A stretch of 64,000 nt of DNA from Flavobacterium sp. 245. Lineage in GTDB: Bacteria > Bacteroidota > Bacteroidia > Flavobacteriales > Flavobacteriaceae. Under the pieces are notes generated by a model. It was given only the letters and a program-made list of their open reading frames with translations, ran no database searches and was not told the DNA's origin. Positions 1 to 64,000 of the stretch are shown here, piece after piece (position 1 is the stretch's first letter; the number at the start of each line of letters is the position of its first letter). Made by a program: the position numbers and the translations under genes. Location: NCBI RefSeq assembly GCF_004362055.1, contig NZ_SNXB01000003.1:186001-250000 (forward strand). The letters run 5' to 3'.

Positions 1-183
1 AAAATTTAGTCCAAATTACTAACAAATCAAATAGATAGAAATGAGCTAAATTTTGAACAGTAGTCTTTACGGTTTTCCATACTTATTTTTAAATCATTTT
101 CTGTATGTTTGTATATTAACCAATAAGTAAATGCATGAATTTAAAATCTAATGCTTAAGATTAAAAAATAGAAAAAATACTAG

Positions 184-3100
184 ATGACATCAAAATTTTC
201 ATTTTTACAAAGTAACTATCCTGAACTATTCACAATTAGTGAATTGTCAGAAAAGTTATATTATGTTGATCCAAATTCTTCTCTAGGTAAATCGCGTTTG
301 TTTTCAGAAAAAATGGCAATTCTAATTTGGCAATTTGAAAATTTAGGTTTCTTTGATGGTAATCAGGTAGAACGAATAAACAAATTATTTTATAGCAATT
401 GTATACCAGAAGTCGTAAAAGATCTTTTTCACTCCATTCGAAAGTCAGGTAATAAAGCTACTCATGATGGAAATAGTTCAAATCAGGAAGCTTTATTTGT
501 TTTAAAAAAATGCTACCAATTAGCAAGATGGTTTTATGAAACGTATGAAAATACTGTTTTAGCAAAAGAAGATTATCTACTTCCTGAAAATGATCATGAA
601 AAAACAATTGAAACACTTAATAATGAATTAAGTAAGCTTTCAAAAGAAGTTACAGACTATCAATCTAAAATTGAATCATTAAATGCTTCTACAAATATTA
701 TATCTAAGCGAAAAGAAAAATCAAATAAAAACGCCAATAATATAAATCTTGATGAAGCAGATACCAGACTACTACTGATTGATAAACAATTAGCTAGTGC
801 TGGCTGGGAATGTGATTCTATTACAATTAATTATAAAAACAATAAAACACTTCCTGAAAAAGGTAAAAACAAAGCTATTGCAGAATGGCCTTGTAATGGA
901 AAATGGGCAGATTATGCTCTTTTTGTTGGAACAGAATTATATGGAATTGTCGAAGCTAAAAAATATTCAACTGATATTTCAACTGATTTGCATCAATCAA
1001 AAGTATATGCAGAATGTTTAGACATTTCTTCAAATTTCAAAACGTTAGGAGAATGGAATTCCTTTAAAGTTCCGTTTTTATTTTCTACAAATGGAAGAAC
1101 TTATATTGATCAACTAAAAACTAGAAGTGGAATTTGGTTTTTAGATGTAAGAAAGGAACGAAATAGAGCCTATCCTTTAAGAGGATGGTTTTCACCAGAA
1201 GGAATTGTTGAACAATTTTCAAGGGATGTCGAAAAAGCAAACACTCGATTAGAAGAAAGTGATTATGAGTATTTACAAAACCCTAACGGATTAGGATTAC
1301 GCTATTATCAAATTGATGCAATAAAAGCGGTTGAAGATAAGATTATTAATAATCCTGACGATAAGCGCTCGCTGTTAGTAATGGCAACTGGAACTGGTAA
1401 AACGAGAACAACGATAGGCTTTGTTTACAGAATGATTAAATCCGATCGTTTTAAGCGAATTTTATTTTTAACTGATCGTAGATTATTAGCAATTCAGGCT
1501 TTAGGTAACTTTAAAGACAATAAAGTAGAAGACATTAATACTTTCTCCAATATTTATAAAATGGAGGAAATGAAAAATATTATTCCTGAAGCTGATACCC
1601 GTTTGCATTTTGCCACTGTTCAAAGTATGGTTAAGAGATTATTTTATTCTGAAAATGAGATTTTACCAATAGATACTTATGATTGTATTATTATCGATGA
1701 AGCTCACCGAGGTTACAATTTAGACAAGGAAATCAATGAAGAAGATTTAACCTTTAAAGATGAAAATGATTATGTTGGCCAGTATAAGAGAGTAATCGAA
1801 TATTTCAACGCTTACATTGTTGGTTTAACAGCAACGCCTGCCTTACATACAACTGAAATTTTTGGAAAACCTGTACACAATTATTCTTATCGCGAAGCGG
1901 TTATTGACGGATTTCTAACAGATCATGAACCACCATATATTATTAAAACAAAATTAAGTGAAGAAGGAATATTATGGGAAAAAGGAGAAAAACCTAAAGT
2001 ATTAAATTCTGAAACTAATCAAATAGAAGAATTAGCAGAGTTAGAAGATGAATTACACATAGAAATTGAGCAATTCAATAAATTAGTAATTACTGAATCC
2101 TTTAATCGTGCCGTAATTAAAGATTTAGTTCAAAGATTAGATCCAGAAGGCGATGAAAAAACATTAATTTTTGCTGTTCGTGATAGCCATGCCGATTTAA
2201 TTGTACAATTACTTTTTGAAGAATTTGAGGCTATAGGAGTTGAAGTTCCGCAAGATTCGATACAAAAGCTTACAGGAAAAGTATACGAAGTAGAAAACTT
2301 AACCAAACGTTTTAAAAACGAAAAATTTCCAAATATTGTCGTTACTGTAGATTTATTAACTACTGGAATTGATGTACCTCAAATAGTGAATTTAGTATTT
2401 ATTCGTAGAGTGCGTTCTCGCATTCTTTTTGAACAAATGTTAGGCAGAGCAACAAGATTATGTCCTGAAATTGACAAACAATTCTTTAAAATTTACGATG
2501 CTGTTAGAGTTTATGAAGCCTTAGAAGATTATACTCAAATGAAAACAGTTTCAAATCCTTCTATTTCCTTTCAAAAATTGATTGAAGAATTAGAATATAT
2601 TGATACGCCTGAACGTGCTAAAAAACAATTGGAACAAATTGTAGCTAAGTTGCAACGCAAAAAGAAACAAATAAATCAAGGTCAACTGGAACAGTTCATG
2701 TATTTGGCAAAAGGTGATTCTCCTGAAGAATTTATTGAAAATCTATTAGAAATTGAAGATAATAATATCAAAAAGGTTTTAGCCAATTATGCAAGCCTTT
2801 GGGATTTTCTGGATAAAAAAATATATCAACCCAAAATGCAATTAGTTTCAGAGCATTTAGATGAAGTTACTGGAATAGAGAGAGGTTATGGAAAAGCCGA
2901 AAAACCAGAAGATTATATTCAAGGATTTAAAAAATTCATTGAAGAAAATCGAAATCAGATAGTGGCTTTAAAAACAATCTGTACAAAGCCAGCCGAACTT
3001 GATCGGAAATCACTAAAAGAATTAAAACTTTTATTAGATCAAAAAGGTTACAATGAAATTACATTGACCACAGCCTGGAAAACTGTAAAAAATGAAGATC

Positions 3101-3402
3101 TAGCCGCCGATATTATTTCTTTTATTAGAACTCTGGCATTGGATACCGATTTGATTAGTCATGAAGATCGTATTAAAAATGCAGTTACTAAAGTAAAAAA
3201 TAGTCGTTCCTGGAATGCTACTCAAATAAAATGGCTAGATCGTTTTGAAAAACAATTGTTAGTAGAAACAGTTCTTACAAAAGCAGATTTAGACACAAAA
3301 CCTTTTAGCGATGAAGGAGGATTTATCCGCTTAAATAAAATATTTGAAAATGACTTAGAAAACATCTTAGTTGTTTTAAATGAAAATTTATATACTGCAT
3401 AG
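184..3402 (+). CDS. hsdR: Type I restriction endonuclease subunit R (HsdR)
   Basis: Motor and nuclease subunit of a type I restriction-modification system; it translocates DNA with ATP and cuts it at a distance. The 1072-residue protein starts with a DUF4145-like region (about 1-120), then a short coiled coil (about 137-169). The HSDR_N nuclease core has D243 and E257-A-K259. A helicase core follows, with Walker A GTGTGKT (403-407 region), DEAH at 505-508 and LGRATR at 753-758. The C-terminal third resembles the EcoEI R-subunit C-terminal domain. The ATG at 184 is the first start in frame. It heads an R-M-S run on the same strand, about 80 bp before hsdM. All catalytic motifs are intact. Confidence 0.96.
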   Translation: MTSKFSFLQSNYPELFTISELSEKLYYVDPNSSLGKSRLFSEKMAILIWQFENLGFFDGNQVERINKLFYSNCIPEVVKDLFHSIRKSGNKATHDGNSSNQEALFVLKKCYQLARWFYETYENTVLAKEDYLLPENDHEKTIETLNNELSKLSKEVTDYQSKIESLNASTNIISKRKEKSNKNANNINLDEADTRLLLIDKQLASAGWECDSITINYKNNKTLPEKGKNKAIAEWPCNGKWADYALFVGTELYGIVEAKKYSTDISTDLHQSKVYAECLDISSNFKTLGEWNSFKVPFLFSTNGRTYIDQLKTRSGIWFLDVRKERNRAYPLRGWFSPEGIVEQFSRDVEKANTRLEESDYEYLQNPNGLGLRYYQIDAIKAVEDKIINNPDDKRSLLVMATGTGKTRTTIGFVYRMIKSDRFKRILFLTDRRLLAIQALGNFKDNKVEDINTFSNIYKMEEMKNIIPEADTRLHFATVQSMVKRLFYSENEILPIDTYDCIIIDEAHRGYNLDKEINEEDLTFKDENDYVGQYKRVIEYFNAYIVGLTATPALHTTEIFGKPVHNYSYREAVIDGFLTDHEPPYIIKTKLSEEGILWEKGEKPKVLNSETNQIEELAELEDELHIEIEQFNKLVITESFNRAVIKDLVQRLDPEGDEKTLIFAVRDSHADLIVQLLFEEFEAIGVEVPQDSIQKLTGKVYEVENLTKRFKNEKFPNIVVTVDLLTTGIDVPQIVNLVFIRRVRSRILFEQMLGRATRLCPEIDKQFFKIYDAVRVYEALEDYTQMKTVSNPSISFQKLIEELEYIDTPERAKKQLEQIVAKLQRKKKQINQGQLEQFMYLAKGDSPEEFIENLLEIEDNNIKKVLANYASLWDFLDKKIYQPKMQLVSEHLDEVTGIERGYGKAEKPEDYIQGFKKFIEENRNQIVALKTICTKPAELDRKSLKELKLLLDQKGYNEITLTTAWKTVKNEDLAADIISFIRTLALDTDLISHEDRIKNAVTKVKNSRSWNATQIKWLDRFEKQLLVETVLTKADLDTKPFSDEGGFIRLNKIFENDLENILVVLNENLYTA

Positions 3403-3455
3403 AATTATTCTCTGTATAAAAAAAAGACAATTAGTAATACCATAATAAATAATTT

Positions 3456-3468
3456 GAGGAACTTCCTC
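3456..3468. promoter_or_regulatory. Short palindrome just upstream of hsdM
   Basis: GAGGAAcTTCCTC has two 6-bp arms around one base. It ends 14 bp before the hsdM start codon, so it could be a protein-binding site or a small hairpin affecting translation. No homologous copy was noticed elsewhere in the window. A regulatory role is inference. Confidence 0.3.
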
Positions 3469-3482
3469 GCAATAAATAAACA

Positions 3483-4943
3483 ATGAGCGCACAAGAAATA
3501 GCCAACAAACTCTGGAATCTTTGTAATGTATTACGTGATGATGGTGTAACCTATCACGAATACTTAAATGAGTTGACTTATATTCTTTTCCTAAAATTAA
3601 GTGAAGTAAAAGGTTTTGATGACAAAATTCCGACAGAATATAAATGGCAGTATTTTGTAAATGAACATGACAACAATGAAGCTTTCTCTCGTTACCGTGA
3701 ATTCTTAGCAACAGTAAGTACTAAAACTGAAAGTCAAAGTATTAAAGAAATATACAGCAATGCCTCTACTAGTTTACGTAAACCTGTAAATTTTCGTTCC
3801 CTTATTACAGCTATAGATAAATTAGATTGGTATGAAGAAGACGATCGTGATGTTATGGGAGATATTTACGAAAGCCTTTTAGAAAAAAATGCTGGTGAAA
3901 AGAAAAGTGGTGCGGGACAATATTTCACCCCTCGCCCATTGATTAATATCATGGTCGACTTAATGGCGCCTAAATTAGGAGAACGCTGGACAGATCCTGC
4001 TGCAGGAACTTTTGGTTTCATGATTTCAGCAGATCATTATTTACGAAGTAAAACGGATAGTTATTTCCATTTATCTGAAAAAGACAGACATTTTCAAACA
4101 ACTCAGGCTTTTTCAGGAGTTGAGTTAGTTCCTGACGCACACAGATTAGCATTAATGAATGCTCGTTTACACGGAATGGAAAGTACAATTTATTTAAACG
4201 ATACATTAACAGAGTTTGGCAAAAGCCTCAAAGATTATGACGGTGTTTTAGCAAACCCTCCTTTTGGAACCAAACAAGGAGGAGAACGGCCAACACGTGA
4301 CGATTTTACATTTCCTACAAGTAACAAACAATTAAATTTTTTGCAACATATTTATCGTAGTCTAAAGAAAGACGGAAAAGCTAGAGCCGCTGTTGTATTA
4401 CCTGATAACGTATTATTTGAAGATGGCGATGGGCAAAAGATACGTCGTGACCTTATGGACAAATGTAACCTGCACACGATTTTACGTCTGCCTACCGGAA
4501 TTTTTTATGCAGCAGGTGTAAAAACGAACGTGTTATTTTTTACAAGAGAAAAAACAGAAACCAATAATACTAAAAATGTTTGGTTTTATGACATGCGTAC
4601 CAATGCACCTAATTACGGAAAACGAACTCCTTTTACAGAAAAAGCATTTGAAGATTTTGTTTTAGCTTACACAGGAGGAATATCATTCGATAAAGTAGAA
4701 AAAGAATTTGAAGGTTTAGTTTCTGATGAGAAAAGAAAAACCATTAAAGATGAAAGATGGCAAAGTATATCTCGTACCGAAATCGAAAAAAAGAATTACA
4801 GTTTAGATTTAGGTATAATTGCTGACAATACTTTAACTAACTCTGATGATTTAGGTGAACCTATTGATATTGCTGCTACAGCTCTTTTAGAATTGCAAAA
4901 TATTACTGAGCAATTGAGAGCGATGATAAAAGAATTAAAATAA
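3483..4943 (+). CDS. hsdM: Type I DNA methyltransferase subunit M (HsdM)
   Basis: N6-adenine methyltransferase subunit that, with HsdS, protects the host's recognition sites and forms the core of the restriction complex. The protein has 486 residues. An N-terminal helical HsdM_N region precedes the catalytic domain. SAM-binding motif I reads DPAAGTFGF (171-179), where many relatives have GTGGF. The catalytic motif is NPPF at 258-261. Its stop codon shares one base with the hsdS start (TAATG), which implies translational coupling. Confidence 0.97.
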   Translation: MSAQEIANKLWNLCNVLRDDGVTYHEYLNELTYILFLKLSEVKGFDDKIPTEYKWQYFVNEHDNNEAFSRYREFLATVSTKTESQSIKEIYSNASTSLRKPVNFRSLITAIDKLDWYEEDDRDVMGDIYESLLEKNAGEKKSGAGQYFTPRPLINIMVDLMAPKLGERWTDPAAGTFGFMISADHYLRSKTDSYFHLSEKDRHFQTTQAFSGVELVPDAHRLALMNARLHGMESTIYLNDTLTEFGKSLKDYDGVLANPPFGTKQGGERPTRDDFTFPTSNKQLNFLQHIYRSLKKDGKARAAVVLPDNVLFEDGDGQKIRRDLMDKCNLHTILRLPTGIFYAAGVKTNVLFFTREKTETNNTKNVWFYDMRTNAPNYGKRTPFTEKAFEDFVLAYTGGISFDKVEKEFEGLVSDEKRKTIKDERWQSISRTEIEKKNYSLDLGIIADNTLTNSDDLGEPIDIAATALLELQNITEQLRAMIKELK

Positions 4944-6490
4944 TGGAAAAGCAATTGCCGAAAAATTGGATTGAGATTAAATTTGAAAACATAGGAGAAG
5001 CTACTGATTTTGTTGCTAATGGAAGTTTTCAATCTTTAAATGAAAATGTTGTACAAAAGGAAGAACCTGATCATGCAATTTTAGTTAGATTGAAGGATTA
5101 TAGTTCAAATTGGAAAGGTAATTTTAGATATGTTACAAAAGAATCATATGAATTTCTTAAGAAAAGTTCTTTAGAAAAAGGGGATCTTTTTATAGCAAAT
5201 GTAGGGTATCCTGGAAAACTTTTTTTAATTCCCGATTTAGGACAGCCTATGACTCTTGGCCCTAATGGATTGAGAATTAGAGCAAATTCTATTTCATCTA
5301 ATATTTTTTTAAAATATTATTATTTATCCCCTCAAGGGAAAGAAGAAATAAATAAAATTGTATCTGGAACAGCTCAACAAAAATTTAATAAAACAGGTTT
5401 TAGACAATCAATTATTCCGCTTCCACCTAAAGCGGAGCAAACACGCATTATAGAAAAATTAGACATACTTTTTACACAACTGGAAACGATAAAAACCAGT
5501 ATGACAAACATTCCTCTATTACTTAAGGATTTTCGGCAACAAGTACTTACCCATGCTATTAATGGAAAATTGACTGAAGGATGGAGGAAAGACAAAAAAT
5601 TAGAAAAAATAAAATTTGAAGACATTGAAATAGAGCGAGAAAAATTAAAGAAATTAAAAGCATTGAATGATGGAAAAAAAAGTTTTACATATAAAAACTC
5701 ATCGATACCTGCTTTAGGCGTTACAACAAAAGGTATCAATGAACTTTTTAAACTTCCAAATAGTTGGGATTGGGTTTCTTTAGATCAAATTACGTGGAAC
5801 ATTAGTGATGGACCACATTTCTCTCCAACATATACAGATGAAATCAATGGAAAAAGATTTATTTCAATGAGAAATGTAACTCCTCAAAAAATCAATTTTG
5901 AAGATTGCAAATATGTTTCAATTGAAGATCATAACGAATTTATAAAAAGAGGTAAACCACAAAAAGGAGATTTGTTATATACAAAAGGAGGATCAACAGG
6001 AATACCTTGTCTAATTGACGATGATGTTGATTTTTCATATTGGGTTCATGTTGCATTATTAAAAACCATTCCAAAATTCATTGACAGTAAATATTTAAAA
6101 AACACATTACTAAGTTCGCTCTGTTACAACCAATCTCAAGCATTTACTCACGGCGTAGGAAATCAGGATTTAGGTCTAACTAGGATGATAAATATTACTT
6201 TTCCGCTTCCAACACTTCTGGAACAACAAGAAATTGTTTTTCGTGTGGAAAGTCTGCTTGCAAAAGCAGATGTTATTGAACAACTATACAAAGAATTAAA
6301 AGCTAAAATAGATGAATTGCCACAATCTTTGTTGCATAAGGCCTTTAGAGGGGAATTAACTGAACAGTTAGAAAGTGATGGTGATGCTAGAGATTTATTA
6401 AAGCAAATGCAGGATTTGAAAGAGCAAACATCACAAGTAGTGAAAAAGAAATCGAAAAAAAATAACGAAGTAGAAGGCATTTTAGGCTAA
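4943..6490 (+). CDS. hsdS: Type I specificity subunit S (HsdS)
   Basis: DNA-recognition subunit giving the bipartite target of the type I system. The 515-residue protein has the usual two-fold layout: a first target recognition domain (about 1-165), a central conserved helix beginning PLPPKAEQ, a second recognition domain (about 260-420) and a second conserved helix beginning PLPTLLEQQEI. The tail (DELPQSLLHKAFRGELTEQ) is typical of the family. Only one hsdS copy is visible and no inverted partial copy lies nearby, so shuffling of specificity is not indicated here. Confidence 0.95.
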   Translation: MEKQLPKNWIEIKFENIGEATDFVANGSFQSLNENVVQKEEPDHAILVRLKDYSSNWKGNFRYVTKESYEFLKKSSLEKGDLFIANVGYPGKLFLIPDLGQPMTLGPNGLRIRANSISSNIFLKYYYLSPQGKEEINKIVSGTAQQKFNKTGFRQSIIPLPPKAEQTRIIEKLDILFTQLETIKTSMTNIPLLLKDFRQQVLTHAINGKLTEGWRKDKKLEKIKFEDIEIEREKLKKLKALNDGKKSFTYKNSSIPALGVTTKGINELFKLPNSWDWVSLDQITWNISDGPHFSPTYTDEINGKRFISMRNVTPQKINFEDCKYVSIEDHNEFIKRGKPQKGDLLYTKGGSTGIPCLIDDDVDFSYWVHVALLKTIPKFIDSKYLKNTLLSSLCYNQSQAFTHGVGNQDLGLTRMINITFPLPTLLEQQEIVFRVESLLAKADVIEQLYKELKAKIDELPQSLLHKAFRGELTEQLESDGDARDLLKQMQDLKEQTSQVVKKKSKKNNEVEGILG

Positions 6491-6515
6491 TTATTGAAAT
6501 TAGAAAAAAACTAGT

Positions 6516-8216
6516 ATGAAAGTATGTTATATTTGGGTTAAAGATTTTAGAAATTTTGATAATCTTGGATTGAATCTGTCTAGTTCATCAAAATTTTATT
6601 TTGATAATTTTGACAATACAATTACAAAAGAAGATATAGTTGAATTGCCTGAAAACTTTTTCGGAAAAAGTATATCTGATGTTACAGGAATAATTGGAAA
6701 AAATGGATCAGGGAAAAGCAACGCACTCGAATTAATTTGTAAGATACTAAAAGGGGGGAAAACTTTTTTAAAAACTAATTTTATTATTATTATTGAAATT
6801 GCGGGTGAATTAATATGCCACTATTATTTTGAGAATAGGGCTAAACCAAGAGCTAATTTTAAATTGAAATTTGAAGAATTTTCTGGAAATATTAATCCTT
6901 TAAAAGTTATTTTTTTTTCAAACGTTTTTGATGATAGAAGAAATGGTTTCGACAAAGAAGTATCAGACATATCTGTTAATAATTCATTTAAATATAAACC
7001 TTCCAGATCCACGGACTTTGGAAAACAAATTAAATTTATAAATTCAAAAATATTTAAATTTCTAGATATAGAATTACCAACAGAGGTACAAGTTAAATTT
7101 AAAACTGGGAACAATAGATATAATTCATCAATGCAACAAAGAATGTATGGTGAAAACTATGATTTAATAATTGATTTTCAAAAATTTTTTAGAGATCGTA
7201 TAAGAGACATAAAACCTCATAATAAATTCGTTAATCTTTTCAGGTTTAACTATTTCTTTGAAATATTTGAGTTACTGTCCAAAAGTCATAGAAATGGGTA
7301 TAGTGGATTTGATGTCTTTCTTCAGAATTTTAACAAGTTCCTAGAAGAAATTTATAATTTCAAATACACTGAAGAGATTACAGAGAAGCTAATACTATTC
7401 CTTGAAAACGAATTAGTTAAAATAAATCCAGAAGAATTTAATCTATTCGACGAAGATTTCTCTATTAAAACAAATAGAGGTAATTTTGGTTTGATAAAAA
7501 AACAGATTAATTTTATAAAAGAGTTAAAAGAGCTACCAATAAGTCTTGAATTACAATATAGTCCCGAAGGTGCTAGAAATAGAACTTTGGATAATTTTAT
7601 CTTTGATTATTCTAATAAATCAAAAAATTACATTAATGAGTTTATTCATTTATTTGAAAAAAGCACTTTTCTTGATATTAATTGGTTAGGTATTAGTTCT
7701 GGTCAAAAAGCATATTTAAACCTATTTTCGTCCATTTATGATGAATTAAAATATACTAGACAGGAAAATCTCCTTTTGTGTATTGACGAAGGTGATTTAT
7801 ATCTCCATCCCAAATGGCAAATTGAATTTTTTGATAAACTTTTAAAGGTTTTACCGACAATATATCTGGGTAGAATTCAGCTTGTTCTAACTTCTCACTC
7901 ACCATTTTTGCTGTCAGATTTACCTAAACAAAATATCACTATTTTAGATAGAGAATTTAATAATTCAACCATTGATGGTATAAGGTTAAAAACTAACACA
8001 TTCGGTGGTAATCTTTACGATTTATACTCAGAGCCATTTTTTTTAGGAAATAAAAGGACTAGTGATTTTGCATACGATAAAATAAAAATATTGATAGAAA
8101 GTGCTGAAAGTAAACTTTTATCAAGTACTGAAAAAAAAGAATTGTTAAAACTTTCAGATCTTCTTGGTGATGAAATAATTCAATTTAGAATTAATAAATT
8201 GTTGCAAGATGATTAA
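6516..8216 (+). CDS. ABC-type AAA ATPase, PtuA/Septu-like
   Basis: A 566-residue ATPase of the SMC/RecF/OLD type. Visible motifs are Walker A GKNGSGKS (61-68), an ABC-signature-like SSGQK (394-398), Walker B IDEGD (423-427) and a switch histidine in LTSHSPF (H461). The middle (about 100-380) is a long alpha-helical insert without a recognised fold. It starts 25 bp after hsdS and overlaps the HNH nuclease gene by 8 bp, so the two are probably co-translated partners. The ATPase/HNH pairing matches Septu (PtuA/PtuB). ATPases of this sort are also annotated as restriction-system-associated AAA ATPases. I infer a second anti-phage module embedded in the restriction operon. Confidence 0.8.
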   Translation: MKVCYIWVKDFRNFDNLGLNLSSSSKFYFDNFDNTITKEDIVELPENFFGKSISDVTGIIGKNGSGKSNALELICKILKGGKTFLKTNFIIIIEIAGELICHYYFENRAKPRANFKLKFEEFSGNINPLKVIFFSNVFDDRRNGFDKEVSDISVNNSFKYKPSRSTDFGKQIKFINSKIFKFLDIELPTEVQVKFKTGNNRYNSSMQQRMYGENYDLIIDFQKFFRDRIRDIKPHNKFVNLFRFNYFFEIFELLSKSHRNGYSGFDVFLQNFNKFLEEIYNFKYTEEITEKLILFLENELVKINPEEFNLFDEDFSIKTNRGNFGLIKKQINFIKELKELPISLELQYSPEGARNRTLDNFIFDYSNKSKNYINEFIHLFEKSTFLDINWLGISSGQKAYLNLFSSIYDELKYTRQENLLLCIDEGDLYLHPKWQIEFFDKLLKVLPTIYLGRIQLVLTSHSPFLLSDLPKQNITILDREFNNSTIDGIRLKTNTFGGNLYDLYSEPFFLGNKRTSDFAYDKIKILIESAESKLLSSTEKKELLKLSDLLGDEIIQFRINKLLQDD

Positions 8217-9255
8217 GATACAAGAACATTTAAATAGAGGTGATGCTGATATATTTTTAAATAAACTAGCAAAAGAGCATTGGTTAGCACTAAATCCTAG
8301 ATTAAAAAACAACTCGGGTTACACATCAAATTCATTAATCGAAAAATGTAAAAAATTCTATATTGCATCAAGTACACCCTTATATATAAAAAAATATGCT
8401 AATTCTGACAATAGTATAGCTGCGAGACATAAAAAATTCTTTTTACTATTAAAAAAGGACAGATTTAAATTTTTAAAAAAATTAATTACTGGAAGACTTG
8501 ATGATTTTACGGCAATTCAGGTTGAAATCTTCAAAATACTTAATCCAAATGATTTATTCACAACTAAAGGAAGAAAAATTAATCAAACTCTTTTTGGTAA
8601 GTTAATAAGTGAAGAATTATTAAATTATAAATATTTTAGAGGCTCTGATAATTGTAAAAATTTATTTTTAAACCTAGGATTCAAATCAGCAACATGCCCT
8701 TACTGCAATTACAACAAACTAGATATAACCACTATATCTAAAAAAAATAAAGCATATTTAGATTTAGATCATTTTTATCCTAAATCATTGAATCCTTTTT
8801 TTGCATTATCCTTTTTTAACTTAATTCCAAGTTGTCATTCTTGTAATTCTTCAGATAAAAGTGATATACCTTTTTCGATACAAACACAAATAAATCCTTA
8901 CTATGAATCATTTGAAGATATTTATAAGTTCAAAATTTCTTTAGTAAAACTTCTAGGTAATTCAATGGATAACATAGAAATTCAAAATATTTCAAAGCCA
9001 TTAGACACTTCATGTAATGATTTTAACCTTGTTAGGAAATATAATAACAATATTGCCTCTGCAGAAAATCTGATTGATTTATTTTTGAAATACAACAAAC
9101 AATATATTGGCACTAGTAATGAAAATTCATTTATTGAATTAATAATGAAAGATATACCTGTTAACAGAAGGGATATTTTAAAGTTTCCAAAAGCAAAGTT
9201 AAATAGAGATATTTTGCAACAAATTGACATTAATAATGTCTTAGGAATAATTTAA
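8209..9255 (+). CDS. HNH endonuclease, PtuB/Septu-like
   Basis: A 348-residue protein with an HNH nuclease in its centre. It has a zinc knuckle CPYC (163-166), the catalytic motif DLDHFYPKS (185-193, with H188 as the likely general base) and a second knuckle CHSCN (209-213). The flanking regions (1-150 and 230-348) have no motif I recognise and probably bind the ATPase or sense a signal. The start overlaps the ATPase gene by 8 bp. Combination and spacing fit a Septu-like ATPase/HNH effector pair. The protein is longer than a minimal HNH unit. Confidence 0.8.
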   Translation: MIKIQEHLNRGDADIFLNKLAKEHWLALNPRLKNNSGYTSNSLIEKCKKFYIASSTPLYIKKYANSDNSIAARHKKFFLLLKKDRFKFLKKLITGRLDDFTAIQVEIFKILNPNDLFTTKGRKINQTLFGKLISEELLNYKYFRGSDNCKNLFLNLGFKSATCPYCNYNKLDITTISKKNKAYLDLDHFYPKSLNPFFALSFFNLIPSCHSCNSSDKSDIPFSIQTQINPYYESFEDIYKFKISLVKLLGNSMDNIEIQNISKPLDTSCNDFNLVRKYNNNIASAENLIDLFLKYNKQYIGTSNENSFIELIMKDIPVNRRDILKFPKAKLNRDILQQIDINNVLGII

Positions 9256-9275
9256 AAATAATCAATAAAATAAAA

Positions 9276-11756
9276 ATGAATATATTTTTCGGTAAAATTT
9301 CGCAAAAGTTTGATATCGTACAGTTAAAAGAAGGGTATTATACTGCACCAAAAGAATCGTCATGGTTTGGAGAACTCCAACTTGGCGATTATGTTTATAT
9401 GATTGGTGGCGATAAAGTACAATTTTGGCAAGCCAAAGAATGGGGTGTTAAAAATGATAAGGTATCTTTAATTTTTGATATTATAAACCCTGATTTAGGA
9501 ATTAATGTTTCTCAATTAATTACACTAAAATTTTTAAAGTTAACGAAAGCTTTAGCCGTTCTAACTTCTAGATCAGCCCGAAGTAAAGCTTTTTTTAAAT
9601 TGGAGATGTTAAAAGATATTCCTCTAACAGATTTATCTAATTCTCAATTTTATAAAAATCCTGAATTATATAGATCTATTAAAATTGAAAGCAGTAAAGA
9701 TGCCATTAAAAATTCAGAGGATATTCAATTAACTTTTGAAAATAACAAATTAGAATTGGTTGATAATGACTTTATAGATAGTTCAATTAAAGAACAATTT
9801 GTTGACAATCTAGACAAAAGAGGAAATGGAGCTAAAATGAAAGATCCTGTTCTAGATTATTTTTTTAAAGCTACTACTAATTTACCAACAACAATAAATC
9901 ATAAACAAATCGGGTTAAGGCGTTTTTATGATACTTTTTTTTGTGAATATAAAAATAATGAAAAGTATTTTCTTGTGGGTGCTTTTTGGGATACCGAAAA
10001 TCCACAGGATCAAACCGAACGTTTTATCAAAGAAAGCATGTGGTCTAATGGATATACCGACAAATTCACTAAAGAAGTAAATGCTGTTGCTGTAGGAAGT
10101 AATATAGCTATAAAATCAGCATTTGTGCGGGAAAAAACAAATGCCGTTATGGCAATAAAAGCTAGGGGAATTGTCACAAAAAATTTAAATAATGGCCAAA
10201 CTCTAGAAATCGAATGGGAAGAAGACTTTAAACCTTTCGAAGTTAATTTTGGAGGATATATGCAGACTATTAAAGAAGTAACGAAAAAAGATCAAATTCA
10301 AGCAATATGGAGTGATGACATACAATTAAGTAAAGAAAATGATTCTCTAATAAACAACAATTCATCTAATATTTATATTCCAAAAAACCAAATTCTTTAT
10401 GGCCCTCCCGGAACAGGAAAAACATACTACACCATTAATAAAGCATTATCAATTATTGAATCTAAAACTGAGGACGAAATTAAATCTGAGAAAAGAAATG
10501 TTCTAAAATCAAGATTCGATGACTATATAAAAAATGGTCAAATAGTTTTTACTACGTTCCATCAAAGCATGAGTTACGAAGATTTTATTGAAGGAATAAA
10601 ACCTAAAATTATTGAAGATTCCGAAGAAAATAAACAAGTAATTTATGGAATCGAAGATGGTATTTTCAAACAAATTGTTGAAAGTGCCAGAAAGGAAAGA
10701 ACCACAAGTAAAGAAATTATAGAAAGGTATAGTTTTGATGATGCATGGGATGACTTATATAATGAATCTGAAAAGCAAATAGAAAATAAAAACTCATTAA
10801 CTCTTACTATTCAAACTCCAAATTTAGGATTAGGTGTTGTTGAAATTACTGAGAGGGGTAATTTGAAATTGAAACCTATTTATTCTGAAGTAGCAAAAAC
10901 ATATATTGTTTCCTATGACAGAGCTAAAAAATTACAAGAGGTTTTTCCTGATTTGTCAGTCATTAAAAATATTGACAAAGAATTTAGAGCAGTTATAGGC
11001 GGTTCTAATTCGACAGCCTATTGGTCTGTATTAAATTATATCAATAATAAAATAAATCAAAGCTCAAAAATTATTAATACAGAAAATGAGCCAAAATTAC
11101 TACCTCATGTTTTAATCATTGACGAAATTAACAGAGGAAATATTTCTCAAATCTTCGGTGAGTTAATTACTTTAATTGAAGAAGATAAGCGCGCAGAAGA
11201 AAATGAAAAATTAGAAATAACATTACCGTACAGCAAGAAAAAATTCAGTGTACCATCAAATTTATATATTATCGGCACGATGAATACAGCTGACCGAAGT
11301 GTTGAAGCTTTAGATACAGCTTTGAGAAGACGCTTTAGTTTTACAGAAATGATGCCTCAATATAGTGATTTGGAGCAAATCGCATTCAATAATTTCAACT
11401 TAAAAGATGTTTTAAAAACTATAAATAAACGAATTGAAATTTTATTAGATCGTGATCATACCATTGGTCATTCTTTCTTTATAAATATTAAATCAAAAGA
11501 TACGATAGCTTTAGAAAACATTTTTCTAAATAAAATTACTCCTCTTTTACAAGAATACTTTTATCATGATTATGAAAAAATTGCATTGATTTTAGGTGAT
11601 GGATTTATTGAATGCGTTGAACCTAAAAATGACAATAAAACATTTGCAAGATGGACAGGAAATAATGTGACTGTTCCTGAATTAGTTCCTCAATTTATTT
11701 TGAGGAAAAAAATTGCTAATATTGAAGATGCTATTAATTCATTATTAAATAAATAA
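9276..11756 (+). CDS. mcrB: McrB-family GTP-dependent restriction motor
   Basis: AAA+ GTPase subunit of a type IV (modification-dependent) restriction system. The 826-residue protein has an N-terminal region of about 350 residues that presumably reads the modified DNA and that I cannot assign to a known reader fold. The motor follows: Walker A GPPGTGKT (376-383), Walker B IDEINRGN (615-622) and the McrB hallmark MNTADRS (669-675) ahead of LRRRFSF. The TAA stop shares its last A with the mcrC start. The gene begins 20 bp after the HNH nuclease gene, so it probably belongs to one long defence transcript. Confidence 0.92.
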   Translation: MNIFFGKISQKFDIVQLKEGYYTAPKESSWFGELQLGDYVYMIGGDKVQFWQAKEWGVKNDKVSLIFDIINPDLGINVSQLITLKFLKLTKALAVLTSRSARSKAFFKLEMLKDIPLTDLSNSQFYKNPELYRSIKIESSKDAIKNSEDIQLTFENNKLELVDNDFIDSSIKEQFVDNLDKRGNGAKMKDPVLDYFFKATTNLPTTINHKQIGLRRFYDTFFCEYKNNEKYFLVGAFWDTENPQDQTERFIKESMWSNGYTDKFTKEVNAVAVGSNIAIKSAFVREKTNAVMAIKARGIVTKNLNNGQTLEIEWEEDFKPFEVNFGGYMQTIKEVTKKDQIQAIWSDDIQLSKENDSLINNNSSNIYIPKNQILYGPPGTGKTYYTINKALSIIESKTEDEIKSEKRNVLKSRFDDYIKNGQIVFTTFHQSMSYEDFIEGIKPKIIEDSEENKQVIYGIEDGIFKQIVESARKERTTSKEIIERYSFDDAWDDLYNESEKQIENKNSLTLTIQTPNLGLGVVEITERGNLKLKPIYSEVAKTYIVSYDRAKKLQEVFPDLSVIKNIDKEFRAVIGGSNSTAYWSVLNYINNKINQSSKIINTENEPKLLPHVLIIDEINRGNISQIFGELITLIEEDKRAEENEKLEITLPYSKKKFSVPSNLYIIGTMNTADRSVEALDTALRRRFSFTEMMPQYSDLEQIAFNNFNLKDVLKTINKRIEILLDRDHTIGHSFFINIKSKDTIALENIFLNKITPLLQEYFYHDYEKIALILGDGFIECVEPKNDNKTFARWTGNNVTVPELVPQFILRKKIANIEDAINSLLNK

Positions 11757-13048
11757 TGTTTAAAGCTGATAAAACAATACAAGTCTTTGAGCACCATTCT
11801 CTTCATTATGGAAGAGAATATAAAAATGTATTTTTTGAAGAAAAGCATTTTACGGCTCTTGTAAAGTTAAATGAGCTTCATAATAATGAATATTTCACTG
11901 TAATTAATAAAGGAATCAAATTTAAGCAATACGTAGGCATTATTGCCGTTGACGGACTAAATATTGAGATTCTTCCTAAAATAGACAATAATAACGGAGA
12001 TGAAGCTGTATGGCAAAAAGTTCTAATAGAAATGCTTCGCATAACTAAAAAACTTAAAGTTCAAAAAGTCGGTGAAGCAAGTGTAAACAGGCAAAAAACA
12101 CATCTCCTTGATCTTTATTTCGAGTGGTTTTTAAATGAAGTTCAAATCTTAATTCATCAAGGTTTAATAAAACAATATTATAAGGAAACAAGTAATGTAA
12201 AAGCTTTAAAAGGGAAATTAGAATTTGCAGGACACATCAATAAAAATCTGGTTCATAAAGAGAGTTTTTACACTACACATCAGATTTATGATAAAGACCA
12301 TTTGATTCATCAAATTTTATCTAAAGCTTTAGATATCATAGAAAAATGTACTAAAGGAAACTATCTATACTCAAAATGTAAAACAGTCCAACTAGATTTT
12401 CCTGAAGTAAAAAATATTTCAGTTACAGAAGCAACATTTTCAAAAATTCCTAAAAATAGAAAAACAGCTCCATATGAAACTGCTTTAGCAATTTCAAAGT
12501 TTATTATATTAAATTTTGCTCCTAATGTTTCTAGTGGTTCAGAAAATATGCTGGCTTTACTTTTTGATATGAATTGTTTGTGGGAAGAGTATATATTAGC
12601 GAGATTAAAACAATGTGATCTAAAAGTATCTATTCGTGGTCAACAATCTACTCATTTTTGGAGTGGTATATCAATAAGACCAGACATTGTAATTGAACAT
12701 GAGTTTGGTAAGTTTATTATTGACACAAAATGGAAAAACATTTCTAATAATCAACCTTCAACTCATGATTTACGTCAAATGTATGTATACAATGATTATT
12801 GGAAATCTGCAAAAGCAATATTATTATATCCATCAAAAGAGAACAAATTTGATGGTTTTGAAAAATTCGAAGATCATCATATCCATACAAAGTATACTGA
12901 AATTAAACAACATGAATGCGGAATTGGTAAAATTTCTATTTTTGAAGAAGGAAAAAATATCTTAGATAAAAATATTGGAGTGAGAATTATGAAGTGGTTT
13001 AACCTTTCAAAATCAATTAATACCAAAGAAAGACATTATAAAGCCTAA
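11756..13048 (+). CDS. mcrC: McrC-family restriction nuclease subunit
   Basis: Nuclease subunit that pairs with McrB to cut modified DNA. The protein has 430 residues. The C-terminal PD-(D/E)xK-type core is visible as RPDIVIEH followed by IIDTKWK, giving D310 and D323-T-K325. The N-terminal half is the McrC-specific region that contacts the McrB ring. It overlaps mcrB by one base. It is the last plus-strand gene of the defence block and ends 37 bp before the convergent mobile-element genes. No terminator is obvious between the two. Confidence 0.92.
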   Translation: MFKADKTIQVFEHHSLHYGREYKNVFFEEKHFTALVKLNELHNNEYFTVINKGIKFKQYVGIIAVDGLNIEILPKIDNNNGDEAVWQKVLIEMLRITKKLKVQKVGEASVNRQKTHLLDLYFEWFLNEVQILIHQGLIKQYYKETSNVKALKGKLEFAGHINKNLVHKESFYTTHQIYDKDHLIHQILSKALDIIEKCTKGNYLYSKCKTVQLDFPEVKNISVTEATFSKIPKNRKTAPYETALAISKFIILNFAPNVSSGSENMLALLFDMNCLWEEYILARLKQCDLKVSIRGQQSTHFWSGISIRPDIVIEHEFGKFIIDTKWKNISNNQPSTHDLRQMYVYNDYWKSAKAILLYPSKENKFDGFEKFEDHHIHTKYTEIKQHECGIGKISIFEEGKNILDKNIGVRIMKWFNLSKSINTKERHYKA

Positions 13049-13084
13049 CATTAGAATCTTACTTAACAAGATATTTCTAATATT

Positions 13085-14182
13085 TTATAGTAATATCTTG
13101 GTATTTGAATCCAAGTAAACATCTGCCAAATCTGTACCTTTTGGATAATCTGAAGTTTCTATAAATTCACTAACTGCAATTTTAAAACCATTTGAATTTA
13201 ATTCGATTGATTTGTTTAGCCAATTATCATACTCTCCTTTATCAGGAAAAGCTACTATATCTCGGTGCTTAACAGCCTTCAATAGTTTAATATTAAAATT
13301 ACCGCTACTCCCTGTTGCAAGCCAAATGAAATCAGGAATAAAAATGCTCATTACATACGCAGTTTTTTCAGCCTCTACTATAGCAATAGTTTTTAGAGGA
13401 TGTTCATTAATCAGATGTAAACCAAATAAGCATTGGTCAAGTACAAAATTGGGTTCTTTGATTGCGCAATGCAACCAGTTAACCCTATCAGGTTTTTTAT
13501 ATCTTTTCCCTGTATGCCCGTCATATGGTATAATTTTACAACCGCGTATTTTCTCATTTTTATCAATTTGAAAAAATGCAGTCGAATTTTTCCAGAAATA
13601 ATCAGTACTTGAAATGAAATAGTCTTGCTTTGCATTAAATATCTGCTGTTTTGAAAAATGTTTTTCAAGAAACAATGTCAAATTATCAATTCGGGGATTT
13701 TCAATATACATTTTATACAGCAACTCCCCACTATGAAAACTCGGCATAACTTGGGGAACCGTTTCTTTGGTTGGAGGCATATTTACAAATTCGATTTTAT
13801 CAGTATTAAAATATTTACTTTCATTTGACTGATATAGAATGCTACTACCTTTTAAAAACCATTCCGTTATCCAACAATCTTTATTCGATTGTTCCAATAC
13901 TTGTGATTTTGGTACTATTGAAGTATTACCGTTACAATCTGTCAATTTGTATGCTTTATTCGAAATGCTCCTTAATGCCAAAAAAGAAATATGAAATGCC
14001 TTTTTTCCTCTAGGTGGAGCATTAAAATAATGACAATTTGTTGATCGATCACATCTTCCAAAATGATCAGGTAAATAATTACCCGTTTCGCTATCAACAA
14101 ACAAAACAAAAGTTCTTTTATTACAATTAGGACAAATGAATTTTTTGCTGCTTTTATCTAGAATAAATTTAAAATGTTCCAT
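13085..14182 (-). CDS. DUF6371-like zinc-finger/toprim primase-like protein of a mobile element
   Basis: A mobile-element protein with an N-terminal zinc-binding region (CPNCNKRTF from residue 17, then a second Cys/His pair in DRSTNCHY). A toprim-like C-terminal half contains IVEAEKTA and a later FPDKG, as in primases. This layout matches DUF6371 proteins found in Bacteroidota integrative elements. I chose the ATG at 14182, which places the zinc finger near the N-terminus; an in-frame GTG at 14209 would add nine residues. It lies downstream of the P4-type primase gene on the same strand. A role in element replication is inferred. Confidence 0.7.
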   Translation of the reverse strand: MEHFKFILDKSSKKFICPNCNKRTFVLFVDSETGNYLPDHFGRCDRSTNCHYFNAPPRGKKAFHISFLALRSISNKAYKLTDCNGNTSIVPKSQVLEQSNKDCWITEWFLKGSSILYQSNESKYFNTDKIEFVNMPPTKETVPQVMPSFHSGELLYKMYIENPRIDNLTLFLEKHFSKQQIFNAKQDYFISSTDYFWKNSTAFFQIDKNEKIRGCKIIPYDGHTGKRYKKPDRVNWLHCAIKEPNFVLDQCLFGLHLINEHPLKTIAIVEAEKTAYVMSIFIPDFIWLATGSSGNFNIKLLKAVKHRDIVAFPDKGEYDNWLNKSIELNSNGFKIAVSEFIETSDYPKGTDLADVYLDSNTKILL

Positions 14183-14211
14183 ATTAATAATGTTTATTTT
14201 TAGGTTCACTC

Positions 14212-14267
14212 TTTACACATTTTACACTTTAAAGTTTCTTAGTTGTGCAAAACGTGTAAAAAGTGTA
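14212..14267. repeat. Symmetrical iteron-like repeats between the two primase genes
   Basis: TTTACAC occurs at 14212-14218 and 14221-14227, and its complement GTGTA(AA) at 14254-14260 and 14263-14267. Both pairs therefore have a 9-bp step and they face each other across about 26 bp. The site sits in the 102-bp gap between the DUF6371 gene and the P4-type primase gene. An origin or autoregulatory site for the element is a reasonable inference; nothing shows binding directly. Confidence 0.45.
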
Positions 14268-14284
14268 CTCCAAAAAATATTTTT

Positions 14285-15880
14285 CTATTGATTAGATACA
14301 TAGGCTACATTACCACTGTTTATTCGCTTGACGAATATTTTATAATGATTAAGTCTTTGTATGAATTTGCTCTTACCAACAGGCCTGTAACCATCATCTA
14401 CACAAAACATTCTGTACTTATAATACAATTCAGCAATTAAAATATACTCTGTAGCTGAGGCAACATACTCCATTTCGCTAATGAATAACTGAACACTATC
14501 GCTTTGTTTTTCGTAATTATTTCTAGCATTTTCGACAGCGTCGCATTTACTAAAATTCCTTTGTTGGTATACTCTGTCAAGTCCCTGCAGCATCCAGTTA
14601 AAGACACCAGGGAGTTCATTTTGAATTATCTTTTGAGGTAGTTGCTTGTCTTGTTTTTCTTCGGGAATAGTTTTATCAAAATCAATGATTAAAAACCTTC
14701 TAAAATAAGCATGGGTATGCTCTACTTCTTTCGGCAATTCATTACAATTGAATATCAACTTTGCATATTCTGTTAATATAAAAGGATCTCCATGAGGTAA
14801 GCGAGCTTCAATAGGTTCGCCTGATGCCATTTGCTTAAAAATATCAGTTTCTAGTTTACCATTTATTTCGCTTGCGTAATTCACAAGTTTATTTCCTATT
14901 TTGGCTCTAAAATAACCATTACTATTAGTAAGACTTTGCAATGTGTAGTTGGTTATATTTTCAAATCCCAAAAGAGCATTAATTATTTCAAAAAAAACGC
15001 TTTTGCCGTTTGCTCCTGTTCCAAAAAGAATAAGCATTTTTTCAAGTTTTAAAACGCTCGGTTTTATAAATATGTAACCACAAAATTCAGCTAATATTTT
15101 TTGCTTGTCCTTGTCAGGCAATACTTCATCCAAATAGCTTTGGAATAAGGGTGCTGCTGCTTCAGGATCATATTCGAATGGCAATTGATGTGTAATAAAA
15201 TCTTTTGTCTCAAAAGCTCTAATTTCTCGATGATCAGGAGTTATTTCGAAAGTTCCATTTATCAAGTTGATTAAGATACAATTTCCTTTACCTTTTGGAG
15301 TCTGCAAATAAGCGTCAGACATAAACTGCTTATACAACTCCTCTCTAAAAGTATGAATTTTGCCTTCGAACTTTTCAACTCCCATCTTAAGAGCTACATT
15401 TCCTAAAAAAGATTGAAAATGCTCTTTATCAATCTCAGTCCAATAGCTGCCGTTATATAAATATATAAAGCCATTTTTCTTGCATAAACCCCATTCTTTG
15501 ATTTCTGCAATTTTTAAAAGTTGCTCAATACATAGAATTAAATAGTGCCTCTTACTAAGGTTGAATGTTTTTACTTTTTTAGCTAGTTTATCGTATTCTG
15601 ATTGCTGATTCTCGGACAAATCACCACCATTTAAAAGAATTGATTCGAGATGATGGTACTTTCCTTGTATTTCGTCGCTTTCTGGAAAAGCTAATAATTT
15701 AAAATCAACAGCTCCAATACTATGTAGCAGTTCCTGTAAAATGTCATCAGTTGTTTTTTTTATTGATTCAACATTGGTTCTTAATTCTTTAGCCTCATCA
15801 ATAATCAACTTTTTTAAATTATCTTTATCTTGCGGAATTATTGATAATTTACTCTCGCCATGGGTATTTTCGGTACTCAT
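14285..15880 (-). CDS. P4-type phage/plasmid primase-helicase
   Basis: A 531-residue protein of the D5/P4 superfamily-3 helicase type, which starts replication of phages and excised integrative elements. Walker A reads GTGANGKS (287-294). It is followed by features usual for the family: NKLVNYASEINGK, a Walker-B-like TEYAKLIFNCNELP, and FRRFLIIDFD. The N-terminal 200 residues are family-typical and carry no clear catalytic primase residues that I can see. The gene ends just before the repeat cluster at 14212-14267 and starts 6 bp after the HTH gene, so it is likely in one operon with it. Confidence 0.88.
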   Translation of the reverse strand: MSTENTHGESKLSIIPQDKDNLKKLIIDEAKELRTNVESIKKTTDDILQELLHSIGAVDFKLLAFPESDEIQGKYHHLESILLNGGDLSENQQSEYDKLAKKVKTFNLSKRHYLILCIEQLLKIAEIKEWGLCKKNGFIYLYNGSYWTEIDKEHFQSFLGNVALKMGVEKFEGKIHTFREELYKQFMSDAYLQTPKGKGNCILINLINGTFEITPDHREIRAFETKDFITHQLPFEYDPEAAAPLFQSYLDEVLPDKDKQKILAEFCGYIFIKPSVLKLEKMLILFGTGANGKSVFFEIINALLGFENITNYTLQSLTNSNGYFRAKIGNKLVNYASEINGKLETDIFKQMASGEPIEARLPHGDPFILTEYAKLIFNCNELPKEVEHTHAYFRRFLIIDFDKTIPEEKQDKQLPQKIIQNELPGVFNWMLQGLDRVYQQRNFSKCDAVENARNNYEKQSDSVQLFISEMEYVASATEYILIAELYYKYRMFCVDDGYRPVGKSKFIQRLNHYKIFVKRINSGNVAYVSNQ

Positions 15881-15886
15881 GGCTTT

Positions 15887-16156
15887 TTATCTTTTATATT
15901 TTAAAGATTTCACTTCAGAAAGGCCTTTTTCAAATTGAGATTCATCAATCAGAATTCTACGCCCGATTTTGTGGGCTTCAATTTTTCCCTCTTTAATGTA
16001 ATTTCTGATAGTTCCCTCCGAAAGACCATTTCTTACTGCTGTGACCTTAACTGAATGCCGTTTGTTTTTGGTAGTTTTTTGTGGATGCTTAATATCTAGT
16101 AATAACCTTTCAATATTCAGTAAGCGGGCTTCTAATATTTCAAATGGGTTGCTCAT
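15887..16156 (-). CDS. Excisionase-family helix-turn-helix protein
   Basis: An 89-residue DNA-binding protein. A C-terminal HTH_17-type module is visible: TAVRNGLSEGTIRNYIKEG followed by the wing KIEAHKIGRRILID. Proteins of this size and place in Bacteroidota elements serve as excisionases or as regulators of the adjacent replication genes. The gene leads directly into the primase gene. A double palindrome at 16205-16226 lies 49 bp upstream of its start and is a candidate autoregulatory operator. Confidence 0.8.
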   Translation of the reverse strand: MSNPFEILEARLLNIERLLLDIKHPQKTTKNKRHSVKVTAVRNGLSEGTIRNYIKEGKIEAHKIGRRILIDESQFEKGLSEVKSLKYKR

Positions 16157-16204
16157 AACTTTGTGTCTATTAGTTTCACAAAGATTATAACCAACCCAAT
16201 GATG

Positions 16205-16226
16205 GTAACCGGTTATAACCGGTTAC
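16205..16226. promoter_or_regulatory. Double palindromic operator upstream of the HTH gene
   Basis: Two abutting copies of the perfect 10-bp palindrome TAACCGGTTA (16206-16215 and 16216-16225) form a perfect 22-bp palindrome with one extra pairing base on each side. It lies between the HTH gene and the 246-residue gene, both read leftwards. A second inverted repeat (CTTTGTG/CACAAAG, 16159-16183) lies between it and the HTH start. Binding by the HTH protein is inferred from position. Confidence 0.5.
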
Positions 16227-16240
16227 TATTTTATAAGTAC

Positions 16241-16981
16241 CTAGTATTTAGGTACGTAATTTTTTAATAGTTTTATCTCGTCTTCTACTTTTTCTTTTAA
16301 TTCCGGGCTTACAATTTCAGCAACTGACTCAAAAAGATCAATCTTATTTTGTAATACTTTTAATGTTTCGTTTGGGTCTGTTATTCTTTTTTTACTACTC
16401 CAAACTTTATTATACTCCTGATAAAGATTATGTCCAGAAGTATATCCATATTTTTGAATAATTTCGTTTGCGTTTTCCTTACTTACAACCACTCCTTCAT
16501 AGACTAGCTTCAAAGCGATTTGTTTTACTGATAGCTTTTCTATTTTGATTTTTTCAGTTTCGAGTTGTATAAGCTCATTTTTTTTTGTTTCTAAAAATGA
16601 AATTATTTTAGGAAAAATCATTCTTATTTGAATTATTTTTCTTTCTATTTCTTGCGCTGATGCGTATTCATTCGTAGACTCAATAATGTCTTTGTACATT
16701 TTGTAGTAATAATTGGTATTCTCAATTGCAAAAATAAAATCATACATTTCCTGCGAGACAGAAAAAACTTTTAAATCTATTGAGGGAGACAACTTAAAGA
16801 ATGGACTAAAAGCAACTTCCGCTGAAAAGTTTATAATACGGGATACGATTTTATATTTCTCAATTTCAATATTAATGAAATCAATTGGCTCACTTTCTTC
16901 GTATTCTGAACAAAAACCATTTAAAAAGTCAAGATATTTTTGTTGATATTCTTTATATGAGTATACGATTTCCAAATCCAT
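16241..16981 (-). CDS. Unknown coiled protein of the mobile element
   Basis: A 246-residue protein without recognised domain. It is predicted largely alpha-helical and charged, with a helical stretch rich in Glu, Lys and Ile around residues 110-160. A GHNLYQEYN segment near residue 180 resembles a conserved patch seen in helical element proteins. It has no signal peptide or membrane segment. It lies between the integrase and HTH genes on the same strand. An inverted repeat GTACCTA/TAGGTAC (16237-16255) overlaps its stop codon. I cannot assign a function. Confidence 0.6.
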   Translation of the reverse strand: MDLEIVYSYKEYQQKYLDFLNGFCSEYEESEPIDFINIEIEKYKIVSRIINFSAEVAFSPFFKLSPSIDLKVFSVSQEMYDFIFAIENTNYYYKMYKDIIESTNEYASAQEIERKIIQIRMIFPKIISFLETKKNELIQLETEKIKIEKLSVKQIALKLVYEGVVVSKENANEIIQKYGYTSGHNLYQEYNKVWSSKKRITDPNETLKVLQNKIDLFESVAEIVSPELKEKVEDEIKLLKNYVPKY

Positions 16982-17045
16982 TTGCTACTTATTTTTTTAC
17001 TTTTTGTAATATTTAGAATTTTATTTTTGTAAACCTAGGTTTAGC

Positions 17046-18302
17046 TTAAATTATTTTCTTTAGAGGAATTTCTACACTAAAAACTTCATCCATTGCTTCT
17101 TTTTTCTCATCATCATTAACCTGATAGTATTGATTCAACGTTTTCATATCATTATGTCCAGTTATTGAAGCAATAAGCTTATCGCTTTTGCCCTGTCTTT
17201 TCATCATGGTAATAAATGTACGGCGTGCAGTGTGGGTGCTGATCCTGTCATAAAAAAACATATCCTCTTTAATGTTTTCCTTCCCTTTGGTGGTAACTTT
17301 TTGCACCATATGGGTATATTCCAATTCTTGAAAACAATCTTTAATGTACTTGTTTTGCTTTTGATTTGCAATCAAGGGTAATTTGTAATCGTACTTCAAC
17401 AAAATATACCTTGACAAACTTGTTAACGGAATTTCTCTCGCTTCTTTTGTTTCATCTTTATCCTCTTTAAGCATAATAGATATTTCCGAAACATTACTTT
17501 TTGTTATTAATGACAGTTCCCCAAAACGCATACCCGTAACACACGCGAATACAAAAACATCTCTCACTCGCTCCAAACTCTCAGTTTTAAATTCGTGCTG
17601 CATCAACTTATTTAGATCCTCGATAGTCAATGCAATTTGATTAGTAATAACCTTTGGCACTTTTTTAAAACCAACAAATGCATTATTAAATGTATATTTC
17701 TTCTCCAACGACCAGTACATAAAGGTTTTAAACAATGACAAATTTCTTGCATACGTATTATTTATATGCTTTAAATCATCCATACAATATGAAGTAAACT
17801 CATTATGAAACGTTTTATCTATTCGACTGTAGGTAAGCTTGTATTTCTTTACCTTCTCAAAGTTTTTGAGAATATTTTTAATGTTATCGTATCTCATAAT
17901 TGTAGCTTTCGACCACACTTGCCCCTTTTTCTTTTCTGCTATAAACTCATCATAAGCATCAAAAAAAACATTCTTTCCGGAAACTGTTCTTTTAAATTCC
18001 TCATCAAATACTTTTTTTAAAGCTGCTGATGTCAAAGTTTCTTTAATCCTTTTATAAAGGCTATCGGTCTCAATAAGTAAATCCGAGTAGCGATTTAATT
18101 GTTGCTTGAGTGTTTCAGATGTCTTTGCTCTTTTGCTGCCGGAAACAAATGGAAACTTATTTTCCTTATCCCAATGTTTTGGTAATATAGTTTCTCCGGT
18201 TGAGTAAACGAATTTCTTTCCCTCTTCTTTAAAAAAACAAGTAAAGAAAATTAATGTTTCTTTTTCCGAATTGGGTTCTTTTAGTTTAAAAGTGTATTTC
18301 AT
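17046..18302 (-). CDS. Tyrosine site-specific integrase
   Basis: Recombinase that inserts and excises the element. The protein has an N-terminal arm-binding region (about 1-90), a SAM-like core-binding domain (about 100-200) and the catalytic domain. The first catalytic Arg is in TGMRFGEL (R259). HTARRTF supplies the H-x-x-R motif, ITGHND a later His, and LNQYYQVN the nucleophilic Tyr (392 or 393). I prefer the ATG at 18302; an in-frame ATG at 18347 would add 15 residues and run into the repeats at 18327-18387. The gene lies about 208 bp from the attachment-like repeat at 18510, a usual integrase-att layout. Confidence 0.93.
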   Translation of the reverse strand: MKYTFKLKEPNSEKETLIFFTCFFKEEGKKFVYSTGETILPKHWDKENKFPFVSGSKRAKTSETLKQQLNRYSDLLIETDSLYKRIKETLTSAALKKVFDEEFKRTVSGKNVFFDAYDEFIAEKKKGQVWSKATIMRYDNIKNILKNFEKVKKYKLTYSRIDKTFHNEFTSYCMDDLKHINNTYARNLSLFKTFMYWSLEKKYTFNNAFVGFKKVPKVITNQIALTIEDLNKLMQHEFKTESLERVRDVFVFACVTGMRFGELSLITKSNVSEISIMLKEDKDETKEAREIPLTSLSRYILLKYDYKLPLIANQKQNKYIKDCFQELEYTHMVQKVTTKGKENIKEDMFFYDRISTHTARRTFITMMKRQGKSDKLIASITGHNDMKTLNQYYQVNDDEKKEAMDEVFSVEIPLKKII

Positions 18303-18326
18303 GTTGTGGAATCTAAGAACAAAAAT

Positions 18327-18387
18327 AGGTGCCAGATTAGGTGTCATTTTTTATACAAAAAACACATAGGTGCCATTTTAGGTGCTA
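18327..18387. repeat. Four 8-bp direct repeats beside the integrase gene (arm-site-like)
   Basis: AGGTGCCA (18327), AGGTGTCA (18339), AGGTGCCA (18368) and AGGTGCTA (18380) form two pairs, each with a 12-bp step; the pairs start 41 bp apart. All four point the same way and lie between the integrase start and the att-like sequence. Tyrosine integrases bind repeats of this sort (arm-type sites) near att. The role is inferred from spacing and position. Confidence 0.55.
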
Positions 18388-18509
18388 ATTTTTATGTAAT
18401 CTATTGTAACATATTGCAACAACAAATATAAAAATTAATCTGTATATCAGCTAATTAAACTACAAAAAATAATTTTAAGTTAAAAACAAACACAAAAAGT
18501 TCAAGAACC

Positions 18510-18528
18510 GGCGACTCCACAAAAAGGA
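18510..18528 (+). other. att-like direct repeat, copy 1
   Basis: The 19-bp sequence CGGCGACTCCACAAAAAGG recurs exactly at 25007-25025 in the same orientation. GGCGACTCCA looks like the closing acceptor strand plus discriminator base of a tRNA or tmRNA, a common integrase target. No tRNA body lies upstream of either copy here, so the intact gene should be left of this window if the model is right. The last bases form the left arm of a terminator hairpin. This copy probably marks the right end of the integrase-bearing element. Confidence 0.65.
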
Positions 18529-18553
18529 AGGTGTCGAACACCTTCCTTTTTTA
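18522..18553 (+). terminator. Perfect terminator hairpin abutting att copy 1
   Basis: Two perfectly paired 14-base arms (18522-18535 and 18539-18552) enclose a CGA loop; the right arm ends in a run of T. The left arm begins with the AAAAAGG shared by both att copies. The stem inside differs from that at 25019, so each att copy carries its own terminator. Confidence 0.85.
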
Positions 18554-19105
18554 TTTAATTCTCAAAAAAATTCATTTTTACATCTTTCAACCGCTCCAAT
18601 TCTTAATATTTTAACAAATATTGTTTTTTAAATTATCGAAAATATTAAAAACAAAAAATGAGTCTGCGGGAATCGAACACCTTAATCAACTACTAGACAA
18701 CAAGTTATAAAGGTATTCAACTAAGCAGCTTTTTTCATCATACATCATTTAAGTCTTTAATTATTACATCTTATCTTTTGAATTAGTTTCATTTTTTCAC
18801 AGAACTATTTCAAAGTTCGAGCACTGATAATTCTAACAAACAAATCAATTATAGCAGCATGCTGCTTCTCTTTCTTTATTTTGTCTTCAATCTTTTTTGA
18901 AGATTTTCTAGATTTTGATTTTTACTTTTTTTTGTTTTAACAACACCAAATTTGATATTTCTCAAATCAATTTTAAAAATATTCTTAAAATTCAGATATT
19001 TATACTGAGCAATTTATAACATTAAAAGCCGATTTTTGTTCGATTACGGAAATCCGTATATATTACTTTCAAAAGATCTATAAATTAGCATCAACTTACT
19101 AAAGT
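18554..19105. other. Gene-free stretch with a tRNA/tmRNA T-arm-like remnant
   Basis: No convincing gene is visible in these 550 bases. At 18662-18686 the minus strand reads GGTGTTCGATTCCCGCAGAC, which carries a T-loop TTCGATT and a plausible 3' stem side, but the 5' side does not pair. It may be a decayed fragment of an RNA gene or another integration scar. The word TCGAACACCTT in it (18673-18683) also occurs at 18535 and 24802. The rest is AT-rich with no ORF of note. Confidence 0.4.
19045..19058. promoter_or_regulatory. Small palindrome upstream of hamA
   Basis: TACGGAaaTCCGTA has two 6-bp arms and lies 47 bp before the hamA start. A TTTTTG tract just upstream and TTACTTTC just downstream are weak candidates for -33 and -7 elements. 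The palindrome would then sit within the promoter, as an operator might. Evidence is positional only. Confidence 0.3.
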
Positions 19106-19804
19106 ATGAAAATAGACGTAATTGATAAAGCAGATTATACAAACCTCTCGTCAGTTTGCAGTTGTGAAATTAACTGCATGCATATACAGATTAGTGATTA
19201 TAAGCCAATTATTGAAGAATTGCAAAAAAACATAACCGACACAAGCTGGATTAATTCACTTGATGAATTATCACAACTTGCATTTAAGGCCAACGCAAAA
19301 AAGACAATTGATAAGATTGTAAATGACATTATAGCTAAAGTAACAACGCATCTTACCGTTGACATAGGAGAATATATTGTTTCTTATTCAGCACAGCACG
19401 CCTTGGAATTGAAATTTAGTCATACTAAAATTCCCCTCGCAGAATTACTAAAAGAAAAGATATCTGGCAATCCAGGTTTTGATTTTCATTCAATTAGTTC
19501 AAATAAATACTTGATTTTTGGAGAAGCTAAATTCAGCATGAATACCACTCCAAGAGCGAAAGCTCTAAATCAAATCAGGGACTTTATAGATGATAGAGAT
19601 CATGCTGAATTATTATGGCTAAAACCATTTTTAGAAAATGACACAATTACTCACATTGGTAAAGGACATAAGGGCTACACAGCTGCTTTTTCGTTTAACG
19701 GAAACAATGTCTTAAAAATTTTTAATAATGCGTTAGAATCTGAGGCCATGAAGGAAGTGATAAAACATAAAGAACTTTATTTAATTGCTGTGGAGATATG
19801 TTAA
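19106..19804 (+). CDS. hamA: Hachiman nuclease subunit HamA (DUF1837)
   Basis: A 232-residue protein of the HamA/DUF1837 type, the effector of the Hachiman anti-phage system. A PD-(D/E)xK-type active site is visible as GFDFHS followed by LIFGEAKFS, giving D126 and E140-A-K142. A later basic patch (HIGKGHKGYTAAF) is conserved-looking. The gene overlaps hamB by 7 bp, so the proteins are co-translated. HamB is known to restrain HamA until DNA damage or phage DNA is met. Family assignment rests on the nuclease motif, size and the helicase partner; I could not align it. Confidence 0.82.
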   Translation: MKIDVIDKADYTNLSSVCSCEINCMHIQISDYKPIIEELQKNITDTSWINSLDELSQLAFKANAKKTIDKIVNDIIAKVTTHLTVDIGEYIVSYSAQHALELKFSHTKIPLAELLKEKISGNPGFDFHSISSNKYLIFGEAKFSMNTTPRAKALNQIRDFIDDRDHAELLWLKPFLENDTITHIGKGHKGYTAAFSFNGNNVLKIFNNALESEAMKEVIKHKELYLIAVEIC

Positions 19805-22140
19805 GTGACAACTTTTTTCATGAACAATTGAATGTGGAAATTATTGATGAAATACTATATGACTTTCATAAATATGGACCAGTTAATCAAAGTCATTTAG
19901 AGACACTTTCTTACTACAAAAAACTTCACCCAGTTTCTTTCAAAAAGTATGAATCAAAACTGATGTTTCTAATGGGATTGTTTTACAAAACAGATGAACC
20001 TAACTCTTTTTTTGAAGCAATATACAATTCGTATGCACAAGCAATTTTAGAAGATACTGGTCATAATTTCAGTCCTGTACAAGCAGATGCTTATAACTCG
20101 ATAAAAAAATTTACTAACTTTTCTTTTTCTGCTCCCACGAGTGCAGGAAAATCGTTTTTGTTTCAAGAGATAATTAAAGAATCAAAAGGCGATATTATTA
20201 TCGTTATTCCATCCAGAGCGCTACTTTCAGAATATTTAATCAAAGTTAAGAAGCTTGTATCAAAAGAAACTCTTGTTTTAGCTTTCATTGAGATAGTAAA
20301 CACAAAAAAAACAAAGAATCGAATTTTTATAATTACCCCAGAAAGAGGCGAAGAGCTATTTAAAAATCTAGATAAATTAAATATTGAATTAATCTTACTA
20401 GATGAAGCACAACTTTCAGAAGAAGGAATTCGAGGAATGAAGTTTGATTCTTTCGTGAGAAGAATTGATAAAAAATTAAATAATGTTAAGAAGGTTTTCA
20501 CTCATCCATTTATAATAAATCCTGAAGCACAGTTTATAAAACATAATATTGTTAACGATGCTGATTCTGAAACCTATAACCAAAAGACCGTTGGAAAAAT
20601 ATATATAGAGCATTTTAATAATAATTTTAAATATTTTTCGCCTTTTGATGATAAGATTGAAGGAAAAATTGTTGATGGAAATATTATTAAAGAAATTATC
20701 CAAAATAATGGAACGGCTTTAATTTTTATATCGAAATCAAAAATCTACGATGGCAGTTTCATGGATACTTATGCAGAATATGTAGATCTATGTGAAGAAA
20801 TTGAAAACCCTGAAGCTATAGATTACATTAACAAGTTAGAAGAGTTTTTTGGTACAAAAAATGACAATGAAAAAAAGTCTCTATTAATATTTTTAATGAG
20901 AAGAGGAATTGTAATACATCATGGCTCAATACCATTAAAAGCAAGACTAATAATAGAGGATTTTGTAAATAACAAGCATGCAAAAATTTGCTTTTCCACT
21001 TCTACTTTAATACAAGGAATAAATATGCCTTTTGATCTGGTATGGATCAATAACTTCACATTTAACGGTAATGAAGATCAAAAAACATTAAATTTAAAAA
21101 ATTTGATAGGTAGAGCTGGCAGAACTACTCTCGAAAACAATTACTTCGATTACGGTTATGTAGTAGTTGAAAAAAAGAATAAAAAACTTTTTATTTCAAG
21201 ATTAAATAAAGAGTCTTCACTTTCAGAAATTTCGGAACTTGATATAGAATCTAATAGTAATAATGAAGACTTTGCAGATATTGTGGATGCAATTAAAAAT
21301 GACACATTTAACACCGAGTTACATTTAACAGAAACACAAATTGATAGAATAAATAATTCAAATATTGACGAAGATATTAACTTTATTTTGAATAACTTTT
21401 TGAATGAAGAGGACAAACCATTAACTGTTAAAGAGTATTATCATCTAAAAGACTCTAAAAGAAAAAAAATAAAAAAATCATTTGAAAATATTTATAAGGT
21501 ACACTTAAGAAGACAAGATTTGACACTTGGTGAAAAAAACGTGCTAAGTACATCTATTCCAGTTTTACTTTGGTTAATTCAAGGAAAATCATTTGCAGAA
21601 ATAATTTCCCTTAGGTATGCATTTCTTTCAGAAAAAGACTTTAGAAGAAAAACCAGAAGTCTACTTCTAAAAAAAGAGATCACATTGAAGGAATATAGAA
21701 AATTCCTAAATGAAAAAAAAGTTAGATATTCATGTATTGCTAACACTTTGCCGGATATAAATTTTAGAAGAGGTGTTCCTCTCTTTTCTAGCAACACTCA
21801 CTTAGAAAATATTGATTTCGATAAAGTTGTGTATGATACTTATGATTATATTGACAAAGTTTTATCACTATCAATAAGAGATCCCGTTTCTAGTGTTTTT
21901 ATTCTTTATTTTCAAAAAACTATGGATCAAAGAGGAATTATTTTGAGTAATTATATAAAATATGGTACTAATGACGATACTGAAATTTGGATGTTGAAAT
22001 ACGGTTTTACTTTTGACGAAATGGATGAATTAAAGAAACATATTTTCAAAATTGACGCTACAGAAATTCAATTTAAAGAATCAGTTAGTGAATATATTTT
22101 AAATGAAGACAATTACAAATTAATTGAACGATATTTATAG
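19798..22140 (+). CDS. hamB: Hachiman helicase subunit HamB
   Basis: A 780-residue superfamily-2 helicase. Motifs in order are Walker A TSAGKS (114-119), LLDEAQ with DEAQ at 202-205, motif V-like FSTSTLIQGINMP and motif VI GRAGRT (438-443). This Ski2-like pattern with a long helical C-terminus fits HamB, the DNA-sensing partner of HamA. It starts at an ATG that overlaps the end of hamA. About 230 bp of non-coding sequence separate it from the next pair of genes; a TAtaTTTG box at 22287-22294 there may serve those genes. Confidence 0.85.
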   Translation: MLSDNFFHEQLNVEIIDEILYDFHKYGPVNQSHLETLSYYKKLHPVSFKKYESKLMFLMGLFYKTDEPNSFFEAIYNSYAQAILEDTGHNFSPVQADAYNSIKKFTNFSFSAPTSAGKSFLFQEIIKESKGDIIIVIPSRALLSEYLIKVKKLVSKETLVLAFIEIVNTKKTKNRIFIITPERGEELFKNLDKLNIELILLDEAQLSEEGIRGMKFDSFVRRIDKKLNNVKKVFTHPFIINPEAQFIKHNIVNDADSETYNQKTVGKIYIEHFNNNFKYFSPFDDKIEGKIVDGNIIKEIIQNNGTALIFISKSKIYDGSFMDTYAEYVDLCEEIENPEAIDYINKLEEFFGTKNDNEKKSLLIFLMRRGIVIHHGSIPLKARLIIEDFVNNKHAKICFSTSTLIQGINMPFDLVWINNFTFNGNEDQKTLNLKNLIGRAGRTTLENNYFDYGYVVVEKKNKKLFISRLNKESSLSEISELDIESNSNNEDFADIVDAIKNDTFNTELHLTETQIDRINNSNIDEDINFILNNFLNEEDKPLTVKEYYHLKDSKRKKIKKSFENIYKVHLRRQDLTLGEKNVLSTSIPVLLWLIQGKSFAEIISLRYAFLSEKDFRRKTRSLLLKKEITLKEYRKFLNEKKVRYSCIANTLPDINFRRGVPLFSSNTHLENIDFDKVVYDTYDYIDKVLSLSIRDPVSSVFILYFQKTMDQRGIILSNYIKYGTNDDTEIWMLKYGFTFDEMDELKKHIFKIDATEIQFKESVSEYILNEDNYKLIERYL

Positions 22141-22371
22141 AAGTGAATATTTAGTATTTCTATTACTATTGTTTAGTATAAGTTTAAAAAAAAATCTAAT
22201 ATTAAGCAAACATCCATAAGATTTAAGTTCATAAATTCTGTAAAATTGTTCATCTAAAAAGTGGTAAAAAATCTAATTTACTATCTTATATTTGTAAACT
22301 TAGTAAAAGCATCCAATTAAATTTCACTCACATATAACTAAATAGCTATTTAAAAAAAATTACAAAAAGTA

Positions 22372-22950
22372 ATGGCTCAAGAAACTGCTTTAAAAGTAAT
22401 GTTATCATCAACCGTTTATGGAAATCAGCATATTATAGAAGCTATATGTGCAACACTTGAAGGCTACGGTTATAAGGTATTATGCTCTCATCTAGGAACA
22501 ATTTACAATATTCCAGGAAAATCACCCGAATATTCTTGCTTAGCTGCTGTTGAAGAATGTGATTTTTTCTTTGGTATTATTTTTCCACATTATGGCTCTG
22601 GAATTACTCATAAGGAATTTCAACGAGCAATTGACCTAAATAAACCACGAGGTTTCTTAGCTCATTCAAACATTCCATTCTTGAAAACATTACTTAAACA
22701 ATTTATGTATGATGATTTAAATAGAAGAACTGGTTTTGCATTGACAAAAAAAACAACAGTACTAGACAGTTTAGAAGTTGTAGAAATGTACAATCTTGCC
22801 ATCGGAGATGGTCAGCCGATAGAAAAGAGATTATGGGCTCAGCCATTCTTTAAATATGAATTAGATGGAGCACCATTTGTTTCAACACAATTCGAGGATT
22901 ATGAACGATTCAAACGAGATTTAGAAGCTTTACAAAATGGAGAACAGTAA
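22372..22950 (+). CDS. DUF4062 domain protein
   Basis: A 192-residue protein whose N-terminal half is a DUF4062 domain. It opens with VMLSSTVYGN, followed by a TIR-like alternation of strands and helices with CDFFFGIIFPHYGSG. Such domains usually sit at the front of larger signalling or NTPase proteins; here it is a stand-alone gene. It overlaps the downstream AlbA_2/HATPase gene by 14 bp, so the two products are probably used together. The pair lies inside a defence compartment beside Hachiman, which suggests immunity. The actual activity is unknown. Confidence 0.75.
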   Translation: MAQETALKVMLSSTVYGNQHIIEAICATLEGYGYKVLCSHLGTIYNIPGKSPEYSCLAAVEECDFFFGIIFPHYGSGITHKEFQRAIDLNKPRGFLAHSNIPFLKTLLKQFMYDDLNRRTGFALTKKTTVLDSLEVVEMYNLAIGDGQPIEKRLWAQPFFKYELDGAPFVSTQFEDYERFKRDLEALQNGEQ

Positions 22951-24430
22951 TTTTAATAGTTTAATTCAAAAGGGAGAAAGTGATGTGCTGGCCTTTTTAG
23001 AAAAAGTAGATTTAGATAAAATATCTTCTATACTTTGTAGTTTGTTAAACAATAAAGGTGGAAACTTAGTTGTAGGAGTTGATACTTTTCAAAATTTAAT
23101 CGGAGTTCCTTCAGATTTAAAAGAAGATGCGATACGTAATTATCTTGTAAACAAGATAATTCCTGAAAGTCCAATAGAATTATTTATTGAAAAATTTGAT
23201 AGCAAAACTTTTTTACTATTTAAGGTCTGGGAAGGAACTAAACAACCTTATATATATGAGGGGAATATTTATTTTAGAAAAGGAAATCAAACTCAAAAAG
23301 CTACTTCCCAAGAAATTTCTAGTTTAATTCATGGCCGTCAAAAAAATGAGCTTCATTGGGAGAGACAAATTTCTTTTGGATTGGACTGGGAAGATTTCGA
23401 TCATGAACTGATTCATACAGTAATGAATGAGTCGCAAAGTAACCAAAGAAGTAGTTATAAAGGTAATGATAGTCTTGAATTTTTAAGTCACTATGGTCTG
23501 TTTAATAATGGATCTTTTACAAATGCGTGTGTGGTATTGTTTGCTAAAAATCCAGCCAAATATTTACCACAGACACGTGTACGAATAACCGAGTACGCAG
23601 AAGGCAAAACAGACAAGTCTCTTCTCAGAGATGAGATTTTGGAAGGTAATTTATTTGAAATTAGAAATAAATTAGAAACATATGTCCAGAACATGGGGAT
23701 TCGAAGTTTATTTTTGAGTAATGAATGGAGAAGACTTGATTTTAAATATCCTGAAAAGGCTTTACAAGAAGGCATGGTTAATGCTCTAATTCATCGAGAT
23801 TACAGCTTATATAATAGTCATCTGACAATATCGTCTTATCAAGATTCAATAGTTATAATTAATAGTGGAAAGCTTCCTGAAGAATTAAAGGTTGCGGATT
23901 TAAGAAAAAATCACAGATCTTTTCCTGTAAATCCTGACATTGCGCATATCACATTCTTAATGGGTTATATAGATAAACTTGGTCGAGGTACTGTAAAAAT
24001 TTTAGAAGAGTGCATAGCTTTAAATCTAAAGGAGCCAAAGTGGTCAAGTAAAAAAAATGAAGTTAGCTTAACTTTCTATGGTCCTATTAGTAAAGACAAA
24101 TTATTAAATACTAATAATGTCAAACTAGATGATGCAGTAAATAATGCAGTAAATGCTATAATAAATGATGCAGTAAATGATGCAGTAAATAATGCAGTAA
24201 ATGATGCAGTAAAGGTGAGGTTAAAAAGTATATTAAGAATATTATACAATCATAAAACTTTAGCTTTAAAAGATCTAATCGTACATTTTAACAGTTCTAG
24301 ACCTACTATACAAAGAGATATCTTATTATTAGCATCTAGAGATCTAATAAAAAAAACAGGATCTGATAGATATAGAGAGTATGAGTTAAGTAATTCATTA
24401 CGAATTAAGATTGATACACTAGACTTATAA
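22937..24430 (+). CDS. AlbA_2/HATPase_c_4 regulator-like ATPase with repeat linker
   Basis: A 497-residue protein with three parts. The first is a Schlafen AlbA_2-type divergent AAA domain (about 10-130, with LLNNKGGNLVVGVD). The second is an HATPase_c_4 region (about 275-370, with QEGMVNALIHRDYS and DKLGRGTVKILEEC). The third is a C-terminal winged helix (about 430-480). Between the last two is a low-complexity linker of seven tetrapeptides, mostly DAVN or NAVN, encoded by 12-bp repeats. The start overlaps the DUF4062 gene. The last codons are the first unit of a 99-bp tandem array that continues past the stop codon. Function is unknown; it is a possible sensor or regulator in a two-gene defence unit. 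Confidence 0.8.
   Translation: MENSNFNSLIQKGESDVLAFLEKVDLDKISSILCSLLNNKGGNLVVGVDTFQNLIGVPSDLKEDAIRNYLVNKIIPESPIELFIEKFDSKTFLLFKVWEGTKQPYIYEGNIYFRKGNQTQKATSQEISSLIHGRQKNELHWERQISFGLDWEDFDHELIHTVMNESQSNQRSSYKGNDSLEFLSHYGLFNNGSFTNACVVLFAKNPAKYLPQTRVRITEYAEGKTDKSLLRDEILEGNLFEIRNKLETYVQNMGIRSLFLSNEWRRLDFKYPEKALQEGMVNALIHRDYSLYNSHLTISSYQDSIVIINSGKLPEELKVADLRKNHRSFPVNPDIAHITFLMGYIDKLGRGTVKILEECIALNLKEPKWSSKKNEVSLTFYGPISKDKLLNTNNVKLDDAVNNAVNAIINDAVNDAVNNAVNDAVKVRLKSILRILYNHKTLALKDLIVHFNSSRPTIQRDILLLASRDLIKKTGSDRYREYELSNSLRIKIDTLDL
24131..24214 (+). repeat. Seven 12-bp repeats coding a DAVN/NAVN linker
   Basis: Seven consecutive 12-bp units of the type (g/a)atgcagtaaat, the third degenerate (gctataataaat), encode tetrapeptides D/N-A-V-N. 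Being in-frame multiples of three, slippage here would change the linker length between the HATPase and winged-helix parts without a frameshift. Confidence 0.9.
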
Positions 24431-24750
24431 TTTGATGCACTTAAATACTAATAGACAATAGCTGGTAGATATAGAGAATATGAGTTAAGTAATGCATTAA
24501 GAGTCAAGTTTGACACACTAGACTTATAATATGATGCACTTAAATAATATAATACAATATTTGGTAGATATGAGAATATGAGTTAAGTACTGCATTACGA
24601 ATCAAGATTGATACACTAGACTTATAAATATGATACACTTAAATAATTAAAGACAATATCTCATAGATATTGAAATATAACTTAAGTATCATTAAGAATC
24701 AAAATTGATACACTAGACTTGTACTACGATGCACTTAAATAATAAATGTT
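24368..24750 (+). repeat. Four tandem 99-bp units: the gene's 3' end copied into the non-coding tail
   Basis: The segment starting AGATATAGAGA recurs at 24368, 24467, 24566 and 24665, an exact 99-bp period. Unit 1 holds the last codons and stop of the AlbA_2/HATPase gene. Unit 2 keeps the same frame and would read GRYREYELSNALRVKFDTLD and then L-stop, differing from unit 1 at a few residues. Units 3 and 4 have small indels that break the frame. The last unit is truncated and most diverged, ending about 24750. Confidence 0.9.
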
Positions 24751-24786
24751 CAATTTCAAAATTACATAATTAGAAATGACAAAGAA

Positions 24787-24813
24787 AAAGGTGTTCAACT
24801 GTCGAACACCTTT
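24787..24813. other. Hairpin near the right end of the second compartment
   Basis: AAAGGTGTTC (24787-24796) pairs perfectly with GAACACCTTT (24804-24813) around a 7-base loop. There is no good T run after it. AAAAAGG precedes the stem as it does at both att copies, and the right arm shares TCGAACACCTT with 18535-18545. It may be an eroded terminator from an earlier insertion end. Confidence 0.5.
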
Positions 24814-25006
24814 GAATTAATCATTTTGTAAAATTTTAAATAAAAAAAGTAAACTTTTTTGAAAAACAATTTCAAAAAAGGAAAAAATACTGATTTAAAA
24901 AAAAATACAAATACAAGAAAAACCTATTATAAACAAGGGCTTTAGGGCTTTTTACCTAGCCTATCAATAAACATTAATATGGGAATTAGCTTTTCGACTG
25001 AAATCT

Positions 25007-25025
25007 CGGCGACTCCACAAAAAGG
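25007..25025 (+). other. att-like direct repeat, copy 2
   Basis: Exact 19-bp copy of 18510-18528. It marks the likely boundary between acquired DNA and the core chromosome, because ordinary housekeeping genes begin soon after. The upstream bases do not form a tRNA body. The region from 24751 to 25187 holds no gene, only this repeat, two hairpins and AT-rich sequence. Confidence 0.65.
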
Positions 25026-25060
25026 CAGGAAAACAATATGTTTTCCTGCCTTTTTCTTTT
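25019..25060 (+). terminator. Perfect terminator hairpin abutting att copy 2
   Basis: Two 16-base arms (25019-25034 and 25040-25055) pair perfectly around AATAT and end in a T run. The left arm begins with the AAAAAGG of the att repeat. This may be the original terminator of the target RNA gene, now displaced from it by the insertions. Confidence 0.85.
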
Positions 25061-25187
25061 ATAGAATCGAAAATAAAAATTCTTAATTCTTATATGAAAT
25101 GAAAATTCGACAATACTATAACAAAATCATGTAAAACAATCAATGCTCTGATACAGTACTTTTAAGATAATCTAATTAAATATTTAG

Positions 25188-25508
25188 ATGTCATTAATAA
25201 ATTATTTTAAACTGATTAATATGAGACAAGAAAATTACATGTTCGGAGAATTTTCAAGCGAAATGAATTCATATGAAGAGCAATTATTATTAAATTATAA
25301 TGATACTTTTGAAGATGATTTTGCAAATAGACTAAAAGCTTCCAATCACTATAATCTAGAACTAGGCGAACTGGAGGATGATCTTGAATATGACTTCGTT
25401 TCAGAGTACGATGAAAATGACTGGGAAGAAGAAGATTCACATGAAAATTTTGCAGGAGAATATAATCAAAATGAAGAAAAACCTGGAAGTTTTGAAATGA
25501 TCAGCTAA
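25188..25508 (+). CDS. Small acidic protein of unknown function
   Basis: A 106-residue, strongly acidic protein, very rich in Asp and Glu and with several Tyr and Asn. It lacks a signal peptide, membrane segment or cysteine motif. An internal ATG at 25221 (MRQENYMFGEF) would give a 95-residue version, and I cannot decide between the two starts. It is the first gene after the att-like boundary and is followed 12 bp later by a lipoprotein gene on the same strand. I do not recognise the family. Confidence 0.55.
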   Translation: MSLINYFKLINMRQENYMFGEFSSEMNSYEEQLLLNYNDTFEDDFANRLKASNHYNLELGELEDDLEYDFVSEYDENDWEEEDSHENFAGEYNQNEEKPGSFEMIS

Positions 25509-25520
25509 AAAAATATCGTT

Positions 25521-25982
25521 ATGAAAAATTTGTTTACACTTCTACTACTTTCCATCTTCCTTTTTTCTTGTCAGCAAAAGAAAGACAATACAATTTCTAT
25601 TACACCTGCAACTCCTATTGTTAAAGAGAAAAAGAAGGAAGAGAACAAACAAATAGGTGATACTATTTTTATGAATTTTAAAAATGAAAAAAATATATTT
25701 ATCGCTGACGGAAGTTTAGATTCTCTAAATTCAAAAGTATATATCAAATTTAAAAATGAAAATCTGAGCGAATTAAAAGCCGAAATTCTTCCCGCAACAG
25801 GAAAAGGAAATATTCGTTTCAATCAAATTCTTTTTCCCGATAAAACTTCAGATGGTCCTTTTGGAATGGATTTGAAAATGCCGCTCAAACAAAAAGGAAC
25901 TTATATTTTGGTAATTGGACATTCCTTAATGGCTGATAATCCTTACTATGGTAAATTCAATGTACAGTTGGAAATTAAATAA
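25521..25982 (+). CDS. Small lipoprotein of unknown function
   Basis: A 153-residue predicted lipoprotein. The signal peptide MKNLFTLLLLSIFLFSC ends in a lipobox with Cys17, followed by a Lys/Glu-rich linker. The remaining 110 residues look like a beta-sandwich, with a repeated FKNE motif and a C-terminal PYYGKFNVQLEIK. Probably anchored to the periplasmic face of a membrane. It shares strand and a short spacer with the small acidic gene upstream. No function assigned. Confidence 0.7.
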   Translation: MKNLFTLLLLSIFLFSCQQKKDNTISITPATPIVKEKKKEENKQIGDTIFMNFKNEKNIFIADGSLDSLNSKVYIKFKNENLSELKAEILPATGKGNIRFNQILFPDKTSDGPFGMDLKMPLKQKGTYILVIGHSLMADNPYYGKFNVQLEIK

Positions 25983-26373
25983 TAATTACCCTCGCTCTCC
26001 TAAACATACAATTAAAAGCGCTGCGCAAATGTCTCTTACTTTGTGGCATCTCCAGATCGCAATCATCTAAAATTCCCAAAACTTCAAACGAAATTCGTCA
26101 ATTACAAACTATCACTAATTTCAATACTATTTTAGTAATTACATAAAAGCAAAATAACATCTGTTTGCCACTCAAAAATCAATTACAAAAAAAACAAAAC
26201 CATATAAATAAAATATACTTAGATAAACTCCAAATCTAAAAATAAGTATAAATCCCACACTTAAAAAGTATCACAATAAACCCTAAAAGTGAACTATTTT
26301 ACCCCTAATCTTTCAGCATTTTTCTCTAACTTAGCAGTCTATATTTTAAAATGTAAGATTAAAATAAACTTTG

Positions 26374-26436
26374 TTTTGCTGCAAAACATTGAATGAAAAA
26401 GAATTACCAAACTTTCTCCTACTTTTTGCTGCAAAA
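26374..26436. promoter_or_regulatory. Twin TTTTGCTGCAAAA sites upstream of gnd
   Basis: The 13-bp near-palindrome TTTTGCTGCAAAA occurs at 26374-26386 and 26424-26436, centres 50 bp apart, each followed by CATT after one or two A residues. The second ends 33 bp before the gnd start. Twin operators about five helical turns apart suit cooperative binding by a LacI- or GntR-like regulator; the protein is not identified. Apart from these sites, the 25983-26469 gap shows nothing recognisable. Confidence 0.5.
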
Positions 26437-26469
26437 ACATTCTTCTAATAATTTAGTTAATTGAAAACT

Positions 26470-27879
26470 ATGAGCAAATTTGATTTTGGAATTGTAGGAC
26501 TCGGTGTAATGGGCCGCAACCTACTTTTAAATATCGCCAGCCATAACTTTGCGGCAGCAGGTTTAGACTTAGACACTGAAAAAGTCAACTCTCTTCAACA
26601 AGAAGCAGATGCAGACCAAACCATTGAAGCAACAACAGATGTAAAACATTTTGTTGAACTTATTCAGCAACCAAGAGCGATTATGCTATTAGTTCCTGCC
26701 GGGAAACCGGTTGACAGCGCAATTGCAAGCTTGCTTCCTCATTTAGATAAAGGAGATATTATCATTGACGGCGGAAACACTTATTTTACTGATACTGACA
26801 GAAGATTTTTAGAATTGTCTGAAAAAGGAATTCATTTTTTCGGAATGGGAATTTCTGGCGGTGAAAAAGGAGCTCGTTTCGGTCCTGCTATGATGCCGGG
26901 TGGTGATCAAAAAGCATACGAAAGACTTCGTCCTATTTTTGAAGCGATTGCGGCAAAAGTTGACGGTGAACCTTGCGTAGAATATCTTGGAAACGGATCT
27001 GCTGGAAACTACGTAAAAATGGTCCACAACGGAATTGAATACGGAATCATGCAATTGATATCTGAGATTTATGACTTAATGAAAAGAGGTTATAATCTTG
27101 ATGATACTGCGATTCAAAAAACTTTTGAAGAATGGAACCAAACGCATGATCTTAAGTCGTATTTAGTTGAAATCACTGGAAAAATCCTTAAACAAGAAGA
27201 TGCAGACGGAAGTCTTTTAATCAATAAAATTTCTGATTGGGCAAAATCAAAAGGCACAGGAAAATGGACTTCGCAAAATGCAATGGATTTACAAGTTCCG
27301 GTACCAACGATTGACGCCGCGGTTAACATGCGTGATATGTCTAAAACCAAACCAGAAAGAATTGAAGCTGCTAAAAAACTAGTTTGGAACGCAGATAAAA
27401 CTGATGTAAATACAAGTGAAGCCATTGCTGCATTAAAATCAGCTTTATACTTTTCTATGGTTGTGACTTATGCACAAGGTTTAGCACAGCTTCATACCGC
27501 ATCAAAAGAATACAATTACGGATTAAATCTTGAAACTGTTGCCAAAATTTGGCGTGGTGGCTGTATTATTCGTGCTACTATTTTAGAAGATTTCAGAAAA
27601 GCATTTGTTGCAAAATCAGATTTGCCAAACTTGCTTTTAGATGCTGGAATTGCTTCAAAATTAACTGAGAACCAAGCAGGAATGAGAACTGTGGTTCAAT
27701 TCGCTGTTCAAAAGGGATTGCCAATTTCTGGACTTATGAATTCATTGGCTTATTTTGATGCATACCGATCTGAAAATCTTCCAACAAACCTAATTCAGGC
27801 ACAGCGTGACTTTTTCGGAGCACATACTTACGAACGTACAGATACCGCTGGTGTGTTCCATACACAATGGTCTGAATAA
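26470..27879 (+). CDS. gnd: 6-phosphogluconate dehydrogenase (decarboxylating)
   Basis: Oxidises 6-phosphogluconate to ribulose 5-phosphate and CO2, producing NADPH; third oxidative pentose-phosphate step. The protein has about 469 residues, the normal length. The N-terminal Rossmann motif is GLGVMG (10-15). The signature IIDGGNTYFTDT and the catalytic KMVHNGIEYG are intact. The ATG at 26470 is preferred to a TTG nine bases upstream because it gives the usual N-terminus MSKFDFGIVG. It is the first gene of gnd-zwf-pgl. Twin palindromes upstream may regulate it. Confidence 0.97.
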   Translation: MSKFDFGIVGLGVMGRNLLLNIASHNFAAAGLDLDTEKVNSLQQEADADQTIEATTDVKHFVELIQQPRAIMLLVPAGKPVDSAIASLLPHLDKGDIIIDGGNTYFTDTDRRFLELSEKGIHFFGMGISGGEKGARFGPAMMPGGDQKAYERLRPIFEAIAAKVDGEPCVEYLGNGSAGNYVKMVHNGIEYGIMQLISEIYDLMKRGYNLDDTAIQKTFEEWNQTHDLKSYLVEITGKILKQEDADGSLLINKISDWAKSKGTGKWTSQNAMDLQVPVPTIDAAVNMRDMSKTKPERIEAAKKLVWNADKTDVNTSEAIAALKSALYFSMVVTYAQGLAQLHTASKEYNYGLNLETVAKIWRGGCIIRATILEDFRKAFVAKSDLPNLLLDAGIASKLTENQAGMRTVVQFAVQKGLPISGLMNSLAYFDAYRSENLPTNLIQAQRDFFGAHTYERTDTAGVFHTQWSE

Positions 27880-27908
27880 AAAATTTATAAGCAACACAAC
27901 TACACACA

Positions 27909-29438
27909 ATGAGTAAAATCAAAAATATAAATCCAACAATTATTGTAATTTTTGGAGGAACCGGAGATCTGGCAAAGAGAAAGCTCTTTCCCGCATTTCA
28001 AAATCTGTATCTTGATGGACGTATGTCTGAAAAGTTTCAGATTATTGCTCTTGGACGAGCAGAAAAAACAGATGAAGATTTTCGCAGTTATGTAGCAGAA
28101 AATCTAAATATCTTTTCAAGAAAAAAGGAGATTACTGATCCAGCAACACAAAAATTTCTTTCACACATAACGTATCATAGTCTTGATATTGATAAAGAAG
28201 AATCGTATCTGGGTTTAAATGAAAAGATCAACGGTTTTGATCTGGCTTTTGGAGAACGTGCCAATCGTCTTTTCTATCTTTCGATTACGCCTTCTTTTAT
28301 TACGACGATTTCGAACAATATCAAAAAAATCGGACTTGCAGCGAATCCTAAACAAGACCGCATTATTATTGAAAAGCCTTTTGGTTACGATAAAACTTCG
28401 GCGATTGCATTAAATGAAATGCTTTCGCAGACTTTTAAAGAAGAACAGATTTACAGAATCGATCATTATTTAGGTAAAGAAACGGTGCAAAATATTCTTG
28501 CTTTCCGTTTTGGGAATTCGATGTTTGAACCTTTATGGAGCCGTAACTTTATTGATTTTGTCCAAATTACAGTAGCCGAAGAAGTTGGTGTTGAAGAACG
28601 CGGCGGTTTTTATGAAGGCGTTGGTGCTCTGAAAGATATGATTCAGAATCATTTGCTTCAGATATTATGCATGACGGCAATGGAAGCGCCTGCATCATTA
28701 AATGCTGATGATATTCGAAACCGTAAAGCCGATGTTTTAAAATCAATTCGTCGTATTAAACCCGATGAAGTAGATCATTATATTGTTAGAGGTCAATATG
28801 ATGCAGGTGAAATAAAAGGAACTCCGGTTCCTGGATATCGCCAAGATAAAGGAATTGCGCCAGATTCTAACACCGAAACGTATGTGGCAATGAAAATATA
28901 TCTGGACAACTGGAGATGGCAGGGAATCCCGTTCTACTTGCGTACCGGAAAAAGAATGGAGGAAAAACAGTCTTCAATTATTATTCAGTTTAAGCCAGTA
29001 CCGCATTCCTCATTTTCTTATGGAAAAGAAGGAATGACACCAAACAGACTGATTATCAACATTCAGCCTGCAATGGATATTAAACTGCAGTTTATGACCA
29101 AAAAACCGGGGCTTTCACTTTCATTACGACCAGCCGAAATGATTTTTGATTATTTTGCCTGTTCAACAATGTCGCCAGAAGCTTACGAAACATTAATTGC
29201 TGACGCTTTGGCTGGAGATCCTACGTTGTTTATGCGTTGGGATCAGGTAGAACAAGCGTGGGACGCAATTGATACCATTCAGCAAGTGTGGAAAACGACA
29301 GCTCCAACCAATTTTCCAAATTACAAAGCAGGAAGCTGGGGCCCAGAAGAAGCCGATGAATTGTTAGCGCGCCAAGGGCACAAATGGATTCCGAATACAC
29401 AAACAAAACAAGAAGTTTTAGATGATACAGATTTATAA
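27909..29438 (+). CDS. zwf: Glucose-6-phosphate 1-dehydrogenase
   Basis: Oxidises glucose 6-phosphate to 6-phosphogluconolactone with NADP+, the first pentose-phosphate step. The 509-residue protein is of full length. It has the dinucleotide motif IFGGTGDLAKRKL near the N-terminus and the active-site signature RIDHYLGKE. Later landmarks include FYLRTGKRM. It follows gnd by 29 bp and overlaps pgl by 17 bp, so the three enzymes are produced together. Confidence 0.98.
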   Translation: MSKIKNINPTIIVIFGGTGDLAKRKLFPAFQNLYLDGRMSEKFQIIALGRAEKTDEDFRSYVAENLNIFSRKKEITDPATQKFLSHITYHSLDIDKEESYLGLNEKINGFDLAFGERANRLFYLSITPSFITTISNNIKKIGLAANPKQDRIIIEKPFGYDKTSAIALNEMLSQTFKEEQIYRIDHYLGKETVQNILAFRFGNSMFEPLWSRNFIDFVQITVAEEVGVEERGGFYEGVGALKDMIQNHLLQILCMTAMEAPASLNADDIRNRKADVLKSIRRIKPDEVDHYIVRGQYDAGEIKGTPVPGYRQDKGIAPDSNTETYVAMKIYLDNWRWQGIPFYLRTGKRMEEKQSSIIIQFKPVPHSSFSYGKEGMTPNRLIINIQPAMDIKLQFMTKKPGLSLSLRPAEMIFDYFACSTMSPEAYETLIADALAGDPTLFMRWDQVEQAWDAIDTIQQVWKTTAPTNFPNYKAGSWGPEEADELLARQGHKWIPNTQTKQEVLDDTDL

Positions 29439-30138
29439 TAATACAGAAGAAATTAATATTGCTGCCACCAATATATTTGTTGAAGCAGCGCAGAAAGCAA
29501 TTGCCGAAAAAGGCAAATTTACTGCTGTGCTTACCGGAGGTTCTTCGCCTGCAGGGATTTACAAATTATTAGCTTCTGATGTTTACAAAACTAAAATAGA
29601 CTGGAGCAAAGTTTTCATATTTTGGGGTGACGAAAGATGGGTGCCTCTTAATGATGATTTGAGTAATGCAAAAATGTCGTACAGCACTTTATTAAGCCAC
29701 GTTCCTATTCCGCAGGAAAATATATTCGAAATGTATAAAGATGGTGTTACACCAGAAGATTATGCAGTTGAATATGAGAAATCTATTAAAACTGTTTTGG
29801 GTGAAGAAGGCAAATTTGACCTTATTTTATTAGGTATGGGAGATGACGGACACACGGCTTCTCTTTTCCCTGGTGAAGCGGTTTTAGAAGAACAAAACAA
29901 ATGGGTTGACGCTTATTACTTAGCGCCTCAAAAAATGCACCGTATTACGCTTACTGCGCCATTAATCAACAAGGCAGAAAAGATTGTTGTTGTGGCTTTT
30001 GGCGAGAAGAAAATTAACGCTTTGAAAGAAGTTACAACTGGAGCATGCAATCCAACATTATATCCAATGCAATTGATTAAACCAGTTTCTGGTGAATTAT
30101 TATTTTTGGTTGATAAAGTTGCTGCGGGAACTAATTAA
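29422..30138 (+). CDS. pgl: 6-phosphogluconolactonase
   Basis: Hydrolyses 6-phosphogluconolactone, linking zwf and gnd products. The 238-residue protein is of the SugarP_isomerase/DevB type, with LTGGSSPAGIYKLL near the start, FWGDERWVP in the middle and LGMGDDGHTASLFPG, which holds the catalytic region. The overlapping start within zwf is typical. The operon ends with the terminator at 30161. Confidence 0.97.
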   Translation: MIQIYNNTEEINIAATNIFVEAAQKAIAEKGKFTAVLTGGSSPAGIYKLLASDVYKTKIDWSKVFIFWGDERWVPLNDDLSNAKMSYSTLLSHVPIPQENIFEMYKDGVTPEDYAVEYEKSIKTVLGEEGKFDLILLGMGDDGHTASLFPGEAVLEEQNKWVDAYYLAPQKMHRITLTAPLINKAEKIVVVAFGEKKINALKEVTTGACNPTLYPMQLIKPVSGELLFLVDKVAAGTN

Positions 30139-30160
30139 GAAATCATTTTATACCGATAGT

Positions 30161-30196
30161 AAAAGGTTTATGCTGAAAAGTATAAACCTTTTTTTG
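30161..30196 (+). terminator. Terminator after the pentose-phosphate operon
   Basis: AAAAGGTTTAT (30161-30171) pairs with ATAAACCTTTT around a ten-base loop and is followed by more T residues. It lies 22 bp after the pgl stop codon. Confidence 0.85.
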
Positions 30197-30381
30197 TTGC
30201 AATCTAGTTTTTATAAATTAAAAAAAAACACAAAACACTGAAAAGCAATTATTTAGAAAAACATATCTCTTTTTTTTATAATTTTACTTAAGAGACTCAT
30301 CTTCAATTTGATAAATTATTGAACCGAGTTTTATTCCCCAAGCTTTTACACGGATTATATAACTGCAAATATTTTTTTGAG

Positions 30382-32106
30382 ATGAAATATAATTACTTAT
30401 TCATTGCTGTTTTTCTTCTTTTTGCCTGCAATAAAAATAAAAATGCAGCAACTGAATCTGTAAAAGTTAGCGCCAATCAAGGATGTTATATGCCTAAAAC
30501 AACAGATAAAGATTGGTACACAGAAAATAAAAAAGCACCAAAATTTAAAGGTCTTGATGGGGTCAATTTTAAAATTTCAACTAAAAATCAAGAGGTTCAA
30601 GAATACTTTAATCAAGGAATGATGTTGGCGTATGGCTTTAATCATGCCGAAGCAGCAAGATCATTTTACGAAGCTACCCGTTTAGATCCTGATTGTGCTA
30701 TGGCGTATTGGGGCTTTGCTTATGTTTTAGGTCCTAATTATAACGGCGGAATGGAAGAGGATAATTTTCAAAGAGCCTATGATGCAGCACAAAAAGCAAA
30801 AAAACTTTCGGTGAACTGCACTCCAAAAGAAGTTGCATTGATTGACGCCTTAACAGTTCGATATGCGGCAAAACCACCTACTGACCGAAAACCCTTAGAT
30901 AGTGCTTATGCTGCAGCTATGAAAAAAGTGTACATCAATTTTTCATCAGATCCTGATATTGGTGCGCTTTATGCCGAATCACTTATGAATCTTCATCCGT
31001 GGGATTTGTATGAAAAAGACACTGAAAAACCAAAAAAATGGACCCCACAGATATTAAGCGTTTTAAACGAATTAATTAAAAAAAATCCAAAACATCCTGG
31101 CGCACATCATTTTTTAGTGCATGCTGAAGAAGCGTCAGCACATCCTGAAAATGCGCTGAAAAGTGCAAAATTATTAGAAACTTTGGTTCCGGGATCTGGG
31201 CATTTAGTTCATATGCCATCGCATATTTACATTCGCACAGGCGATTATCATCAAGGTTCTCTTTCAAACATTGAAGCCATAAAAATTGACAGTCTTTATA
31301 CAACAGTGTGCCATGCGCAGGGCGCTTATCCTCTAGCCTATTATCCACATAATTATCATTTTTTAACGGCAACGGCAGCATTGGAAGGGAATTCAAAATT
31401 AGCTTGGAAATCGGCACAAAAACTTCAAGAACATATTTCAACTCAAATTATGCGCGAACCCGGCTGGGGCACGCTGCAGCATTATTATACTATTCCTTAT
31501 TATATCGCTGTAAAATTCTCGATGTGGGAAAATGTTATGGCGCTTCCAAAACCTGACGAAGATCTTGTTTATCCAAATGCGATTTGGCATTACGCAAGAG
31601 GCATAGCATTTCTTGGAAAAAATGAGTTGAAAAATGCTGAAAAAGAACTTGCCTCGCTGAATGAATTGGCAAAAAATAAAACTTTAAAGGATCTCACCAT
31701 TTGGAATATCAACAGTACGTTCGATCTTGTTCAAATTGCATCAAATGTACTTTCTGCCGGAATTGAATCAAAAAAAAATAATCTAGGCAAGGCCATTATA
31801 CTCTTAAATAAAGCTGTGGAAATTGAAGATCGTTTAAATTACAACGAACCGCCAGATTGGTTTTTCTCCGTAAGACATTATTTAGGAGCTGTATTAATCA
31901 AATCTGGAAAGTACAAAGAAGCTGAAAAAATTTATCTCGAAGATTTAGAAACGTTGCCAAAAAACGGTTGGGCTCTAATTGGTCTTTATAATGCTTTACA
32001 GCATCAGAAAAAAGCAACCGAAGCGTTGAAAATTAAAACTGCTTTTGATAATTCCTGGAAGTTTGCTGACATAAAAATTAAATCATCATCAACTATTGTT
32101 GATTAA
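30382..32106 (+). CDS. TPR-repeat lipoprotein
   Basis: A lipoprotein of about 574 residues made of tetratricopeptide helices. The signal peptide MKYNYLFIAVFLLFAC ends in a lipobox. The start at 30382 gives a clean signal peptide, whereas the upstream TTG at 30319 would bury it. Recognisable TPR units include YFNQGMMLAYGFNHAEAARS and PDCAMAYWGFAYVLGP near the start and others at the end (YKEAEKIYLEDLETLPKNGW). Conserved His/Pro segments (HPGAHHFLVHAEEAS, VHMPSHIYIRTGDY) are typical of this widespread, uncharacterised family. Role unknown; probably a periplasmic scaffold. Confidence 0.85.
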   Translation: MKYNYLFIAVFLLFACNKNKNAATESVKVSANQGCYMPKTTDKDWYTENKKAPKFKGLDGVNFKISTKNQEVQEYFNQGMMLAYGFNHAEAARSFYEATRLDPDCAMAYWGFAYVLGPNYNGGMEEDNFQRAYDAAQKAKKLSVNCTPKEVALIDALTVRYAAKPPTDRKPLDSAYAAAMKKVYINFSSDPDIGALYAESLMNLHPWDLYEKDTEKPKKWTPQILSVLNELIKKNPKHPGAHHFLVHAEEASAHPENALKSAKLLETLVPGSGHLVHMPSHIYIRTGDYHQGSLSNIEAIKIDSLYTTVCHAQGAYPLAYYPHNYHFLTATAALEGNSKLAWKSAQKLQEHISTQIMREPGWGTLQHYYTIPYYIAVKFSMWENVMALPKPDEDLVYPNAIWHYARGIAFLGKNELKNAEKELASLNELAKNKTLKDLTIWNINSTFDLVQIASNVLSAGIESKKNNLGKAIILLNKAVEIEDRLNYNEPPDWFFSVRHYLGAVLIKSGKYKEAEKIYLEDLETLPKNGWALIGLYNALQHQKKATEALKIKTAFDNSWKFADIKIKSSSTIVD

Positions 32107-32150
32107 AACTGATTTGATGAATATAAAAAGTTTAGCTAAATTTACTTCAT

Positions 32151-32726
32151 ATGGAAGAACTAAAAAAACATATTGAAGCGATTACGCCATTAACAGATGA
32201 AGAATTTGAATACATTAAAACATTCTTCAAAGAGAAAAAAGTAAAAAAACATCAATATCTTCTTCAAGATGGCGATAAGGTTACTTCAGAATATTGGATT
32301 ATAAAAGGTATTTTTCGCGCCTTTTATATCGATAAAGACGGAAAAGAACATATTCTGCAATTTGCATTAGAAAATTGGTGGCTGTCAGATTACAATGCTT
32401 TTTTTAATCAGACAGACTCTAACATAAATATCATTTGTATGGAAGATGCTGCAATATTATCGCTTTCACTTTCTGCTCGGGAGCAATTAGCTTCGGAGTT
32501 TCATAAAATGGAACATTTCTTCAGAATGAAATTGACCAGCGGTTATGCAGCGCAACAAAGACGAATTATTTCACTTCTTTCAAATAATCCGAAGAAACGA
32601 TATGAAGAATTTGCAAATCTGTATCCGAATATTATGCAAAAAATTCCAAAAAAATATATAGCCGAATATCTAGGTGTTAGCCGGGAAACCTTAAGCCGTC
32701 TATACTCTAATACTAGCCGAGATTAA
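32151..32726 (+). CDS. Crp/Fnr-family transcription regulator A
   Basis: A 191-residue one-component regulator. An N-terminal cyclic-nucleotide-binding-type beta roll (about 25-115) lacks the cysteines of oxygen-sensing Fnr. A C-terminal helix-turn-helix reads IPKKYIAEYLGVSRETLSRL. It lies 44 bp after the TPR gene and just before an FNR-type operator with promoter (32790-32837), which makes it a likely regulator of the ABM/PfpI/ene-reductase genes. It is of the same length as regulator B at 35848-36423 but diverged in the ligand domain. Confidence 0.9.
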   Translation: MEELKKHIEAITPLTDEEFEYIKTFFKEKKVKKHQYLLQDGDKVTSEYWIIKGIFRAFYIDKDGKEHILQFALENWWLSDYNAFFNQTDSNINIICMEDAAILSLSLSAREQLASEFHKMEHFFRMKLTSGYAAQQRRIISLLSNNPKKRYEEFANLYPNIMQKIPKKYIAEYLGVSRETLSRLYSNTSRD

Positions 32727-32735
32727 CAAAACCTC

Positions 32736-32763
32736 AAGCGTGATTTTTATCGCGCTTTTTTTA
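32736..32763 (+). terminator. Terminator after Crp/Fnr gene A
   Basis: AAGCGTGAT pairs with ATCGCGCTT (one wobble pair) around TTTT, followed by a T run. It separates the regulator gene from the downstream promoter. Confidence 0.8.
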
Positions 32764-32789
32764 TGCCTTTATTTCTGCAACTAAAATCA

Positions 32790-32837
32790 TTCTTAACCAA
32801 AGTCAATGATTTTAAAGCTGTTCCAAATCTAACTTTG
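32790..32837 (+). promoter_or_regulatory. Promoter with FNR-type site, copy 1
   Basis: TTCTTAACCAAAGTCAA (32790-32806) lies 40 bp (start to start) before the -7 box TAACTTTG (32830-32837), which fits the Bacteroidota consensus TAnnTTTG. Inside is TTAAC-N4-GTCAA, of the same form as FNR boxes (TTGAT-N4-ATCAA). Its centre would lie near -42 from the start point, the class II activator position. No good -33 box is seen, as expected for an activated promoter. The same element with the same spacing occurs at 36509-36556. Confidence 0.75.
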
Positions 32838-32900
32838 CCCCATAATCAACCACGTAAGCGCTTTTAAATAAGATTAATCGAATCCATTTATAAAGCCTTT

Positions 32901-32930
32901 TTAAAAGTGTGATTCAAATCACACTTTTAA
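32901..32930. promoter_or_regulatory. Perfect 30-bp palindrome containing a CRP-type site
   Basis: Two perfectly matching 14-base arms around CA. The core TGTGATTCAAATCACA (32908-32923) matches the form TGTGA-N6-TCACA bound by CRP-type proteins. It lies between the promoter at 32830 and the ABM gene at 33054, so it could be a repressor site, an operator for a second promoter or an RNA hairpin in the leader. The whole gap 32727-33053 holds only this, the promoter and the terminator. Confidence 0.6.
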
Positions 32931-33053
32931 AGTGAGTTTGGTCAACCCTCAGGTTTTAAACTTGACGGAAATTTGTCTCAGATGTAAAGCTTATTATTTC
33001 GCTCAAAAATTTATTTAACTGAAAACATTCAAATAATTAAAAAAATAAGAATC

Positions 33054-33824
33054 ATGAAAACAACTGCTTTTAAATCCATTAACAAAAAAATTATTGCCTC
33101 GATAAATGTGCTTTTACTTATAACAGCCACCGTTAAAGCTCAAAATTCAATACCTGTAAAGACAAAAACTTTGAACGAAACGGTTTCAAAAATGACGATG
33201 TATGAAGTAAAAGAAGGAGAAGTGACTCAATTTCAAAAAATACTTTCAGATTACGTAGCAAATGCAATCGCTTCAAAAGAAAATATCATGGCCGAAGCTT
33301 TTTACGAAGAAAAAAAACCAACTATTTTATGGCTGATTGAAAGATGGAACAACAAAAAAGAATTAGAAAAATTCAGTAAAAAAGAAGAAGCGAAATTAGC
33401 ACAAACATTGGCCGGAAAATCGCTTTTAAAGTCTGCTAAAACGTATTATGTAAAGGATCTTGAACCATTAACTAAAGAGCAATGGAGAAAAACTTCTAAA
33501 AAAGAGGACAATCAGCTTGTGATCATGTTGTTTGTTGATGCTAAAAAAGGAACACAACAAAACTTTAAAGATACCTATCATATTGCAATGCCGCAGTTTC
33601 GTAGTGAACCAGGAGTTGTGACTTATCAACTTTCTGAAATTGAAGGCAATGACACACAATTTGTAACCTATGAAAAGTTTAGAAGCAACGAAGCTTTTCA
33701 GTATCATCTCAATTTCCCTCCAATTAAACCGGTAATCGAATATTTAGAAACAAGCATAAAAAATCCGCCTTTTCAAAATGGATTGCATAATCTAATTGAA
33801 TTTGCACCACTAACAAGAGAATAA
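33054..33824 (+). CDS. Exported ABM-domain monooxygenase-like protein
   Basis: A 256-residue protein with a signal peptide (cleavage likely after TATVKA) and two ABM (antibiotic biosynthesis monooxygenase/YgiN-like) ferredoxin-like domains, about 45-130 and 150-245. Proteins of this type act on quinones or other aromatics without cofactor; the substrate here is unknown. It is the first gene of a three-gene run with the DJ-1/PfpI and ene-reductase genes. The run is preceded by an FNR-type promoter and a CRP-like palindrome. Export of an ABM protein is less usual than a cytosolic one. Confidence 0.8.
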   Translation: MKTTAFKSINKKIIASINVLLLITATVKAQNSIPVKTKTLNETVSKMTMYEVKEGEVTQFQKILSDYVANAIASKENIMAEAFYEEKKPTILWLIERWNNKKELEKFSKKEEAKLAQTLAGKSLLKSAKTYYVKDLEPLTKEQWRKTSKKEDNQLVIMLFVDAKKGTQQNFKDTYHIAMPQFRSEPGVVTYQLSEIEGNDTQFVTYEKFRSNEAFQYHLNFPPIKPVIEYLETSIKNPPFQNGLHNLIEFAPLTRE

Positions 33825-33879
33825 TCCAAAGAATTTCATTCGAAAAAAACAATTATAAATATTTTAAAAATTAGAAATT

Positions 33880-34665
33880 ATGAAAAATTTAAAACAAGTT
33901 ATCGCAGCAGGTTTAGTTGGCACAGCATTAAGTGCAGATGCTCAGATGAATCATGAACTGAGTGTAATGAATCAATTAGCAACCCCTTCACATGTGTCTG
34001 TTATGCCGGTTTCTCAGTTGCTAAACGCACCAGGAAATGAGGCTTTGAGAGATTTCTTTTTTACTCCTGTAAAAGACAAAACCGTATTAAAAGGTAAAAA
34101 AATCGCTGTACTTGCTGCAGATGGTTTTGAGGAAATTGAATTAACTGGTCCGGTTTGGTATTTTAGAGAACTTGGCGCTCAGGTTGATATTATTGCTCCA
34201 AAATTTAATCCAGCACCAGCAAGATATGGCTTAAGTACTCCCGAAATGGCAAAAACGCATATAATGGCAATTCAATATTTACAGCCTGTTGGGTGGATTA
34301 AATTTGACCGTACTGCTGACCAAATAAAAGTAAGCGACTATGATGCTGTATTTATTCCCGGAGGTGCATGGAATCCAGATAATCTTCGCTACGACAAAGA
34401 TATTATCAAATTCATTCAGGATTTCAATAAATCAGGTAAACTAATTGCGGCTATTTGTCACGCTCCAGTGGTCTTAGCTTCTGCAGACATTCTTAAAGGC
34501 CGAAAACTTACAGGATATTGGAACATTCAAATTGATCTTAAAAATGCAGGTGGCATCGTTTCTGACCAGCCTGTAGTAGTGGATGCCAACATTATTACAA
34601 GCAGACATCCAATTGATGTTGCTGATTTTTCAAGAGCGGTAGAAAGCTGGCTGGCTAAAAAATAA
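33880..34665 (+). CDS. Exported DJ-1/PfpI-family protein
   Basis: A 261-residue class I glutamine amidotransferase-like protein. After a probable signal peptide (cleavage near LSADA-Q), the domain shows VLAADGFEEIELTGP with the family Glu, and the nucleophile elbow AAICHAP with its Cys. A conserved DAVFIPGGAWNPDNLR precedes it. Family members act as glyoxalases, deglycases or chaperones in the cytosol; an exported form is uncommon. It follows the ABM gene by 55 bp and is likely co-transcribed. Confidence 0.88.
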   Translation: MKNLKQVIAAGLVGTALSADAQMNHELSVMNQLATPSHVSVMPVSQLLNAPGNEALRDFFFTPVKDKTVLKGKKIAVLAADGFEEIELTGPVWYFRELGAQVDIIAPKFNPAPARYGLSTPEMAKTHIMAIQYLQPVGWIKFDRTADQIKVSDYDAVFIPGGAWNPDNLRYDKDIIKFIQDFNKSGKLIAAICHAPVVLASADILKGRKLTGYWNIQIDLKNAGGIVSDQPVVVDANIITSRHPIDVADFSRAVESWLAKK

Positions 34666-34679
34666 TTATTCTAAAAATA

Positions 34680-34712
34680 GATAACGGAAACTCCAATTCA
34701 GTTTCCGTTATC
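34680..34712. terminator. Strong hairpin between the PfpI and ene-reductase genes
   Basis: GATAACGGAAACT (34680-34692) and AGTTTCCGTTATC (34700-34712) pair perfectly. The plus strand has no T run after it; the minus strand has a short one. It may act as a partial terminator, an mRNA-stabilising stem or a processing site that lowers ene-reductase expression. Confidence 0.5.
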
Positions 34713-34736
34713 AAACAAAACGCAACTTATAAAATA

Positions 34737-35846
34737 ATGAAAACAAATATTTTTGAACCTGTTTCTTTAGGTTCCTTAAAACTAAAAAACCGCATTTCAA
34801 TGGCTCCAATGACAAGAGCAAGAAATGCTGACGGAATTCCGAATAATGACAATGCAGCATATTATGCACAGCGCGCCGGAGCCGGATTAATTATTACCGA
34901 AGGAACAGCAATTTCTGACACTGCAAAAGGTGTACTTTATATTCCTGGTTTATATACACAAGAACAAATTGAAGGTTGGAAAAAAGTTACTAAAGCAGTA
35001 CACGAAAAAGGAAGTACCATATTTACTCAATTATGGCACGTTGGCCGAGTTTCGCACACATCAAATCAGCCGGGTGGTATTGCTCCAGTTGGTCCTTCAG
35101 ATATTCAAGCAACAAGTTCTTTTGCTTGGGGTTATGATGAAAATGGAAAAGAAGGCCCAGTGATTTCTTCTAAACCAAGAGCGCTTTTAACCTCAGAAGT
35201 TAAACAAATTGTAAAAGACTTTACAAATGCTGCTAAAAATGCCATCAATGCCGATTTTGACGGGGTTGAACTTCATGGAGCTAATGGCTATTTGATCGAA
35301 CAATTTTTAAATCCGTTTGTGAATAATCGTTCTGATGAGTATGGTGGCAGTATTGAAAACAGATCTCGCTTTTTATTAGAAGCTGTTGATGCTGTTATTG
35401 AAGCTGTTGGTCCTGAAAAAACTGCTATCAGACTTACACCGTACGGCGGTTTAGGCGATTTACCACACTATGATGAAATCGAAGCCACTTATCAATATCT
35501 GGCAAAAGAACTTTCGAAACGAAATCTTGCCTATTTACATTTAATGGATCAGCAGTCAAAGGGAAGCCACGCGCTGCCAGATGGATTTCTTGAACGTTTC
35601 CGATCTTGGTATGATGGTGTTATAATTTTGGCAGGAAGTATGGACAGAGAAAAATCTGAAACACTTATTAACGAAGGTATTATTGATATTGCAGGTTTTG
35701 GCGAACCTTTTATCTCAAATCCAGACTTGGTTGAACGTTTAGAAAACAATTGGGAATTGACACCGCCAAACAGAAGTTTACATTATGGCTTGGGAAATCA
35801 CGGCTACACAGATTGGAAAACATATAAAGAACTCGAAATGGCGTAA
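34737..35846 (+). CDS. nemA: Old Yellow Enzyme-family ene-reductase
   Basis: A 369-residue FMN-dependent ene-reductase of the NemA/OYE type, reducing activated C=C bonds of electrophiles such as maleimides or enones with NAD(P)H. Landmarks are RISMAPMTRARNADG at the N-terminus, QLWHVGRVSH, and the active-site pair in DFDGVELHGANGYLIEQFLN. RSDEYGGSIENR follows. It has no signal peptide, unlike its two upstream neighbours. The stop is one base from the end of the convergent Crp/Fnr gene B. nemA is the usual family name; the substrate is not shown. Confidence 0.9.
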   Translation: MKTNIFEPVSLGSLKLKNRISMAPMTRARNADGIPNNDNAAYYAQRAGAGLIITEGTAISDTAKGVLYIPGLYTQEQIEGWKKVTKAVHEKGSTIFTQLWHVGRVSHTSNQPGGIAPVGPSDIQATSSFAWGYDENGKEGPVISSKPRALLTSEVKQIVKDFTNAAKNAINADFDGVELHGANGYLIEQFLNPFVNNRSDEYGGSIENRSRFLLEAVDAVIEAVGPEKTAIRLTPYGGLGDLPHYDEIEATYQYLAKELSKRNLAYLHLMDQQSKGSHALPDGFLERFRSWYDGVIILAGSMDREKSETLINEGIIDIAGFGEPFISNPDLVERLENNWELTPPNRSLHYGLGNHGYTDWKTYKELEMA

Positions 35847-35847
35847 T

Positions 35848-36423
35848 TTATTTGCCAATCATCCTTTTACGAAGTCGGCTTAACGATTCAGGTTTAATGC
35901 CAATGTAAGACGAAAGCTGATTTTGAGACACTAATTGAAAAAGATAAGGCTCTTTTTTTAAAATGGTCTTGTAGCGTTCTTCCGGAGTTTGAAAATGTAG
36001 CATTTCCTGTCTTTCAATTATGATCAGATAAGCCGATTCTGCAATCAATCTTCCAAATTTTGACCAATTCGGACAGCTATCATATAAACTTTCTACTTTC
36101 TCATATTCTAAAGCAATTACTTTTGAATCTTCCATTGCTCGGCAACTGTAATGAGCGGTTCTCTGTGTAATAAAACTAGCGAAATCAACCAGAAAATCAT
36201 TTGCTTTTGCAAATCTGCTGTTGATTTCGTTTCCCTTATAATCCACATAAAACATTCTGAAAAAACCACTTTCAATAAAATAGATATGACGGCAAATTTC
36301 TCCTTGCTGTAAGAGGTCTGTGTCTTTCTTTACTTCTATTCTGCTAACAATCGGAAGCATGAAATTGTATTCTTCGTCAGACATAGGTACAATCGATGTA
36401 ATAACGTTCTTAAGTGCATCCAT
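35848..36423 (-). CDS. Crp/Fnr-family transcription regulator B
   Basis: A 191-residue regulator with a cNMP-binding-like beta roll (about 20-115) and a short C-terminal HTH (SQNQLSSYIGIKPESLSRLR). There is no Fnr-type cysteine cluster. It is convergent with the ene-reductase gene and divergent from the 2TM-cupin-CMD genes, whose promoter carries an FNR-type site 86 bp upstream of this gene's start. The equal length and similar setting of regulator A suggest a duplicated regulator/target arrangement. Confidence 0.9.
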   Translation of the reverse strand: MDALKNVITSIVPMSDEEYNFMLPIVSRIEVKKDTDLLQQGEICRHIYFIESGFFRMFYVDYKGNEINSRFAKANDFLVDFASFITQRTAHYSCRAMEDSKVIALEYEKVESLYDSCPNWSKFGRLIAESAYLIIIERQEMLHFQTPEERYKTILKKEPYLFQLVSQNQLSSYIGIKPESLSRLRKRMIGK

Positions 36424-36508
36424 AATACTGATTTTAAGAGAAATAAGTACTTAAAATTAGATTTAATTCTGCTAAATACAAAATCTGATCCCAAATATTA
36501 CTCATTCG

Positions 36509-36556
36509 TTCTTAACCAAAGTCAACGGTTTCTACAAAATTACGGCGCTACCTTTG
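36509..36556 (+). promoter_or_regulatory. Promoter with FNR-type site, copy 2
   Basis: TTCTTAACCAAAGTCAA (36509-36525) and the -7 box TACCTTTG (36549-36556) have exactly the same spacing (40 bp) as at 32790-32837, although the DNA between them differs. Conservation of motif and spacing only points to a common activator, most simply one of the two neighbouring Crp/Fnr proteins. Confidence 0.75.
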
Positions 36557-36635
36557 TCATGTAAATAAATTGAAAACCAATTATTTAAATCAATTTAAAA
36601 AATAATCTATTGCTAATATTTTAAAAAACTTAATC

Positions 36636-36893
36636 ATGAAAACTACATTCAACATCGAAGCAAAATCACAAAAGAATCCCAAATTAGGATTTAAAATCCA
36701 TCTTCTTGTATTTTTATTAGTTACCCCAATTGTATTTATCGTTTGGTATCTAACTAGTACAACTTATCCTTGGCCACTTTGGTCAACTCCAGCATGGGCA
36801 GTGGGAGTCGTTTTTCACTATTTAGGTGTATATGTATTCAAAAAAAACAACACAAAATCTTATCGTCATGGAAACAAATCTTACAGCATTTAA
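36636..36893 (+). CDS. Small two-helix membrane protein (2TM-like)
   Basis: An 85-residue protein with two hydrophobic helices (about 23-45 and 56-76) separated by a Pro/Trp-rich turn, resembling 2TM-domain proteins of Bacteroidota. The N-terminal 20 residues are basic and would face the cytoplasm. The end overlaps the start of the cupin gene by 26 bp. It is the first gene after the FNR-type promoter copy 2. Function unknown; such domains often accompany sensor or redox operons. Confidence 0.7.
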   Translation: MKTTFNIEAKSQKNPKLGFKIHLLVFLLVTPIVFIVWYLTSTTYPWPLWSTPAWAVGVVFHYLGVYVFKKNNTKSYRHGNKSYSI

Positions 36894-37434
36894 ACGCATC
36901 GTAACTGGACATGATACTGATGGAAAAGCGATTATAGTATCAAACGAAGTGCCTTCACGCACTTATATGGTTGGCGGGCCAAATGGCGCTAAGTTTCATG
37001 AAATTTGGAATACAAAACAAACTCCAGCGTTAATCGATAATGAAACAGATCCTGAGGAAAACGCACTTACGTTGGGCCCACCAAAACAGGGCACAAGAAT
37101 TCGAGTTATTGATTTTCCGCCCGAAAGTGATGAAATCCGAAATCTGACTAAAGAACAAGCCTTAGAGCATTTTAAAACAATGAAAGGCGAACACGCTTCA
37201 AAAGCAGCTGAAAATGCACCGCACCCATTGATGCATAAAACAGAAACCATTGATTACGGAATTATCCTTGAAGGCGAACTTACCTTAATTGTGGACCGAG
37301 GCGAAACAACTGCAAAAGCAGGCGATATTATTATACAGCGAGGCACGAATCATGCCTGGAGCAATAAATCAGGAAAAATGTGCCGTGTTGTATTTATTCT
37401 GATAGATGGAAAATTTGACGAAAAACTACATTAA
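36868..37434 (+). CDS. Cupin-domain protein
   Basis: A protein of 188 residues with a C-terminal single-domain cupin. It shows DYGIILEGELTLIVDRGE and GDIIIQRGTNHAWSNKS, with a likely metal His in the second. The start METNLTAFKRI at 36868 is preferred to an upstream GTG at 36826 because it gives the usual family N-terminus. It has no signal peptide. It is translationally overlapped with the 2TM gene and 17 bp from the CMD-like gene. Substrate unknown; relatives bind small oxygenated or aromatic molecules. Confidence 0.82.
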   Translation: METNLTAFKRIVTGHDTDGKAIIVSNEVPSRTYMVGGPNGAKFHEIWNTKQTPALIDNETDPEENALTLGPPKQGTRIRVIDFPPESDEIRNLTKEQALEHFKTMKGEHASKAAENAPHPLMHKTETIDYGIILEGELTLIVDRGETTAKAGDIIIQRGTNHAWSNKSGKMCRVVFILIDGKFDEKLH

Positions 37435-37451
37435 ATTTAACAAACAAAGCC

Positions 37452-38018
37452 ATGCGAGTAAATCCTATACATCCAGAAACAATGACTCCCGAAGTTCGAT
37501 ATGTACATGATGAAATTTTCAAACTCATCACTCATAGCCAAGGCCCAGTTTCTATGACAAATGATGAAGGTGCTTTAACAGGTCCGTTCCCTCCTATGCT
37601 TGCTTATCCGCAATTTGGAGTTCCTGCTTTAAGTTTTGTACGTTCATTAGACAATCATGCAACGCTTTCTAAAAAAGTCAGAGAAGTTGCAATCCTAACG
37701 GTTGGCGCAGCATTTGGAGCACGTTTTGAACTTTATGCTCACGAAATCATGGCAAAACACCTTGGTTTTCCTTCAGCCACAGTCGCATCATTAGCGTCAG
37801 GAATTCGTCCGGCAGATTTAAATCAAGAAGAAGCCATCGCTTATGAAATTGCATCTGTTTTAGCAAAAGGCAAAATTGTTCCAGATGCCTCTTATAATTT
37901 GGGAGCAACATTATTAGGAAAAGATGGCATTGCCGAACTTATCTTCCTTATTGGTTCATACAGCTTTCTGGCAATGATTTTAAATGGTTTTGACGTTCCT
38001 GCTCCCGAAACAAACTAA
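37452..38018 (+). CDS. Carboxymuconolactone decarboxylase-family protein
   Basis: A 188-residue all-helical protein of the CMD family. The characteristic core REVAILTVGAAFGARFELY followed by AHEIMAKHLG is present. The CxxC pair of AhpD-type peroxidase members is absent, so a decarboxylase- or isomerase-like activity is likelier than peroxide reduction. It ends the 2TM-cupin-CMD run and is followed by a bidirectional terminator. Confidence 0.87.
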   Translation: MRVNPIHPETMTPEVRYVHDEIFKLITHSQGPVSMTNDEGALTGPFPPMLAYPQFGVPALSFVRSLDNHATLSKKVREVAILTVGAAFGARFELYAHEIMAKHLGFPSATVASLASGIRPADLNQEEAIAYEIASVLAKGKIVPDASYNLGATLLGKDGIAELIFLIGSYSFLAMILNGFDVPAPETN

Positions 38019-38040
38019 GTAAAATCAACTATTGATTTAT

Positions 38041-38080
38041 TTAAAAAGCCTTGACAATAGTAGATTTCAAGGCTTTTTAA
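38041..38080. terminator. Bidirectional terminator between convergent genes
   Basis: TTAAAAAGCCTTG (38041-38053) pairs with CAAGGCTTTTTAA (38068-38080), with A run before and T run after, serving the CMD gene on the plus strand and the NAD(P)-binding gene on the minus strand. Confidence 0.88.
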
Positions 38081-38103
38081 ATTATAATCATACCGTCAAA
38101 TTT

Positions 38104-38745
38104 CTAATGCAAATTAAAAATTGCTTTAAGTTCAAGAATCGTAGTTCCTGACGGAAGTTCTTTGGCACCAATAATTAATTTTTCTGCCAAAAGTGAAGTT
38201 GTTATTGGTTTTAAATTTTTGAAAAGCCCCAATGCATTTAGCGCTTTTATTATTTTGATAGAAACCTTTTCTCCGAAACGATCTGTATTTTCTCTGATCA
38301 GCGGTCCAGGTCTAAAAATCAAATACTGCTCAAAATGAAGAGCAGCAATAAAATCTTCAAGTTTTCCTTTCATCTTCGAATAAAATACATTGCTATTTGC
38401 CGAAGCTCCATAAGAAGAAACCAAAACAAAAGACGTCACTTCATTATTTCTGGCCGCAACGGCAAAATCTGCGGGAATATCATAATCGATTTTCCATTGG
38501 TTTTCCTTTGAACCTGCATCTTTTAACGTTGTTCCGAGACAAGAAAAAAGAACATCTCCAGTTATTAAATCTTTAAACTGATTTATTTCTGAAAAATTCA
38601 CAATATGTTCTGTCAATTTAGGGTGAGATTTTCCTGTAGCACGGCGAACAAAAATTGAGACAGCACTATAATCATCATTTACAAGAAGCTGGTCAACTAA
38701 TTCTTTTCCAGTTGCGCCCGTCGCTCCAATTACTAATGCTTTCAT
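38104..38745 (-). CDS. NAD(P)H-binding Rossmann-fold oxidoreductase-like protein
   Basis: A 213-residue short atypical SDR of the NAD(P)H-binding/HTATIP2-like group. The dinucleotide motif is VIGATGATGKELVD at the N-terminus. VLVSSYGAS carries a family-typical Ser/Tyr region, and the later IFRPGPLIRE matches relatives. No signal peptide. It stands alone and shares a terminator with the convergent CMD gene. Substrate unknown. Confidence 0.85.
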   Translation of the reverse strand: MKALVIGATGATGKELVDQLLVNDDYSAVSIFVRRATGKSHPKLTEHIVNFSEINQFKDLITGDVLFSCLGTTLKDAGSKENQWKIDYDIPADFAVAARNNEVTSFVLVSSYGASANSNVFYSKMKGKLEDFIAALHFEQYLIFRPGPLIRENTDRFGEKVSIKIIKALNALGLFKNLKPITTSLLAEKLIIGAKELPSGTTILELKAIFNLH

Positions 38746-38878
38746 AATAAAATAGAAGTTTAAAGATTAGATTTCTTTCTCACGAAAAGTTTAATTTCAG
38801 CCTAAATTTATGAAAAAAAAGAACTTCAGCCCCGAAATAAGTCGACTTTCAAATAAACAGCGAAAAACTAATAAACAA

Positions 38879-38906
38879 AAAAACTGCTTTTTTTAAAGCA
38901 GTTTTT
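38879..38906. terminator. Terminator for the F420-reductase-like gene
   Basis: AAAAACTGCTTT (38879-38890) and AAAGCAGTTTTT (38895-38906) pair perfectly around TTTT. It lies 79 bp beyond the stop codon of the minus-strand gene at 38985. Confidence 0.8.
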
Positions 38907-38984
38907 AAATTCAAAATCTAAAAAATAACCCCCAATAAAACTCAACAAATTATAAGAAACCTCCCTTTTTTAATGACTTTTAAT

Positions 38985-39545
38985 TTAATTTGGAGAATAA
39001 GCGAACTTTGTTTCAAGATACATTTCATCAAAATCAATTCCCAAAAAGTTCAAGGTTTTTAGAAAACTTTTTACCTTGTTTTTTGCTTCCTTATTTGCTC
39101 CCGTATAAAATAATTCATTTCCAGATTGTGCTTTCTTTTGCGAAACCTGAATTTCAGAATCGACAATATTGTGTATTTTAACTATATGCGCTTCTGGCAA
39201 AAGCGATGCAATAATTTCACCAGATGATTTCAAATTTAAACTCGGCGCAAGACACTCTAAACTAAAAATCGGATTGTTTGCATGCAGTACTATTTTTTCT
39301 GACATATCAGGCAGATCAGACAAAAAAAGCTGAATATCTTCCCGCGGGATAAATACTACCAGCATTTTTGCTTTTGCGGCTTCCCGTCGGCTAACTAATT
39401 TTACTTTACCTTCCATCATACCAACAAGATCCCGCGCATGGCTGTTGTTGCGTGAATGACTTATTAGTACTTGATGTCCAGATTTAGCGGCTCTTGCGGC
39501 TAAATCCATAGTTGTTCTGCAAACTCCAATAAATCCAATTTTCAT
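38985..39545 (-). CDS. F420-dependent NADP oxidoreductase-like protein with degenerate NADP motif
   Basis: A 186-residue protein resembling the NADP-binding domain of coenzyme-F420-dependent oxidoreductases and their non-F420 relatives. The N-terminus has the right strand (MKIGFIG) but then reads VCRTTMDLAA where relatives have a Gly-rich GxGxxG turn. Further family features are SGHQVLISHSRN and VKIHNIVDSE. It could be a diverged enzyme or a protein that no longer binds NADP. It stands divergent from the sensor kinase gene. Confidence 0.7.
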   Translation of the reverse strand: MKIGFIGVCRTTMDLAARAAKSGHQVLISHSRNNSHARDLVGMMEGKVKLVSRREAAKAKMLVVFIPREDIQLFLSDLPDMSEKIVLHANNPIFSLECLAPSLNLKSSGEIIASLLPEAHIVKIHNIVDSEIQVSQKKAQSGNELFYTGANKEAKNKVKSFLKTLNFLGIDFDEMYLETKFAYSPN

Positions 39546-39754
39546 AATTTTTTCGTTTTTAATCTACTTTGATTTTATAAAAAAATTCTTAAATCGTTAA
39601 AGTAAAATTTGTTATCATAACAAATATAATTCTATATGCAATCGATTGAGTTGCAATAGCGTACCAATAAACCTACATTTTTGTAGATTTAAAACTACAA
39701 ATCAAAAAATCTAAATTTAGTTTGTTATGTTTGTGCTATAAATCTGATTCAAAA

Positions 39755-42700
39755 ATGACGTTTTTGCCCTCTTTTCGTTATTATTGGTTTTTACTGCTGC
39801 TAACTGCGGTAAAAGGTTTTTGCCAAGAAAACTATGCTTTCAGATGGTACACTGCAGATAATAATGAATTACCTCAAAGCAGTATAAAAGCAATCGTTGC
39901 AGACAAATACAATTTTATATGGATGACAACAGAAAACGGCATCGTTCGTTATGACGGCAACGTTTTTACTGCCTTCAATTCATCCAATACTTCATTAGAA
40001 CAAAGCCGTTTTACAGACATTTTTGGAAGTGTTCAAAAAGACAGCCTAACATCTTATAATCACGGAAAAAAAGAGCTGGCGCTGATTAATGGCCGAAAGG
40101 TAAAGATTATCAAGAAAAAGGGAGAAGGGCTTAATATTGATAGAAATGGACAACATTTTTTCTTTCATGACGGATTGCCTTCCTATCTTACAATTGATAA
40201 AACGCAGCCCTATTATATTACATTATCTAATGGAAACATTTTCTTTATTGATTCCAAAACTGTTGAATTATGTGATGCTAAAATGAAAAGCATCTATAAA
40301 ATTGCTTATCCAAGCAATAATGTCTTTAATTTTTTTGCGACTGCAGATACACTTTATTATCTAAATGAAGACGGAAAATACGACAGTTTTTCTGAAAACG
40401 GAAAATCTTCTGGTTCATTAGATCCAAGTATTTCTAAAGGTCAGCGCAAACTTTTTTGGAATATAACCACTCACCAGATTTTTTTCTCAATCAAAAATAA
40501 AGTATACTTTTTGAGAGAGCATAACAAACAACTTTATGCAAAGCTAATTGTGGAATTCAAAGAATTTGAAAAAAGCAATATCGTCTCTATTTATTATGAT
40601 CAAGTTAATAAAAAAATATACTTAGGAAGTAGTACAGACGGATTATGTATTATTAATTTTCCAGCTTTTAAATCAGTTAAAAGAGAATCTAAAAATTCAG
40701 AGGTTTACTATGCTGCAGCTGCTTTTAGCGACAGCACCATAATTACGCCTCAAGGTTTTATATTCAGTAACAAAAAAGTTATTGACAGTATTTCTTTTCC
40801 TAAAACTGTTTTCTTAGATGAAAAAATTACGCTCGCTCTGGACAAAGACAAAAACATCTGGATTTCCCGTTTATATAATGTTCTTTGCTATTTAAAAAAT
40901 ACAGACTATAAAAAATCTATTACTTATAAATTCAATCAAAACCCTAAGGTCATATTTAAAGATCAGGACGGTACCATGTGGGTCAGTCTGAGTGAGGATG
41001 AATTTCATAATGCAAAATTATATTGCATCAAAAACGGAAAAATTTCGCTGGTTGCTGTATTAAAAAACAAGATTACTTGTATTGCGCAATATGATAAAGA
41101 CATCATCTATTTTGGAACTGAAAAAGGTCTTTTAAGATTTAATAAAAGCTCACGAAAGCTCTATTTTATAAAGAATTCCGAAAAAATAAACATTAGAGCC
41201 ATCCTTGTTGATAGTCATAAAAAAATATGGCTGACAACCTATGAAAAAGGCTTTTTTTTATATGATGGCAAAAAGTTCTATACTTTCCCAAAAGATGAAG
41301 ACAATTATCTAAATTCGGCGCATTCCATCATAGAAGACAAAAAAGGTTTTTTCTGGATTCCAACAAACAAAGGACTTTTTCAAGTATCTAGAAAAACCTT
41401 GATTAATTACAGTCAAAAAAAATTGGAGACAATCTATTATCATCAGTACAATAAATCTGATGGTTTTTTAACCAATGAATTTAATGGAGGCTGTCAGCCA
41501 AACAGTAATCTTCTTAAAAACGATAATATTGTTTTACCTTCAATCAATGGTTTTGTGTTTTTTAATCCTTACAAAGTAAAACCACTGCTTCCTGGAAGAG
41601 ATCTCTATATAGATAAGTTTATTGTCGATCAAAAACCGATTCAATCAAACGATACCATTGTATTGCCGAATAATTTTCAAAGGGTAAGTATTTTAGTTGC
41701 TTATCCTTATTACGGCAATTCTGAAAATTTACATATTGAGGCAAAACTGGAAAAAACACCAGACAGCCGCTGGGAGCGAATAAAAAACGAAAGATCAATA
41801 TCGTTTACCTCGCTGTCTCCCGGAGAATACAAACTGACAATCAGAAGCTTATCTGATTTTGACTCTGAATATGTTTATAAAAGAATTATACTTAAAGTTC
41901 CGGCTAAATTTTATCAAACAGTTTGGTTTACTACCTTGAGTTATGTTTTTTTGATTGTTTTTGCTATTTCACTTTGGTATGTACGATTGTATTATATCAA
42001 AAGAAAAAGTATAAAATTACAAGAGGTTATTGATATAAAAACAAAAAAACTGGCGGCAACAGTAAAAAAACTTCAGAAAACAAAAAGCAATCTAAAACAA
42101 GAAATCAAACAACAGGAAACATTGGTTAAAAGTATCAGCCATGATATCAAAAGTCCGCTGAAATTCTTGACAAACTCACTTGGTCATTTATTTGAAAATG
42201 ATATCATTCAGGATGATCCTAAACTAAAAAAACATGTTGGAACAATTCGAATGTCGACTACACAGCTGTATGAGTATGTTGAAAACCTGATAAAATATTC
42301 ATCAATATTTATTGAAGGAAAAAAATTAGAAGATGAGAGCTATTCCTTATACAAGCTGATTGAAGAAAAGTTTGATATTTTTGAAAAAATTGCAGAATCT
42401 GAAAACATTCAAATGGTCAACAGCGTAGATCCAGATTTAAAAATCAGAACCAATAAAAAAGCCCTTTCTATCATAGTCCATAATTTGATTGATAATGCAC
42501 TGAAAAATGCGCCAAATGGCCGAGTAGAGTTGTTTTCGGGAATTAAAGATCATACTCTTTTGCTTACGATTATCGATAACGGAAAAGGTATGAGCCCAGA
42601 ACTTATTAAGTATTACTTAGATTTTTACAAAAATCCGATTGTCAAAAACTACCATTTGGGATTACACATGATTATTGAGCTTCTGCTGATTATTGAAGGA

Positions 42701-42766
42701 AATATCAATATTTCAAGTGAACTTAACAAAGGAACTGCCATTGAAATAATCGTCGAGTATTACTAA
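39755..42766 (+). CDS. Propeller-type membrane sensor histidine kinase
   Basis: A two-component sensor of about 1003 residues. After a signal peptide (cleavage near VKGFCQ), beta-propeller repeats fill about 20-620, with Reg_prop signatures such as IWMTTENGIVRYDG, IWLTTYEKGFFLYDG and FFWIPTNKGLFQV. A Y_Y_Y-type domain and a single membrane helix (about 735-755) follow. The kinase part has H-box SISHDIKSPLKF, N-box NLIDNALKNAP and IDNGKGM. No receiver or HTH follows, so it is a classical sensor, not a hybrid. I chose the ATG at 39755, which puts the signal peptide at the front. It overlaps the response regulator gene tail to tail. Confidence 0.88.
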   Translation: MTFLPSFRYYWFLLLLTAVKGFCQENYAFRWYTADNNELPQSSIKAIVADKYNFIWMTTENGIVRYDGNVFTAFNSSNTSLEQSRFTDIFGSVQKDSLTSYNHGKKELALINGRKVKIIKKKGEGLNIDRNGQHFFFHDGLPSYLTIDKTQPYYITLSNGNIFFIDSKTVELCDAKMKSIYKIAYPSNNVFNFFATADTLYYLNEDGKYDSFSENGKSSGSLDPSISKGQRKLFWNITTHQIFFSIKNKVYFLREHNKQLYAKLIVEFKEFEKSNIVSIYYDQVNKKIYLGSSTDGLCIINFPAFKSVKRESKNSEVYYAAAAFSDSTIITPQGFIFSNKKVIDSISFPKTVFLDEKITLALDKDKNIWISRLYNVLCYLKNTDYKKSITYKFNQNPKVIFKDQDGTMWVSLSEDEFHNAKLYCIKNGKISLVAVLKNKITCIAQYDKDIIYFGTEKGLLRFNKSSRKLYFIKNSEKINIRAILVDSHKKIWLTTYEKGFFLYDGKKFYTFPKDEDNYLNSAHSIIEDKKGFFWIPTNKGLFQVSRKTLINYSQKKLETIYYHQYNKSDGFLTNEFNGGCQPNSNLLKNDNIVLPSINGFVFFNPYKVKPLLPGRDLYIDKFIVDQKPIQSNDTIVLPNNFQRVSILVAYPYYGNSENLHIEAKLEKTPDSRWERIKNERSISFTSLSPGEYKLTIRSLSDFDSEYVYKRIILKVPAKFYQTVWFTTLSYVFLIVFAISLWYVRLYYIKRKSIKLQEVIDIKTKKLAATVKKLQKTKSNLKQEIKQQETLVKSISHDIKSPLKFLTNSLGHLFENDIIQDDPKLKKHVGTIRMSTTQLYEYVENLIKYSSIFIEGKKLEDESYSLYKLIEEKFDIFEKIAESENIQMVNSVDPDLKIRTNKKALSIIVHNLIDNALKNAPNGRVELFSGIKDHTLLLTIIDNGKGMSPELIKYYLDFYKNPIVKNYHLGLHMIIELLLIIEGNINISSELNKGTAIEIIVEYY

Positions 42767-43389
42767 TATTCGAAAGTCTTGAAAAGATTTATAAGTTCGA
42801 CCAGATTTGTGATTTTAAGTTTTTCAAAAAGTCGCGCTTTATACGTACTCACAGTTGACATATGAATATTGAGCGAGTTTGAAATTTCAAGATTTCCGTT
42901 ACCATTTATAAGCATTTCGGCAATTTGAAGTTCCCTTTTCGATAACGTTTCAAGCGGATTTCTAGTTTTTTTAGCCGTTCGTACTTCCAATAATTTGCTT
43001 ACCAGTTCTGGAGAAATATAAGACGAAGTTTCAAAAACAGATTTTATTGCAAACATCATTTTTTCTTCGCTGCAAAGCTTATTTAAATATCCGTTTGCGC
43101 CAGCCGAAATATACTGAAGCGCATATTGATCTTCTTCATGAGCCGAAAAAACAAGAATTTTAACTGCTGGCTGAATCGCTCTAATATCACTGATCATTTC
43201 AGTGCTTTTGCCACCCGGAATATTAATATCCAAAATAACCATACAGAAAGGCTTTTCCTTTAAAAGCGCAACGGCTTCGAAGAAATTTTCAGCATTTGAA
43301 ATTTCTACATTTTCAATTTGTTTCTCCAAAACCATGGATACTCCATTTCGAACCACTAAATGATCATCGACAATTAAAATTTGCTCCAC
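42763..43389 (-). CDS. NarL/LuxR-type response regulator
   Basis: A 208-residue response regulator. The receiver has the acidic pair in ILIVDDH, the phosphoacceptor Asp in MVILDINIPGG and a Lys in GYLNKLCSEE. The C-terminal LuxR-type HTH includes LSKRELQIAEMLINGNGN and HMSTVSTYKARLFEKL. It converges with the sensor kinase gene, and the two stop codons overlap by 4 bp. Partner choice is inferred from adjacency. Starts and promoters lie at opposite ends, so expression of the two is not coupled by a shared promoter. Confidence 0.93.
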   Translation of the reverse strand: MEQILIVDDHLVVRNGVSMVLEKQIENVEISNAENFFEAVALLKEKPFCMVILDINIPGGKSTEMISDIRAIQPAVKILVFSAHEEDQYALQYISAGANGYLNKLCSEEKMMFAIKSVFETSSYISPELVSKLLEVRTAKKTRNPLETLSKRELQIAEMLINGNGNLEISNSLNIHMSTVSTYKARLFEKLKITNLVELINLFKTFEY

Positions 43390-43538
43390 AATAAAAAGAT
43401 ATATTCCGCCAAAATAACATACTATTTTTAAACAAATAAATATTTAGAACGATATTTTTCAAAAAAAATAATCATCAAAACTCTTATCAATTTTGAAACC
43501 GCAATTTTAATGGGTTTCATGACTTTTAAAACAAAAAA

Positions 43539-43560
43539 GGAATAGCCTTTACACTATTCC
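43539..43560 (-). terminator. Terminator after dsbD
   Basis: GGAATAG and CTATTCC pair; read on the minus strand the stem is followed by a six-T run. It lies 59 bp beyond the dsbD stop. Confidence 0.8.
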
Positions 43561-43618
43561 TCTTTTGCAATTTAACCTTGCTTAACAAAAAATAAAAATT
43601 AAAATAAAGCTCTTTAAG

Positions 43619-45685
43619 CTAAAACTGTGTTAGCTGAATATCTGAATGATTGTTTTTAAAATTAGAAATGCCATTGTTCAGCCAATCCAAATAATCGTCA
43701 ACATCAGGATTATAGGCTGATGATTCATTTAATGCTTCGCCTTCATTATTGACCAATACATAAAAAGGCTGCGCATTGGTTTTGTATTTAATAGTTTGAA
43801 ACTCGCTCCATTTTTGTCCGATATATTTGATTTTCCTCCCTGTTAATTCAGAGACAACTTGCTCATTTAAAGCCAGTTCTCTTTTATCGTCAACATATAA
43901 AGAAATAAGGACAACATCGTCTTTCAAAACCTTCAGGACTTTATTGTCAGACCATACATTGTCTTCCATTTTACGGCAATTAACACAGGCATGTCCGGTA
44001 AAATCAATCATAACTGGTTTTCCTATTTTTTTGGCGTACGCCATTCCTTTATCATAATCGGTAAAGGCAACAATATTATGAGGACCTAATTCAGCTCCAT
44101 CTGGCAGTTTTGACGTCACTTCATCTGAATTTGTTCCAAATCCATTCGGAATTTCACTGTAATTTAAAGGTGGCGGAAAACCGCTGATTAATTTTAAAGG
44201 TGCGCCCCAAATACCGGGAATCAAATAAATGGTAAAGGACAAAACGATAATTCCTAAACCTAATCTGCCCACGCTGATATGCGACATTGGACTATCATGA
44301 GGTAATTGTATTTTCCCAAATAAATATAAAGTAAGGACAGTGAAAATAGCAATCCAAATGGCTATGAATGTTTCTCTTTCCAGTAAATGCAATTGCAAGA
44401 CCAAATCAGCATTCGACAAAAATTTAAACGCCAAAGCCAATTCTAAAAACCCTAAAACTACTTTTACCGAATTCAGCCATCCACCCGATTTTGGAAGCGA
44501 ATTCAGCCAACCGGGAAAAGCGGCAAATAATGTAAAAGGCAAAGCCAAAGCAAAAGAAAAACCAAACATTCCGACAAACGGTGCAACACCGCCTCTTGAC
44601 GCCGCTTCGACTAATAATGTGCCTACAATGGGGCCAGTGCACGAAAATGAAACAATTGCCAAGGCTAAAGCCATAAATAATATACCAATGATACCGCCTT
44701 TATCGGCCTGACTGTCTACTTTATTAGCCAGCGAATTTGGAAGCATAATTTCGAAAGCGCCCAAAAATGACAATGCGAAAATTATTAACAGCAAAAAGAA
44801 AATGACATTAAACCATACATTTGTCGACAATGCATTTAACGCATCTGCTCCAAAAGCCCAGGTTACAACTGCGCCAAGAAAAATGTAAATAGTGATGATA
44901 AAAATCCCGTAAAAAACGGCTTTTCTAATTCCTTGTGATTTTGTTTTGCTTTGTTTGGTAAAAAAACTTACTGTCATAGGAATCATCGGGAAAACGCAAG
45001 GTGTAAGCAAAGCGGCACAACCAGAGAAAAAAGACAATATAAAAATTGTCCATAAATTATCTAATTCGGCTTTATTTTTCTTTTTTAAAACGGCTGGTTT
45101 TACAGCTTCCATTGGTTCCTTTACGGCAATTGGTTCAGCTTTTATTTCATCAACAGCTGTTGAATCAGGCAGAATCTTATTTGGTGTTATTTCAGGAACA
45201 ACTTCTTCAACGGCTACAACTGCAGATGCAGATGGACTTACAGAAAACTCAAGTAAATCGTAACTTGGCGGCAGGCAATTTTCATCATTGCAGACCATAA
45301 ATTCAACCTCAGCTTTAATTTTAAAAGGTTTATTACCGGTAAGTTTTACACGTTGTTTAAAAGTGGTTTCTTTTTCAAAAAACGTAATCTGCATTTTAAA
45401 AACTGGATCGTTGATTGTTTGTCCTTTTTCTTCTTTTACATCTCCAATTAATTTAAATTCTGATGCTTTTGTAAAAGTAAAATGCGTTGGAATTGGCCCT
45501 CCGTCAGCAACATTTTGACTGTATAAGTGCCAGCCACTTTCTATGATGGCTTTTGCCTGCAATTCGTATTCAGTATCTGAAATTTTTTGAACGCTGGTTT
45601 TCCATTTTATCGGATTATATATCTGTGCCTGCACCATTATGGTGAACAACAACAGAAAACTCACTAAAAATATGTTCTTGTTCAT
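43619..45685 (-). CDS. dsbD: DsbD-like thiol:disulfide interchange protein
   Basis: Membrane electron carrier that moves reducing power from cytoplasmic thioredoxin to periplasmic partners. It has about 688 residues. After a signal peptide (MNKNIFLVSFLLLFTIMVQA) comes a DsbD alpha-type domain with the pair in VCNDENCLPP, then a block of about eight membrane helices (about 210-510) with the Cys of LTPCVFP and FSCTGP. The C-terminal thioredoxin domain carries HACVNC. The start at 45685 gives a normal signal peptide; the ORF is open another 63 bp upstream. A terminator at 45703 separates it from the SusCD cluster, whose thioredoxins it may feed. Confidence 0.92.
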   Translation of the reverse strand: MNKNIFLVSFLLLFTIMVQAQIYNPIKWKTSVQKISDTEYELQAKAIIESGWHLYSQNVADGGPIPTHFTFTKASEFKLIGDVKEEKGQTINDPVFKMQITFFEKETTFKQRVKLTGNKPFKIKAEVEFMVCNDENCLPPSYDLLEFSVSPSASAVVAVEEVVPEITPNKILPDSTAVDEIKAEPIAVKEPMEAVKPAVLKKKNKAELDNLWTIFILSFFSGCAALLTPCVFPMIPMTVSFFTKQSKTKSQGIRKAVFYGIFIITIYIFLGAVVTWAFGADALNALSTNVWFNVIFFLLLIIFALSFLGAFEIMLPNSLANKVDSQADKGGIIGILFMALALAIVSFSCTGPIVGTLLVEAASRGGVAPFVGMFGFSFALALPFTLFAAFPGWLNSLPKSGGWLNSVKVVLGFLELALAFKFLSNADLVLQLHLLERETFIAIWIAIFTVLTLYLFGKIQLPHDSPMSHISVGRLGLGIIVLSFTIYLIPGIWGAPLKLISGFPPPLNYSEIPNGFGTNSDEVTSKLPDGAELGPHNIVAFTDYDKGMAYAKKIGKPVMIDFTGHACVNCRKMEDNVWSDNKVLKVLKDDVVLISLYVDDKRELALNEQVVSELTGRKIKYIGQKWSEFQTIKYKTNAQPFYVLVNNEGEALNESSAYNPDVDDYLDWLNNGISNFKNNHSDIQLTQF

Positions 45686-45702
45686 GGGTATTTTTTTATA
45701 AA

Positions 45703-45732
45703 AGAGGGTTGAATAGCAAAAAACAACCCTCT
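45703..45732 (-). terminator. Terminator of the SusCD-peptidase cluster
   Basis: AGAGGGTTG (45703-45711) and CAACCCTCT (45724-45732) pair; on the minus strand the stem is followed by TTTTATAAAAAAA. It lies between the M16 peptidase gene and dsbD. Confidence 0.75.
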
Positions 45733-45812
45733 GTTGAATCCGTTGCAATTAATAATGCTTACTAATTCAAAATATTAATTGATTCCGGAAGTACAAATTA
45801 AATTCTAGTAAA

Positions 45813-48629
45813 TTATTTTAAGGGTTTGAAAACGATTTCATACGAATCGGCTTTATTTAAGAACGAATTCGCGAAGTCTTGAATGTCTTTTGCAGTGATC
45901 GATTTTACAATATCTTCATAATTTTTAGGATCATCCATATTGTAGTTTTCTCTAAAATAATTGTAAAGAAGATCGCTTGTATATTTATTAAAATTTTTGC
46001 TGTCAGCTTTAATTTTCAAATAATTTATTCTCGTTTTTTCCAAATCCTCAGCAACAATTTCACCTTTTTTGATTTTATCGATTTCCTGATAAACAATAGG
46101 TACTAAATGATCTGCTCTGTTTGCATCGCAATCAAATGAAATTTCAAGCTTAGCTGCTGGAGAAGGATATTTTACAGCGACACACTGAACATAAGCACCA
46201 TAAGTACCACCTTCTTTTTCACGAAGACTTTCTGTATATCTTAAAGTCAAAATATCACCAAAAAAAGAAGCTAAAATTTTATTCTTTTCAGAATAAGCAA
46301 TCTTGTTGTGATAGTATATTTTCACAGCACTTTTGGGAGTTTCCATCTTAATGAAAATTTCTTTATTAATTTTGTCAGAAATCATTTTAGCAGTTTTGTC
46401 TTTAAAACTCTCCTTACGATTAATCCCTTTAATACTAGCGATATATTTTTCTAATAAAGGTTTTAAAATATCTGGCTGAATATCTCCAACTATATTAAAC
46501 TCGAAATTCGAAACATCTGCAAAACGATCTTGATAAATTGCTTTCATTTTATCAAAAGACAAATCATCAATGTATTTTTGGTCTATTTTGTATACTAGCG
46601 GATTTTTTTTCCCATATACAGCAACTGAAACGCTATCTGACATTTTAGAATTAATATCTTTTTCTTTATTTTTTAGAAAGTTTTGAAATCTTTGTTTCAT
46701 CAACAAAAATTTCTCCTGATCAAATCTTGGTCTCTCAAAACGCAAATACACTAACTGCATCATTGTTTCAACATCTTTCACATTAGCTGACGCTGATATA
46801 AATTCGGACATAGGGCTAATACCAACACCGGAAGTAACTATTTTTCCTTTCAATATTTTATCTAAATCAGTATCTGAAAATGATCCTATTCCCGAAGTCA
46901 TAGCAAATTCTGCGCAACGTTGAGCTGATGGCATATCAATACCGTCATACAAAGAAGTTCCTCCATAACTATCTGCTTGCAGACTAACCGTTTTTTTATT
47001 TTTATCAGCAAATTTGTAATGCACTTTTACACCATTGCTTAAGATATAAGTAGTCGCGCCAATTTCTTTCGTTTCTTTTTCAGAAACAATTTTGCCTGGC
47101 TTTAAATCGATACCATCCATAAGTGATTTAGAAACAAAAGTATCGACGTACGGCTGTAACGAAACATCGTTTTCTGCTTTCTGAATAATATCAAATGCTT
47201 TTTCCTGCATTAAATTTTCTTCGCCTTCTACACCAGTTACCGTTACAACACGGTTTTGTTTAGTATATAATTTTGAAACTTGTTCCTGAAGTATTTTACT
47301 GTCAATATTTTTCAAAATGTTTTTTGTCATTTCAAATTCTACTTCAGGATCTGCAATTACTTCGTGGTTCAAATAATCATCTTTTACCATTCCGATTACT
47401 TGTTTATGCGAAATCTCATTTACTTTTTCTAAATAATTTTCGTAACCAGAAACGGTTTCTTTAGCCGCTCTTTCAATTTCTCCATTTGAAAAACCAAATT
47501 TATAAGCGCGAACCCATTCGTTCATCACAGCTGTAAAAGCTTCAGCTTGTTTTCCTGGTTTCGGACTTATGCTTACAACAAAAACATCGTTCAAACGAGA
47601 ATATTTTTGATATCCAATTTGTGCACCTTTAAAAGGACATTCTTGTTTTTGCGCCATTTCAGATAAACGATTGTTTATGATTCCGAAAGCGATGCTTCGC
47701 TGTGTTGATTTTTCTAAATCGGCAAAAGTTCCTGTTGGCTTTTCGGCAGTATGACGAATCATGAAATTGATATTCGAAGCCGAAATTTCTTTGTCCAATG
47801 CCAGTTTAAAAGTTGCATCTTCTCTTTCGGGAATCGCAATTTCAAAACGTTTTTTAGGATTGACCGGTGTTGGAATATCCGCAAAAAGTTTTTTGATTTT
47901 TGCTTCAACTTCATCGGCATTAATATCCCCAACAATGGCGATTGCCTGCAAATCTGGACGATACCAGTCTTTATAAAAATCTTTTAAAACCTGATATTTA
48001 AAGTTTTTAACGATTTCCATATCGCCAATCGGCATACGATCTGCGTACAGCGAATTATTGTAATAATAAGGCGCAAGCTGATTGTAAATTCTTGCACGGG
48101 CATTTTGTCTCGTACGCCATTCTTCGGTAATTACACCGCGTTCGGCATCGATTTCTTCATTCGTCAAAGACAAAAAATTAGACCAATCGTGCAAAACCAA
48201 TAAACAAGTATCCACTACTCCACCATCTTTTGACGGAATATTGTCAAGATTGTAAACCGTTTCGTCTGTGCTTGTGTACGCATTGATATTTTTCCCGAAA
48301 ACCGCTCCTTGTTTTTGAAGTGTATTCAAGATTCCTTTTCCTTCAAAATGTTTGGTTCCGTTAAAAGCCATATGTTCCAGAAAATGCGCCAGACCTTTCT
48401 GCTGATCGTTTTCTAAAATAGAACCCACGTTTTGAATGATGTAATAACTTGCCGTATTTTTATTAACCTCAGTCGGATAAATATAATACGTCATTCCGTT
48501 TGACAAAACGCCTTTTTTTATTTTCTGATTGACCGCGATTGGGTCATTTGCTTTGTAATTCTGCGCTTGCGCGAAAGTTAAACTTCCGATAAAAAGCAGT
48601 AAAACTGATATTTTTTTGCTGTACTTCAT
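45813..48629 (-). CDS. M16-family zinc peptidase
   Basis: A 938-residue two-domain pitrilysin/insulinase-type peptidase with a signal peptide (cleavage after LTFAQA). The zinc motif HFLEH (HxxEH) is in LAHFLEHMAFNGTKHF, and a distal Glu lies in ERGVITEEWRTR. The second half is the inactive partner domain of the family. M16 enzymes degrade peptides of limited size in a closed chamber. As last gene of the SusCD cluster it probably trims imported peptides in the periplasm. It is 12 bp from the TlpA-like gene. Confidence 0.93.
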   Translation of the reverse strand: MKYSKKISVLLLFIGSLTFAQAQNYKANDPIAVNQKIKKGVLSNGMTYYIYPTEVNKNTASYYIIQNVGSILENDQQKGLAHFLEHMAFNGTKHFEGKGILNTLQKQGAVFGKNINAYTSTDETVYNLDNIPSKDGGVVDTCLLVLHDWSNFLSLTNEEIDAERGVITEEWRTRQNARARIYNQLAPYYYNNSLYADRMPIGDMEIVKNFKYQVLKDFYKDWYRPDLQAIAIVGDINADEVEAKIKKLFADIPTPVNPKKRFEIAIPEREDATFKLALDKEISASNINFMIRHTAEKPTGTFADLEKSTQRSIAFGIINNRLSEMAQKQECPFKGAQIGYQKYSRLNDVFVVSISPKPGKQAEAFTAVMNEWVRAYKFGFSNGEIERAAKETVSGYENYLEKVNEISHKQVIGMVKDDYLNHEVIADPEVEFEMTKNILKNIDSKILQEQVSKLYTKQNRVVTVTGVEGEENLMQEKAFDIIQKAENDVSLQPYVDTFVSKSLMDGIDLKPGKIVSEKETKEIGATTYILSNGVKVHYKFADKNKKTVSLQADSYGGTSLYDGIDMPSAQRCAEFAMTSGIGSFSDTDLDKILKGKIVTSGVGISPMSEFISASANVKDVETMMQLVYLRFERPRFDQEKFLLMKQRFQNFLKNKEKDINSKMSDSVSVAVYGKKNPLVYKIDQKYIDDLSFDKMKAIYQDRFADVSNFEFNIVGDIQPDILKPLLEKYIASIKGINRKESFKDKTAKMISDKINKEIFIKMETPKSAVKIYYHNKIAYSEKNKILASFFGDILTLRYTESLREKEGGTYGAYVQCVAVKYPSPAAKLEISFDCDANRADHLVPIVYQEIDKIKKGEIVAEDLEKTRINYLKIKADSKNFNKYTSDLLYNYFRENYNMDDPKNYEDIVKSITAKDIQDFANSFLNKADSYEIVFKPLK

Positions 48630-48641
48630 AAAACGATATTT

Positions 48642-50024
48642 TTAGCCTTTCAATAATTTATCCAGCTGTGCTCTCAACTCAGGATTTGAAGGACGAAGCG
48701 CATCAGCATTGATGATGTTTCCTTTTGTGTCAAATAACAAAAATCTCGGAATGGCATTTACATCATAATTTTTAGCCACAGCTGAACTGAAATCTTTATC
48801 GGCCATTAACTGAATTCCTTTTAACTGTTCTTTGGTTACAAAATCTTTCCATTTTTGAGCGTCTTTTGGTTTGTCCAACGAAAGACTTACAAACACAATA
48901 TTTTTTCCGTGATAATCTTCCTCGATTTTTTTCATATGAGGAATCTCAGCTTTACAAGGTCCGCACCAAGTTGCCCATAAATCGATGTAAACAAATTTTC
49001 CTTTGAAATCTGAAAATGAAACTGGTTTATCGTTAATATCGTTGTATGTAAATTCAAGTCCTTTTTGACCTACATTTTTATGAAGTACTTTTTCGTATTC
49101 AACTAAAAATGTTTTACTCGCATCTGAAATCATATACGGTTTAATGCTTGGCGCTACTTTTTCATATTCTTCAATTTTCATTCTAGAACCTGCAACAGCA
49201 TCGCGCAAATAAACATCTTTTAAAGCCGGATCTGTGATGTGCGTTATGGCTTCTGCTAAATCTAAACGTTTTGGCGCATCACCAGAATTCATCGTTACAT
49301 AAAAGAAATAATTTGACATTAATGAAACACCGTTTTGCAACTTTAATAAATCTGGATCTGTAAACTTTTTATCTGTCTGCCAAGTTTTTATAACCGCAGG
49401 ACGATCATCTTTATCCGGAAATGCAGTTCTTGGCATTCTGAAAAAAGTATAAGTAAGTTCTTCAACATCTGTTGCCACTGCTAATTTTAATAACTTATCA
49501 AATGCAGCATCTTTGGTCTTGATTGATTTTGAAAATTCATTGGCTTTTGCCACCCCTTTATCAATCCAAGGATAAAAATCAACATACGTAACATTACCGC
49601 CAAGTCTTGCAAATGGTGCAAATTCGTTATAGATATCATTAGCTTTTTGAACCAAAACATTCTGCCCGACGTTTTTGCCGCTTAAAACATAATTCTCTTT
49701 ATTGATAACCAAATTGATATCTAATTTTGGTTCTAAATACAAACGAATTAATTGGTTTCTTGATTTAAATTGCCCGTAATCAACATAATAAAAGCCAGCA
49801 GCTGAAACTGGTGTCATAAAGCCAAACTCCCCCAGTGAATTAACTTTAGCGGTAGCAGCAACGGCTGGCTTTCCTTCTTCAACATTGTAAAGCGTAACTT
49901 CTTTTGCTATAAAATCTGGAATCGAAATGGTTCCTTTAATTACTGCATATTCTGAAATACTCGTAGCAAAACTCATTTGAGCCGTAAACACGGTTAAAAT
50001 GAAATAAAAAATGTGTTTTTTCAT
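48642..50024 (-). CDS. TlpA-like thiol-disulfide protein
   Basis: A 460-residue exported protein. After the signal peptide an N-terminal beta-sandwich (about 25-115, DUF4369-like) and a helical middle region lead to a C-terminal thioredoxin domain (about 320-460). That domain has the redox motif WCGPC and a cis-Pro in AIPRFLLFD. This architecture is common in Bacteroidota next to peptidases. It likely reduces disulfides in substrates or partner proteins. It lies 28 bp after the aspartyl protease gene and 12 bp before the M16 gene. Confidence 0.9.
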   Translation of the reverse strand: MKKHIFYFILTVFTAQMSFATSISEYAVIKGTISIPDFIAKEVTLYNVEEGKPAVAATAKVNSLGEFGFMTPVSAAGFYYVDYGQFKSRNQLIRLYLEPKLDINLVINKENYVLSGKNVGQNVLVQKANDIYNEFAPFARLGGNVTYVDFYPWIDKGVAKANEFSKSIKTKDAAFDKLLKLAVATDVEELTYTFFRMPRTAFPDKDDRPAVIKTWQTDKKFTDPDLLKLQNGVSLMSNYFFYVTMNSGDAPKRLDLAEAITHITDPALKDVYLRDAVAGSRMKIEEYEKVAPSIKPYMISDASKTFLVEYEKVLHKNVGQKGLEFTYNDINDKPVSFSDFKGKFVYIDLWATWCGPCKAEIPHMKKIEEDYHGKNIVFVSLSLDKPKDAQKWKDFVTKEQLKGIQLMADKDFSSAVAKNYDVNAIPRFLLFDTKGNIINADALRPSNPELRAQLDKLLKG

Positions 50025-50051
50025 GATACTTATTTGTTTTTTGTTTGATGT

Positions 50052-51524
50052 TTAAATTGAAATTCGCAGCGACTGATCATTTTGTTCGATAATCAAATCT
50101 TTGCTTTCTTTAGTTTCTTTCAGTTTTTTAAGATTTTCTGGTTTCAATAAATCTTTAGCTTCAAAGTCGTTGATCTGAGTGACTTTTGCGCCGACTTTTA
50201 CTTGCTGCAAATCTTTGTTTTGTTGGTCTATAATTTTCTTTACCAAAAGATTTTGATTTTCGTCAAATTCTAAATCGAGTCCAGCAAAATAAAATGAGGC
50301 TCTTTTTTTGAAGTTTTTATTGGGTTCTAAATAAACCGTTTTGTGAAGCACATCAATTGTAAAATTGAAACGCTTTATTAAATCAATTCCCAAAGATCCA
50401 TCGGCGAAAGCCCAGTTTTTATTGGCTTCGTCATATTCTTGAAGTGCGACGGTTACATCTGGAAAATTATTTCCATTAATAGCAATATTTGGTATCGCAC
50501 CTCCAACAATTTTCGTCTGTTTTCCTAAACTATAATTGATTGATGTATATTCAGTTTTTAAACTTGCTTCCAGATTATTTTTATGATTAAAAGGTCCGTA
50601 AGCAATTAAATCATAACCAGCGCCGGTATCAAAAGTAAAGTTGCCTTCGACCGTTTTTTTATCTTCAAAAGTCAAATTTAGTTTTACTACCGGAAGGCCA
50701 GATTTATAGTCGAAAACTAATGGTTTCGCTTTTCCCCAATAATTGAAGTTTCCAAAATTATACAAGTCAATTGTCATGGTATCAAAATTGACAGACGTGA
50801 TGTAATTGCGTAATAAATTGGCGCCAAACAATCCGTCATAAACGCCATGTTTAGGAAAAATGACCAAACCTTGATTTTTTAAAACCTGATCGCCAATATA
50901 AATGGTATTATCGGCCGAATATTGAACTTGCTGGCTTCCTCCAACCACAGATGCCGATTTGCTTTTTGTTACCACAACTCCGGCTTTGTAAGCACTGTCT
51001 GGATTAAGTGCCATTCCGTCTGCACCTGTATCAAACAGCATTAAAAATTCACGATCGGCTTTGTTTAGTTTTATTTTGATGGCTATTCCATTTTCAATAA
51101 TTTCAAAAGGAATACTTGCAACTTCTTTTACTTGGGCATTTCGGTCGACTCTATACAAACCATCAAAAAAAGTCACATACAAGATTTTATTGTCTGAATT
51201 GAAAACAATTTGAGTTGGCTTTTTTTCTTTTCCTTTGAAGCAAAAATCGGCCAAAACAAAAGTTTCATTTTTAATTGTTACCAATTTTCCAGTTTCAATT
51301 GAATCTAAAACTGGAAAAGCATTAAAAATACTATTCAAGTAAAATTCATTCGAAGAAGAATCGCCGGCGCCAACAGAAAACTCAGGCGCTAAAAGACTTT
51401 TAATCTCGCTGTAACTTTTATTTTGAAAAGCTTTTTCGAAAGATTCAATAGCTTTCTGAACGCTGTTTTGAGCGTAAATGGTGCATCCAAAAATCAATAT
51501 TGAAAACAAGAATATTTTTTTCAT
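50052..51524 (-). CDS. Exported retropepsin-like aspartyl protease
   Basis: A 490-residue protein with signal peptide MKKIFLFSILIFGCTIYAQ. A helical leader (about 25-130) precedes two retropepsin-like lobes in tandem, each with a catalytic triplet: LMLFDTGADG and later FTFDTGAGYD. A PDZ-like C-terminal end is plausible (KVGAKVTQINDFEAKDL). Two DTGA motifs in one chain make an internal pseudo-dimer possible. It is 7 bp from the thioredoxin gene, so the two are translated together. Confidence 0.85.
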   Translation of the reverse strand: MKKIFLFSILIFGCTIYAQNSVQKAIESFEKAFQNKSYSEIKSLLAPEFSVGAGDSSSNEFYLNSIFNAFPVLDSIETGKLVTIKNETFVLADFCFKGKEKKPTQIVFNSDNKILYVTFFDGLYRVDRNAQVKEVASIPFEIIENGIAIKIKLNKADREFLMLFDTGADGMALNPDSAYKAGVVVTKSKSASVVGGSQQVQYSADNTIYIGDQVLKNQGLVIFPKHGVYDGLFGANLLRNYITSVNFDTMTIDLYNFGNFNYWGKAKPLVFDYKSGLPVVKLNLTFEDKKTVEGNFTFDTGAGYDLIAYGPFNHKNNLEASLKTEYTSINYSLGKQTKIVGGAIPNIAINGNNFPDVTVALQEYDEANKNWAFADGSLGIDLIKRFNFTIDVLHKTVYLEPNKNFKKRASFYFAGLDLEFDENQNLLVKKIIDQQNKDLQQVKVGAKVTQINDFEAKDLLKPENLKKLKETKESKDLIIEQNDQSLRISI

Positions 51525-51530
51525 TTTAAA

Positions 51531-52403
51531 TTACTTTTGTAAAGTATAGGGATTGTTTGATGCTTTTACAGCTCCAAAATCTTTCAATAAAATACCTTCA
51601 TATTTGGTCCAGTCTTCTGCAGAAAAAATTGGTTTTTCCTCATCAAGCAATTTTTTGAATGAAGCCAAATCGTTTGTTTTCTCAAATTCTTTTCTCTTGC
51701 GTTGCAAAATGGTAAATACGTGATTTGAAACACTTGCAGAACCATAATCTTTCTGAAGCTGTTTTGCGTTTTTCAAAAAGAAATCATCGTATTGACGGCC
51801 AATTCTTAAACCTGTAATAATTACAAAAGGAACTTCGGCAGTTAATGAAGGCTGTGCTTTTAAATAAGCATCGGCGGTTTCAAAAGACACGTTTCTTTTG
51901 TTTGCTAAATAAGCCTGCGCATAAAACTCCGGATACTCTTTTTCCTGAATTTGTGGACTGTATTTTTTAAATATTCCTTTTTTTGCCGCTTCTTTTGCGT
52001 TTTGAAGCAACGCCGTAAATTGCTCTACAGTTTGAAAACCAGTTTCAATATCAATCACTTTGCCATCAGAATTCAGGAATAAAAAAGTTGGGAATCCGGT
52101 AACGCCGTATTTCATGCATAATTTTTTTCCAATTTCTTCTTTTAAGATATCCGATTTGAAAGTGACAAAATCAGCATTTAAAACAGCAGCTATTTTTGGA
52201 TCTGGAAATACCTCTTTGTCCATTTGTGCGCACGGCATACAGCCTGTGAAATACAAATCGACAAAAATTAATTTTTTCTCCGTTCGAGCTTGTTTTTTAG
52301 CTTGTTCCCAGCTTTCGTCGGTTGATTGTGTCTGTGCTTTTAAGGCAATAAAAGGACAGGCAAGCAGCAAAACTGCGCTTGCGATTTTGATAAATCGTCT
52401 CAT
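51531..52403 (-). CDS. Exported thioredoxin-family protein
   Basis: A 290-residue protein with signal peptide and an N-terminal thioredoxin-like domain (about 30-140) with redox motif TGCMPC and cis-Pro segment VTGFPTFLFL. The C-terminal half is helical and unassigned, as in many Bacteroidota periplasmic thioredoxins. It is the first gene after the intercistronic stem-loop at 52421. Its role within the cluster is likely disulfide reduction of peptide substrates or repair of partner proteins. Confidence 0.88.
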   Translation of the reverse strand: MRRFIKIASAVLLLACPFIALKAQTQSTDESWEQAKKQARTEKKLIFVDLYFTGCMPCAQMDKEVFPDPKIAAVLNADFVTFKSDILKEEIGKKLCMKYGVTGFPTFLFLNSDGKVIDIETGFQTVEQFTALLQNAKEAAKKGIFKKYSPQIQEKEYPEFYAQAYLANKRNVSFETADAYLKAQPSLTAEVPFVIITGLRIGRQYDDFFLKNAKQLQKDYGSASVSNHVFTILQRKRKEFEKTNDLASFKKLLDEEKPIFSAEDWTKYEGILLKDFGAVKASNNPYTLQK

Positions 52404-52420
52404 AAAATGTGATTGTTAAG

Positions 52421-52459
52421 AAACCGGATGAAGAATGAATTTCACGCTTCATCCGGTTT
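52421..52459. terminator. Stem-loop inside the SusCD cluster
   Basis: AAACCGGATGAAG (52421-52433) and CTTCATCCGGTTT (52447-52459) pair perfectly with a 13-base loop. It lies between the PKD-like lipoprotein gene and the thioredoxin gene. Read on the minus strand the stem is followed only by TTTCTTAAC, so it would be a leaky terminator or an mRNA-stabilising stem that gives the upstream transport genes higher expression than the peptidase genes. Confidence 0.6.
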
Positions 52460-52477
52460 TGTTTTTAAGGTTTTAGA

Positions 52478-53971
52478 TTATCTGCGACGGTATGCAACAT
52501 CGATGATTTTGCATAAGCCTTCATATTTACTTGTTAATATTAAATTGCCATTTACCGGAGGAACTGTATAAAGCTCCATAGTGCCCGAAGTTCCATAGCT
52601 ACCAACAATTAATTTCTTGTCTTCGTTTTTTGCCAACTTATTAAAACCAATATAAGTTATTTCTTCAGCACCTTTATTAATCATTAATTTAGCCGATTGG
52701 GTTCCATTATCATATTCATACACTTTACCCCCTACTGCATAAAATAAATATCCTGAATCTGGGCTTACCGCAAATTTTGTTGCTTTATCAAATTCTGGAG
52801 CATTCAAAATTTCTTTGTAATAACTTTGAATCAAACCTTGAGAGAAACGCAATAAATTGTATTTTCCTGTTGAACGATTTTTTAGGACAGCAAAATTTTC
52901 AAAACCATTAAAATTAGAGGTGGTCATGTAAAGTAGATCAGAATCTGTATTATTCCAATCTAAAACTGTCGATGACGGAGTTACAGGAGGCATTGCTGAA
53001 CAGTTTCCTTTTGAATAACTAAAACGGACAAAACTGCGAGTATCATTATTAAAGAATACTGGTGAACCAATTGCACCTTGATTAGAGGCGATAAAAGGGG
53101 CCGCAGAAAAAGTTTTTGTAGCTGTCTCTAATATATTTTGCGGAAGACCGTATTTTATATTGAACACACGATAATAATAATAAATATCTCCTTTGCTGTA
53201 TATAAAATTCTCGCCTGCAGAGCCTGGAGTTTCCATAAAATCAATTCCAAAGTTGGTAGGGAATGAACCTCCTGAAGTTTCATAAGCCAAATTTTGTGTT
53301 TGAGACCACGCAAAAGAATCTGGGTCAAGTCTTGCCGTACCATTTTCTGTAGTGGTAACATAAATTCCGTATATCGAACCAACAGAAACAGCAGCCCCAA
53401 AACAAGAAACTTCAACAGCTTTACCTGTTAATTTTAATGCAGAACCTGAAGCATCCAAAACATCTGTAATAATTCTTGGCTGTGGAATACCTGGTAAAAT
53501 CGAAATCATATCTAAGCGGGCCTTATCTTGTACGTTTCCTATCACTAGCCAGCCTTCATAAATAGCCGAAACTACATTTAGTTCAAATGGTTCTTGCTGC
53601 CAAGTAACTCCTGTAACTTTATCTTTAACAAAATAGTAAACATTATAACTTCCAGGCGCTAATTTTATAACTCCATCCAAGTTTTTAGTCGTTGAGATAA
53701 GTGTTCTTGATTCTAATAAAAGTTTAGAGGGATTAAGCGCTACCCATTCGTAGCTGTAACGATCTGTATTATTGACGTCAACTAAAGTTTCATTCAAATC
53801 AGGAGCAATTTTAAAGTTATCTCCAGTATAAACCGTATAGGATTCTTGAATACCGGTCGCGTGTATTTCATTTATTGCATTATAATTGTAATTCCCTTCA
53901 TCCTCTGCACAGCTATAAGTTAATACCAGCATCAGTGACAGAAGAAATTGAATCTTTATATTTTTTAACAT
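52478..53971 (-). CDS. PKD-like family lipoprotein
   Basis: A 497-residue lipoprotein with signal ending in LVLTYSC. N-terminal PKD-like beta-sandwich domains (about 30-140, with SYEWVALNP and LAPGSYNVYYFVKDKVTG) precede a beta-propeller-like C-terminal part. This family follows SusD and DUF4843 genes in many Bacteroidota clusters, likely as a surface ligand-binding accessory to SusC/D. It is 32 bp after the DUF4843 gene. Confidence 0.85.
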   Translation of the reverse strand: MLKNIKIQFLLSLMLVLTYSCAEDEGNYNYNAINEIHATGIQESYTVYTGDNFKIAPDLNETLVDVNNTDRYSYEWVALNPSKLLLESRTLISTTKNLDGVIKLAPGSYNVYYFVKDKVTGVTWQQEPFELNVVSAIYEGWLVIGNVQDKARLDMISILPGIPQPRIITDVLDASGSALKLTGKAVEVSCFGAAVSVGSIYGIYVTTTENGTARLDPDSFAWSQTQNLAYETSGGSFPTNFGIDFMETPGSAGENFIYSKGDIYYYYRVFNIKYGLPQNILETATKTFSAAPFIASNQGAIGSPVFFNNDTRSFVRFSYSKGNCSAMPPVTPSSTVLDWNNTDSDLLYMTTSNFNGFENFAVLKNRSTGKYNLLRFSQGLIQSYYKEILNAPEFDKATKFAVSPDSGYLFYAVGGKVYEYDNGTQSAKLMINKGAEEITYIGFNKLAKNEDKKLIVGSYGTSGTMELYTVPPVNGNLILTSKYEGLCKIIDVAYRRR

Positions 53972-54003
53972 AATGTTCTGTTTTTAAAATTTATTAAATG
54001 ATT

Positions 54004-54777
54004 TTAAGGAAAGATCATTTCTTTCCCATCTTCTTCATAAATGATGTTGCCCGATGCTTTTTGATCAGCCAGATAACGTTTCATAAAAGCCTGATAGTAC
54101 ACAAAATCAGCAATCGCAAGTCCTGGCCCGCCTAGTTTTTGATTGAAAATTGCCGGATCTAGATGAATCAAATCGCACATCAGGAAAAATTTCTTTGCTG
54201 AAAAAGTACCCAGATAAGGTGCATACCAGCCAATTGGCTGTGTCAGTTTATCATCAAAAGAAAGTTTGAAACTAATAAAGCTTATTTTTTTGTGCGTCAG
54301 GACATTAATTTCCTTGCTCTTCATATCCGTTTTAAATGATTCATTTTCCTCCAAATTTAAAATCAGCAAAAGGCTGTTTTTCTTCATATCGGCAGTTCTT
54401 AAAACCTTGACAGGAAGATCATTTACTACTTTTCCAGCTGGTATTACAAAATCTGCTGGAATTTCAAAATGAGTTCCGGCTACAGCAGTACTTTTTGGAT
54501 CGACAACTACTTTTACTTTTCTGTCAACATCACTAATGTTTCCTTGTACACGAACCGGAATATTATAAGTTTTACCAACAACTTCGGGTTTTTCTAAAGC
54601 AAAAGTAAATCCTGTACTATCTGCTATTGTTGTAGTTGCGCCATCAGAAAGGCCATAAACAGAAGGTGCAAAATAAATACTGTCACTCCCAGAATAAGCC
54701 GCAATTTCCTCCTGTTCACATGACGTAAAGCCTAAAACCGATAAAAACAATATGCTTAAAATCAATATTTTTTTCAT
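54004..54777 (-). CDS. DUF4843 surface lipoprotein
   Basis: A lipoprotein of about 257 residues, signal MKKILILSILFLSVLGFTSC. It has a Calx-beta/DUF4843-like beta-sandwich with GKTYNIPVRVQGNISDVDR and AGTHFEIPADFVIPAGK. I chose the ATG at 54777, which gives the lipoprotein signal; an upstream start would overlap susD. DUF4843 proteins are known as SusC/D-associated surface proteins of unknown ligand. It begins 17 bp after susD. Confidence 0.87.
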   Translation of the reverse strand: MKKILILSILFLSVLGFTSCEQEEIAAYSGSDSIYFAPSVYGLSDGATTTIADSTGFTFALEKPEVVGKTYNIPVRVQGNISDVDRKVKVVVDPKSTAVAGTHFEIPADFVIPAGKVVNDLPVKVLRTADMKKNSLLLILNLEENESFKTDMKSKEINVLTHKKISFISFKLSFDDKLTQPIGWYAPYLGTFSAKKFFLMCDLIHLDPAIFNQKLGGPGLAIADFVYYQAFMKRYLADQKASGNIIYEEDGKEMIFP

Positions 54778-54793
54778 GATATTTTGTTTTAAA

Positions 54794-56239
54794 TTATTGG
54801 AAATTAACTTCAATTTCCGGTAATGGCACAACATATTGAAGTGCTCCCATAGTTACGTTTCCAGAAGCCGCTGAGCCGTTAGGAATTGTAGCACTGTTTA
54901 TTCTTTTGTAGTAAAAGAACAGCTGTCCCTCGCCAATAAACTCTTTTTTGTACTCTTTTGTAACTTCTGTAGTAACATTTGCCGTCGCTGCTAAATTGGT
55001 CAAACCACGGTTAAAGCGCAGTGTATTTAAAAAAGCGATTCCATCTGCTGGTACTGGCGCTGTTTCTGCCGCAATCAAGTACATTTCTGAAAGTCTAAAC
55101 ATAGGAATCTGAAGACGGAAAAGCTTTTCTTTGTTCGTTACATCTTCATATTTATAAAATGTTTTTTGTGTTTTTCCTCCAACAACTGGAACTTTCCAGC
55201 TTGGCAGACTTCTATAATCATTATCATTTGATTCAAAAACAGCTGTTAATCTGCTTAATAATGGAGAATAAATAGATCCATCTGGTAAATTGTAATCGAA
55301 TAATAATTTTTGTTTTTGATATAAAGTATAATCACTTAAAGCAAAGAAGTTTTCAGATGAAAAAATACGATCAGGATTTGCAGCATTTGTGGCTTCTAAA
55401 AACGGTGTCCATGGAAAAAATGTCGTCGATTTAGTAAAATTAATTACTTCGTTTGCTAGCGCAGATGCACCCGCTTTATCTCCAGAATATAATAATACAC
55501 GAGCTTTAAGACATTTTACTGCCAAATAATTCATACGCAAACCTCTATTTGCAGAATAATACGGATTAGCATCAAAATCAGTTGTACCTTTATATTTTCC
55601 TGAAGTTAGAATTGGATCTTTTTGAAGCAATTCTAAAGCTTTGTCTAAATCAGCCAGAATTTTAGCAACAGCATCTTTTGCAGAAATCAACGGCTGATTT
55701 GCTGTAACAGCTGTGTCGTAATAAGGAATTGCAGGAAGAGAAGGATCAACTTTATAAATTGGTCCGTACAAACGCAACATATCAAAATGAAGCATTGCTC
55801 TAATACCGTATGTCTCACCTTTTAGAAGATCGGCTTTTTCTTTTGATACAATCCCTGCATGTTCGTCCATGCTTTCTAAAAATTTATTGGCATACAAAAT
55901 CGTTTTATATCCTGTTTCCCAAATATCAGAAAATATAGACTTAGGGTGGCTTTCTGTATAAGCATAGGATGCAATTCTACTTTTAGTACTATTGTTGGTC
56001 ATATTATACTGTTGACCTAAAATTTCAACAGCATCCATTGTAAGCTGTTTTCCATAAAGATCATCATTTACCAAACTTAAATAAAGTCCGTTATGCACAT
56101 TTTGCATTCCGGCTTCATTCTCAAATATTTGATTTTCTAAAATTTTATCCTGAGGCGTTACATCCAAGAAATCACTGCAGCCTGCAGCTGAAAATGAAAT
56201 CAAGATGATCAGTGCTATTTTATTTAAATACTGTTTCAT
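54794..56239 (-). CDS. susD: SusD/RagB-family nutrient-binding lipoprotein
   Basis: Surface lipoprotein that closes over SusC like a lid and captures the substrate. It has 481 residues with a lipobox in SFSAAGC followed by SDFLDVTPQDK, the usual SusD start. An N-terminal TPR-type part contains NDLYGKQLTMD, and the C-terminal FRLSEMYLIAAET is the family signature. It is 10 bp after susC. The name susD denotes the family only; no starch-specific features are seen. Confidence 0.95.
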   Translation of the reverse strand: MKQYLNKIALIILISFSAAGCSDFLDVTPQDKILENQIFENEAGMQNVHNGLYLSLVNDDLYGKQLTMDAVEILGQQYNMTNNSTKSRIASYAYTESHPKSIFSDIWETGYKTILYANKFLESMDEHAGIVSKEKADLLKGETYGIRAMLHFDMLRLYGPIYKVDPSLPAIPYYDTAVTANQPLISAKDAVAKILADLDKALELLQKDPILTSGKYKGTTDFDANPYYSANRGLRMNYLAVKCLKARVLLYSGDKAGASALANEVINFTKSTTFFPWTPFLEATNAANPDRIFSSENFFALSDYTLYQKQKLLFDYNLPDGSIYSPLLSRLTAVFESNDNDYRSLPSWKVPVVGGKTQKTFYKYEDVTNKEKLFRLQIPMFRLSEMYLIAAETAPVPADGIAFLNTLRFNRGLTNLAATANVTTEVTKEYKKEFIGEGQLFFYYKRINSATIPNGSAASGNVTMGALQYVVPLPEIEVNFQ

Positions 56240-56249
56240 AATTGCTGTA

Positions 56250-59200
56250 TTAAAATGATACGTTTAGACTTAAAGAATAAATTCTTGAAAATGGATACTC
56301 AATCCCTCGCTCCGTTTTTATGGTAGAAACTCTAAAAAACTCATTTGCGTAAGCATTGAATCCTAAACCAGCTAATCCAGATTTATTAAGCCAAGCTTTA
56401 TTGGTTACACGGTATCCTAAACGAAGTGACTCTCCTGATATATAATCTGCTTTTTGAATAAATCGAGAAGAAATTGGTGTATTATTTGTTAAGCTGATAG
56501 CCTTAAATTGCGCCATTTGTCCTGGAGTTGTCCAACGGTCTGTAAAGGCTCTGGCGTCTTGATTATCAAAAATATTACTTGAACTGATATTTTCAACTTT
56601 GTCATATAAAGCAGTATTAAATTGATCTGCTCCAAAACTGTAGCGAATGAATACTCCTAAACTGAAGTTTTGATAGTTAACGCTTGTAGAAAAAACACCG
56701 GTTGCAATTTCTCTTGAATTCCCCATGATTCTTTCATCATTTTTATCTAAAATAAATGTAGTTTCTCCGTTTTTCTTCAAGAAAACTTCTCTTCCTGTCG
56801 CAGGATCAATTCCTAATGAAGGTACTGCCCAAAGATCATTTGTACTGGCTCCATCATAAAATCTTGTTAGACTGGTTGTTTTTTTGGCAGCATCATTTAA
56901 TGAAGCCAAAGCATTATTAAAACCTCCTAATTCATTTTCGTTTGTAGTTGCTGTTAATCCAACTCCCCAATAAAAATTAGCTTTAGCATTATTTATAATA
57001 GTGTAATTAGCTTTAAGTTCTAAACCTTGAGTTGTTATATAACCAATGTTTAACGGATAAGCAGTAACTCCTGTTGAAGCGGCAAGATCGATTGCAACAA
57101 TCTGTGGTGAAGTTCGGCGTCTGTAAGCTCCAAAAGTCGCTGTCAATCTGTTTCTAAACATTGCCAAATCTAATCCTAAAGACAAATCTTTTGTTTTTTG
57201 AGCCTCTAAATTAATGTTAGCCAATTGCGAAACATTTAATCCGGCGCCAAAAATATTGGTATTAGGATCGTAAGTATAAATATCATGAGAAGCGAATCCT
57301 ATAAGATTTTGATTTCCGGTCTGACCAAAGTTTGCACGAAGTTTCAAGATATTAACGATATCCTCGTTCATGTTAAATTCGTAGTTCATATTCCATCCAA
57401 TACCAATACCATAATAAGGAGAATATTTTTTATTTGTTCCAAAATTGGTTGCTCCAGATATTGTTTGAGTTAAATCAAGCAAATATTTTCTGTTGTAAGC
57501 ATAATTCAGCTGATTTGTTAAATCAATACTTCGGATCGTTTCATTATAACTTCCTGGTTTTGAATTTGCTTCAAATCCAAAAGCAAAATTAGGATTACCT
57601 GCAACTCCCAATGGAAATCCTCTTAAAACAGAACTATACGTTTCGTAGCTTGTTTCTAAAGCTGAAGCTCTAATGGTGTAATTAACAGAGTGAACATTAT
57701 TAAAAACATTATAATAGGTTCCACCAATATTTCCATTCCATTTATTGGTCAAATAATCTTTTCTTTCATAACTTCCTTTTTCTGTTGGAATGTCTGAAAT
57801 AAATTCTGTGTTATCTGGTGAAACGAATTTAGTCGATGTTGACTGCAATCTGGAAACTGATATTGCTGCAGTTGTTTTAATATGAGGATTAATATCGTAG
57901 TTAATAGCAAAATTGTTAGTGAAATTAAAATCAACACTTTTGTCATAACTATTTAAAAGAACATTATACAAAGGATTTTCTTCCTGATTTACGTAATTAT
58001 TTACAATCGGATTTCCTACTGGTGTATTAGTTCCGTCTAAATAACGCGTTACTGCTCCATTTTCATTTTGTTTTTCATAATACGGACTCGCTTTTGCCCA
58101 AGTAGAGAAGGAACCATAAGGCGATTCTTGATTATTTCCTCCAGAAATAAAGAAGTTATTATTAAAACTTACTTTTTTCTTTCTATAAATCAAATTTGCA
58201 TTATATCCCCAAGTATCATGTTCAGAACCTTTCATAGTTCCTGATAAAGATTTGTAATTTCCTGCAAGATTAAATCTAAACTCGTCAGAACCTCCACCAA
58301 TTGATAAACTGTGTCCAGATGTAATTCCCATTTGGATAGGTTCGTTCAGCCAATACGTATCAACCCCGCGGCGCACATCAGCCAAACGTTTGTTATATAC
58401 TTGATCCCAATTAAATTGTTGTTCATAATTACCAAGACGCGGTACCACATAAGCTTTAGAAAGTCTTTCGAATTCTAATTTCTGCTCCGCATTCATTAAA
58501 TTGTAAACACTTAAATCTGCCAATTCATAAGATGAATTATAGACATAAGAAATTTGTAATTTTCCTGCAACTGGTTTATTTGTTTCAATAACTACAACTC
58601 CATTTGCAGAACGTGAACCGTATAATGCTGTAGAAGCGGCGTCTTTAAGAAGCGTAATATTGGCAATTCTGTTAATATCTAAATCTACAACCTGTTGTAA
58701 TGTTGTTGGAAATCCGTCCAAAATAAACAAAGGTTGGTTTGGGTCTTCTTTAAAACGATCATTAACCTGATTTACAGATAAACTTGTCTGCCCTCTCACC
58801 TCGATAACTGGCAAAACATTTGGGTTTGAACCTGCAATATTATTGTTCAAAACCATAAAAGAAGGATCTAAAGTTTTTAAGGCCTGAACAACGTTTTGTG
58901 TCGAAACTTGTCTTAATTCTTCTCCTTTATAAGTAGAAACAGCTCCTGTAATTAATTCTTTTTTACGAACTGTAACCCCAGTATTAATTACTACTCCACC
59001 AAGTTCTTTGGTTTGTTGTTCTAAGATAACATTAATAACTTTTCTTTTATTAACAGTTATTATCTGTGCAGTATGTCCAATATAGGTAAACAAAATTTGC
59101 CCGTCTTCTGGAGCTGTAATTACATATTTTCCATCAAAATCAGTCTGTGTGGCCACATTACTCCCCTTTACTTTTATGTTTACGCCAGGCAGGGGTTCTT

Positions 59201-59636
59201 TTTTTTCATTGGTAACAATACCTCTAATTTCAATATTTTTAGATTGCAGTACTACAACTTTCTCAACCGGAATTTCTTTTACTACAATTGTATTTCCATT
59301 TGCAAAACTGAAATTAAAATTTTTGCTGGGAAAACTGGCTTCCAGCAAATCATTCACTTTAATTTTTCCTTTTTTTAAATGTACTTTAGGTAATTTTTTA
59401 AATAAATCTTCCTGATAAATAAACGTATAATCTGTCTGCTGCTTGATAATGTCAAAAACTTCATCGACAGATACTGTTTTATCAGAAGCAATTACAACTT
59501 TTGTGTTTTGCGAAAATAGATTTAAGGGAGAAAAACCAAAAATTGTCGTACAAAACAAGAAGATAAAAGTTCTCATAATGTTAATAATTAGCCTATTTCT
59601 AATATAGAAATAGGCACTGGTTAATTTAAATTTCAT
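56250..59636 (-). CDS. susC: SusC/RagA TonB-dependent transporter with STN domain
   Basis: Outer-membrane importer of 1128 residues. A secretin/TonB N-terminal (STN) domain (about 45-125, with DEVFDIIKQQTDYTFIYQED) signals to FecR. A carboxypeptidase-like regulatory domain follows (RGIVTNEKKEPLPGVNIKVKG), then the plug (GVVINTGVTVRKKELITG, LYGSRSANGVVVIETNK) and a 22-strand barrel ending in aromatic F. A second start at 59576 (MRTFIFLFCTT) gives a compact signal peptide; the one at 59636 adds 20 residues across a hairpin at 59591-59615. I keep the longer form with doubt about the start. Confidence 0.93.
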   Translation of the reverse strand: MKFKLTSAYFYIRNRLIINIMRTFIFLFCTTIFGFSPLNLFSQNTKVVIASDKTVSVDEVFDIIKQQTDYTFIYQEDLFKKLPKVHLKKGKIKVNDLLEASFPSKNFNFSFANGNTIVVKEIPVEKVVVLQSKNIEIRGIVTNEKKEPLPGVNIKVKGSNVATQTDFDGKYVITAPEDGQILFTYIGHTAQIITVNKRKVINVILEQQTKELGGVVINTGVTVRKKELITGAVSTYKGEELRQVSTQNVVQALKTLDPSFMVLNNNIAGSNPNVLPVIEVRGQTSLSVNQVNDRFKEDPNQPLFILDGFPTTLQQVVDLDINRIANITLLKDAASTALYGSRSANGVVVIETNKPVAGKLQISYVYNSSYELADLSVYNLMNAEQKLEFERLSKAYVVPRLGNYEQQFNWDQVYNKRLADVRRGVDTYWLNEPIQMGITSGHSLSIGGGSDEFRFNLAGNYKSLSGTMKGSEHDTWGYNANLIYRKKKVSFNNNFFISGGNNQESPYGSFSTWAKASPYYEKQNENGAVTRYLDGTNTPVGNPIVNNYVNQEENPLYNVLLNSYDKSVDFNFTNNFAINYDINPHIKTTAAISVSRLQSTSTKFVSPDNTEFISDIPTEKGSYERKDYLTNKWNGNIGGTYYNVFNNVHSVNYTIRASALETSYETYSSVLRGFPLGVAGNPNFAFGFEANSKPGSYNETIRSIDLTNQLNYAYNRKYLLDLTQTISGATNFGTNKKYSPYYGIGIGWNMNYEFNMNEDIVNILKLRANFGQTGNQNLIGFASHDIYTYDPNTNIFGAGLNVSQLANINLEAQKTKDLSLGLDLAMFRNRLTATFGAYRRRTSPQIVAIDLAASTGVTAYPLNIGYITTQGLELKANYTIINNAKANFYWGVGLTATTNENELGGFNNALASLNDAAKKTTSLTRFYDGASTNDLWAVPSLGIDPATGREVFLKKNGETTFILDKNDERIMGNSREIATGVFSTSVNYQNFSLGVFIRYSFGADQFNTALYDKVENISSSNIFDNQDARAFTDRWTTPGQMAQFKAISLTNNTPISSRFIQKADYISGESLRLGYRVTNKAWLNKSGLAGLGFNAYANEFFRVSTIKTERGIEYPFSRIYSLSLNVSF
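59591..59615. promoter_or_regulatory. Perfect hairpin at the susC translation start
   Basis: GCCTATTTCTA and TAGAAATAGGC pair perfectly around three bases. It lies between the two candidate susC starts (59636 and 59576). If 59576 is the true start, it is a leader hairpin 15 bases upstream of the ATG that could control translation. Confidence 0.5.
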
Positions 59637-59744
59637 AAATTTACATGTTAATTGGTTGGTTGTTAAAAATGATTAATTGATTAATACACAGAAAGGGATG
59701 AAGTGCGGTACGGTGAGAGGTCTGAACTTTAATCCCTTTTCTTT

Positions 59745-60890
59745 TTATTTTATTATAATCTTATTGTCTTTTTTCTCATAGGCATTAATGAAATTAATAT
59801 TCTTGATTGTCGTCAATATGTCTTCTAATTTTTGATTTTTATTCAAAACTCCATTAAATTTTACATTCCCAAGAGCTGGATCAGCAAATTCAATATCAGT
59901 ATCATACCATCTTGACAATACTTTTGCTATATCTTTTAAAGGCATTCCTTTAAAAACAAACAAACCTTTTCTCCATGAAATTTCATTGTAAACATCTACT
60001 TCAGAAATTGCAATATGATCATTGCTCTTACTAATGCGAGATTGTTCATTTGGTGCTAAAATTTCTTTATTAGTAACATTGCTCACAGCCACTTTTCCTT
60101 TTACCAATGTGGTGTAAATTGTGCTTTCGTCTTTATAGGCCTTGATATTGAATTCAGTACCAATAACTTCAACATTTTGCATTTGCGTTTTTACCTTAAA
60201 CTTAGAGCCTTTATGTTTTGTGCTTGGCGACACTTCAAAATAAGCTTCTCCGTAAACAAGCTCAACTTGCCTGGTTTCTCCATCAACAAAAGCAACCGGA
60301 TATTTTAACTGCGATTCAGAGTTCAGCCAAACTCTTGTACTATCTGCCAGCTGTACAAAAAACTGTCCTCCTCTGGGAATCGTTAAAAAATTATTTGCTA
60401 TTCCTGCAGGATTATTTTTAGCATTGTAAATTAATTTTTCTCCATTGCTGGATGCATTTCCAGTTGCATACCCTTTTCCTTTTTCTAATGTAATAACAGA
60501 ACCGTCTTCTAAAGTCAAAGTGGCTTTATCGGTTCCAATTAAAATATTTTTATTTGCAATAGCAGGAATATTGTTTTTTGCATTTTTGGCTGTATTGAAT
60601 AATAACGTAATTGAAATCAACATAGCGACCGATGCTGCAACCGCAACTCTAAAACTTGTTCTGGTATAAAAAGGCCTTAGCGGAATAACTTCTGTTTCGC
60701 CAGCTTTTATCGCTGTCTGAATTCTGTGAAGCATTTTATTCTGAATTTCTTCTTTAGACCCTAAGCTTTCATCCCATTCTTCAGAAGTTTGAAAACTTTC
60801 GTAAAAATGAAGTAATTTTTTACTCTCCTCCCGATTAGTATCACCAGAAAGATATCTGTTTAATAACGTTAAGAATTCTTCTTTTTTCAT
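59745..60890 (-). CDS. FecR-family anti-sigma factor
   Basis: A 381-residue inner-membrane regulator. The cytoplasmic N-terminus (about 1-75) would bind the sigma factor. One membrane helix (about 82-104, VAVAASVAMLISITLLF) follows, then a periplasmic FecR domain (about 170-280, with IPRGGQFFVQLADSTRVWL) and a DUF4974 C-terminus that contacts the STN domain of SusC (KDIAKVLSRWYDTDIEF). The presence of an STN domain in SusC completes a trans-envelope signalling chain. Confidence 0.95.
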   Translation of the reverse strand: MKKEEFLTLLNRYLSGDTNREESKKLLHFYESFQTSEEWDESLGSKEEIQNKMLHRIQTAIKAGETEVIPLRPFYTRTSFRVAVAASVAMLISITLLFNTAKNAKNNIPAIANKNILIGTDKATLTLEDGSVITLEKGKGYATGNASSNGEKLIYNAKNNPAGIANNFLTIPRGGQFFVQLADSTRVWLNSESQLKYPVAFVDGETRQVELVYGEAYFEVSPSTKHKGSKFKVKTQMQNVEVIGTEFNIKAYKDESTIYTTLVKGKVAVSNVTNKEILAPNEQSRISKSNDHIAISEVDVYNEISWRKGLFVFKGMPLKDIAKVLSRWYDTDIEFADPALGNVKFNGVLNKNQKLEDILTTIKNINFINAYEKKDNKIIIK

Positions 60891-61060
60891 TTTTTTTAAT
60901 ATTAATGCGGGAGTATATTAAGTAAGTATCTAAAAAGACATTTACCCCCTAGTCAAAATTGTATTTTTTTTTGTTTTTTCTACTTTTTTAAGAAAAGCCC
61001 CGTTGTATAAGAGAAAATTCAGGGCTATAGACTTATAATCGGCAATCATTTTAAGACTTT

Positions 61061-61651
61061 CTATAAATTTTTAGAAAGCCATAAAACCATTGCAACGCCT
61101 AATGAATTTCCCATTGACAAACGAATGGTGTGAAGCGCTTTTGTGATATGATTTTCGACTGTTTTGGTTGAGATGTTAAGACGCTCGCCAATTTCTTTGT
61201 GGCTCAACTGTTCTTCTCTGCTAAGTTTATAAACGGCTTGACATTTCTCGGGAAGTGTTTCGATAATTAAATTGAGCTGCTGCACTAATTCCTCATGCAT
61301 CAACTCTGTCTCTGGCGTTGTATGCTGAAAACGTTTTTCTAAATCATCAAAAAGTTCGACTTTAACTTTGTCTTTATTTTTTCTCAGATGATTAAAAACC
61401 TGATAACGTGCAGAGGCGTACATATATCCTTTTAAAGAAATATGAATTTCTAATTTTTCACGGTTTGTCCAGATATTCAAAAATATATCCTGAATAATAT
61501 CCTCGCACAATTCTTTGTCTTTAATCACATTATAAGCCGACATGAACAATGCTTGCCAAAAAGTATTATACAATTCTGTCAAAGCCGATTCATCTCCACT
61601 GCGAAGACGATCGATTAAAATTTTATCCTGATTTAATGCGGGTAACGACAA
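61061..61651 (-). CDS. ECF-type RNA polymerase sigma factor
   Basis: A 196-residue sigma-70 factor of the Bacteroidota FecI-like group. Region 2 spans about 20-90, with DIIQDIFLNIWTNREKL and GYMYASARYQVFNHLRK. Region 4 is about 125-175, with LPEKCQAVYKLSREEQLSHKE and the HTH ISTKTVENHITKAL. It ends in a hydrophobic tail as usual. Gene order sigma, FecR, SusC, SusD fits direct control of the cluster. The 170-bp gap before fecR has a weak GC stem (60996-61026) followed by T residues on the minus strand, so fecR may have its own promoter. Confidence 0.95.
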   Translation of the reverse strand: MSLPALNQDKILIDRLRSGDESALTELYNTFWQALFMSAYNVIKDKELCEDIIQDIFLNIWTNREKLEIHISLKGYMYASARYQVFNHLRKNKDKVKVELFDDLEKRFQHTTPETELMHEELVQQLNLIIETLPEKCQAVYKLSREEQLSHKEIGERLNISTKTVENHITKALHTIRLSMGNSLGVAMVLWLSKNL

Positions 61652-61852
61652 TTTTTTGGCTTTTGAGAAATTGAATAATTCGCAACAAACTTAATAATAT
61701 TATCCAATAATCCTAATTTGGTCTTTTCTATATTATTCATTTGCAAACATTAAATTATTCTTACAAAAAACTTTTTTACTTAAAAATTTGATAATCTTGA
61801 ATGCTTTATAATCTCAAAAATTTGACATTACATAATTTTTTACAGTATAAAA

Positions 61853-62014
61853 ATGGATTTAGCAAATAGACCGATTTTACTAAAAAAACTGATTTTTATG
61901 AATTATTTCCAAAATGCCGTAGCCAAATTCTTAGATCATAAATTTGAAAAAACCGATCTCAATAAATTAATTAAAAAAGCTTTAGTTCCAATTTTGATGC
62001 TCCCGATGTTGTAA
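61853..62014 (+). CDS. Possible small protein gene (53 residues)
   Basis: An open frame from ATG 61853 to TAA 62014, with a second ATG at 61898 that would give 38 residues. The product is basic with a hydrophobic end (LVPILMLPML). It lies in the otherwise gene-free stretch 61652-62062 and ends just before the nrdA terminator. I see no clear ribosome-binding site and recognise no family; it may not be translated. Confidence 0.25.
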   Translation: MDLANRPILLKKLIFMNYFQNAVAKFLDHKFEKTDLNKLIKKALVPILMLPML

Positions 62015-62029
62015 TTTTTAAGCAAAAAA

Positions 62030-62058
62030 AAAAATCGGAAGAAACACTTCCGATTTTT
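62030..62058 (-). terminator. Terminator after nrdA
   Basis: AAAAATCGGAAG (62030-62041) and CTTCCGATTTTT (62047-62058) pair around five bases; on the minus strand a long T run follows. It begins 5 bp beyond the nrdA stop. Confidence 0.9.
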
Positions 62059-62062
62059 ATAT

Positions 62063-63757
62063 TTAAGATTCGCAACTGCTGCAACTAACGAGACTTGTAA
62101 CCAGTTCCTTAGAAACGCTCTGACTTCTTTGATAATACAAACTTTTAATTCCGAGTTGCCATGATTCAATCATTAAGCGATTTACTTCCTTAATTGGCAA
62201 TTCTGCAGGAATATTAAGGTTTAAACTTTGCCCTTGATCAACAAATTTTTGACGAATTGCTGCCTGCTGGACAATTTCAAGCTGGCTGATTTCTTTGAAG
62301 GTTTTAAAAACGTCTTTTTCTGTTTGAGTAAGCTGTTCCATGTGTTGTACACTTCCGCCATTCAGCATAATACCGCGCCAAACTTCCTCATTATCCAAAC
62401 CTTTTTCTTCCAATAATTTTTTCAGATATTTATTTTTTCGCATAAAATTTCCTTTGCTCAAACCCGCTTTGTAATAATTACTGCTGAAAGGCTCAATTCC
62501 CGGCGAAGTCTGTCCTAAAATTGCCGATGAAGATGTTGTAGGCGCAATTGCCATTGTTGTTGTATTGCGTCGTCCGTAACCTTTAAGCAATTCTGGTTCA
62601 CCATAAATTCGGGCCAAATCCTGAGTGGCTTTATCGGCTTTGTCGCTTATATGTTTAAAAATTTCTGTCGTTTTCATTTTGGCTTCCAAACCTTCAAACG
62701 GAATCATATTTTTTTGCAAATACGAATGCCATCCTAAAACGCCTAAACCTAAAGCACGGTGTCTTTTTGCAAATTTATTTGCTGCCGAAAGATAATAGTT
62801 CCCTTCTGTTTTTTCGATAAATTCCTGCAATACGGCATCCAAGAAAAAGATCGCTAATTTCACTGCTTCAGTATCTTTCCATTCTTCATAAAGTTCCAAA
62901 TTCATTGACGAAAGACAACAAATAAACGACTCATCAAAATCAGATGGAAGCATAATTTCACTGCATAAATTGCTGGCATTAATTCGCAGATTTTTATCTT
63001 TATAAACCTGCGGTTTATTTTTATTTACGTTATCGCTAAAGAAAATATAAGGTAGTCCTTTTTGCTGACGGCTTTCAAGAACTTTTGCCCAAATTTGACG
63101 TTTGTCGCTATCACCATCGATCATTTCCTGCATCCAATAATCGGGCACGCAGATTCCGGTAAACAAATTCTGAATTGGATTACCAATGCTTTTAATCTTC
63201 AAAAATTCTTCAATATCCGGGTGATCTACATCTAAATATGCTGCAAACGCACCTCTACGTACGCCACCTTGAGAAATAGTGTCCATTGTAGTGTCAAAAA
63301 GTTTCATGAAACTTACTGCTCCGCTACTTTTTCCGTTATCTGTTACGGCGCTTCCTCTTTCGCGTAATTCTCCAAAATATCCTGATGTTCCTCCACCAAT
63401 TTTGGTCTGCATGATTACTTCGCCTAGTTTATGTGTAATTCCTTCGATTTCATCTGGAACGTGAACATTAAAACAAGAAATTGGCAAACCGCGTTCAGTT
63501 CCCATATTGGCCCAAACCGGAGAACTGATGCTCATCCAGCCACGCTCAATCATTTCAACAAAAGAATCTTTTAGTTCCGGTTTATAAAGTCTGCGCGCTG
63601 CCGCGGTACAAATTCTGTCAATGGCACCTTCGACAGTTTCTCCTTTTAAAAGATAGCCGCGGTTTAATATTTGTTCGCTTTCAGAATTTTTCCACCACAT
63701 TTTATTTCCAGCTTCGCTCATCGGGACGCTTTCTTGATTTATATCTATTGTATTCAT
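62063..63757 (-). CDS. nrdA: Class I ribonucleotide reductase, large subunit
   Basis: Reduces ribonucleoside diphosphates to deoxyribonucleotides. The 564-residue form lacks the N-terminal ATP-cone and begins near the catalytic barrel. Active-site elements are present: the redox Cys in ISCFNVHVP, NLCSEI with the thiyl-radical Cys and catalytic Glu, and the second redox Cys in CCLSSMNLELY. MAIAPTTSSSAILGQTSPGIE, the radical-transfer tyrosines in SLYYQRS and the C-terminal swinging pair SCSSCES are also present. The absent ATP-cone means overall-activity control must lie elsewhere or be missing. It follows nrdB by 11 bp. Confidence 0.95.
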   Translation of the reverse strand: MNTIDINQESVPMSEAGNKMWWKNSESEQILNRGYLLKGETVEGAIDRICTAAARRLYKPELKDSFVEMIERGWMSISSPVWANMGTERGLPISCFNVHVPDEIEGITHKLGEVIMQTKIGGGTSGYFGELRERGSAVTDNGKSSGAVSFMKLFDTTMDTISQGGVRRGAFAAYLDVDHPDIEEFLKIKSIGNPIQNLFTGICVPDYWMQEMIDGDSDKRQIWAKVLESRQQKGLPYIFFSDNVNKNKPQVYKDKNLRINASNLCSEIMLPSDFDESFICCLSSMNLELYEEWKDTEAVKLAIFFLDAVLQEFIEKTEGNYYLSAANKFAKRHRALGLGVLGWHSYLQKNMIPFEGLEAKMKTTEIFKHISDKADKATQDLARIYGEPELLKGYGRRNTTTMAIAPTTSSSAILGQTSPGIEPFSSNYYKAGLSKGNFMRKNKYLKKLLEEKGLDNEEVWRGIMLNGGSVQHMEQLTQTEKDVFKTFKEISQLEIVQQAAIRQKFVDQGQSLNLNIPAELPIKEVNRLMIESWQLGIKSLYYQRSQSVSKELVTSLVSCSSCES

Positions 63758-63768
63758 TTTTTTAAATT

Positions 63769-64000
63769 TTAGAAGAGGTCGTTTGCCGTAATACTTTTAT
63801 CATGTTTGGTATACTCTACGGGTCTTTTTGCAAAGAAATCATCTAAACTATTAGCAAAAACCTCTTCTTCAAACCATGACATTGCTCTGTAATCTTCTAG
63901 CGAAACATCAAAAACAGTTGGAATTCCAATTTGTTTTAAACTTTCATCTAATCTGAATTTCATAAAATTAACCAGATCTTTTTTGTTGATGCTTTCAATT
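63769..64000 (-). CDS. nrdB: Class I ribonucleotide reductase, small subunit (3' part)
   Basis: The reading frame enters from the right edge (ESINKKDLVNFMKFRLDES) and ends at 63769. The C-terminal segment (DDFFAKRPVEYTKHDKSIT, then ANDLF at the very end) is typical of the NrdB tail, which docks into NrdA. The metal-binding part lies outside the window. Gene order is nrdB then nrdA, reading leftwards. Confidence 0.92.
   Translation of the reverse strand, partial: IESINKKDLVNFMKFRLDESLKQIGIPTVFDVSLEDYRAMSWFEEEVFANSLDDFFAKRPVEYTKHDKSITANDLF

Follow-up and report, generated by a model that had tools for sequence, protein, structure and literature searches.

Genes and regulators of the locus

The window analysed here is a stretch of 64,000 nucleotides from Flavobacterium sp. 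245 (contig NZ_SNXB01000003.1), and all coordinates refer to it. It contains two operons, both of which are detoxification-type gene groups, together with two genes for Crp/Fnr regulators:

32151–32726, + strand: Crp1, Crp/Fnr regulator of 191 aa with recognition helix LGVSRETLSRL (Pfam cNMP_binding, 5e-10; HTH_Crp_2 under the cut-off)
32736–32757, + strand: intrinsic terminator after Crp1, 9-pair stem and T-rich tail (RNA fold −11.6 kcal/mol, z −4.8)
33054–33824, + strand: ABM-domain protein, first gene of operon 1 (Pfam ABM, 2e-17)
33880–34665, + strand: DJ-1/PfpI family protein (Pfam, 7e-45)
34737–35846, + strand: Old-yellow-enzyme family ene-reductase near the NemA model (Pfam, 2e-82; NF007899, 389.5 bits, cut-off 403)
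35848–36423, − strand: Crp2, Crp/Fnr regulator of 191 aa with recognition helix IGIKPESLSRL, which probably reads the 17-mer described below (Pfam cNMP_binding, 3e-14)
36636–36893, + strand: 2TM-domain small protein, first gene of operon 2 (Pfam 2TM, 3e-12)
36868–37434, + strand: cupin protein (Pfam Cupin_2, 2e-9)
37452–38018, + strand: carboxymuconolactone decarboxylase (CMD)-like protein (Pfam CMD, E 0.018, 15.5 bits, under the cut-off of 23)

Crp2 is a predicted member of the Crp/Fnr transcription factor family. Its N-terminal cNMP-binding-type beta roll is found by Pfam above the cut-off (PF00027, 3e-14). The Pfam search gave no HTH match; a winged helix-turn-helix is supported by a profile alignment that extends across the A. 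fischeri FNR recognition helix. The AlphaFold model (pLDDT 93.4) has a CRP/FNR fold with a last helix at 178–189 and matches 9qmc with a TM score of 0.84 (by query length), while the best PDB match of both the Crp2 profile (1.6e-40) and the model is 3dn7, the cyclic nucleotide binding regulatory protein of Cytophaga hutchinsonii. There is no cysteine before residue 44, so the N-terminal 4Fe-4S cysteine cluster of FNR is absent. Across the genome, 16 regions exceed the cNMP-binding cut-off, not all of which need be regulators.

A repeated box with constant spacing to the −7 element

Two exact copies of TTCTTAACCAAAGTCAA lie on the + strand, starting at 32790 and 36509. The −7 elements TAACTTTG and TACCTTTG begin at 32830 and 36549, so both distances from the 17-mer start to TAnnTTTG are exactly 40 bp, and the spacer sequences differ, in agreement with a sequence-only reading of this DNA. 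That reading also placed each site next to a Crp/Fnr gene, and indeed site 1 begins 64 bp beyond the end of the Crp1 stop codon, and 86 bp separate the start of site 2 from the Crp2 start codon. The elements are as follows:

32790–32808, + strand: putative P1 box (site 1), TTC-TTAACCAAAGTCAA-TG, centre about −42.5
32830–32837, + strand: putative P1 −7 element, TAACTTTG
36509–36527, + strand: putative P1-type box (site 2), TTC-TTAACCAAAGTCAA-CG, in the gap separating the divergently oriented Crp2 and 2TM genes
36549–36556, + strand: putative −7 element of site 2, TACCTTTG

The conserved unit is larger than first described, as TTC on the 5′ side and a pyrimidine followed by G on the 3′ side of the 14-mer are also kept. 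C at position −1 and G at position 15 occur in 38 of 38 distinct sites; these flanks lay outside the pattern by which sites were selected, while most of the 14-mer lay inside it. Compared with the FNR-type sequence TTGAT/C-N4-A/GTCAA, the right half (GTCAA) fits and the left half (TTAAC) is one base off. The left-half A was found in 34 of 34 motif matches of L061–L079, although the search pattern permitted G. A Dyadobacter site, TTGACCCAGGTCAA, is a perfect and symmetric TTGAC-N4-GTCAA. The box centre lies 30 bp before TAnnTTTG, or at about −42.5 with TAnnTTTG placed as in F. psychrophilum (−12 to −5; PMC9723704, in part), and the earlier proposal of a Crp/Fnr-type box at the class II position before both operons is thus borne out at the level of sequence.

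Genome-wide, the 17-mer has two exact matches, none at one mismatch, four at two mismatches and 57 in total at up to three mismatches, compared with 113 for the backward-sequence control at the same limit. When motif, spacing and TAnnTTTG were combined, as the sequence-only reading had suggested, the two perfect sites were recovered and the next three had three mismatches (backward control, seven). A separate chance expectation of 0.76 covers matches with up to three mismatches and has no bearing on the two exact copies. A chance repeat was considered as the origin of the 17-mer pair and rejected.

A second putative promoter in the ABM leader

The ABM leader holds a second putative promoter, P2 (32908–32975), that was absent from the earlier reading. 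Its CRP-type boxes stand 23 bp apart:

32908–32923, + strand: putative distal CRP-type box, TGTGATTCAAATCACA, centre about −64.5
32931–32946, + strand: putative proximal CRP-type box, AGTGAGTTTGGTCAAC, centre about −41.5
32968–32975, + strand: −7-like element, GAAATTTG

At class II promoters of E. coli, the CRP box is centred near −41.5. Crp1 appears to have putative sites of its own, previously overlooked, in these TGTGA-N6-TCACA-type boxes. A pattern recognised the helix in 183 of 191 genes, and among these the tandem layout was present at 51 of 91 RET-helix genes and at 1 of 92 others (0 of 3,640 shuffles). The remaining 40 RET-helix genes had no tandem within 450 bases. A subclade of 21 genes with PKHLIA before the recognition helix is among the tandem-less genes, often with no −7-like element in the stretch.

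The P2 palindrome also folds well as RNA (z −5.0) and might be an attenuator or terminator hairpin rather than a regulator site. We consider this unlikely, because box spacing is exactly 23 bp in 48 RET-helix genes and 37 bp in one, with no other value from 10 to 45. In addition, GTGA/TCAC is invariant in 40 sites, a set picked by a score that favours such invariance, whereas the outer pairs do not form in roughly half of the 12 sites left after dereplication (of 51 tandem genes, 40 had the 14 flanking bases required for the pairing count).

The 17-mer box tracks Crp2

The sequence-only reading had assigned the 17-mer to either regulator. Its view that a single Crp/Fnr group recognises this sequence stands, but the box tracks Crp2 (PESLSR) and not Crp1 (RETLSR). 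Perfect 17-mer matches occur in exactly 7 of 199 genus genomes, those with a Crp2 ortholog at ≥76% identity; because these genomes are related and all hold Crp1 at ≥74% identity, the co-occurrence is neither independent nor decisive alone. At up to two mismatches, the 199-genome scan gave 38 places in 29 genomes, 12 of them perfect, against about 61 places (hand count) for the backward control. Matches with one or two mismatches look like background and only the 12 perfect ones were therefore used. In relatives found through the regulator, the motif precedes the 2TM gene at 18 of 18 loci and is present on the ABM/DJ-1 side at 16 of 18. In L078, a Crp2 paralog with the same helix adjoins another operon (SDR, alpha/beta hydrolase) that has the motif in front.

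The box was found within the searched flanks of 26 of 27 PESL-helix genes and 15 of 164 others (all 191 genes used; 0 of 2,700 shuffles), and these 15 were all Crp1 genes at loci also holding Crp2. After dereplication, the counts were 7 of 8 and 2 of 80. The predicted regulator–site pairing recurs in distant relatives, with PESLSR regulators of Cytophagales and Sphingobacteriales also having the box: six loci outside the genus carry TTAAC, TTGAC or TTACC-N4-GTCAA at a matching distance of 30 (five loci) or 29 (one locus). A Crp2 match at 1e-40 was present in 6 of 395 genomes of the phylum sample, where no such box was found for L174 and L175 (36–38% identity, other helices), and in 7 of 200 of the Dyadobacter family sample, where two (L181 and L182, 40%) differ in both helix and box. 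Conservation, fixed spacing, co-occurrence and helix–box pairing are all direct observations.

Could Crp1, alone or with Crp2, read the 17-mer? Site 1 lies directly behind Crp1 and both genes are present in most motif-bearing species, but we regard this as quite improbable. F. daemonense (L079) keeps both sites and has no Crp1 match at E 1e-50, which its draft assembly may explain; within its 123-base ABM leader, CRP-type boxes reach at most 7/10. Where Crp1 homologs at 64–68% share the RETLSR helix (11 of 11 loci), the motif is missing from the fetched stretch and P2-type TGTGA boxes are present. In a published code, Arg180 predicts TGTGA-N6-TCACA, and Ser or Pro at 180 with Glu181 predicts TTGAC-N4-GTCAA (PMC1274295, in part). 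Both pairings proposed here fit this R180/E181 code, with a single-base departure in the 17-mer's left half (TTAAC). Reading by an unlinked regulator from another family is very improbable: the 17-mer box is imperfect as a palindrome, and this idea has no direct support, but the box follows PESLSR regulators across three orders while target genes change, in a class II geometry common to other Crp/Fnr boxes. A Crp1–Crp2 heterodimer taking one half-site apiece would suit the constant TTAAC/GTCAA asymmetry of the 34 matches but is extremely improbable, given that TGTGA is in neither half, that the motif persists in F. daemonense without a Crp1 match and that the Dyadobacter site is symmetric.

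Proposed model and known systems

In the model that we consider highly probable, the 17-mer is a Crp2 site that activates P1 and the 2TM promoter, and Crp1 reads the P2 tandem boxes instead. Binding, activation and dimer contacts in this model are inferred. A Crp2 dimer on the 17-mer at about −42.5 would recruit RNA polymerase to TAnnTTTG and switch on the ABM–DJ-1–ene-reductase genes (from P1) and the 2TM–cupin–CMD genes. Crp1 would skip the 17-mer and read the TGTGA-N6-TCACA-type boxes at about −64.5 and −41.5, so that the ABM operon would have two inputs and the 2TM operon one. The signal, at a guess from gene content and the nearly invariant Cys44, is an electrophile such as a reactive carbonyl or a quinone.

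Crp1 shares with E. coli CRP the Arg180/Glu181 pair and boxes of the TGTGA-N6-TCACA type (PMC1274295, in part). P2 differs in its two boxes 23 bp apart and its Bacteroidota −7 element. Comparison by eye with the E. coli CRP sequence gave no sign of cAMP-contact residues (phosphate-binding Arg/Ser, GE motif). HcpR1 of delta-proteobacteria is, like Crp2, a member of the Crp/Fnr family in which Ser or Pro at 180 is combined with Glu181, and its site is wyTTGACnnnnGTCAArw; in contrast, the site here has a TTAAC left half and fixed TTC and YG flanks, and lies before ABM, DJ-1, OYE, 2TM, cupin and CMD-like genes rather than hcp or frdX (PMC1274295, in part). BT4338 (Cur) of Bacteroides thetaiotaomicron is likewise a Bacteroidota Crp-family activator with a palindromic site near the −7 element, but that site is wwwTATGTTnTAnAACATAwww and the regulon is one of carbohydrates (PMC6989115 and PMC3878776, both in part).

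A possible wider helix–box code

The main text of a flavobacterial transcriptome study (PMC9723704) mentions neither Crp nor Fnr, and no publications on these boxes were found among the matches listed in a search with subscription journals mostly outside its scope. The locus yields two concrete putative regulator–site pairs, for whose testing two proteins and three short DNAs would suffice. From its geometry, with a box centre 29–30 bp upstream of the −7 element and a second box another 23 bp upstream, the sites of further regulators of this kind could be read. It seems somewhat probable that Bacteroidota Crp/Fnr genes often have their own cognate class II promoter adjacent, with the box at a fixed −7 distance, and therefore that the specificity of many uncharacterised regulators is readable from the genome. 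The proposed code would pair RET with tandem TGTGA-N6-TCACA, PES with TTAACC-N3-GTCAA, PQS with TTAACTnAAGTGAA, PRH and RRT with AGGACATTTGTCCW and some EFLSK with TTGAACTAGTTCAA. The locus described here would be a variant with two inputs, in which a single operon is under two regulators of this kind.

The gene sets (121 in one analysis, 191 kept later, 94 after dereplication) are mostly from Flavobacterium, with many related genes. Some sites in a palindrome-only scan at 5/8 pairs were chance-like, and we therefore relied on box-specific tests. Three-residue helix labels share phylogeny and are not independent. Their association with box similarity is significant but modest: among 37 dereplicated genes, within-label distance was 6.7 versus 8.1 overall, with 5 of 5,000 shuffles as low.

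A conserved promoter element before two neighboring operons

The identical 17-mers at 32790 and 36509, each preceding a TAnnTTTG (-7) element, were confirmed in the window with a spacing of 40 bp at both sites, as the sequence-only reading had described. A genome-wide search returned these as the sole exact copies in the 5.29-Mb genome: a third exact copy and copies at one mismatch were absent, and the next best matches to 17-mer, spacing and TAnnTTTG carried three mismatches. Because PMC9723704 gives TAnnTTTG as the sigma-A -7 box of F. psychrophilum, at -12 to -5, the 14-mer TTAACCAAAGTCAA would be centered at about -42.5, in agreement with the proposed position near -42.

A scan that took no account of the motif yielded 21 named loci with relatives of the adjoining regulator gene Crp2, of which 19 (L061-L079) are titled Flavobacterium or Flavobacteriaceae; L078, which holds a Crp2 paralog, was left out of the site counts, leaving 18. 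The motif preceded the 2TM gene with the same spacing in 18/18 loci and was found on the ABM/DJ-1 side in 16, including a degenerate copy in L067; the two loci without it were L075 and L069, whose examined stretch contains no ABM gene. In an alignment of 38 distinct sites, the three bases of the upstream TTC were kept in 37, 38 and 38 sites, and the second base downstream was G in every one. These flanking bases lay outside the selecting pattern, most of the 14-mer and TAnnTTTG inside it. Intervening bases were variable, and a GTAA-like stretch followed the -7 element. By these comparisons the 17-mer, rightly spotted from the window alone, is a real, conserved element of predicted class II Crp/Fnr type.

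In L077 a second 2TM gene (11640-11858) stands first behind the ABM-side motif, and both operons there start with a 2TM gene. In L070 (9666-11090) and L076 (11726-13147) the ABM protein carries a DJ-1/PfpI domain fused to its N-terminus, giving products of 474 and 473 aa, with the domains assigned by Pfam on L076 only.

Probable assignment of the 17-mer to Crp2

Two Crp/Fnr genes were found in the window, beside the sites:
32151-32726, Crp1, helix SRETLSR
35848-36423, Crp2, helix KPESLSR

Among 199 genus genomes searched, the perfect box with its spacing and TAnnTTTG occurred at 12 places in 7 genomes, which are the 7 holding a Crp2 ortholog at ≥76% identity; one of these genomes also has a paralog at 67%, and all other homologs are at ≤38%. 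Crp1 at ≥74% is also present in all 7, and 9 further genomes carry Crp1 homologs at 65-67% with the motif absent from the stretch examined. F. daemonense (L079) keeps both motif copies, and a genome-wide search there for Crp1 (E 1e-50) gave no match; in F. reichenbachii (L069) the site on the 2TM side is present and the closest Crp1 homolog reaches 66%. In PS02336 (L078) the Crp2 paralog (66%, same helix) adjoins an SDR-alpha/beta hydrolase operon with the motif ahead of it, and no Crp1 was found in the locus stretch. The 17-mer had been read as the likely recognition sequence of a Crp/Fnr group, with either regulator left as its possible reader; the first part is supported comparatively, and only Crp2 is assigned as the probable regulator, on good but purely comparative evidence.

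In PMC1274295, TGTGA-N6-TCACA is the site paired with Arg180, and TTGAC-N4-GTCAA the one paired with Ser or Pro at 180 plus Glu181. The matching residues are Arg178-Glu179 in Crp1 and Pro178-Glu179 in Crp2, whose model has a predicted CRP/FNR fold with a last helix at 178-189. The latter site form holds exactly for the right half of the 17-mer; the left half has A where this code has G.

PESL-helix regulators and their box outside the genus

Crp2 homologs of 42-51% identity with a box were found in Dyadobacter (Cytophagales), Arcticibacter (Sphingobacteriales) and four further genomes of the Dyadobacter family sample, the box lying directly downstream of the regulator gene in all six loci. Box centers were at 30 (TTGACCCAGGTCAA, TTAACCGAAGTCAA, TTAACCAACGTCAA, TTACCTAACGTCAA, TTACCTTACGTCAA) or 29 (TTAACCCAAGTCAA), and the -7 element behind TTAACCGAAGTCAA is TACTATTG, which differs from the consensus at one base. 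The genes tested behind these boxes encode EthD (L180, L081), SDR (L080) or a protein with no Pfam match (L177). Overall, 26/27 PESL-helix genes had a box in the searched flanks, the exception being L078, with its motif one operon away. Boxes beside non-PESL genes numbered 15/164, every one at Crp1 in loci also holding Crp2, and dinucleotide shuffles gave 0/2700; after dereplication the counts were 7/8 for PESL-helix genes versus 2/80 for others. The Arcticibacter regulator gene (L081, 8001-8574) has an interrupted reading frame, and its downstream box is kept.

Box layout of other Crp/Fnr regulators

Palindromes (6 of 8 pairs) were scanned by distance to NAnnTTTG at 94 dereplicated Crp/Fnr genes. 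Of 80 genes, 12 had one 29 bp and 7 had one 30 bp before it; at 52 and 53 bp the counts were 11 and 8 of 65. The 48 other offsets averaged 0.9 genes each (maximum 6, offset 14). Differing helices pair with differing boxes: at 13/16 PRHLSR genes, for instance, the palindromes are GGACATTTGTCC-like, scored by the GACATTTGTC core. The pattern suggests that the box-to--7 layout is common in the phylum, in samples that are mostly Flavobacterium.

Downstream of PRHLSR (L121, L123, L124, L126, L127, L129, L131, L133-L136, L138, L139) and RRTLSR (L132) regulators, a AGGACATTTGTCCA-type palindrome precedes TATTTTTG or TAATTTTG by 29-30 bp. PQSLSR-helix regulators (L122, L125, L137, L182) have TTAACTTAAGTGAA or TTAACTCAAGTGAA 29 bp ahead of the -7 element. 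Some, not all, EFLSK or VFLSN-type helices (L245, L257, L251, L195, L250, L196) pair with TTGAACTAGTTCAA- or TTAAACTAGTTTAA-like boxes; L195 and L196, the latter with a helix outside the recognition pattern, belong to the window's own genome.

Gene content and candidate sensor

The products of operon 1, behind the first site, are of the ABM, DJ-1/PfpI and Old-yellow-enzyme reductase families; those of operon 2 are of 2TM, cupin and CMD-like type, the last with a match below cut-off. From this content we infer a response to reactive organic compounds. An N-terminal FNR cysteine cluster was sought in Crp2 and is absent; Cys44, nearly invariant in 28 aligned proteins, is a first candidate sensor.

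A putative second promoter in the ABM leader

Downstream of site 1, the ABM leader contains a putative promoter, P2, with tandem CRP-type boxes proposed as Crp1 sites:
32908-32923, distal box TGTGATTCAAATCACA
32931-32946, proximal box AGTGAGTTTGGTCAAC, center 23 bp from the distal-box center
32968-32975, -7-like element GAAATTTG, 29 bp past the second box center

The same layout was found behind Crp1-type genes elsewhere. Within up to 1700 bases downstream, genes of ≥74% identity to Crp1 had the proximal box (≥6 of 10) in 19/19 and the distal box (≥9 of 10) in 18/19 cases; both boxes were present in 11/11 genes at 64-68%, and a score of 14 of 20 was reached in 15/25 at 46-59%. A uniform 450-base test at 14 of 20 gave 51/91 RET-helix genes, 1/92 others and 0/3640 shuffles, the lone non-RET gene also having Arg-Glu in its helix; dereplicated counts were 18/36 versus 1/52. 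When inter-box distance was scanned from 10 to 45, 48 genes fell at 23, one at 37 and none elsewhere. In F. daemonense, which gave no Crp1 match, CRP-type boxes in the ABM leader (123 bases) score no higher than 7 of 10.

The P2 palindrome is foldable as RNA (z -5.0), but among sites picked by score its GTGA/TCAC pairs are invariant in 40, and about half of the 12 dereplicated ones leave the outer positions unpaired. A Crp1 terminator is located ahead of site 1. P2 is put forward as a putative second promoter of the ABM operon, read differently from the 17-mer promoter. Systems of this kind are already known; within the reach of the literature searches, neither the regulator-box pairs nor the proposed two-input arrangement had a precedent.

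A Crp1-like PKHLIA subclade (21 genes; L162, L164-L168, L170, L171, L194 and others) had no tandem of ≥14 of 20 within 450 bases downstream and may act elsewhere. One genome (G083, contig 11; L086/L147) holds, besides the main locus, a second copy of Crp1 and the ABM operon in which the P2 boxes are kept and the 17-mer is degenerate.
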